Assembly (NCBI GenBank): GCA_913009315.1
Contig: CAJVZA010000020.1
Coordinates: 1-27,248 of the forward strand
Length of the DNA: 27,248 bases
Direction: 5' to 3'
DNA from: an uncultured Hippea sp.
GTDB taxonomy: Bacteria; Campylobacterota_A; Desulfurellia; JAADFJ01
Part shown: piece after piece, positions 1 through 27,248 of the stretch
Layout of the letters: each line of letters begins with the position of its first letter
How positions within the stretch are numbered: the first letter of the stretch is position 1
Notes under the pieces: generated by a model
Told to the model about the DNA's origin: nothing
Seen by the model: the letters and a program-made list of their open reading frames with translations, nothing else
The model's database searches: none
Position numbers and translations under genes: made by a program

Positions 1-108
1 GGAATTAAAAACGGAAAAATAAAAAAAGGCGATCTGATTGTCATGGCAGGAGCAGGTATAGGTTATATCTGGGCAGCTACAGCCATTTTATGGAAACAGG
101 AGGTTTAA
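1..108 (+). CDS. fabH: 3-oxoacyl-ACP synthase III-like, 3' end only
   Basis: This is the C-terminal 35 residues of a gene that begins before the window; frame 1 is open from base 1 to the TAA at 106-108. The tail reads KKGDLIVMAGAGIGYIWAAT and ends in LWKQEV. It resembles the end of ketoacyl-ACP synthase III (FabH), where a KPGD-(L/V)-hydrophobic-GxGxG(L/F)xW-A block forms the last strands near the active site. Those enzymes condense acyl-CoA with malonyl-ACP in the cytoplasm. The catalytic Cys, His and Asn lie upstream and cannot be checked. The stop sits 2 bases before the next ATG, so the two genes are almost certainly co-transcribed. The family is likely; the exact substrate (FabH proper or a secondary-metabolism KAS III) is unknown. 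Confidence 0.7.
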   Translation, partial: GIKNGKIKKGDLIVMAGAGIGYIWAATAILWKQEV

Positions 109-110
109 AG

Positions 111-842
111 ATGAGATTGGATGAAAAAGTAGCAGTTATAACAGGTGCTGCAAGCGGAATAGGACTGGAAACTGCAAACAGGTTTATTCGGGAAGGTGCA
201 ATCGTTGCGGCATGTGACTGCAATGAAGATGCGCTTGGTGAAGCCGGAAAAAGGTTAGGGAAGCAATATCATATCTACAAAATGGATGTTACAAAACATG
301 ATAATGTGAAGAAAACGATTGACAAAATTGTGTCTGATTTGAAAAAGATAGATATCCTCATAAATAATGCCGGAATAACAAAAGATAACTTTCTTGTAAA
401 TATGCCTGAGAGTGATTTTGATGCCGTTATAAATGTCAATCTCAAGGGAGTTTACAATACAACAAAGGCCGTTGTGCCTTATATGATAGAAAAAGGCGGC
501 GGTGCGATTCTGAATGCATCGTCGGTTGTCGGGATATATGGAAATGTCGGTCAGACAAATTATGCTGCGTCCAAAGCCGGTATTATCGGTATGACAAAGG
601 CATGGGCAAAAGAGTTTGCAAGATATAAAATACGTGTAAATGCCGTTGCTCCCGGCTTCATAAAAACTCCTATGACAAAAAAGGTTCCTCAAAAGGTTAT
701 AGATTATATGGATTCAAAAACCCCGCTCGGCAGAATGGGAGAGTCTGTTGAGATAGCCGATGCATATCTTTTTCTCGCATCAGATGAGGCTTCTTTTATA
801 ACAGGCCAGGTGCTTGGTGTTGATGGAGGATTGGTGATCTGA
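111..842 (+). CDS. fabG: SDR-family 3-oxoacyl-ACP reductase (FabG-like)
   Basis: This short-chain dehydrogenase of 243 residues has the usual FabG length. The ATG at 111 is chosen because AGGAGG ends 7 bases before it; an in-frame ATG at 90 lies inside the preceding gene and lacks such a site. Visible motifs are TGAASGIG (11-18, cofactor loop), NNAG (85-88), and the catalytic tetrad N110, S138, Y151, K155 (YAASK). The C-terminus is GQVLGVDGG, as in FabG. An Asp at residue 36, at the end of the second strand, is typical of SDRs that prefer NAD(H); classical FabG uses NADPH, so the cofactor may differ (inference). It follows the KAS III gene by 2 bases, suggesting a condensing-enzyme/reductase pair acting on acyl chains. 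Its TGA overlaps the next ATG by one base. Confidence 0.88.
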   Translation: MRLDEKVAVITGAASGIGLETANRFIREGAIVAACDCNEDALGEAGKRLGKQYHIYKMDVTKHDNVKKTIDKIVSDLKKIDILINNAGITKDNFLVNMPESDFDAVINVNLKGVYNTTKAVVPYMIEKGGGAILNASSVVGIYGNVGQTNYAASKAGIIGMTKAWAKEFARYKIRVNAVAPGFIKTPMTKKVPQKVIDYMDSKTPLGRMGESVEIADAYLFLASDEASFITGQVLGVDGGLVI

Positions 843-2071
843 TGCAAGCAGCCCCAATGTCAGATATTAGAAGCAATACTCATAAGAAAATAATAAACAG
901 CGCAATTGCTCTTTTTAGAAAAAGAGGCTATCAGGAGGTTTCGATTCTCTCCATCTGTAAAGATGCAGGCATAGGCAATTCCACTTTCTATCAGTATTTT
1001 GCAGCTAAGGATGCAGTATTGAAGGAGATAATTGAAGATCTTATTGAAACGATAAGAGATTCGGTTAAACGTTCAATAAATCATCACTCTTTTGACAAAT
1101 CTGAAAAATTACGAATCTTTCTGAAAGATTTTTTTGATTGTGTATACGATAACATAGACAGATATGCGGTTTTCAGGAATGCCGAGTTCCTTAATCCCGA
1201 TATCTCAATCGAATTTTACGAGAAAATATACAAGATTTTTGAGAATCCGCTGTTTTCTGAAGTAAAAGATGATATTGCCAAAAAAGCTATTTTCATTTTT
1301 GTTATGGGTTCAGCTCGCTTTGTTATAGCGGAATACGGAATATATAAAGATATGAAGCCTTCCGATGACATTATAAATATAATTACCGATCTCTTGTATA
1401 ATGGATTTGACCCTGGCAACCACAAACTTTCTCAAGATATTTTCAGGGTTCTTGATCCTCAGGAACCCAAGCGGCATCTGCTTTCTAAAGGCTCTCGGAC
1501 ACATCAAAAGCTGCTTGATGCCGCTGAGTATCTGTTTGGAAAAAAAGGCTATTCCAAAACCAAGATATCGGACATTGCATATAGGGCAGATATTGGTTTA
1601 GGTACATTCTATATTCATTTTGATTCCAAAATCGAAGCCCTGAGAGAGCTTGTTGCACGCACATTTGACGGATTAAAATCAAATGCAAGACGTTATATGT
1701 CACGGTTTGAAGACAGGAGAGATGCTGAAATTGCAGGTTTTGTAGGTTTTTGTGATTTCTTTAAGCGACATAAAAATATGTATGCAATCGTCAGAGAAGC
1801 TGAATTTATAGAACCCAAAACTGCCGATTTTTATTACTCAGGTATATCAAAATCATATATGCGTCCCCTGGAAAGAGCATTTGCGCGCAATGAGTACAGA
1901 AAATTTGATCCGGAACCTTTGTCTTATGTGCTGATGGGAATTGGAGATCTCCTGGGACAATATCTGCTTGTTCAGCAGGACTCTGAGATGAATGAGTGCA
2001 TTGAATATATAAAACGGATATCAAGGCTGCTGATGCACGGCCTTAAAGGATTCTCAAAGGTAAAGAGATAA
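842..2071 (+). CDS. Transcriptional regulator with two tandem TetR modules
   Basis: At 409 residues this is about twice a normal TetR protein (about 190-220). Two complete TetR helix-turn-helix domains are visible. The first covers about residues 13-60, with LFRKRGYQEVSILSICKDAG followed by NSTFYQYF. The second covers about 218-266, with LFGKKGYSKTKISDIAYRAD followed by LGTFYIHFDSK. Each is followed by a helical ligand-binding-like region, so the protein looks like an internal duplication or fusion rather than a frameshift. The start overlaps the stop of the reductase gene (TGATG), and GGAGGA lies 11 bases upstream; an in-frame ATG at 857 is an alternative. Position suggests control of the acyl-chain genes before it (inference). 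One polypeptide may bind an operator the way a TetR dimer does. Confidence 0.87.
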   Translation: MQAAPMSDIRSNTHKKIINSAIALFRKRGYQEVSILSICKDAGIGNSTFYQYFAAKDAVLKEIIEDLIETIRDSVKRSINHHSFDKSEKLRIFLKDFFDCVYDNIDRYAVFRNAEFLNPDISIEFYEKIYKIFENPLFSEVKDDIAKKAIFIFVMGSARFVIAEYGIYKDMKPSDDIINIITDLLYNGFDPGNHKLSQDIFRVLDPQEPKRHLLSKGSRTHQKLLDAAEYLFGKKGYSKTKISDIAYRADIGLGTFYIHFDSKIEALRELVARTFDGLKSNARRYMSRFEDRRDAEIAGFVGFCDFFKRHKNMYAIVREAEFIEPKTADFYYSGISKSYMRPLERAFARNEYRKFDPEPLSYVLMGIGDLLGQYLLVQQDSEMNECIEYIKRISRLLMHGLKGFSKVKR

Positions 2072-2494
2072 ATTATGGAACAGTCAATGGGGGAAGGTTA
2101 GATGATCGTTATGGGACCGCTGCACAATAAGCATAGTCGCAGTTTTATCAGGTTTTTTATGCAGGTAAGCTTCTGAAGAACTAACATGTTAATTTAATTT
2201 AAAAAAGCAAAATGTAATTATACGGGAAATCTCATAAAGCCCGCAGGGAAGCCAAAGAAAGGGCAATCTTCAGGGAATTAGAATTCTCAATGACATTTTT
2301 TCAATTTTAAACGTTTTAGATTGAAAATCCAGACTCTGAACATTTCTTTTAATTTGCGGATATTACCGATTGTCAACTATAACTATTCTATAGAAAATAG
2401 AAAAATCTGTGTTATTATTGACGTATCTTGATAATACATTATCAGGAAAACGGACATATATTATTACTATACCTTAAAAAATAGTGAGGGCGAT
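2072..2494. other. Intergenic region, 423 bases, with a repeat copy
   Basis: No credible gene is seen here. The first half is taken up by a copy of the dispersed palindromic element (2111-2290). The AT-rich second half precedes the HD-purH pair and should hold its promoter. TTGACG at 2418-2423 with TATCAG at 2440-2445 (16-base spacer) is a weak candidate. CCGATTGTC at 2366-2374 resembles half of the GntR-linked operator described for 19130 and 23171, but the palindrome is broken. Confidence 0.5.
2111..2290 (+). repeat. Dispersed palindromic intergenic element, copy 1
   Basis: Bases 2111-2243 align almost end to end with the reverse complement of 14071-14206. Shared blocks include GACC(A/G)CTGCACAATAA, then CTTCTGAAGAACTAAC, then a GGGAAA(T/C)CTCATAAAG end. 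A second segment, 2251-2290, matches the reverse complement of the end of the window (27213-27247), with a common core GGGCAATCTTCAGG. So this copy carries both kinds of arm. It lies between genes and encodes nothing. The central GAACTAAC..GTTAATT is itself a loose palindrome. Confidence 0.75.
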
Positions 2495-3070
2495 ATGGAA
2501 ATATCAAGAGCTGATGCATTGGAACTTATGAAAAAATATATTAAGGGTGATTATTTAACAAAACATAGCATGGCGTCAGGACTGATTATGGAGCGGCTTG
2601 CAGGGCGTTTTAAAGAAAACAGAGATCAATGGTATATAGCGGGCATTCTTCATGATATTGATTACGAATTGGTAAACGAGGATCCGAAGCGGCATGGTCT
2701 GGAAGCAGAGCGTATTTTGTCTGAAAACGGAATTGACAAGCGCTATATCGAGGCGATAAAAGCGCATAATGGCGAGAATCTCGGTATTGAAAGAACAACT
2801 TTGCTCAGCCATGTGCTTGCAGCATCTGAAACATCTACAGGACTTATTTTTGCAAGTGCACTTATGATGCCTGATAAGAGAATTTCATCTATCAAGGATA
2901 AATCACTTAAAAAGAAGTTTAAATCAAAAAGTTTTGCTGCGAAAGTTAACAGAGATACGATTAAGGAAATAGAAAAAGCCGATATTGAACTTTATGAGTT
3001 TTTGTCTATCGCGCTTGAGGTTATGAAGCAGAACGAATCTATTTTGACGGGTAATTTGCATGAAGATTAA
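2495..3070 (+). CDS. HD-domain protein, probable phosphohydrolase
   Basis: This 191-residue soluble protein has one HD domain. H24 and the pair H53-D54 (ILHDIDYE) match the first metal ligands, and AHNGE near residue 91 supplies the next His. The last conserved position of this subfamily normally reads A-x-D-x-x-TG; here it is ASETSTG, so Glu replaces the usual Asp. That change is conservative but unusual. The family cleaves phosphomonoester or phosphodiester bonds, often in nucleotides, and the substrate is unknown. GAGGG lies 4 bases before the ATG. The 3' end overlaps purH by 11 bases, so the two are translationally coupled, which makes a nucleotide-related role plausible (inference). The C-terminal 60 residues are Lys/Glu-rich helices. 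Confidence 0.8.
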   Translation: MEISRADALELMKKYIKGDYLTKHSMASGLIMERLAGRFKENRDQWYIAGILHDIDYELVNEDPKRHGLEAERILSENGIDKRYIEAIKAHNGENLGIERTTLLSHVLAASETSTGLIFASALMMPDKRISSIKDKSLKKKFKSKSFAAKVNRDTIKEIEKADIELYEFLSIALEVMKQNESILTGNLHED

Positions 3071-4598
3071 AAGGGCGCTGATCAGTGTATCCGATAAGTC
3101 GGGACTTGAGATGCTTGTAAAAGTTCTTAATGAATACGGTATTGAGATCATCTCAACAGGCAACACAGCCAGGATGATAAAAAATGCCGGATATGAAGTT
3201 AAAACAGTCTCTGATTATACCGGATCTGCTGAAATTCTCGGCGGCAGGGTCAAAACACTTCATCCGAAAATTTTTGGCGGAATTTTGGCAACCGGAAGTG
3301 AAAATGATAAAGTTGATATGCTGAAATCCGATATTATGCCGATTGACATGGTTATTGTGAATCTTTATCCGTTTGAAAAAATGTGTCAGAGTGATGATGA
3401 AAAACTTGCAATAGAGAATATCGACATAGGCGGTGTATCTCTTTTGAGGGCTGCTGCAAAAAATTATGAACGCATTGCTGTAGTAAATAGTCCGAATCAG
3501 TATAACGATTTGATAGCTGAGCTTAGGAAAAATAACGGAAAGATTTCTACAGCTGTGAGAAAATCGCTTGCAGTTGATGCGTTCGCTGTTACGGCATTTT
3601 ATGATTCGGCGATATTGAACTGGTTTAACAGAGAAAAACAATTTCCTGAAAAAAGACTGCTTAGAATTGAGAAAATTAACGACCTTAGATATGGGGAGAA
3701 TCCTCATCAGATGGCATGTTTTTATAAAGATGCGGATTTTGTAGGTCCAGGATTATCCGACCTGGAGATTCTCGGCGGAAAACAGCTCTCATATAATAAT
3801 GTTGCTGAGATTGATACTTTGTGGCAAATGGTTTCCGATCATGGAAATGAGAATTTTTGCGTAATATTGAAACATGCTAATCCTTGCGGAGCGGCAATCG
3901 GTTGTTCTATGACAGATGCTTACGAAAAGGCGTTATCGACCGACCCTGTATCGGCGTTTGGAGGATTGGTCGGATTTAACAAAACCATAGATAGCACACT
4001 TGCCTCAGAGTTAATCAAGCGATTTTATGAGGTTGTTGCGGCTCCCGATATTTCCGAAAATGCGTTAAAACTGTTAAAGACCAAAAAGAATTTAAGAATT
4101 GTAAGATTTCCTGAAATGTTAAAAATAACTGAAAATTATAACTTCAAACGTGTTAGGGGCGGTTTTCTGGTAAGCGACTTTGATCAAAGCGATGATCGGT
4201 TCGATAGTTTTAAGGTTGTAACAAAAATTAAGCCGGCAGAATTACTCAAAAAAGATATTGCATTCAGTTGGCGGATGGTCAAATATGTAAAATCCAATGC
4301 GATTGTTTATGTTAAGGATCAGACATTGATAGGTGTCGGTGCCGGCCAGGTCAGCCGTATTGATTCAGTGAAAATTGCAGCTATGAAAGCTGAGCAAAGC
4401 GGATTTGATCTCAGAGGTGCCGTTATGGCATCAGACGGATTTTTCCCGTTCCCCGATTCGGTAGAAGTTGCTGCAGATTATGGGATATCCGCCATTGTAA
4501 CGCCCGGAGGTTCTATTAGAGATCAGCTTGTTGTAGATAAAGCTGACGCGCTCGGTATTCCAATGATTTTTACCGGAATAAGACATTTCAGGCATTAG
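3060..4598 (+). CDS. purH: Bifunctional AICAR transformylase / IMP cyclohydrolase
   Basis: PurH catalyses the last two steps of de novo IMP synthesis: formylation of AICAR with 10-formyl-THF, then ring closure. At 512 residues it has the usual length. The N-terminal MGS-like cyclohydrolase domain (about 1-145) shows SVSDKSGLE, ISTGNTARMI and GGRVKTLHPKIFGGIL. The transformylase domain follows, with RYGENPHQ, KHANPCGAA (the catalytic Lys-His pair), AFGGLVGFN, KSNAIVYVKD, GVGAGQVSR, SDGFFPFPDSVE and TPGGSIRDQ. It ends in FTGIRHFRH, as in other PurH. Both active sites look intact. The start overlaps the HD gene by 11 bases with only a weak ribosome site, so translation probably depends on readthrough coupling. 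No clear rho-independent terminator follows. Confidence 0.97.
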   Translation: MKIKRALISVSDKSGLEMLVKVLNEYGIEIISTGNTARMIKNAGYEVKTVSDYTGSAEILGGRVKTLHPKIFGGILATGSENDKVDMLKSDIMPIDMVIVNLYPFEKMCQSDDEKLAIENIDIGGVSLLRAAAKNYERIAVVNSPNQYNDLIAELRKNNGKISTAVRKSLAVDAFAVTAFYDSAILNWFNREKQFPEKRLLRIEKINDLRYGENPHQMACFYKDADFVGPGLSDLEILGGKQLSYNNVAEIDTLWQMVSDHGNENFCVILKHANPCGAAIGCSMTDAYEKALSTDPVSAFGGLVGFNKTIDSTLASELIKRFYEVVAAPDISENALKLLKTKKNLRIVRFPEMLKITENYNFKRVRGGFLVSDFDQSDDRFDSFKVVTKIKPAELLKKDIAFSWRMVKYVKSNAIVYVKDQTLIGVGAGQVSRIDSVKIAAMKAEQSGFDLRGAVMASDGFFPFPDSVEVAADYGISAIVTPGGSIRDQLVVDKADALGIPMIFTGIRHFRH

Positions 4599-4761
4599 GA
4601 AATTATCGATGGGTTTTTTTGATTTGCTTATGAACGAAAAGACAGCTGCAATTTTGATGTGCTGTAAAACAAAGAGCTGTGTTTCAAGATATATTCACCT
4701 GCTATAGTTTTTTGGTAATGACGAAAAATAAATAACCGTGTGAGATGGTAAAGGGGAAACG

Positions 4762-6042
4762 ATGAATATTCTTATTTTAGGTTCGGGCGGAAGGGAACAT
4801 GCAATAGCGTGGCAGCTTAAAAGATCTGAATCGGCAAACAATTTATGGTGTGCTCCCGGTAATGCCGGCACTGCTGCCATAACATCCAATGTTAATATAG
4901 ATCCGCTGGATTTCGGAGCAATTAAGAATTTTATACAAGATACCGGAATTGATCTAATTATAGTAGGTCCCGAGGCACCTTTAGCTGCAGGGATTGCGGA
5001 TTATCTTGATGGAACATGTTTGGTTTTTGGTCCTCAATCTGCCGGAGCAAAAATTGAATCCAGTAAACTGTTTGCTAAACAGTTTATGCAGCGGAACGGA
5101 ATTTCAACTGCCGAGTTTGCCTTGTTTGATGATTATGGGAAAGCAAGGCGATTTTTGAAGGAAAATAGCGGCAGCTGGGTGATTAAAGCTGATGGTCTTG
5201 CGGCAGGGAAGGGTGTTTTTGTAACAAACTCAACAGATGAAGCGGTAGAAGCCCTTGATGCCATTATGATTGAAAAGAGGTTTGGAGATTCAGGCAGCAG
5301 AGTGGTAATTGAACAAAAACTTGTAGGGCAGGAGGTTTCTTATATAGTTATAACTGACGGCAATAGTTTTGTGCCTATGCTGGCGTCTCAGGATCACAAG
5401 GCTGTTTATGATAATGATAAAGGCCCTAATACGGGAGGAATGGGTGCCTACGCTCCTACTCCTTTAGTAAATAAGATGCTTGAAGAACGAATCAAAAAAG
5501 AGATTATCGAGAGGGCGATTGAAGGATTTCATCGTGAAAATATAGACTACAGAGGTATACTCTATGCAGGTTTAATGATTGTTGACGGCAATCCTTGTCT
5601 GCTTGAATTCAACTGCAGATTTGGAGATCCGGAAACACAGCCTCAAATGGCACTTTTCAAGGGCGATCTTGCAGGAATCATGGCGGATGCGGCGCAAGGC
5701 AAACTATCTGTCTATAAGAATCTCTGGCTTGATAAATATGCCGTATGCGTTGTTGCAGCTTCCGGAGGATATCCGGGAAAATATTTAAAGGGTAAACCGA
5801 TAAGAGGAATCGAAGAAGCCGAACAAAATGGAGCTGTCGTATTTCATGCCGGAACTGTTTTAAGAGATGGTGAGACGGTTACAAACGGCGGAAGAGTACT
5901 TGGTGTAACAGCGACGGCTGATACACTAAAAGATGCAAAAAAAAAGGCATATGATGCGCTCTCTAAAATTGATTTTGATGGAATCTACTATCGGCATGAC
6001 ATAGCAGATAAGGTTCTGGGGATAACAAAAAATGAAAAATAG
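4762..6042 (+). CDS. purD: Phosphoribosylamine-glycine ligase (GAR synthetase)
   Basis: PurD joins glycine to phosphoribosylamine with ATP, the second step of purine synthesis. At 426 residues it matches the family. It has the ATP-grasp fold: LGSGGREHAIAW (6-17) at the N-terminus, VGPEAPLAAGI, the ATP-binding KADGLAAGKGV, DHKAVYDNDKGPNTGGMGAY, YRGILYAGLM, and the metal-binding LEFNCRFGDPETQ. AAAGGGG-type purine-rich sequence 6-12 bases upstream supports the ATG at 4762. The 163-base gap after purH shows no gene and no strong promoter. The 3' end overlaps purE by 11 bases. No anomalies are seen. Confidence 0.97.
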   Translation: MNILILGSGGREHAIAWQLKRSESANNLWCAPGNAGTAAITSNVNIDPLDFGAIKNFIQDTGIDLIIVGPEAPLAAGIADYLDGTCLVFGPQSAGAKIESSKLFAKQFMQRNGISTAEFALFDDYGKARRFLKENSGSWVIKADGLAAGKGVFVTNSTDEAVEALDAIMIEKRFGDSGSRVVIEQKLVGQEVSYIVITDGNSFVPMLASQDHKAVYDNDKGPNTGGMGAYAPTPLVNKMLEERIKKEIIERAIEGFHRENIDYRGILYAGLMIVDGNPCLLEFNCRFGDPETQPQMALFKGDLAGIMADAAQGKLSVYKNLWLDKYAVCVVAASGGYPGKYLKGKPIRGIEEAEQNGAVVFHAGTVLRDGETVTNGGRVLGVTATADTLKDAKKKAYDALSKIDFDGIYYRHDIADKVLGITKNEK

Positions 6043-6517
6043 CAATGTGATGATTTCGATAGTTATGGGCAGCAAATCTGATCTTGAGCTTATGAAAAAG
6101 GCAGGTGATTTGCTTGACAAAATAGATATAGGCTATGAATATTTTATAAGTTCTATACACAGGATGCCGGAGAGAACAATTGAATATATCAAAAGGCTTG
6201 GTCAAAGCAACGTTAAGGTTGTTATAACTGCAGCAGGGATGGCCAACCATCTTTCGGGAATTACCGCCTCTATGACACTGATCCCCGTTATTGCCGTTCC
6301 TGTATCTTCAACTCTTGGCGGAGTAGATGCTCTGCTTTCAACGATACAGATGCCTCCCGGAACTCCGGTTGCGGCAGTGTCGGTTGACGGAGCTGTTAAT
6401 GCCGCGCTGCTTGCTGCCAGAATTTTGGCTGTTTCAGATGATGCAATCAAAAAAAGACTTATTGAATATATGGAATTGAGAAAAGCCGACTATATAAAAA
6501 ATTCTGAAATTTTTTAA
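6032..6517 (+). CDS. purE: 5-(carboxyamino)imidazole ribonucleotide mutase
   Basis: PurE forms 4-carboxy-AIR (CAIR) in purine synthesis. This 161-residue protein has MGSKSDLE (phosphate loop), a SIHRMPE loop where class I enzymes usually read SAHRTP, GMANHLSG, and QMPPGTPVA followed by NAALLAARIL near the C-terminus. Overall it is class I-like, which would need N5-CAIR made by PurK; purK is not in the window. The changed SAHRTP loop keeps the catalytic His and the Arg. The ATG at 6032 overlaps the purD stop by 11 bases and has GGGGA about 9 bases upstream; an internal ATG at 6050 is a weaker alternative. The next gene starts 6 bases after the stop. Confidence 0.94.
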   Translation: MKNSNVMISIVMGSKSDLELMKKAGDLLDKIDIGYEYFISSIHRMPERTIEYIKRLGQSNVKVVITAAGMANHLSGITASMTLIPVIAVPVSSTLGGVDALLSTIQMPPGTPVAAVSVDGAVNAALLAARILAVSDDAIKKRLIEYMELRKADYIKNSEIF

Positions 6518-6523
6518 GATGCC

Positions 6524-7411
6524 TTGAAAGCGGTTTTAGAAGTAAAAAATCTTTCGGTTTCATTTGGCAAAAATGAGGTGCTGCATGGATTCTCAATGAA
6601 TATTGCCAAAGGAGAAGCGCTAAGCTTAATAGGAGAGACCGGATCAGGGAAATCCGTTTTTATAAAATCGATTCTTGGAATAAATTACGGGGCAAAAATT
6701 AATGGTGATCTGATTTTTGACGGTAAAAATTTGACTTGCATTGATAGTGAACAAAAAAGAGCACTGAGACAAGGTCCGATTTCGTATATTCCTCAGGATC
6801 CCAATGATGCACTTGATCCTGTTTATAAAATTTCTCATCAAATAAAAGAGATAGCGGGAAATATTGATATTAGTGGTCTTATAAAGACATGCGGTGAGGA
6901 CAACTCTGTTTTAGAACTCTATCCGCACCAGCTTTCAGGTGGGAGAAAACAGAGAATACTTATCGCTATGGCGTTATCAGGCAATCCTCTGCTTATCCTG
7001 GCCGATGAACCTACTACCTCTCTGGATAAACCGCTTAAAAAAAGAATATTGAAGTTGCTTTATCAATTAAAAGATGAAAAGGAGACTTCGCTTTTGCTGG
7101 TTACTCATGATTTTGCATTACTTGAGGGTTCCGATAAGATAGCTGTTATGTACAATGGCTATCTCATGGAGTATGGAGATTACGGGGTAGTCGAAAATCC
7201 GTTTCACCCGTATACAAAACTGCTTGCGGGAGCTGCTTCCTACGACAGAGAAGCAGGATATAGAATTTCAAACGATGATTCTGTACTAAATGAAGGATGT
7301 CCGTTATTTTATCGATGTTCTTTGGCTGATAAAAGATGTAGAAAACTGCCTGAGATCAGAACATTATCAAATAGATTAATAAGGTGTCATTATGCAGCAA
7401 ATTTTGTATAG
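6524..7411 (+). CDS. Oligopeptide-type ABC transporter ATPase (OppD/DppD-like)
   Basis: This 295-residue nucleotide-binding subunit has Walker A GETGSGKS (37-44), a Q-loop in SYIPQDPNDALDP, signature LSGGRKQ, Walker B LLILADEP and the switch His in LVTHDF. Past the ATPase core it has the MYNGYLMEYG..ENPFHPYT segment and a short Cys-containing tail (CPLFYRCS..RC) typical of OppD/DppD. It is somewhat shorter than usual (about 320-330). The signature carries Arg-Lys where most family members have Met-Arg. No permease or binding-protein gene lies nearby, so its partners must be elsewhere. The start is a TTG, since no ATG fits, and the upstream ribosome site is poor. The gene sits 6 bases after purE and overlaps murC by 20 bases, so it is probably read as part of that operon. 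Confidence 0.87.
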   Translation: MKAVLEVKNLSVSFGKNEVLHGFSMNIAKGEALSLIGETGSGKSVFIKSILGINYGAKINGDLIFDGKNLTCIDSEQKRALRQGPISYIPQDPNDALDPVYKISHQIKEIAGNIDISGLIKTCGEDNSVLELYPHQLSGGRKQRILIAMALSGNPLLILADEPTTSLDKPLKKRILKLLYQLKDEKETSLLLVTHDFALLEGSDKIAVMYNGYLMEYGDYGVVENPFHPYTKLLAGAASYDREAGYRISNDDSVLNEGCPLFYRCSLADKRCRKLPEIRTLSNRLIRCHYAANFV

Positions 7412-8768
7412 ATCCATTGAGCCGGAAAGACCTACTTACTTTATTGGTATAGGCGGTATAGGTATGAGCGGATTAGCTCAGCTGCTTTTTAAAAACGGCT
7501 ATAAAGTGATGGGTTCGGATATTAAAGAAACCTCTATGACTAAAAAATTACGCAGTTATGGAATGCCTGTTTTTATCGGTCATAATAGCGATCAGATTCC
7601 TCCGAATGCTCAGGTTATTTATTCCTCAGCGATAAAAAAGGGAAACCCCGAACTTGACTGCAGTATTGCCCGATCGCTGCCGCTTCTTAAGCGGGGAAAG
7701 GTGCTTTCGCTGGTAATGGAAGGCTACTACGGTATTGCCGTCAGCGGCTCTCATGGAAAAACTACAATAAGCTCAATGATAGCTAAAATTTTAGAAAATT
7801 CCGGTCTTTCACCGGTTTCCATAATCGGAGGGATTGTAAACAGTACCGGAACAAATCTGATGGCAGGTGATGGAAAATATCTTGTGGCTGAAGCTGATGA
7901 ATCTGACGGATCATTTAATTTTTTGAGACCGAAATTGGCTGTTGTCAGTAATATTGATTTTGAACACATAGATCATTATGGCAGTTATGATAATCTGCTT
8001 TGTCAGTTTAGGAAATTTTTGACAGAGTCGGCCGGCAAGTCTGTTGTTAACTCTGATGATGAAGGAATAAAGGCGATTTTATCAAGTAGTATGGTAAAAG
8101 TTGGGCAAGATGGTGATTATAGAATTGAAGATGCGTATCTTTCATTAAAAGGAGCGTCATTTAAGCTTAGATGCAAAGATGGTGCATTATTGGAAATAGC
8201 GCTTTCGGTTATAGGAATGCATAACATAACAGATGCCTCGCTTGCTGCCGCGGCTGCCAAAGAACTTGGTGTGGGCAATGAAGTTATTGTAGATTCTTTA
8301 AGCAGATTTGATGGGGTAAAGCGCAGAATGATGCGCATTGGTGAGATTAGAGATGTTTTAATTATGGATGATTACGGACATCATCCAACTGAAATTGCCG
8401 CCACCCTAAGGGCACTAAAAATCTATTGCAGACGAATTGTTGTCCTGTTTCAGCCGCACAGGTTTACGAGAACTAAACTTTTGTTTGATAAATTTTCAAA
8501 AAGTTTTGAGAATGCCGACCGGGTTTATGTGACTGATATTTATGCGGCGGGTGAACAGGTGATCTCCGGTGTTACCGGAAGGGCTTTAGCGGAAAATATC
8601 AATCATACCGTGGAATGCAGCTATATTGGGACGCTTGCTGAAGCGATACCCAAAATTGTCGATCTTCTGGAGCCGGGTGATTTGCTGCTGACAATGGGTG
8701 CCGGTGATATAGGTTCGGCTGCATCGCAGATATTGAACAATCTTAAGGGTGCTGCTATTAATCCGTAA
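7392..8768 (+). CDS. murC: UDP-N-acetylmuramate-L-alanine ligase
   Basis: MurC adds L-Ala to UDP-MurNAc in the cytoplasm, the first peptide step of peptidoglycan synthesis. At 458 residues it has normal length. Motifs in order are FIGIGGIGMSGLA (UDP-binding domain), VSGSHGKTT (ATP loop, near 119-125), AEADESDGSF, NIDFEHIDHYGS, KRRM, DDYGHHPTEI and FQPHRFTRT. The C-terminus has TMGAGDIG, as expected. All hallmark residues of the family are present. AAGGTG lies 7 bases before the ATG. It overlaps the ABC ATPase gene by 20 bases, an uncommon arrangement because murC usually sits in the dcw cluster with murG, murB and ftsZ. None of those is here. The 221-base gap that follows carries a repeat copy and the fliM promoter. 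Confidence 0.97.
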   Translation: MQQILYRSIEPERPTYFIGIGGIGMSGLAQLLFKNGYKVMGSDIKETSMTKKLRSYGMPVFIGHNSDQIPPNAQVIYSSAIKKGNPELDCSIARSLPLLKRGKVLSLVMEGYYGIAVSGSHGKTTISSMIAKILENSGLSPVSIIGGIVNSTGTNLMAGDGKYLVAEADESDGSFNFLRPKLAVVSNIDFEHIDHYGSYDNLLCQFRKFLTESAGKSVVNSDDEGIKAILSSSMVKVGQDGDYRIEDAYLSLKGASFKLRCKDGALLEIALSVIGMHNITDASLAAAAAKELGVGNEVIVDSLSRFDGVKRRMMRIGEIRDVLIMDDYGHHPTEIAATLRALKIYCRRIVVLFQPHRFTRTKLLFDKFSKSFENADRVYVTDIYAAGEQVISGVTGRALAENINHTVECSYIGTLAEAIPKIVDLLEPGDLLLTMGAGDIGSAASQILNNLKGAAINP

Positions 8769-8775
8769 ACGATTA

Positions 8776-8871
8776 TCGTGAGTCTCAATTTGAACGTTTG
8801 AAATTAACAGAGTTATCCTATAGAAAATCTCAAAAAAAGCAGTGAATCTGTTTATTGTGCAGCGGTTTCAT
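8776..8871 (-). repeat. Dispersed palindromic intergenic element, copy 2
   Basis: This copy is in the gap between murC and fliM. Its strong block, CTATAGAAAATCTC..AAGCAGTGAATCTG then TTTATTGTGCAGCGG, aligns with 14152-14200 and, as its reverse complement, with 2111-2160 and 27126-27157. The half nearer murC (8776-8815) is more diverged but keeps GAAATTAACAGAGTTA at the position of the central palindrome. Confidence 0.65.
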
Positions 8872-8904
8872 TATCTGTAGATTGTTCGCGAGGCATCTGC
8901 ATAT

Positions 8905-8932
8905 TTGACTTTTATATTGTTTTTTTTATAAT
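8905..8932 (+). promoter_or_regulatory. Sigma70-type promoter of the fliM operon
   Basis: TTGACT (8905-8910) and TATAAT (8927-8932) are separated by 16 bases. This -10 is a perfect consensus. Transcription would start near 8939, about 50 bases before the fliM ATG. It is a housekeeping-type promoter; I do not see a sigma28 or sigma54 element. Confidence 0.65.
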
Positions 8933-8989
8933 TGTATGACTATTCGGAAAATAACATAGCCTATCGTAATCTATCAAAATGGAGATGTA

Positions 8990-9958
8990 ATGGCAGAGAT
9001 TCTTTCGCAGGAAGAGATTGACGCACTTTTAAAAAATGTTGATACCGCTAAATCGGAAGAAAGAGCCGCAGCAGGCGTTGCGGCAAGCTTTTATGATTTT
9101 AAGCATCCAAGACACATTTCCTCGGAACAGTTAAGAGAAATAGAAGTAATTCATCAAAATTTTTCAAGAGATTTATCAATTAAACTTAGCGCTGCGTTTC
9201 ATGATACCGTAGCGGTTTCGGTCAATGATATTATTAATCAGACATATGGAGAATATCTGTCCGGTATTTTTTCGCCTACCTGTTTTTACTCTTTTTCCGG
9301 AGAACCGATTGACGGCTTATCTGCAATAGAAGTTACTATGGATGCTGCTTTTCCAATGATAGATAAGATGCTTGGAGGCGCCGGAGAGCAGATAGAGGAA
9401 AAAAGAGAACTTACCGACATAGAATATATTATTATGGACGACATTATGGAAACTATTTGCTCTAATATATCTGCGAGCTGGAGTAGAATTTTACGATTTT
9501 CTGCCAGAATAAAACAGAAAGGCTTTTCTCCTGATGTTATTTTTGTTGTGGATTCCAACGAGATGGTTTTGACTATTCCATTCGAAGTCGTTATAGGAAA
9601 CACAAAAGGGACATTTTCAATCTGCTACTCATCTGTATTTTTGAAGCCTATAATAGATGCGATCAATGCAAAGAAGAACAATGTTCTGAAAGAACAACTC
9701 GAATTTAGGAAAAAGCTCATGTCCGGAATTAAAGAAACAACACTCGATATAGCTTGTGATCTTCCTACTGAACGGATGAATGTCAAAGAACTGCTATCAA
9801 TAAAGGTTAACGATATATTGAAAACATCATTCAATCCTTCGGATGCTGCAAATATAAGCATTAACGGCATATATAAGATGCTTGGAAATGTTATGAGCGA
9901 AGGCGACAAAAGGGGCGTCAAAGTTGTTAAAATATCGGCCTCGGAGGAGACTAATTGA
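8990..9958 (+). CDS. fliM: Flagellar motor switch protein FliM
   Basis: FliM forms the middle of the C-ring and receives phosphorylated CheY. This 322-residue protein starts with EILSQEEIDALL, the CheY-binding segment. A middle CheC-like domain follows (about 45-230), with GEYLSGIF where FliM proteins usually carry a Gly-Gly pair. A C-terminal SpoA domain (about 240-318) ends in VKVVKISASEE. A purine-rich GGAGATGTA lies just before the ATG. The TGA overlaps the TTG start of fliN in the sequence TTGA. It heads a switch and chemotaxis gene run with its own strong promoter. Confidence 0.95.
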   Translation: MAEILSQEEIDALLKNVDTAKSEERAAAGVAASFYDFKHPRHISSEQLREIEVIHQNFSRDLSIKLSAAFHDTVAVSVNDIINQTYGEYLSGIFSPTCFYSFSGEPIDGLSAIEVTMDAAFPMIDKMLGGAGEQIEEKRELTDIEYIIMDDIMETICSNISASWSRILRFSARIKQKGFSPDVIFVVDSNEMVLTIPFEVVIGNTKGTFSICYSSVFLKPIIDAINAKKNNVLKEQLEFRKKLMSGIKETTLDIACDLPTERMNVKELLSIKVNDILKTSFNPSDAANISINGIYKMLGNVMSEGDKRGVKVVKISASEETN

Positions 9959-10827
9959 AAAGGCTTGCAGAATTTGTAGAAAAAGTGGTAACGGAATCTT
10001 TTAAAGATTCTATAGAAAAAATCGTGGAATGTAAATTCGATAAAATAGAAACAATGGATAAAACAGGCATTGATGAGCAAATATTTACACAGATCGAGAT
10101 TGAGTCCACCAAACCTGCAGGGACTTTTTTTATGCTATTGACAAAAAATATCGCTGAACTTCTCGTTGATGATAAGCTGACGAATGAATCTCTGGAAGAT
10201 CTTATGTTTCAGTTTTCGTTTGATTTTTCGGCACGTTATGATGAGGTGACAGAGTCTCAAATGGGATGGCAGGTTACTTCTTCGTCAATAGATGCAAAGC
10301 TTAATGATACCGTTTACAAAGGCGATTATATATTTATGAGCTATGATATTGGTGTCGGCAGTCAAAAAGGCAAATGGCTGTGGATTATGCCGGAACAGTA
10401 TGTATCTGAAATAGCAGAAAAGTTTTCCGATAATGTTCAGAACGACAATGCTGCCAAGCAGAATGATTCCAAAGCTGAAACCGGTGAGATTCATACTCTG
10501 GGCAACAGCGATGCGGTAAATATGGAACCCGCTGCCGCCCGAGAAATTTCTGTTAATCAGAACAATGTACGTAATCTTGATGTGCTTATGGATGTAAATC
10601 TGCATGTTGTTGTCCGTGTCGGAACAAAAAAGATGCTTTTAAAGGAGATACTCAAGCTTGTCCCGGGAAACAAAATTCTTTTTTCTCAAGATATAGATGA
10701 TCCGCTGGATGTTCTTGTGAATGGAAAAATTGTTGCAAAGGGCAAGGTCGTATCTGTAGATGGATTTTTTGGTATTAAAATTACCTCAATTGAATCCAAG
10801 TATTCAAGACTTAATAAATTGAAATAA
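9955..10827 (+). CDS. fliN: Flagellar motor switch protein FliN, long form
   Basis: The last 80 residues form a FliN SpoA domain, with LDVLMDVNLHVVVRVGTKKM, LKEILKLVPGNKI and DPLDVLVNGKIVAKGKVV. FliN forms the base of the C-ring and works with FliM and FliG in direction switching. At 290 residues it is about twice the length of enteric FliN. The first 165 residues form a globular domain that resembles the middle domain of FliM/FliY, and the linker (about 165-200) is polar. I do not see the ExxN phosphatase signature in the N-terminal part, so it is not clearly a FliY phosphatase. The start is TTG at 9955, supported by GGAGGAG a few bases upstream and by overlap with the fliM stop. Confidence 0.88.
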   Translation: MKRLAEFVEKVVTESFKDSIEKIVECKFDKIETMDKTGIDEQIFTQIEIESTKPAGTFFMLLTKNIAELLVDDKLTNESLEDLMFQFSFDFSARYDEVTESQMGWQVTSSSIDAKLNDTVYKGDYIFMSYDIGVGSQKGKWLWIMPEQYVSEIAEKFSDNVQNDNAAKQNDSKAETGEIHTLGNSDAVNMEPAAAREISVNQNNVRNLDVLMDVNLHVVVRVGTKKMLLKEILKLVPGNKILFSQDIDDPLDVLVNGKIVAKGKVVSVDGFFGIKITSIESKYSRLNKLK

Positions 10828-10834
10828 ATATCTG

Positions 10835-12931
10835 ATGTTATACAAGATGGGAAATCGCCTGTCTTTTGATTTTCCGTTTCAATTCACCAAATTACTTCGC
10901 ATCCAGCTCTTTTTTGCTATTGCTGTGCCGGTGCTGATGATTACTGCACTTACTGTATATTCGGCTGATATCGGTGAAGGGCAGGGGAAGCATCAGACCG
11001 GTGTTATTTCCGGATATGTCAATGTGAAGGGCGATTATAAAACTTATTCGGACATCAGTTCTTCATTTATGGATAAAAAGAATATCAGTAATTTAGTGCC
11101 CTGGTCGGTTTTAATAACCATACCCAATACCAAATTTAATATAGATATAGTTGCGCCAGGGCGTCTTAAACCTGATGGAAAATTGTTTTATGACGGACTC
11201 AAGCTCTACCACAGAAAAAACTATTTACGGTCTTTGTCTATATTTAAAAAAATTACAACGCTTTACCCGAAAAGCCTGTACTATCCTCCTGCCCTGATTT
11301 ATCTGTCCGAAACGTTGATCATGTTAAATCGTCCGGATGATGCAAGAACGATTTTAAACAAAGCTAAGGAATATCCTTCAAATGAAGAGATGCTGCCTTC
11401 AGCATTTTTTATGCTTGCAAAATCTTATGGTAAAAATAACGATAGTTTCGAAGAAGAGAGTGTCTTAAAGCTGATAACCGGTAATTTTCGTAATAGTCAT
11501 TTTGTAGCCCTTGCCAATATTATGCTTGGCAAATTGTATATAAATTACGAAAACTACAGGAAAGCCAGAATATATTTTAAGAATGCATCAAATTCACGGT
11601 ACGAGCTGTCATCTTTGATGGGCTACGGCACAAGTTACGCAAAAGAAAAAAATAACCTAAAGGCGAATTTGTATTTTACATCGGCATATTATTATACAAA
11701 AAAACATGAGATCAGTGTTGATAAATTTGTAAGCATAGCAGGAGAATATCTTCCGATTATGCTTGAAACATTTTGTACTCTGCGCGAATTTAATCTGACC
11801 GGAGGCTTGTTGAGTCGTCTCAAGAATAATCCTGAAGGTATTTATAGTCGTGCGACTTGTTTGAAAGAGCAGGGACGTTATAAAGCCGCATCAAAACTAT
11901 TCTACAAAGCGTATTCGACTGATCCAACATCGAGATTGGCAAGTTCTGCAAAACGAAGCGGGGCTATTTATAAAATTTTTGGAGGAATGGATCTTGCCGG
12001 AATAAAGAAGATAGAGTCTGAATACAAATATGACAATGAAGTATCTGAAATTGCCGCTATCAAAGAAGCTGAAATTCTTATAAAAAATAAAAAAGAATCT
12101 GAAGCGATGACTGCTCTATATAGATATAAAAAGCGAGGCGAGGCATATTCCATATGGGATGTCAAATTAAATCAGCTTGCAGTTCAGCTTGTTGATAAAT
12201 TGATGAAAAGATACAGGAGCGATCCTGAATCAATTGATGTGAAAAAATTGCTGCCGTTTATCGCCGTACTTGATAATCCTCTTGAAATAGCATCTTTACT
12301 GATGAGTGTAAACCGGTTTGATGACGCAAAAGCAATATTATATAAGACTGAAGCAGAACCTGCATATAGAGATCGTTCCATTGTAAGACTGGCCTATATT
12401 GCATTGAAAAGAAACAAGTTCAAACAGGCGGAAGCGTTGATTAATTCCGTTAAAAGATCATACACAAAGAGTGATGCCGTTTATTGGAATGTTTTGGGCG
12501 ATATTGCTTTTCAAAATGGAAAATACAGCAAAACTATAAACTATTACAAAAAAGCGTCGAAACTTAATTTATCCGGCAGCGCAAGAACTAATCTTGCATA
12601 TTCCTATTATAGTGTCGGGGATTTCAAAAAGGTGACCGAAATTTTGGGAACAGGAAAACTTTCACCGATCGATTACAGAATTCTTGGCGATACGGCTTTT
12701 AAACTTGCGAGATACAATGAAGCTGTTAGTTACTTTTACAGGGCTGAAAATGATAATGAGTCTAATTTATATTTCGCAAAATCTCTCTATAAAATCAAAA
12801 AGGTTGGCGATGCTGTAAAAATCTTAAAAAGGCTTGCATTGGGTGGGGGAACCGTAAAGATACTTGCTGAGAGCGAGCTTGCCATCATTAAATCTGAGAA
12901 AACCGTAAAGGCTGCCGAAAATTTGAAATAG
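10835..12931 (+). CDS. Large exported TPR-repeat protein
   Basis: This 698-residue protein has a basic N-terminus, a hydrophobic stretch at about residues 25-43 (LFFAIAVPVLMITALTVYSA) and a likely signal cleavage after YSA. The mature part starts with a short non-repeat region (about 45-120). It then consists mostly of helical TPR-like units, for example YHRKNYLRSLSIFKKITTLYP, NYENYRKARIYFKNA, FQNGKYSKTINYYKKASKLN and LARYNEAVSYFYRAEND. No catalytic motif is seen, and the protein is probably a periplasmic scaffold. It starts 7 bases after fliN and precedes cheX, so it may serve motility or flagellar assembly (inference). ATG at 10835 or 10847 could start it; neither has a good ribosome site. 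Confidence 0.75.
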   Translation: MLYKMGNRLSFDFPFQFTKLLRIQLFFAIAVPVLMITALTVYSADIGEGQGKHQTGVISGYVNVKGDYKTYSDISSSFMDKKNISNLVPWSVLITIPNTKFNIDIVAPGRLKPDGKLFYDGLKLYHRKNYLRSLSIFKKITTLYPKSLYYPPALIYLSETLIMLNRPDDARTILNKAKEYPSNEEMLPSAFFMLAKSYGKNNDSFEEESVLKLITGNFRNSHFVALANIMLGKLYINYENYRKARIYFKNASNSRYELSSLMGYGTSYAKEKNNLKANLYFTSAYYYTKKHEISVDKFVSIAGEYLPIMLETFCTLREFNLTGGLLSRLKNNPEGIYSRATCLKEQGRYKAASKLFYKAYSTDPTSRLASSAKRSGAIYKIFGGMDLAGIKKIESEYKYDNEVSEIAAIKEAEILIKNKKESEAMTALYRYKKRGEAYSIWDVKLNQLAVQLVDKLMKRYRSDPESIDVKKLLPFIAVLDNPLEIASLLMSVNRFDDAKAILYKTEAEPAYRDRSIVRLAYIALKRNKFKQAEALINSVKRSYTKSDAVYWNVLGDIAFQNGKYSKTINYYKKASKLNLSGSARTNLAYSYYSVGDFKKVTEILGTGKLSPIDYRILGDTAFKLARYNEAVSYFYRAENDNESNLYFAKSLYKIKKVGDAVKILKRLALGGGTVKILAESELAIIKSEKTVKAAENLK

Positions 12932-13065
12932 AGAAAATAAGGTAAAAAATTACGCATATGAAAAAACAAAGACAACTTAAATCTGATAAATGATATTGAA
13001 TTTATATGAACATTCTGTAATATGGTATTATTCTATCACTATACTAAACCGACGTGGAGGAGCGA

Positions 13066-13596
13066 ATGGAAAATGTAGGCGGCAACTCAAAGCAGGGAAA
13101 CAGGCGAGTGCCTCTTGATGTCAGACTGATAAATCCGTTTATTTCCGGCACGAAAGAGGTTTTCGAAGTCATGGCAGGAATACCTGTGAAACGCAAGTCT
13201 CTTTCTCTGAAAAAAGATTATAAAATGTTTGGTGAGATTTCAGGTATTATGGGGCTGACCGGCGATGCAGTAGGTTCTATAATCATAAGTTTTCCAAAAA
13301 AACTGGCAGACGATGTAGTATCTAAATTTCTCGGTATTGAAGATGGTGAAAATATAAATGAAGATGATATGAGGGACGGCGTTGGAGAGATTCTCAACAT
13401 GATTACGGGCAAAGCAAAAACTTTGCTTGCCAGCACAGAATATTATTTCAAGCTTTCGATACCAACCGTTATCATGGGGCAGAATTATGAAATATCTCAC
13501 TCAAAGGACACTCCTTGTATTGTTGTAATATTTGAAGCAATTAATTTGCAATTTATCCTGCAGGTATCTTTGTCACCTCACAAAAAACAGGAGTAA
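13066..13596 (+). CDS. cheX: Chemotaxis phosphatase CheX
   Basis: CheX dephosphorylates CheY-P and resets the motor signal. The ATG at 13066 is chosen because GGAGGAG lies just upstream; a GTG at 13054 is in frame but contains the ribosome site itself. The protein has 176 residues, close to the family length of about 155-180. The catalytic signature E-x-x-N is seen in DGVGEILNMITGKAK, about residues 107-121, the helix that inserts into the CheY active site. The N-terminal part carries the beta strands used for dimerisation (GLTGDAVGSIIISF). It lies 4 bases before cheY, its expected partner. A TTGAAT at 12996-13001 is a possible -35, but the -10 is not convincing. Confidence 0.9.
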   Translation: MENVGGNSKQGNRRVPLDVRLINPFISGTKEVFEVMAGIPVKRKSLSLKKDYKMFGEISGIMGLTGDAVGSIIISFPKKLADDVVSKFLGIEDGENINEDDMRDGVGEILNMITGKAKTLLASTEYYFKLSIPTVIMGQNYEISHSKDTPCIVVIFEAINLQFILQVSLSPHKKQE

Positions 13597-13600
13597 TATT

Positions 13601-13981
13601 GTGGAAATAAGTGATATCAAGGTTCTAATTGTAGATGATTCCTCTACAATGAGAAGAATTATTGGTAAAATACTCAAAAGCATGGATATAACAGAAATTC
13701 TTCAGGCTGCCGATGGTGTTGATGCTATAAGTCTTCTGTCCGATACATCGGTTGATCTTATATTGGCAGATTGGAATATGCCGCGGATGAATGGTTTGCG
13801 AATGGTCAAGAAATTAAGAGAAAAGAGAAAAACCGCTTCCGTACCTATAATTATGGTTACGACGGAAGCCGAGCGATCCAGCGTAGTTGAAGCAATAAAG
13901 GCAGGCGCAAATAACTATCTGGCAAAACCGTTTACTCCCGATGCATTAACTACAAAAATAAAGGAAACGCTTCATTTGTAG
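13601..13981 (+). CDS. cheY: Single-domain response regulator CheY
   Basis: CheY carries the chemotaxis signal to FliM. The GTG at 13601 is the start, with AGGAG 7 bases upstream, giving 126 residues, the standard CheY size. The acidic pair is in VLIVDDSSTMRR, the phospho-acceptor Asp in ILADWNMPRMNG, the switch Thr in MVTTEAE, and the conserved Lys in LAKPFT. No output domain is present. The pairing with cheX and the FliM CheY-binding segment in the same run gives a complete signal-to-switch module, without a kinase (CheA) in view. No rho-independent terminator is obvious after it. Confidence 0.95.
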   Translation: MEISDIKVLIVDDSSTMRRIIGKILKSMDITEILQAADGVDAISLLSDTSVDLILADWNMPRMNGLRMVKKLREKRKTASVPIIMVTTEAERSSVVEAIKAGANNYLAKPFTPDALTTKIKETLHL

Positions 13982-14305
13982 AGCTGATATTTATTCTAAA
14001 AGCGGCGGCAGGATTTTCAGCACTTCCATATCTCAGGTTCGATAGTTTTTTTATCTATAGATTTGCTTAAGAGACCGCTTTATGAGGTTTCCCATATACT
14101 TGCGTTTTGTTTCTTTGAATTAACCCGTTAGTTCTTCAGAAGTTTGCCTTGTCTATAGAAAACCTCATGAAAAGCTGTAAATTTGTTTATTGTGCAGTGG
14201 TCTCATTGTGCAGCAGTCTCTTTAAGCGAGAATGTTCTCAACCGAGTGCCCTTAATCAATGGATTCGAAAAGATGCTTTTCGCAAAAGCACAATTTGGAG
14301 CGCTG
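13982..14305. other. Convergent intergenic region, 324 bases
   Basis: cheY and the M20 peptidase gene converge here. Bases 14071-14206 are a repeat copy. Beyond it lie two mutually exclusive hairpins: CGAAAAG/CTTTTCG (14266-14282) and TGCTTTT/AAAAGCA (14274-14290). They sit downstream of the peptidase gene on the minus strand, but no T-run follows, so a terminator role is only possible. No gene is supported. Confidence 0.5.
14071..14206 (-). repeat. Dispersed palindromic intergenic element, copy 3
   Basis: This is the clearest full-length copy, about 136 bases. It begins GAGACC and ends GGTCTC, so its tips are inverted repeats. Inside, ATGAGGTTT (14084-14092) and AAACCTCAT (14160-14168) form a second inverted pair. 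The centre, GAATTAACCCGTTAGTTC (14117-14134), is nearly palindromic. The whole element matches 2111-2243 in the opposite orientation. Confidence 0.75.
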
Positions 14306-15490
14306 CTATATCTGTTTTGTATTACCGGGAGCGGACAGATACCTCCAAGATGATAATATGGAAGATGCGAGCAGAGCTGTCCTTTCCCTAAAACTTGATT
14401 TCATCATATACTCTCTTTTACTGTGATCGTCATCACCTATAGGCCCCATTCCATCAACAACTGCAGTTTTCATTTTAGATATAAAATTTGCATCCGAAAC
14501 ACCATAACGATATTCTTCTGTGACTTTAATATGAAGTTTGTCGGATTCTTTTTTAATCAAATCAAAAAGCTGTCTGTTTTTTTTGTTCTGTTCCATCGGA
14601 GGGCGAAAAGAAAAGAATTTATATTTTGTCTTTGTTCCCTGAGTATTTGAGTGATTGCATATATTCTCTATCTTTTCTATTGTATCATTTTCTTCTTTCT
14701 CGGTAGCAAATCTTATATCAACGGAAGCAGCCGCATATTCCGGAACCGTATTGGGACCTACTCCACCCTTAACCGTTCCTACATTTACAGTCACACCGTC
14801 TTCAAAGTTATTCAAAGATTCAAGCGATATAATCTTGTCGGCCATTTCTAATATAGCGCTCGGTTTGCTGCCTTTAATGAACGCAGCATGCGAAGCCTTG
14901 CCCTCTACCTCAATGTTTGCACTTATTTTACCTTTTCTGCCTGTTACTATATCACCATTCAATCCTCCGCATTCGAGAACGTACGCAAATGAGCTTTTTT
15001 TCGCAACATCCATTATAATTTGCTTAGAAGAAGGCGAACCTATCTCCTCATCAGAGTTAAAAACAAAAATTATCGGAATATCATTCAAAACGCCAAGCTT
15101 TTTGAGGATTCTTAATGCAAAAATTCCCACAACAAGACCGCCCTTCATATCTATTACCCCCGGACCATAAATGAAATCTTTATCTTCTCTGCAGCTGTTG
15201 AATCCGAGTGTTTCCGGAAATACGGTATCCGTATGTCCGCAAAGCATTATTGGTTTAAAACCGGTATTATTGTTCTTATAAAAAACGAGATTGTTTCCCA
15301 GGTTATCGTTTTCATGAATTTCGACAGTAAAATCAAGCCGCTCCATCTGATCTTTTACCGTATCTCCCACCAGATCAACACCTTTTTTGTTGTATGTATA
15401 GCTGTTAATCAGTACCATTTTTTTTAGGAGGGCGAGCATTTCCTGCTCGTCCTCCTCTATCAGTTTCAAAATTTTATCTGTTATGTTCAC
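14306..15490 (-). CDS. M20-family metallopeptidase / amidohydrolase
   Basis: M20 enzymes hydrolyse amide bonds of peptides or N-acyl amino acids with two zinc ions. The GTG at 15490 is chosen because it overlaps the TGA of the preceding gene (GTGA), giving 394 residues, a normal M20 length. Zinc and catalytic residues are visible: H86 and D88 in CGHTDTV, bridging D114 in GVIDMKGG, base E148 and ligand E149 in NSDEEIG, E173 in LECGG, and a C-terminal His in DDDHSKREY. A dimerisation (lid) domain starts near GRKGKISANIEVEGKASHA. It most resembles the glutamate carboxypeptidase / ArgE-DapE branch, and the substrate is not determinable. As the last gene of the GntR operon it may cleave, or trim, the product of the ATP-grasp ligase (inference). 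Confidence 0.88.
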   Translation of the reverse strand: MNITDKILKLIEEDEQEMLALLKKMVLINSYTYNKKGVDLVGDTVKDQMERLDFTVEIHENDNLGNNLVFYKNNNTGFKPIMLCGHTDTVFPETLGFNSCREDKDFIYGPGVIDMKGGLVVGIFALRILKKLGVLNDIPIIFVFNSDEEIGSPSSKQIIMDVAKKSSFAYVLECGGLNGDIVTGRKGKISANIEVEGKASHAAFIKGSKPSAILEMADKIISLESLNNFEDGVTVNVGTVKGGVGPNTVPEYAAASVDIRFATEKEENDTIEKIENICNHSNTQGTKTKYKFFSFRPPMEQNKKNRQLFDLIKKESDKLHIKVTEEYRYGVSDANFISKMKTAVVDGMGPIGDDDHSKREYMMKSSFRERTALLASSILSSWRYLSAPGNTKQI

Positions 15491-17067
15491 TCTTTGAATT
15501 TCCGGAATGAAAACCTGTTTTCGTTGTATACTTTTGGATCTGCATCTGGATATGATACTTCGGCGCCGCTCCACGGTTTTCTCAATATTATGCTGCCGTT
15601 TTCTTTTCTCGCAACATTGCTTCTGTGCAGAGGTATTTTGCCTCCCGCCGCCGCTATATATCTTGGTATGGCATCACCTGAAATATTACCATACATGCTT
15701 TCAACAATATCTCTTCCAACTTCCACTGGAACCCGCAAATGAGAGAATTGAGGATTTCTGAAGCTGCAGTTAAATAAATAATAAGGTCTTACATATGCTT
15801 CCTGCATAGTTTCGCACAATTTCCACATTTTATATTTAGTATCGTTTATGCCTTTAAGTAAAACAGCTTGATTTAAAATGGCACTCACCCGTTTTGATAT
15901 CATTTTGAATGCTTTTTTTGATACAGGTGTTATTTCCTGGGCGGTGTTAATCTGGACAACCACTCTTAGCGGTTTTTTATCATTGCTTTCAGCTAATATA
16001 TCGAGCAGCTCAGGATCTATTCTCTGAGGTGTGGTTATAGGAATTCGCGTGCCGAGCCGTTTCATTTTTACATGTTCTATGCTATCAAGCTCATTTAGAA
16101 TCCATTTGACATATTTGTTCGGTAAAACAAAAGCATCGCCTCCGGTAATTAAAACATCTCTTATGTTTGGATTGCTTCTGATATAGTTTAAAGCATCTTC
16201 GTAAGCTTCTTTTGAATAGATTTTATCCATTTTGCCTATATGTGCTATTCTTAGGCAGTGCGTACAGTACATCGCGCATATATTGGTGACTTTCATGGCC
16301 GCTACCTGCGGATAAAATTGATCAATTAATCTTGCCGGAGAATGGTCTGCGGCGACAGGAGGTATTTCTACGCCTACGTTGTCTACCATTTCACCGGTAG
16401 GAACGGATTGCTGCAAAACAGGATCATCCGGTTTTCCCGGTATTATCAAACTTGCATAATACGGAGTAAGTCTCATTCTATAATTTTTAGTTACCCTGGT
16501 AACATCCTCAATGGCTTTTTTTGGAAGAGCTATAACTTTCGATAGAGTATCGACATCCTCAATGGCATACCTCAATTGCCCGGAATAGCTATTCCATTCC
16601 TCATCGCTAATACCCATTATTTCTTTTATTCTTGCTGCATTCTGCTGAATCTGGTCCCACAATTCTATTCCGCTTGGCGCTGCCTTTTTTTTATCGGCAA
16701 GATAATCTCTAACACGCTCATTCGCCTGTTTTACAATGTTAAGCGCTTTGCCCACTCTTCCGCCTATGGTAACATAATGTTCATCTATATCTTGATGTTT
16801 TATGGCAAGCGTGATCAGTTTTTTCCTGTTGATGCCGAAATCATTTGGCGATATTCCTTTATTATTTCTCAAATCAAGCAGCTTGCGGAACAAATCAACA
16901 ATCGGTGTTGTTCTTTTGTTGTCTTCCGAATTCTTCAACAAGCCGATAATTTTATTTTTGTCTTTTTCTGCAGCATTTCGCTTGACTTTCGTATCCTTAA
17001 AAAGGAAATCCAAAAGTTCATTTGTTTCACTGTCAATTTCTGATCCATTGACACTCATATTATCCAT
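15487..17067 (-). CDS. KamA-type radical-SAM aminomutase, substrate unknown
   Basis: This radical-SAM enzyme of the lysine 2,3-aminomutase family has 526 residues, longer than usual (about 415-440), because about 140 extra, mostly helical residues precede the core. The 4Fe-4S motif is C264-x3-C268-x2-C271 (NICAMYCTHCLR). R273 matches the Arg that holds the substrate carboxylate, ITGGDA the SAM-contacting loop, and K477 (AAAGGKIPL) the PLP lysine. Clostridial KamA holds the lysine side chain with two Asp: one in CDLSLG, the other just before GGGGK. Here the positions read CSFRNP (S435) and IAAAGGK, so both seem lost. It therefore probably shifts the amino group of another amino acid. The ATG at 17067 is 7 bases after GGAGG; a TTG at 17070 is less likely. 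Confidence 0.9.
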   Translation of the reverse strand: MDNMSVNGSEIDSETNELLDFLFKDTKVKRNAAEKDKNKIIGLLKNSEDNKRTTPIVDLFRKLLDLRNNKGISPNDFGINRKKLITLAIKHQDIDEHYVTIGGRVGKALNIVKQANERVRDYLADKKKAAPSGIELWDQIQQNAARIKEIMGISDEEWNSYSGQLRYAIEDVDTLSKVIALPKKAIEDVTRVTKNYRMRLTPYYASLIIPGKPDDPVLQQSVPTGEMVDNVGVEIPPVAADHSPARLIDQFYPQVAAMKVTNICAMYCTHCLRIAHIGKMDKIYSKEAYEDALNYIRSNPNIRDVLITGGDAFVLPNKYVKWILNELDSIEHVKMKRLGTRIPITTPQRIDPELLDILAESNDKKPLRVVVQINTAQEITPVSKKAFKMISKRVSAILNQAVLLKGINDTKYKMWKLCETMQEAYVRPYYLFNCSFRNPQFSHLRVPVEVGRDIVESMYGNISGDAIPRYIAAAGGKIPLHRSNVARKENGSIILRKPWSGAEVSYPDADPKVYNENRFSFRKFKE

Positions 17068-18436
17068 CAATATACCTCCAGAGAGTTTTTTTACCTAATT
17101 CTATACCTTCCGATGCATCTTCTCTGTTTTTGGCAACAGATACGACTCTTCCCAGAAACCCTTCTTTTTTTATTGTAAGATTGCCGCCCGGATATTCCAA
17201 TATCATATATCCTTTACCGATTTCCCGATTCGCCACATTCGCAAATAGCTTTCTTTCATCTGTTTCTGGTATCAAACATTCCTTTGTGGTTACATCTTCC
17301 TTAAGCTTGAAATTGTATGTAGACCAGCACACTTTGTCGGAATTATCATCTAATTCCATTGCATTCTCAGGCAGGATATCTTTTAAAACTGCATAATATT
17401 CTATTTCCGGTATGCTCGCAGAACCTTTTGGTAAAGATTGTTCCATAGTACAGCAAAATTCCATTGTGGTGCCCTGTTTTCTTGCATTTACCTCTATAAA
17501 ATAGATATCTTCGTTTTCATCTACTATAAAATCACAGCCGAATATACCTCGATATCCTCTTTCAGCCAAAACTCTTCCAACAATTCTTGTGTATTCTTTT
17601 AATTTCCCCTTAAGTTTGCTATTTAGAATTGAAGGGTATGTTGAACCTGTAAACTTGTTGCCCTCTTCAATCCTTTGATCCGCAATACCTGCAATATAAA
17701 TATCAGACTTATTGGCAACTACACCCAAAACTGTAGGATCATATTGATGCGGTATATATCTTGTTATCAGATATTGCTTATGTTCATCTTTAAATTCTTT
17801 AAGAATGTCATCAAGTGAATATGTTATTGCACTGTTCATTCCGGCAGCACTATAGCTTAAACTTACAAAAATTCCGTCTTTCCATTTTTTTCTCAGTTTC
17901 TCTGTTGAATCTATCAATTCATCCAAACCGCTGCATATTCGAAAATCTGCAAGCGGTACAATTCCGTTAAGCAGAGTATATTGCAATACCTTGTTGTTTA
18001 TTTCATTGGCAATAGTACTTTTAGGTCCCAAAAGCTGAACGCCATCTATAGAATCAAGAGTCATTTCCGGATTACTTTCATGCATATAAACAAAGAGATT
18101 ACCCTGATTTTTCACGATTTTCTTTATAATTTCGACTATATATTTGCTGTCAGACACAGAACGGACAAATTGGTCCGATTTGATTCTCGATGCAACAAGT
18201 TTGTTGTCGTTTTCGAGAATTTTTTTCGAGGGTGAATTTACAACAATAATATTTTCATAGTTATATTGCTTCATTACATCAGGTACGACAGCAACAATTC
18301 CGACATCTCTTTTAAATTTCTTTGCAAAAAAGTCTTTAAGAAAAAGATTCATGCCATAGGACTTCAGCTCGCCGATATAAAAAAAATAATATCTGTTTCT
18401 ATCCAAATTGATGTTTGAAAAGAGGATATCTTTCAT
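17060..18436 (-). CDS. ATP-grasp ligase, probably amino-acid or peptide forming
   Basis: This 458-residue ATP-grasp protein carries an N-terminal pre-ATP-grasp domain (about 1-130). The nucleotide-binding part includes LITRYIPHQYDPTVLGVV, and the metal-binding strand has D302 (CDFIVDENED), E315 and N317 (FIEVNARKQGTT), the hallmark acidic-Asn set. A C-terminal domain (about 385-458) resembles the closing domain of carboxylase-like ligases (EGFLGRVVSVAKNREDA). The family activates a carboxylate as acyl-phosphate and joins it to an amine. I do not recognise a named subfamily. It starts at the gntR stop (TAATG) and overlaps the KamA-like gene by 8 bases, so the ligase and mutase are made together. 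A mutase followed by a ligase recalls the PylB/PylC order, but the sequences do not identify it as such. Confidence 0.8.
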   Translation of the reverse strand: MKDILFSNINLDRNRYYFFYIGELKSYGMNLFLKDFFAKKFKRDVGIVAVVPDVMKQYNYENIIVVNSPSKKILENDNKLVASRIKSDQFVRSVSDSKYIVEIIKKIVKNQGNLFVYMHESNPEMTLDSIDGVQLLGPKSTIANEINNKVLQYTLLNGIVPLADFRICSGLDELIDSTEKLRKKWKDGIFVSLSYSAAGMNSAITYSLDDILKEFKDEHKQYLITRYIPHQYDPTVLGVVANKSDIYIAGIADQRIEEGNKFTGSTYPSILNSKLKGKLKEYTRIVGRVLAERGYRGIFGCDFIVDENEDIYFIEVNARKQGTTMEFCCTMEQSLPKGSASIPEIEYYAVLKDILPENAMELDDNSDKVCWSTYNFKLKEDVTTKECLIPETDERKLFANVANREIGKGYMILEYPGGNLTIKKEGFLGRVVSVAKNREDASEGIELGKKTLWRYIDG

Positions 18437-19092
18437 TATTTGCTTTCCGTTTCTTTTAAATTCGCTATTTTTGTGCCGGTTTCATAATAATGATTTCTAA
18501 TGCATGCCTCTACTTGTTCTGCATTCCCGGATTTTAATGCATCTACTATAATTTTATGCCTCTCTCCTATTTCAGACGGAGAGTAAAGCATTGCAAGATA
18601 TTTAAAAAACATCAGATGTGATTTTATGCTTAATTTTTTTGTAAAACCAACCAACTGTTTGTTGCCGCTTCTTGAAAATATCATTTCATGAAATTTGTCA
18701 CCCAAATCTATCAACTTTATATGCTTGCCGCTTGATGCAAGCTCTTCCATATTTTCTGTCATTTTATAAAGCCGATTTATTCCATAAACGGAGAAATTAT
18801 CAATTGCATCCCTTGCTGCATATCCCTCTAAAACACCTCTTGTTATATATGAGTCAACAATATCCTTTGGTGATAAATTCATTACAAAGTTCCCTACTCT
18901 TGGACGATATTCTATTATTCCGTTACTTATCAGCTCTCTAAGAGCTTCTCTGATGGGAGCTCTGCTGATACCGAGTTTGATAGCCAGTCGATTTTCTTTG
19001 ATTTGATCGCCCGGTTTAAGTTCTCCTTTTAAAAGACAGTTGTATATAAATGATATTACCTGTTCTTCATATGTTGTTTTTGAAATAATCAT
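18436..19092 (-). CDS. GntR-family regulator, FCD (FadR) subfamily
   Basis: This 218-residue regulator has an N-terminal winged helix (about 8-70), with GELKPGDQIKENRLAIKLGI, SRAPIREALRELISNGIIE and a YRPRVGNFV wing. An all-helical FCD effector domain follows, with His-containing metal or ligand sites in KFHEMIFS, ERHKIIV and RNHYYETG. The ATG at 19092 is preceded by AGGAGG with a 7-base spacer; a longer reading frame up to 19110 lacks a ribosome site. FCD regulators sense small carboxylates or amino acids and usually repress transport and catabolism. An ATTGTCGACAAT palindrome overlies its own start site (19130-19141) and recurs at the TAXI promoter. This points to autorepression and control of uptake (inference). 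Confidence 0.92.
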   Translation of the reverse strand: MIISKTTYEEQVISFIYNCLLKGELKPGDQIKENRLAIKLGISRAPIREALRELISNGIIEYRPRVGNFVMNLSPKDIVDSYITRGVLEGYAARDAIDNFSVYGINRLYKMTENMEELASSGKHIKLIDLGDKFHEMIFSRSGNKQLVGFTKKLSIKSHLMFFKYLAMLYSPSEIGERHKIIVDALKSGNAEQVEACIRNHYYETGTKIANLKETESK

Positions 19093-19120
19093 CTCTGATC
19101 CTCCTATCATTCATTTTCAG

Positions 19121-19169
19121 TATCTGCCGATTGTCGACAATACACTAACACGAAAGGATAAAAAGTCAA
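19121..19169 (-). promoter_or_regulatory. gntR promoter with GntR operator
   Basis: Read on the minus strand: TTGACT (19169-19164), a 16-base spacer, TAGTGT (19147-19142), then the perfect palindrome ATTGTCGACAAT (19141-19130). The operator abuts the -10 and covers the predicted start near 19135. The 19 bases at 19121-19139 are identical to 23162-23180 upstream of the TAXI gene. TTGTC..GACAA half-sites resemble known FCD-type operators. Confidence 0.7.
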
Positions 19170-19199
19170 ACGCTTTCTGATATAATTTCCGATAAAATA

Positions 19200-19228
19200 T
19201 TGACAATACGGCTTGCGAGAAGTATATT
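19200..19228 (+). promoter_or_regulatory. uspA promoter
   Basis: TTGACA (19200-19205), a 17-base spacer and TATATT (19223-19228) give a near-consensus sigma70 promoter. Transcription would start near 19235, leaving about 27 bases of leader that contain GGAGGG. It fires away from gntR and has no ATTGTCGACAAT site. Confidence 0.65.
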
Positions 19229-19261
19229 TGATGCCAAATAATTACGGAGGGAAAAACAAAA

Positions 19262-19732
19262 ATGTACAAAAATATTCTTGTAATGACCGATTTCTCTGAA
19301 GATTCGAACTATGCCGCACAAGTAGCTTGTGAAATGGCAAAAAAATTCGAAGCAAATTTATATATCCTGCATGTTGCACATATATCCGGCGATTTTACCA
19401 TCCTGCTTGATGAGCACGAATATGAAGATATAAAACGGCGCGTAGACGAATCGATAAAAAAAGAGCTGTCAGAAATGATAAAAAATGTTCCCTGCCTTAA
19501 AGATATCAAATACAAGCATATAGTCAGAAGAGGAATACCTTATGAAGAAGGTTTGAAAGAGGTAAAAAGCGGAAAATATGATCTTCTGGTTGTCGGATCT
19601 CATGGCAAATCGAATGTTACAACATTCTTTTATGGAAGCACAACAGCTAAGCTGACGCGAAGATCTCCTATAAGTGTGCATATGACGCGCCTTAAAAAGA
19701 GACAGGATCATATTGCTGCGGCGAATAAATAG
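19262..19732 (+). CDS. Universal stress protein, UspA family
   Basis: This 156-residue single-domain Usp is cytoplasmic. The N-terminus MYKNILVMTDFSEDSNYAAQ has the usual strand and acidic turn. The ATP-binding signature G-2x-G-9x-G-(S/T) is seen as VVGSHGKSNVTTFFYGSTTAKL, about residues 109-131, so it probably belongs to the nucleotide-binding branch. GGAGGG lies 8 bases before the ATG at 19262. It is divergent from gntR and convergent with the TRAP permease gene, separated from it by a terminator. Usp proteins often sit beside TRAP transporter genes, and some bind TRAP subunits; whether this one does is unknown. Confidence 0.92.
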   Translation: MYKNILVMTDFSEDSNYAAQVACEMAKKFEANLYILHVAHISGDFTILLDEHEYEDIKRRVDESIKKELSEMIKNVPCLKDIKYKHIVRRGIPYEEGLKEVKSGKYDLLVVGSHGKSNVTTFFYGSTTAKLTRRSPISVHMTRLKKRQDHIAAANK

Positions 19733-19890
19733 TTGACTTATCCGGCACAGACAATCCCGGGATGTCAGCGGCTGCTTTATTGCCAATTACTTGCTTCGAA
19801 AGCCGCACAAGTTGTTTGCACGACTTGTATCGGGTTTGCATTTGAGCACTTATTGTTTTTTATGCCTGATTATCATACCGAAAAACAGTT

Positions 19891-19938
19891 AAAAAAGCTT
19901 AATTATTTTGTCAACTGTGTCAATAATTAAGCTTTTTT
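19891..19938. terminator. Bidirectional rho-independent terminator
   Basis: A 17-base perfect stem, AAAAAAGCTTAATTATT (19891-19907) with its complement at 19922-19938, encloses a 14-base loop. The T-rich arm ends the stem in either direction. It separates convergent uspA and the TRAP permease gene and can stop both. Confidence 0.85.
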
Positions 19939-19956
19939 AAATTGTCTTTAGATTTA

Positions 19957-22005
19957 TTAATTCACAGCTGCAGCAACTCTTATCCTGAATTTCTGCCCAA
20001 GATATAATGTTCCCAGCACTGCAAGTCCGATCAGATACATAAAGTATTTAAAATGAACGGGAACGTGAAAGAAATCTATCAAGCTGGCCGGATTAAACAA
20101 AATCAGAGAGGCTAAAAGGAAGAACGGTATTTCATACCATCTGTTTTTTGTTATAAACCACCCCTGAAGTGCACTTGCAAAAGCAAATGCTCCAAGCACT
20201 GCCATAGAAAATATCATCAATATCTTCGGAAAACTTGAGACATGATACAGTATCAGGTCCGGATTAAAAACAAACATAAACGGCAGAATAGCCGTTCTCA
20301 TATCATATATAAATCCCTGAACAGCCGTAGGTATAGGATCGGTATCGGCAAGTGCCGCGGCAGCATAAGCCGCCAAACCGACAGGTGGAGTATCGTCTGC
20401 AATAATACCAAAATAAAAAACAAAAAGATGCGCCGCCATAAGAGGTACAAAGAAACCGTAGTTGTGAGCCAGTGTGACAATTACAGGAGCCGTTAGTGAC
20501 GCCATAACAACATAGTTTGCGGTTGTGGGCAGACCCATTCCAAGCAATAAACTTGCCACTGCAGTAATAATTAAAAGAAGGTATATGTTGCCGCCGGAAA
20601 GTATAGCAACAAGTTCCGTAATCATACTCCCTATGCCCGTTGCAACAAGTCCCACAACAATGCCGGCTGATGCACAAGCCAAAGCAACAATAACCATATT
20701 TCGTGATCCGGCAACAAATGCTTCTATCGTTATATTTATCGATGACGTTATGGCATCAATAAAGCTTACATTTCCACTTTTAATTTTCCTCAATTCTTGA
20801 TAAAGTATGGTCACCATAAGCAGCAATATCGTTCTAAAAGCTGCCATTGCCGGCGAATGTCTAAGAACGACAAGCTCTATAATAAGCCACCCTATCGGTA
20901 TCAGATAATGCCATCCGTTCTTTAAAACTTTCCTGATGTTAGGTAAGTCTTCTTTAGCTATACCCTTAAGTCCGAGCTTACTCGCTTCAAGATGTGCAAC
21001 AAAAAACAACGCAAAATATGCAACAAACGCCGGTATTGCAGCGGCTTTCACAACCGCCAAATAGGGCACGTTTACATACTCCGCTATAATGAATGCGGCT
21101 GCACCCATAATCGGAGGCATGAGTTGACCGTTGATACTTGCCGCAACTTCAGTAGCGGCAGCTTTTTTTGCAGGATATCCGGTTTTTATCATAAGCGGTA
21201 TTGTGAAAGTTCCCGTTGTCACAACATTTGCAACACTCGATCCCGAAACAAGTCCGGTTAAACCGCTTGCAACAACAGCGGCCTTTGCAGGTCCGCCCTT
21301 GTATTTACCCAAACCGGCCAGAGCAATATCTATAAAAAATTTCCCCGCACCGGCTTTGTCAAGCATGGCTCCAAGTAAAACAAACAGATAAACTATACTT
21401 GTTGAAACTCCCAAAGGAATACCGAAAATGCCTTCAGTTGACAAAGACAGCTGACTTACATACTTATCAAGCGTAACGCCTTTATACGCTATAACCTCGG
21501 GAAGATGCTGTCCTAAAAACCCATAAAGTGTGAACAAAATAGCGACAGCCGGAAGAGCCGGACCTATAGCTCTCCTCGTAGCTTCCAAAACCACCAAAAT
21601 CACAAGTAGTCCAAAGATCAGATCCATGCTGCTTGGGGAGCCCATTCTCATAGATATACCGATCCACTCTATCATTATATAGAGAGCGGCGGCAACTCCA
21701 ATCACAGCTAAAATATAATCTATAAGCGGTATACCTTTTTTTTGAGAGAGAGGTGAAAAATATTTTATATGGTGTTTTTTTAAAAACGGAACACTCAAAA
21801 AAATAAGGGATACTGCAAAGGCAAGATGTATGGCTCTTGAAAAAGTACTGTCAAGTGTCCAAAAACTTGCTATTGAAAGCTGAAAAATAGCCCATAAAAC
21901 CGCTATAACGGTGTAAAGCGTTTTTTCTGCTTTGTTAAAAACTCTTATATTGCCGGTTTCTTCTTTTAAAAGATCTTCTAACTCCTTGTTTTTGTTTTCC
22001 GCCAT
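19957..22005 (-). CDS. TRAP transporter permease, fused DctQM type (TAXI)
   Basis: This 682-residue inner-membrane protein has many hydrophobic segments. A charged cytoplasmic start (about 1-22) leads to small-subunit-like helices in the first 150 residues. The large DctM-like part then has GLVSGSSVANVVTTGTFTIP, INGQLMPPIMGAAAF, LLLGMGLPTTANYVVMASL and IADDTPPVGLAAYAAAALAD, the signature stretches of fused TRAP permeases. TAXI-type TRAP systems import organic or amino acids such as glutamate-like substrates with a sodium gradient. The ATG at 22005 is preceded by AAGGGG. It lies 75 bases after the TAXI gene, with a GC-rich hairpin between. The 3' end reaches the shared terminator. Confidence 0.95.
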   Translation of the reverse strand: MAENKNKELEDLLKEETGNIRVFNKAEKTLYTVIAVLWAIFQLSIASFWTLDSTFSRAIHLAFAVSLIFLSVPFLKKHHIKYFSPLSQKKGIPLIDYILAVIGVAAALYIMIEWIGISMRMGSPSSMDLIFGLLVILVVLEATRRAIGPALPAVAILFTLYGFLGQHLPEVIAYKGVTLDKYVSQLSLSTEGIFGIPLGVSTSIVYLFVLLGAMLDKAGAGKFFIDIALAGLGKYKGGPAKAAVVASGLTGLVSGSSVANVVTTGTFTIPLMIKTGYPAKKAAATEVAASINGQLMPPIMGAAAFIIAEYVNVPYLAVVKAAAIPAFVAYFALFFVAHLEASKLGLKGIAKEDLPNIRKVLKNGWHYLIPIGWLIIELVVLRHSPAMAAFRTILLLMVTILYQELRKIKSGNVSFIDAITSSINITIEAFVAGSRNMVIVALACASAGIVVGLVATGIGSMITELVAILSGGNIYLLLIITAVASLLLGMGLPTTANYVVMASLTAPVIVTLAHNYGFFVPLMAAHLFVFYFGIIADDTPPVGLAAYAAAALADTDPIPTAVQGFIYDMRTAILPFMFVFNPDLILYHVSSFPKILMIFSMAVLGAFAFASALQGWFITKNRWYEIPFFLLASLILFNPASLIDFFHVPVHFKYFMYLIGLAVLGTLYLGQKFRIRVAAAVN

Positions 22006-22037
22006 CCGCAGCCCCTTCTATAAAGCATTAATAAAAT

Positions 22038-22059
22038 GGGCGGCACATAAGCGCCGCCC
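22038..22059 (-). promoter_or_regulatory. Intercistronic GC-rich hairpin
   Basis: GGGCGGC (22038-22044) and GCCGCCC (22053-22059) form a 7-base all-GC stem with an 8-base loop in an otherwise AT-rich gap. No T-run follows on the minus strand. It is more likely to protect the upstream TAXI message from 3' decay, or to lower permease expression, than to end transcription completely. Confidence 0.55.
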
Positions 22060-22080
22060 GGAAACGAAAATTATCTAAAT

Positions 22081-23076
22081 TTACTTGATCAGACTTTTAG
22101 GTATATACTTAATCAACCCGGATTCTCTGTAATATCTTAGTGCTCCTTTGTGAACTGGGGCAGACATGCCTTCAAGCATGTTTTTCTTTGTTAAAACGGC
22201 GAACGCAGGATGAAGTTTTTTGAATTTTGAAAGATTTTCAAATACCTCTTTTGTAATAGCATAGACGATGTTTGCCGGTTCTTTCTTGCTTGTTACCAAA
22301 GTAGCCTTAACACCTACGGTCTCTATATTTTTTGTATTAACTGCCATAGGATAAAATTTTCTCAAAATTTCCGCTTTTGCGTAATATGGATGATTCTTTA
22401 AAAGCTTAACAACATTAGGACCGACTATAGAAACAATTCTTACCTTGATTCTTCCGGATGTAGCTTCTTTTATGTTTCCATTTGGATGGCCTACTGTATA
22501 GAAGAATGCGTCAATTCTTCCGTCCTGTAAAAGCATTGGCGCTTCGACAGCCTTAACATATTCAGGATGTATATCCTTCAATGAGATTCCGAATGCCTTT
22601 AAAACATCCTTTGAATTCTGCAGTTGTCCCGAACCCGGATTTCCAATATTTACCCTTTTGCCTGCCAGATCCGACACACTCTTGATGCCGCTGTTAACGG
22701 AAGCTATTAATGTTATGGACTCAGGATGAATCGTGAAGACACTTCTTAGATTCTTTTGAGGACCTTTATTTTTCCACTCGGCCAAACCATGAACGGCTTC
22801 GTATTGTCTATCAGACTGACAAATACCGAAATCAAGATCTCCATGCAATACTGAGTTAATGTTGTAAACGGACCCTGCTGTGGATTCAACAGTGGCCTTG
22901 ATCCCATACTCTGCAAATTTTTCGTTAACCATTTTTGAAATTGCACCACCGGTTGGATAATAAACTCCGGTAATGCCGCCGGTTCCAATAGTAACAAATA
23001 TTCTTTTGCCATAACTCAAAGAAACCAAGGTCAGCAAGAATACTGCTACCATAAATAATGTCTTTCCCCTACGCAT
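22081..23076 (-). CDS. TAXI-family TRAP solute-binding protein
   Basis: This 331-residue periplasmic binding protein has a classic signal peptide: MRRGK, a hydrophobic core at about 7-20, and probable cleavage after SYG near residue 23. The mature start, IFVTIGTGGITGVYYPTGGA, is diagnostic of the TAXI family. Further blocks include ESTAGSVYNINSVLHGDLDFGI, SVSDLAGKRVNIGNPGSG and DGRIDAFFYTVGHPNG. It captures a small organic or amino acid and hands it to the fused permease encoded next. TAGGAGG lies 6 bases before the ATG. It is the first gene of the operon, with a leader of about 100 bases. The promoter carries the same palindrome as the gntR promoter. Confidence 0.95.
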   Translation of the reverse strand: MRRGKTLFMVAVFLLTLVSLSYGKRIFVTIGTGGITGVYYPTGGAISKMVNEKFAEYGIKATVESTAGSVYNINSVLHGDLDFGICQSDRQYEAVHGLAEWKNKGPQKNLRSVFTIHPESITLIASVNSGIKSVSDLAGKRVNIGNPGSGQLQNSKDVLKAFGISLKDIHPEYVKAVEAPMLLQDGRIDAFFYTVGHPNGNIKEATSGRIKVRIVSIVGPNVVKLLKNHPYYAKAEILRKFYPMAVNTKNIETVGVKATLVTSKKEPANIVYAITKEVFENLSKFKKLHPAFAVLTKKNMLEGMSAPVHKGALRYYRESGLIKYIPKSLIK

Positions 23077-23161
23077 AAAAACCTCCTAATAAATTTTTAA
23101 GTATATTCAATCAATTACCCCCTATCCTTTTTTGGTGATAGATCCACTGCAGAGCTCCTCA

Positions 23162-23210
23162 TATCTGCCGATTGTCGACAGTATATTAACATAGAAGAAT
23201 ATAAAGTCAA
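23162..23210 (-). promoter_or_regulatory. TRAP-TAXI promoter with GntR-type operator
   Basis: Read on the minus strand: TTGACT (23210-23205), a 16-base spacer, TAATAT (23188-23183), then ACTGTCGACAAT (23182-23171), one base off the perfect palindrome at gntR. The order and spacing are the same as at 19121-19169, and 19 bases (23162-23180) are identical. The operator sits on the start site, as expected for repression. Confidence 0.72.
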
Positions 23211-23316
23211 GTATTTTTCAATGCAATTTTTGATAAAAAGGAGAAGCAAAAAAATTGTTGCCGATCGCAAAGTTATCAGTAAAGAAAGAGAGGGTCTGTT
23301 TGCAGGCGGGTCTCTT
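23211..23316. other. Unassigned spacer next to repeat block
   Basis: Nothing convincing is seen here. A short frame starting at 23221 runs into the repeat block and has no ribosome site. The whole 23077-23688 interval is gene-free: the TAXI leader and promoter (23077-23210), this spacer, the repeat block (23317-23627) and about 60 bases before the xseA stop. Confidence 0.5.
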
Positions 23317-23627
23317 CAGGTTGTTAAAAAATGTTATTGCGAGCGCAGCGCGGCAATCCCAGCTTCTTCAGTGTATCACAGACATCCTGCCTGTGGTGAG
23401 ATTGCGAGCTCAGCAAAGCTCTAATGAGACTGCCGCGGCCTTCGGCCTCGCAGTGACAAAAGAGAGAAGGTCATTGCCATGGACATTTTCCCCTCGGTCA
23501 TTGCCATGGACATTTTCCCCTCGGTCATTGCGAGGAGCGAAGCGACGAAGCAATCTCAGAAAATACCGGTAATAAAGGAATTGCCACGCACTTTTCGGCG
23601 TTCGCAATGATATTTTTCAACAGCCTG
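23317..23627. repeat. Composite palindromic repeat block with terminal inverted repeats
   Basis: The ends, 23317-23341 and 23603-23627, are inverted copies that agree at 21 of 25 positions (CAGG-T/C-TGTT at the tip, ATTGCG at the inner edge). Inside are several ATTGCGAG units, including GCGAGGAGCGAAGCGACGAA (23528-23547). GCAATCTC and GCAATCCC appear as inverted partners, and GCCGCGGCCTTCGGCCTCGC forms a hairpin. A 27-base unit is repeated exactly at 23469-23495 and 23496-23522, with a third partial start. GC content is visibly higher than in the flanks. CATTGCGAG-type repeats are known as dispersed non-coding elements in many bacteria and often produce false ORFs. Confidence 0.75.
23469..23522. 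repeat. 27-base tandem duplication
   Basis: There are two exact copies (23469-23495, 23496-23522), followed by the first 9 bases of a third that continues into the CATTGCGAG unit. Each copy begins GGTCATTGCCATGG and ends TTTTCCCCTC. The perfect identity suggests recent slippage. Confidence 0.9.
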
Positions 23628-23688
23628 TCTTGTACTGATGAAAATTAGAGGCGATGTAAAAAAAGAAATAGTTGTCAGCCGCGAGTAT

Positions 23689-25020
23689 TTATTTGGAGGT
23701 ATTCTTTTTGTCGATAACTTTTGATTCCGTTACTCCATTATAAAATTTTGTAATAATTGTATCTCCCGTATTAATATCGGACAGCTTCACGACACAGTTG
23801 TTTTTTAGCGTTACAGTGTAGCCTCTCTTAAGGGTTGATATTGGAGACAATGTTTCCATAAGATTTATGAACCCCGACAATCTGATATGTCTGAATTCTA
23901 CAACATTCAAAATCGCTGAGTGCATCAGTTTGGCAAGATTATATACTTTTATCTTATATTTACCGATAAATTGAATTCTCAAGATTTTTATCTTATTGGT
24001 TGTCATAACATATTTTTCCTTTTTTTTTGTTAAAATAGTTCCAAAAACAGTATTGAGATTGTAAATGGTAAAGTCTGCTTTTTGAGATTTCGTATCAAAA
24101 AAGTTGCTCAAACTTCGATACGATATTTTATTACTCAAGGCGCGAAGCATTAAACGTTTTTGTGCAATATAACGTTTGATACTTTTTGAAAAATTATCCA
24201 CAATTTCGAGATATCTGTTTTTAAGGATATTTATATCCGGAGAAATCAACTCGGCCGCCGCAGTTGGTGTTTCTGCGCGGCAATCGGCAACAAGATCAAC
24301 AAGGGTTTCATCAATTTGATGACCGATCGCAGAAACTACAGGTATATCGAGAGTATAGATGAGACGTGCTATTTCTTCATTATTAAATAGATCAAGACTC
24401 TCCTTCGACCCTCCGCCTCTTGCGATAATCAAAAGATCTATATTCAGAGATTCGGCATCTCTTTTTACGCGATTGATAGCCTTTATTAAGGAATCGGCAG
24501 CTTTTGCTCCTTCTACCAACGCACCAAATACAAATAGCGTTACCCCGCCAAAGCGTCTGCTTATAACAGATTTGATATCCTCTATTGCGGCTCCGGTAAG
24601 AGAGGTTACAATAGCGATTCTTTTCGGAAAAGCAGGTAAGCTTCTATTTTTATCAAAAAGCCCCTCATTCTGAAGTTGTCTTTTGAGATTGATCAGCGCA
24701 ATAAGCTTATCACCTTCTCCTGCAGGAGTAATTCTGCGGCAAATAAGCTGGTAATTACTTCTTGGAGGGTAACTTGAAAGGTTTCCGTAGGCTACAACGC
24801 GCATTCCATCAGATGGTACAAAAGATAATCTGTCCGCATATCTTCTAAAAAATGCAACGTTTAAAGTGCTTGATTCTTCTAACAGTGAAAAATAGATATG
24901 TCCGCTTGAATGCCATTTAAGCCCGCTTATCTCACCTGCCACAGAAACATCGAAAAAATTAGATTCGATACTTTCTTTTACCGCATTTGAAAGCTCGGAA
25001 ACACTCCAGATTTTTTTCAC
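23689..25020 (-). CDS. xseA: Exodeoxyribonuclease VII large subunit
   Basis: XseA with XseB degrades single-stranded DNA in the cytoplasm. At 443 residues it has normal length. The N-terminal OB domain (about 1-100) shows VSELSNAVKESIE, VAGEISGLKWHSSGHIYFSL and VVAYGNLSSYPPRSNYQL. The catalytic domain has FPKRIAIVTSLTGAAIEDI, ARGGGSKESLDLFNNEEIAR, VVSAIGHQIDETLVDLVAD and AETPTAAAELI. A long coiled-coil region follows, and the C-terminus ends with the LKRGYTV motif. It starts with GTG at 25020, overlapping the ruvA TGA (GTGA); there is no good ribosome site, so translation is coupled. No xseB is visible downstream; the next DNA is the repeat block. Confidence 0.95.
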   Translation of the reverse strand: MKKIWSVSELSNAVKESIESNFFDVSVAGEISGLKWHSSGHIYFSLLEESSTLNVAFFRRYADRLSFVPSDGMRVVAYGNLSSYPPRSNYQLICRRITPAGEGDKLIALINLKRQLQNEGLFDKNRSLPAFPKRIAIVTSLTGAAIEDIKSVISRRFGGVTLFVFGALVEGAKAADSLIKAINRVKRDAESLNIDLLIIARGGGSKESLDLFNNEEIARLIYTLDIPVVSAIGHQIDETLVDLVADCRAETPTAAAELISPDINILKNRYLEIVDNFSKSIKRYIAQKRLMLRALSNKISYRSLSNFFDTKSQKADFTIYNLNTVFGTILTKKKEKYVMTTNKIKILRIQFIGKYKIKVYNLAKLMHSAILNVVEFRHIRLSGFINLMETLSPISTLKRGYTVTLKNNCVVKLSDINTGDTIITKFYNGVTESKVIDKKNTSK

Positions 25021-25583
25021 AATGATGAAAGTGCAGTTTTAATCAATGTTTCAAGATCAATATTTTTCTGTTCCTGCGCAATTTTTGTTACAGCTTTTTC
25101 AGATTTACTTCTGTCGCATCCGAGCGAAACAAGGACATTCACCGCATCAGTCAGCGTCGGAGATAAAGCGTTCTTATCTGATTCTATAGCTTTTAAACCT
25201 TTAAGTTCAAAGAGGATTCTTTCTGCCGTCTTTTTTCCGATTTTAGGAATCGCCGAAAGCGCACTTACATCTGCGTTTTCAACAGCATCAAGAAGCTGTC
25301 CGGTAGAAAGCGCTGATAATATTGTCAGCGCCGTTTTGGGTCCCACCTTTGGAGTCTTTTGAATAGCCAAAAATATTTTCCTCTGTCTGTTGTCACTAAA
25401 ACCAATTATGCTTATCTTATCATCTTTTATTACAAGATGTGTAAAAAGTTTAATGGTGCTGCCCTTTTTTACCGCGGAACTGAGCATCAAAGGAACAGAT
25501 ATATTCAGACAAAATGCGCCTACTCCAATTACTAATCTGCCGGGTGCGGTCTCTTCTATAATTCCAACTATTGAATCAATCAT
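25017..25583 (-). CDS. ruvA: Holliday junction DNA helicase subunit RuvA
   Basis: RuvA binds four-way junctions and loads RuvB for branch migration. At 188 residues it is near the usual 190-205. The N-terminal OB domain starts MIDSIVGIIEETAPGRLVI. Two helix-hairpin-helix units are seen in KTPKVGPKTALTILSAL and IPKIGKKTAERILFELKGL. The C-terminal three-helix RuvB-binding domain (about 140-188) includes DAVNVLVSLGCDRSKSEKAV. The ATG at 25583 overlaps the hspR stop by 8 bases, and the TGA overlaps the xseA GTG. ruvB and ruvC are not in view, so this is an unusual context behind a heat-shock regulator. Confidence 0.95.
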   Translation of the reverse strand: MIDSIVGIIEETAPGRLVIGVGAFCLNISVPLMLSSAVKKGSTIKLFTHLVIKDDKISIIGFSDNRQRKIFLAIQKTPKVGPKTALTILSALSTGQLLDAVENADVSALSAIPKIGKKTAERILFELKGLKAIESDKNALSPTLTDAVNVLVSLGCDRSKSEKAVTKIAQEQKNIDLETLIKTALSSL

Positions 25584-25950
25584 CTTCTACTATATCAATC
25601 TTTATAATAGAATATTTACTTGTCGGAACAAGCGCCTTTGATCTGTGATATTCATAGTTTCTGTCTATTTCTCTTTGAATTTTCTCTACGAGATATTCTA
25701 TCTGCGTATGCATATCGTTTATCTGATTAATCATTCTCGAAATAATCTCAACACCGGCTAAATTTACACCAAGATCTTTTGTTAGCAAAAGAATCGTTTT
25801 CAGATGTCTTATATCCTCAGAATTGAAGTAGCGAAATCCTCCCGCACTTCTTGCAGGTTTTACGAAACCGGCATTCTCATATGCCCTTATTGTCTGAGGA
25901 TGAACCTTCAGCATTTGAGCAACCTCTCCGATAGTGTAAACTCTGTTCAT
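25576..25950 (-). CDS. hspR: MerR-type heat-shock regulator, HspR-like
   Basis: This 124-residue protein starts with a MerR winged helix: YTIGEVAQMLKVHPQTIRAYENAG, then a GGFRYFNSEDIRHL wing. The LTKDLGVNLAGVEIISRM segment is the hallmark of HspR as opposed to metal-sensing MerR proteins. A short coiled coil follows (about 85-110). There are no Cys residues, so metal sensing is unlikely. HspR represses DnaK/DnaJ/ClpB-class genes and is usually released on heat stress through DnaK. The ATG overlaps the stop of the DnaJ-like gene (ATGA), so chaperone and repressor are made from one message, in line with feedback control. The same message continues into ruvA and xseA. Confidence 0.85.
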   Translation of the reverse strand: MNRVYTIGEVAQMLKVHPQTIRAYENAGFVKPARSAGGFRYFNSEDIRHLKTILLLTKDLGVNLAGVEIISRMINQINDMHTQIEYLVEKIQREIDRNYEYHRSKALVPTSKYSIIKIDIVEDD

Positions 25951-26822
25951 TTTATTATCTCTTTGAGCTTTTTAATTTGATGGCTGCTCAATTTTGGTAT
26001 AGTTATTCTGATCTCAGCGTACAAGTCTCCTCTTTTGCCGCTTTTATCCACAATACCTTTACCTTTTATTCTGAATAGTTTTCCCCCGCTTGTACCTTGC
26101 GGAATCTTGATGCTTACCTTATCATCAATTGTATCAACAACTGCATAACCGCCAAAAAGCGCCGTGTCCAACGGAACATCTATCTTTGTATATAGTTTTT
26201 TGTTTTTTATCGCAAAATGTTCGTCCGAAACAACATTAACGCGTATTTTTAGATCGCCTCTGCCTCCGGGACCTTGATTGCCTTTCCCCTTAACCTTAAT
26301 TACATCGCCATCTTTTATACCCGGGGGAATCTTTATTTTCAAATTTTTTCCGCCTATAGAGATAGCGACAATTTTACCAAGCACTGCATCTTTAAACGAA
26401 AGGTCCATGGTATAAATCAGATCAGAACCTTTTGCCGTTCCATCCGAATATCCTGAAAAATTTCCAAAGTGAGTTCTGCCCGCCGCTCCGCCAAATATAT
26501 CACCTAAAATATCATTTACATCAAATGTTCCCTGACCGCTTGTGTATCGAAAAGATCCCGACCCGAAATTACCAAAACCGGTGTTTTTATATCCTGAAAA
26601 ATCTCCCTCTCCAACATTCCCAAACTGATCATATTGAGCTTTTTTTTGCTTGTCGCTTAATATCTGATAAGCCTCATTTATTTCCTTAAATTTAACTTCT
26701 GCCTGCTTATTGCCCGGATTTAGATCAGGATGATATGTTCTTGCAAGTTTTCTGTAAGCTTTTTTGATCTCATCATCTGAGGCATTTTTCGATATTCCCA
26801 ATATTTTATAAGGATCTTTCAT
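25947..26822 (-). CDS. cbpA: DnaJ-family co-chaperone, CbpA-like
   Basis: This is a 291-residue Hsp40. The J domain (about 1-68) has DPYKILGISKNASDDEIKKA, the HPD tripeptide in ARTYHPDLNPG, and EINEAYQILSD. A Gly/Phe-rich stretch follows (about 70-120: GFGNFGSGSF). Two C-terminal beta domains bind substrate, with PPGIKDGDVIKVKGKGNQ and IPQGTSGGKLFRIKGKG. No CxxCxGxG zinc repeats are present, so it is of the CbpA type (class II) rather than a canonical DnaJ. The ATG at 26822 is chosen for the GGGAG 5 bases before it; a TTG at 26834 is less likely. It is the first gene of the hspR-ruvA-xseA run. Confidence 0.92.
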   Translation of the reverse strand: MKDPYKILGISKNASDDEIKKAYRKLARTYHPDLNPGNKQAEVKFKEINEAYQILSDKQKKAQYDQFGNVGEGDFSGYKNTGFGNFGSGSFRYTSGQGTFDVNDILGDIFGGAAGRTHFGNFSGYSDGTAKGSDLIYTMDLSFKDAVLGKIVAISIGGKNLKIKIPPGIKDGDVIKVKGKGNQGPGGRGDLKIRVNVVSDEHFAIKNKKLYTKIDVPLDTALFGGYAVVDTIDDKVSIKIPQGTSGGKLFRIKGKGIVDKSGKRGDLYAEIRITIPKLSSHQIKKLKEIIK

Positions 26823-26872
26823 ATAATCTCCCAAACATTAACTTTAAGCTACGCAAAAAACTGCGATTCCAT

Positions 26873-26913
26873 TGACTTGTAATAATAAAGTTTAGTCGAG
26901 TCATTTCAAGTCA
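26873..26913 (-). promoter_or_regulatory. Promoter and possible HspR operator of the dnaJ-like operon
   Basis: Read on the minus strand: TTGAAA (26909-26904), a 16-base spacer and TATTAT (26887-26882) make a good promoter, with the start near 26875. TGACTTG (26873-26879) and CAAGTCA (26907-26913) are perfect inverted repeats spanning the promoter, and CGAGTCA (26897-26903) is a third related unit. The site is not a clear HAIR element (CTTGAGT-N7-ACTCAAG) but is well placed for HspR. Confidence 0.5.
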
Positions 26914-27125
26914 CTGAATTTTAGCTCATCTTATACACTAAGTATGAGGGCGAGACAAGCGGCAGATAGCGGTAAATACAAAATACGACAGTCTGCAGCA
27001 AAAAAGTAAATGATAAGTGCTTCTCTTTGCTCTATTTATCACCCAAGTAGAAAAATATGCTCAAGCTATACAAGTTAAATCAATGGATTTAAAACTATAT
27101 CACAAACCTTTTAATTTTTCACATA
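26914..27125. other. Upstream intergenic DNA, no gene seen
   Basis: The gap before the dnaJ-like gene (26823-27248, 426 bases) holds the promoter just described, this stretch, and a repeat copy at the end. In this stretch I see no reading frame with a ribosome site, no RNA gene and no strong hairpin. Confidence 0.4.
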
Positions 27126-27248
27126 ATGAGACCACTGCACAGTAAACAGATTCACAGAAGTCAAAGAAAGGGTGAGATTTAGAAATTAAAATTTGAGGTA
27201 CTAACCGGTTAGTTTGAGAATTTTAATTTCCTGAAGATTGCCCTTTAT
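27126..27248 (+). repeat. Dispersed palindromic intergenic element, copy 4
   Basis: It begins ATGAGACCACTGCACAGTAA, as in the other copies. From about 27166 to the window edge it forms a long imperfect palindrome centred on ACTAACCGGTTAGT (27200-27213). The arms share GAAATTAAAATT and AAAGGG ends. The right arm (27213-27247) recurs inverted at 2251-2290. The element may continue past the window. Confidence 0.7.

Follow-up and report, generated by a model that had tools for sequence, protein, structure and literature searches.

A conserved operon with a GntR regulator, a predicted glutamate-type aminomutase and an ATP-grasp ligase: a candidate route to a beta-glutamate conjugate in marine and soda-lake anaerobes

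What is made, and to what end, by an operon that joins a KamA-type aminomutase, an ATP-grasp carboxylate-amine ligase and an M20 metallohydrolase under a GntR regulator, with an importer close by? The question is raised by the window analyzed here (the whole stretch of 27,248 nucleotides, from an uncultured Hippea sp.). The original prediction saw in it one system that imports an amino acid, converts it to a beta-amino acid and joins this into a peptide or conjugate, with the peptidase for recycling, and left the choice between an osmolyte and a catabolic route undecided.

All the genes named in that prediction are present and intact, as a check of the sequence and the open reading frames of the window confirms. 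The features are the following:

14306-15490, minus strand: M20 metallohydrolase gene, carboxypeptidase G2-like, 394 aa (GTG start at 15490; PF01546/PF07687)
15487-17067, minus strand: long KamA-type radical SAM/PLP aminomutase gene, 526 aa (ATG at 17067 after GGAGG; TIGR00238)
17060-18436, minus strand: ATP-grasp carboxylate-amine ligase gene, 458 aa (PF02655)
18436-19092, minus strand: GntR-FCD regulator gene (ATG at 19092; PF00392 and PF07729)
19121-19139, minus strand: operator TGTCGACAATCGGCAGATA at the promoter of the four genes above, directly after a TTGACT-type promoter
19262-19732, plus strand: universal stress protein gene, between the operon and the TAXI-TRAP unit (PF00582)
19957-22005, minus strand: fused TRAP membrane permease gene (TIGR02123, 629 bits)
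22081-23076, minus strand: TAXI solute-binding protein gene, predicted to bind L-glutamate (TIGR02122)
23162-23180, minus strand: identical copy of operator TGTCGACAATCGGCAGATA at the TAXI-TRAP promoter, directly after a TTGACT-type promoter

Starts of the operon genes were refined using Shine-Dalgarno sequences and gene overlap. From regulator to hydrolase, adjacent genes overlap by 1, 8 and 4 bases, the last being the overlap of the M20 GTG start with the stop of the mutase gene, and the head-to-tail arrangement proposed for the minus strand between 19092 and 14306 is indeed a single overlapping operon. The TRAP permease and TAXI genes lie upstream on the same strand, with the plus-strand universal stress protein gene separating both units; such genes are recurrent beside related loci elsewhere (e.g. 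L042, L112 and L145). At positions 842-2071 the window also encodes a 409-aa protein whose single chain has two N-terminal domains of the TetR type, and the intergenic stretch at 23310-23620, upstream of the TAXI promoter, holds a repeated palindromic sequence of the gcgag/gcaatc type that resembles a dispersed repeat.

The two units have an operator sequence in common. The 19-mer is identical at both promoters, while shuffling the upstream regions 1000 times never gave more than 14 shared bases, so the suspected common operator holds up. Its core is an inverted repeat, TGTCGA-N3-TCG(A/G)CA. In relatives with an annotated GntR gene, the start of that gene is preceded by this palindrome at a distance of 24-55 nt (L042, L051, L053, L054, L084, L086, L087, L090, L097, L109, L115 and L118), and in L116 it is found near the start of the cluster. 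The 1.74 Mb genome contains the pattern TGTCGANNNTCGRCA at three places, of which the third is inside a coding ORF, a count that is not significant alone since the reversed control pattern occurs twice in the same genome; the evidence for the operator is its identity, position and conservation, not the genome count. A GntR regulon reaching beyond the two promoters was rejected, as one of these three exact matches is intragenic. The regulator contains the HTH domain PF00392 and the FCD domain PF07729, both above gathering, and its predicted target sequence is TGTCGACAATCGRCA. Placement of the operator after the promoter suggests repression, and the GntR-FCD protein is probably an autorepressor of the operon and a repressor of the importer too, which would keep both promoters closed by binding the inverted repeat until an internal ligand releases it.

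The importer gives a first hint at the substrate. The TAXI protein (317.6 bits to TIGR02122) has as its closest solved relative VcGluP (8S4J, E 1.6e-87), which binds L-glutamate specifically (PMC11574862). Both go with a fused permease, 102 of 204 aligned positions are identical, and so are 10 of the 13 contacts or water ligands named for VcGluP, including the critical Y45 and Q93 (PMC11574862). Unlike VcGluP, the window protein has Gln for D157, Gly for S40 and Thr for M201, the last as in a Thermus glutamate-binding protein. Y45, S75, Q93 and E125 are kept in 25 of 27 aligned TAXI proteins, the other two being divergent. With its TAXI family score, the key residues Y45 and Q93, and S75 and E125, the window importer belongs to the VcGluP type; the substrate is a prediction here, and glutamate is very probably what is taken up.

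The operon is widely conserved. Scanned with the KamA protein, 84,980 species genomes yielded at least 80 loci with a long KamA, and it was on this ground that an isolated lateral peculiarity of a single genome was rejected. The hosts are mostly Desulfobacterota, along with Spirochaetota, SAR324 and others; isolates include Desulfopila aestuarii, Desulfosediminicola flagellatus, Desulfofustis glycolicus, Desulfamplus magnetovallimortis, Desulfothermus okinawensis and Dethiosulfatarculus sandiegensis, and many of the MAGs are Desulfonatronospira, Desulfonatronovibrio or Desulfonatronum. These lineages are marine, estuarine or soda-lake organisms. Among the 80 loci listed, and where the contig is long enough for the neighbor to be tested, the gene immediately upstream of the long KamA encodes the ATP-grasp protein in 60 of 71 and the one immediately downstream the M20 protein in 57 of 73; a TAXI gene is within reach in 18 of the 33 long-flank loci listed. 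Some loci have no M20 gene, and some no TAXI gene nearby. The co-occurrence that the original prediction proposed to look for is far above chance, and the genes do stand together in relatives. A same-genus relative carries a mutase end that is 94% identical at a contig edge, with the M20 gene behind it.

Several loci show peculiarities of their own. Near a contig start of the same-genus genome G020 (L148:194-1379), the M20 gene is apparently split into two frames, by a frameshift or an assembly error. Three soda-lake loci of Desulfonatronovibrio/Desulfonatronospira (L057, L079 and L095) have a second, very divergent KamA-like gene with Arg at the LAM-293 position, placed divergently beside the operon, and at L049:4176-6629 the long KamA is followed by a glutamine-synthetase-like gene and then a short KamA (Glu at LAM-293), which might concern beta-glutamine.

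The mutase is a member of the KamA family (TIGR00238, 242.7 bits against a cut-off of 199.2) with a helical N-terminal extension of about 110-150 aa. Its CxxxCxxC motif (C265/C269/C272), the PLP lysine K478 (527-aa numbering) and the equivalent of R134 of lysine 2,3-aminomutase (LAM) are invariant in the long-KamA family; indeed, many residues are invariant in both the mutase and the ligase families. Glutamate 2,3-aminomutase (EAM, TIGR04368) is the best-scoring NCBIfam equivalog, at 347 bits below its cut-off of 650, and the model for lysine 2,3-aminomutase (TIGR03820) is missed as well (288 against 525). Identity as an arginine aminomutase was rejected, its model scoring lower. In LAM, the epsilon-amino group of lysine is bound by Asp293 and Asp330. 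These positions hold Ser and Ala/Thr in the long KamA, with new Arg residues in the same segments, and lysine was rejected as the substrate because both lysine-binding aspartates are absent. The LAM-293 position is Lys in EAM-like enzymes and Ser in long KamA; C. difficile EAM reportedly has Lys332 and Asn369. In the tree, the long KamA clade is sister to the EAM-like enzymes (support 99/94), on a long stem branch of 2.34. The predicted model of the long KamA (pLDDT 76, moderate) was left out of the pocket claims. Taken together, these features let us predict with good confidence that the long KamA acts as a glutamate 2,3-aminomutase giving beta-glutamate, and it would define a new aminomutase subfamily.

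A natural exchange of enzymes points the same way. In the class of G131 and G267, 11 of the 12 genomes have the ligase, and in nine an EAM-like mutase sits between ligase and M20 gene, preceded by TAXI-TRAP wherever the contig extends far enough; the two genomes whose long KamA lies elsewhere share this locus but lack EAM in it. The EAM-like enzymes that were read carry Lys at LAM-293, and those scored reach 576-587 bits to TIGR04368, again below 650. As judged from these loci, EAM-like mutase and long KamA are natural substitutes for each other, which supports a conversion of glutamate to beta-glutamate.

The product of the ligase is harder to name. The family, with a conserved motif FxExNARKQGTT, finds by profile its best solved match in BesA (8yi6, E 6e-9), an L-propargylglycine-L-glutamate ligase; weaker matches include PGM1 and another peptide ligase, and BesA, PGM1 and 8ynd, which are among the closest relatives by profile, are natural-product enzymes. 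Although BesA is the closest solved relative by profile, the window ligase is a distant one, scoring 29.5 bits against the cut-off of 750 for the BesA-type model NF042917. Its predicted model (pLDDT 92) has an ATP-grasp fold, with a Z of 24.3 to BesA; naming the ligase by structure was rejected, for the best Z scores belong to the generic ATP-grasp enzymes PurK, PurT, GAR synthetase and biotin carboxylase, and a fold matching so many enzymes names no substrate. A single-sequence ligase scan of genome contigs returned no match, as patterns drawn from a single divergent sequence match too narrowly, whereas the mutase scan worked. The EAM-carrying G243 has a D-Ala-D-Ala-ligase-like ATP-grasp in place of this ligase, L094 has two tandem copies of such an enzyme fused to an M20 domain (12778-14922 and 14980-17172), and L146 has an unfused one (10237-11349) beside an EAM-like mutase. 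A ligase of changing descent that is repeatedly paired with M20 supports the idea of an amide that the ligase forms and the hydrolase cleaves. The operon also defines an ATP-grasp ligase with a putative amide product. At L184 (G238:C18), a ligase relative occurs with a glutathione-synthetase-like protein, a glutathionylspermidine-synthase-like ATP-grasp, a GNAT and a peptide ABC transporter, possibly a separate peptide pathway.

The M20 protein (PF01546 and PF07687 above gathering) has carboxypeptidase G2 (CPG2) as its nearest solved relative, keeps in the CPG2 alignment the metal and catalytic motifs, which are also conserved, and scores in the glutamate carboxypeptidase group of models, although it falls short of NF004788 (225 bits against 349). 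Carboxypeptidase G2 releases a C-terminal glutamate. Loci without the ligase reveal a second architecture. Gamma-glutamyltranspeptidase (GGT) is found in 7 of 15 ligase-less loci (L060, L062, L076, L085, L094, L099 and L107) and in none of the 65 with ligase among the 80 listed, a difference whose Fisher p of 2e-6 overstates the case since related sequences are not independent. These loci have the long KamA and usually M20, most have M20 and/or an oligopeptide ABC transporter, and some have a sigma-54-type regulator; the set looks like a scavenger version. The presence of a gamma-glutamyl hydrolase only in loci that lack the ligase fits a peptide of the gamma-glutamyl-beta-glutamate type, made by some and scavenged by others. 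We infer such a peptide as the weakest step of our reading.

Four lines thus converge on glutamate as, very probably, the amino acid of the system: the TAXI contacts, the mutase with its pocket, model score and tree, the substitution by EAM, and the CPG2-like hydrolase. The beta-amino acid would then be beta-glutamate. L-Glutamate would enter through the TAXI-TRAP transporter, the long KamA would move its amino group from C2 to C3, and the ATP-grasp enzyme would spend ATP on an amide between the beta-amino acid and another carboxylate. For the latter, glutamate is the favored candidate, which might yield a dipeptide of the gamma-glutamyl-beta-glutamate type. The carboxypeptidase-G2-like M20 enzyme could split the amide and return the parts once the pool is no longer needed. 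We regard this chemistry, in which glutamate becomes beta-glutamate and enters an amide formed at the cost of ATP and reopened by M20, as rather likely. Against it stand the TIGR04368 scores below 650 of both the window mutase and the EAM-like enzymes, the Ser at LAM-293, the loci that have no M20 gene or no TAXI gene nearby, and a ligase whose readable sequence features point to no substrates.

Other readings divide the same evidence differently. The mutase might act on a glutamyl conjugate instead of free glutamate: the ligase would first make gamma-glutamyl-X, KamA would convert its free alpha-amino group to the beta form, and M20 would open the product. The gene order (ligase, mutase, hydrolase), the long stem branch (2.34) and additional N-terminal domain of the long KamA, its distal pocket with the small Ser and Ala/Thr instead of Lys, and the resemblance of the ligase to BesA would all suit this. 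We nonetheless consider it unlikely, as EAM-like enzymes, expected to work on free glutamate, exchange with the long KamA in the same place of the operon, and the mutase is kept in loci without ligase. Alternatively, imported glutamyl peptides or glutamate could be degraded, with KamA working from beta to alpha and the ligase as a reserve-forming side branch. Such a catabolic or scavenging route, improbable in our judgment, draws on the ligase-less loci with GGT, M20 and often a dipeptide ABC importer, and on GntR-FCD regulators, which often govern catabolism. It sits poorly with a ligase that consumes ATP and is encoded immediately upstream in 60 of the 71 loci listed and testable, and the locus neighborhoods examined share no conserved CoA transferase, lyase or aminotransferase by which beta-glutamate could be broken down. 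The kinship of the ligase with BesA, PGM1 and 8ynd finally invites the thought of a secreted specialized metabolite, such as a dipeptide antimicrobial or metal ligand. This seems very unlikely, given that the neighborhoods hold no conserved exporter or self-resistance gene, while a hydrolase partner is common, a glutamate importer is present, and the spread is wide across one guild.

For the favored beta-glutamate amide, the most likely role would be that of a compatible solute in saline anoxic habitats, with a reserve as the other candidate. The solute role is in our view quite possible, somewhat short of probable. It is suggested by the host habitats, by the metabolic inertness of beta-amino acids (PMC1224877), which suits them to such a role, and by the connection that eam and ablA have in other bacteria with Na+ riboswitches and with osmoprotection (PMC9337991). 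On the other hand, a search of 23 sources (the window and 22 loci) revealed no osmotic riboswitch, which argues against it, as does the type of regulator. GntR-FCD proteins more typically exert metabolite-responsive than osmotic control. Beta-Glutamate (beta-aminoglutarate) has reportedly been known for decades to be among the major free amino acids in anoxic marine pore water. Sulfate reducers of such sediments, with their conserved operon and its glutamate-type aminomutase, offer a testable bacterial source of beta-glutamate, and the proposed dipeptide pathway, if true, would be a source of the pore-water compound. The two architectures suggest that one metabolite passes from species that make it to others that scavenge it. 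Only tentatively do we put forward the widest claim, a widespread, unreported pathway of marine and soda-lake anaerobes for a beta-glutamate dipeptide compatible solute, with a scavenger version (GGT, M20, mutase, often a peptide importer) in their neighbors.

How new is the system? A pathway with this gene set was not found in the open-access literature, and neither was a description of the gene combination, the long mutase subfamily, the ligase or the importer-regulator unit; within that literature, no characterized pathway matches. N-Acetylglutaminylglutamine amide (NAGGN) is likewise a glutamate-derived dipeptide solute, and its locus includes an ATP-grasp enzyme and a peptidase. However, NAGGN is not known to involve an aminomutase, whereas the window operon lacks an acetyltransferase and an asparagine-synthase-like amidotransferase. 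The AblA/AblB route to N-epsilon-acetyl-beta-lysine follows the same logic, a KamA-family 2,3-aminomutase and then an N-capping enzyme yielding an inert beta-amino acid derivative, but the window system has a glutamate-type mutase, an ATP-grasp amide ligase instead of an acetyltransferase, and a dedicated importer, hydrolase and GntR regulator. EAM is the best-scoring equivalog, the sister clade and the enzyme exchanged with long KamA in the same operon type, from which the latter differs by its score below the cut-off, Ser for Lys at LAM-293 and the long helical N-terminal extension. Methanogens accumulate the same beta-amino acid as predicted here in their beta-glutamate/beta-glutamine osmolytes, yet NMR evidence spoke against a glutamate aminomutase route to it (PMC1224877), whereas the window system is centered on a mutase, with an ATP-grasp ligase as its neighbor. 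Of the original interpretation, the one regulated unit of importer, beta-amino-acid-capable aminomutase, carboxylate-amine ligase and amidohydrolase stands and is sharpened to glutamate, but not the wholly new kind of system; it is best called a variant of beta-amino-acid solute chemistry.

Follow-up and report, generated by a model that had tools for sequence, protein, structure and literature searches.

How are a gene for a GntR-type regulator and a gene for a TAXI-family TRAP solute-binding protein connected, when the two lie apart on a contig and their promoters are built alike? Both belong to the 27,248-nucleotide stretch of contig CAJVZA010000020.1 from an uncultured Hippea sp. that was analyzed here (hereafter the window). 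An earlier note on this DNA had taken the two promoters for the targets of one GntR regulon. Judging from comparisons of the sequence with its own genome and with relatives, we consider it highly likely that an autoregulated FCD-type GntR repressor controls its own operon (gntR and the ATP-grasp, KamA and M20 genes) as well as the TAXI-TRAP operon, through two candidate operators. The features concerned are collected in Table 1.

Table 1. Genes, promoters and candidate operators of the locus (window coordinates)
Feature	Position	Strand	Description and basis
M20-family hydrolase, gntR operon	14306..15574	-	PF01546, PF07687
KamA-family radical-SAM aminomutase, gntR operon	15487..17070	-	TIGR00238 over cut-off
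ATP-grasp ligase-like protein, gntR operon	17060..18436	-	PF02655; orthologue after gntR in Desulfopila
gntR, FCD-domain (FadR-subfamily) regulator	18436..19092	-	218 aa; PF07729, PF00392; orthologues
Operator A, gntR operon (candidate)	19126..19141	-	palindrome ATTGTCGACAAT (19141-19130) and third half-site GGC (19128-19126)
Promoter A	19142..19169	-	-35 TTGACT (19169-19164), 16-nt spacer, -10 TAGTGT (19147-19142); read from sequence
Universal stress protein, divergent from gntR	19262..19732	+	PF00582; linkage to TRAP genes in relatives
TRAP fused permease	19957..22005	-	TIGR02123, 629.5 bits
TAXI-family TRAP solute-binding protein	22081..23076	-	TIGR02122, 317.6 bits; similar to TAXI structure 8s4j
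Operator B, TAXI-TRAP operon (candidate)	23167..23182	-	palindrome ACTGTCGACAAT (23182-23171) and third half-site GGC (23169-23167)
Promoter B	23183..23210	-	-35 TTGACT (23210-23205), 16-nt spacer, -10 TAATAT (23188-23183); read from sequence

We compared the two promoters base by base. It turned out that the -35 box, the spacer, the -10 box and the following ATTGTCGACA(A/G)T stand in the same register at both sites (19121-19169 and 23162-23210), as the earlier note had described, and that the 19 identical bases it had counted form one consecutive run, TGTCGACAATCGGCAGATA. The palindrome, ATTGTCGACAAT at site A and ACTGTCGACAAT at site B, is followed at both sites by an identical CGGCAGATA. 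The distance between the two operators is 4,041 bp, and the center of operator A lies about 43 nt before the gntR start codon when the start is taken at ATG 19092. Over 60 nt the two sites share 43 bases, while the best other place in the window reaches 30; with the palindrome masked, 32 of 48 bases remain identical against a background of 25. The likeness is confined to about -35 to +20 and drops to background on both sides (31 of 80 and 21 of 70), which indicates a shared promoter-operator module rather than a long duplication. Besides, TTGAC is found in relatives from the same class at a position similar to the -35 box of promoter A.

The regulator has an N-terminal GntR winged helix (PF00392, 54.4 bits, cut-off 27) and a C-terminal FCD domain (PF07729, 64 bits, cut-off 24.3). 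Its translation probably starts at ATG 19092 and not at the listed 19110, giving the protein length of Table 1, because AGGAGG stands 7 nt before this ATG and the orthologues begin there. It is the only FCD-domain protein found in its own genome (assembly 88% complete), and one of two proteins found there with a GntR helix-turn-helix. The operator form TTGTC..GACAA, which had been proposed as typical of FCD-type regulators, agrees with the FadR-subfamily consensus NyGTM-N0-1-KACNy with N0 (Suvorova et al. 2015, PMC4494728). According to the same work, Arg28, Ser40 and Gly59 of the helix-turn-helix go with G or C at the variable base of TKGT, while Pro40 avoids G/C. In a hand alignment to FadR, the window GntR has Asn, Pro and Arg at positions 28, 40 and 59, so its DNA-binding domain fits TTGT rather than TGGT.

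The palindrome alone is not rare. Within the window, the 12-mer with up to two mismatches was found 5 times (1.77 expected), and allowing up to one mismatch gives 10 places across the 1.74-Mb genome, compared with 7 for the reversed control; the remaining 8 of these places lie within genes or, in one case, in an intergenic stretch that lacks the other parts of the motif. We therefore rejected the bare 12-mer as evidence on its own, since the reversed control turns up about as often. The extended 14-mer TGTCGACARTMGRC, however, is found exactly in this genome only at sites A and B. As the assembly is 88% complete, further regulon members or regulators may be missing from this count. In 6 of 25 genomes of the class the 14-mer occurs exactly, always at the gntR orthologue or at the TAXI promoter of the window, and the reversed control gave 1 match. 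Because a few chance matches are expected in so much DNA, the evidence lies in the positions of TGTCGACARTMGRC and not in their number.

We also scored the window with a matrix built from sites that exclude the window. Site A is the best match (21.9) and site B the second independent one (17.8), followed by the next independent place at 9.1. Could the match then be chance or generic sequence? The near-equal counts of the 12-mer (10 against 7) would allow it, but the extended motif is position-specific across genomes, random sequence attains a score of 18 only three times in 19.6 Mb, and the orthologue footprints described below largely refute it already; we give this explanation practically no weight. 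No Rfam family was found to match anywhere in the window, which gives no support for a leader RNA of any known family.

To see whether the palindrome follows the regulator, we looked upstream of gntR in relatives. Orthologues are present in class members G010, G011, G016, G020 and G024, in Desulfopila sp. IMCC35008 and in other genomes of its phylum. The palindrome stands immediately upstream of gntR in 12 of the 13 relatives from the two groups that have the orthologue (G010, G012, G024, G016, G020, G011, Desulfopila, G422, G219, G266, G308 and G348), which gives, with the window included, seven class members, Desulfopila and five further genomes of its phylum. In G012 the site lies at a contig edge, before a gene start that reads like gntR, and in G020 it is cut by the contig end. 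A site was looked for upstream of the G167 orthologue and of a gntR paralogue in Desulfopila (L097), and was absent from both. Desulfopila carries another exact copy of the site, located between gntR and the genes for ATP-grasp, KamA and M20. These make up the enzyme operon also seen in the window, and its control is thereby supported; the one weaker Desulfopila match that was placed is inside a gene. What's more, no motif was found at the ATP-grasp-KamA operons of G356, G053, G176 and G099, in which no such GntR was detected at E 1e-40, so the motif tracks the regulator and not the enzymes. The proposed link between palindrome and GntR is thus supported by the footprints, by the lack of the motif at enzyme operons without the regulator, by the finding of a single FCD protein in the genome, and by a published operator with the identical sequence that belongs to another FCD-type GntR.

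This published operator belongs to PrpR (PA0797) of Pseudomonas aeruginosa, an FCD-type GntR repressor that controls the 2-methylcitrate cycle (PMC9765439). Its predicted operator is ATTGTCGACAAT, identical to the 12-mer of site A, and a fragment from the prpR upstream region that holds this 12-mer is shifted by the protein. The same 12-mer would also suit a PrpR-type propionate regulator sensing 2-methylcitrate in the window. We regard this as very improbable, since no prp or other 2-methylcitrate-cycle genes were recognized in the window or beside the orthologues at the neighboring loci read, where the neighbors are amino-acid enzymes and TRAP transporters. Another difference is that a third half-site is not described for PrpR in the sections of that paper covered here.

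The third half-site makes the conserved element larger than first noted. Its consensus is AWTGTC|GACAWTMGRC, in which an inverted pair of TGTC/GACA half-sites is followed 7 bp downstream by a third half-site, GRC. Among 11 gntR sites (leaving out the near-identical G219 and the cut site of G020), A-6, TGTC|GACA, T+6, G+8 and C+10 are invariant, position +9 is A or G, and the flanks carry little information. The outer bases shift symmetrically: the class has ATTGTC|GACAAT and the phylum of Desulfopila AATGTC|GACATT, the pattern that a dimer or another two-fold symmetric binder should give. The window has GGC and not GAC as its third half-site, which we counted against control of both operons by this GntR. 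In the operator of G010 (L040, 9875-9898), four half-sites form a near-perfect 24-bp palindrome, TTGTCTATTGTCGACAGTAGACAA.

Operators of the FadR subfamily in general resemble these sites in the consensus, in the 2-nt spacing class GT-N2-AC and in having extra half-sites, which in 13 groups are weaker and lie 7-12 nt from the center (Suvorova et al., PMC4494728). The difference is that in the gntR clade conservation of the third half-site comes close to that of the palindrome, and the regulon is not mentioned in the parts of that text covered here. One could go further and suppose that the true operator of the clade is an obligatory element of three half-sites, in which a direct repeat follows the inverted pair at 7 bp, that the repressor binds in some form beyond a simple dimer (a tetramer, say, or two overlapping dimers), and that the layout marks a clade governing TRAP transporters and beta-amino-acid enzymes in several lineages. 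We hold this extension to be doubtful.

As for the transporter, the TAXI solute-binding protein and the fused TRAP permease lie side by side and both exceed their TIGR02122 and TIGR02123 cut-offs, so the pair is a TAXI-TRAP system. The divergent universal stress protein gene shows no operator at its own promoter. Many relatives show linkage of this gene to TAXI-TRAP genes, a situation reported for other TRAP systems too (TeaD and the VC0430 locus). Between the TAXI promoter and an xseA-like gene, two perfect copies of a 27-bp unit, GGTCATTGCCATGGACATTTTCCCCTC, stand in tandem (23469-23522) and adjoin GC-rich repeat-like sequence. The matrix search found no site, weak ones included, at the TAXI promoters of other class members and relatives, so among the genomes examined the operator at this promoter is specific to the window genome. 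The TAXI-TRAP genes adjoin this gntR in G011, G266 and G348 and lie about 8 kb away in Desulfopila, while in G099 they are found near ATP-grasp-KamA-M20 genes without the GntR; a paralogous GntR clade is linked to another TRAP system (DctPQM). Of the regulon claimed in the earlier note, the palindrome-GntR link holds, while control of the TAXI operon is less secure, being suggested by a site in this one genome and by conserved gene linkage.

Site B might also be a copied promoter fragment without regulatory role, with GntR controlling its own operon only. The roughly 60 nt shared by the promoters, 43 of them identical, would agree with copying, and so would the lack of a site at every other TAXI promoter examined. 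But the two promoters agree fully across the operator (19 of 19) and have diverged in spacer and flanks, a pattern suggestive of selection; site B retains the third half-site and the register; and TRAP genes stand next to gntR in the three genomes named above. We judge such a copy to be distinctly improbable. With control of both operons by GntR, the simplest account would be that the transporter operon of this lineage has an operator copy to itself, rather than being tied to gntR through a shared transcript or locus.

In the mechanism that we propose, a dimer of the FCD-type GntR would bind TTGTC.GACAA, helped by the third GRC half-site 7 bp downstream, and would thereby cover the -10 and +1 region of the gntR-operon and TAXI-TRAP promoters. 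Release of the repressor would be triggered by a substrate or intermediate, with a glutamate-like amino acid the likeliest candidate, and uptake and processing would be turned on together; the two operons would thus probably be switched as one. Atu1419 of Agrobacterium fabrum, also an FCD regulator, offers a comparison. Its palindrome spans 10 bp and is present more than once, with the sites located at promoter elements (PMC7797058); it differs in its operator, ATGTATACAT, in controlling hydroxycinnamate degradation, and in being tetrameric. As a variant of this mechanism, a GntR tetramer might bridge the two operators of the window and loop the DNA between them. The Atu1419 tetramer loops between palindromes 190 bp apart (PMC7797058), and the paralogous GntR clade has paired sites, but 4 kb far exceeds the Atu1419 example, and we find this variant improbable. 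The paired sites of the paralogues (AATGTCGACATT palindromes about 280-306 bp apart; L098 1797-2168 and L105 14409-14722) lie upstream of operons in the order RidA, PLP enzyme, DctPQM TRAP and gntR, a layout that would suit DNA looping. They share their core palindrome with the gntR clade of the window, which we count in favor of the link between this palindrome and such regulators.

Which compound might be the inducer? Lysine 2,3-aminomutase binds the lysine side chain with Asp293 and Asp330. The KamA-like protein of the gntR operon retains the SAM and PLP residues, with the CxxxCxxC cysteines, Arg134 and PLP lysine in place, but aligned Ser and Ala replace Asp293 and Asp330, and its scores fall short of the cut-offs for the glutamate, lysine and arginine aminomutases. 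It is probably an aminomutase. The protein (15487-17070) also has an N-terminal extension. Its gene is found with the ATP-grasp gene, and often with the M20 gene too, in several genomes. Among relatives, this gntR stands before an aminotransferase gene, or before KamA and a glutamine-synthetase-like gene, which makes amino-acid metabolism the theme shared by these neighborhoods.

VcGluP of Vibrio cholerae is a glutamate-binding TAXI-TRAP system (PMC11574862). We took 8s4j as its sequence for the alignment, since the residues of 8s4j fit the numbering in that paper. With residues matched by eye, the TAXI protein of the window keeps Y45, S75, Q93, H123, E125, Y200 and G203, and differs in M201T, D157Q and S40G. 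Both loci have a binding protein of the TAXI family and a universal stress protein gene beside TRAP genes, while no GntR link is reported for VcGluP in the sections of the paper covered. From the residues kept in the TAXI protein, together with the residue changes and sub-cut-off scores of the KamA-like protein, our best guess, of low confidence, is that the inducer would be a glutamate-like amino acid.

A literature search, covering few subscription journals and regulon databases, gave no paper describing a regulon of this GntR clade, and looking for texts that combine TAXI, GntR and glutamate gave no result. Systems of this kind are already known, because the 12-mer is the predicted operator of PrpR and PrpR binds DNA that holds it; the novelty lies in the regulon, which comprises this clade of GntR proteins, the composite operator and the targets.

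In conclusion, the locus provides a concrete predicted regulon for little-studied bacteria, although the kind of gene control is an ordinary one. The nearly invariant third half-site is a clean test case for the role of extra half-sites in GntR regulators. Besides, a TAXI-TRAP transporter is tied to a set of enzymes (ATP-grasp, an unusual KamA and M20), which narrows the search for the substrates of both.
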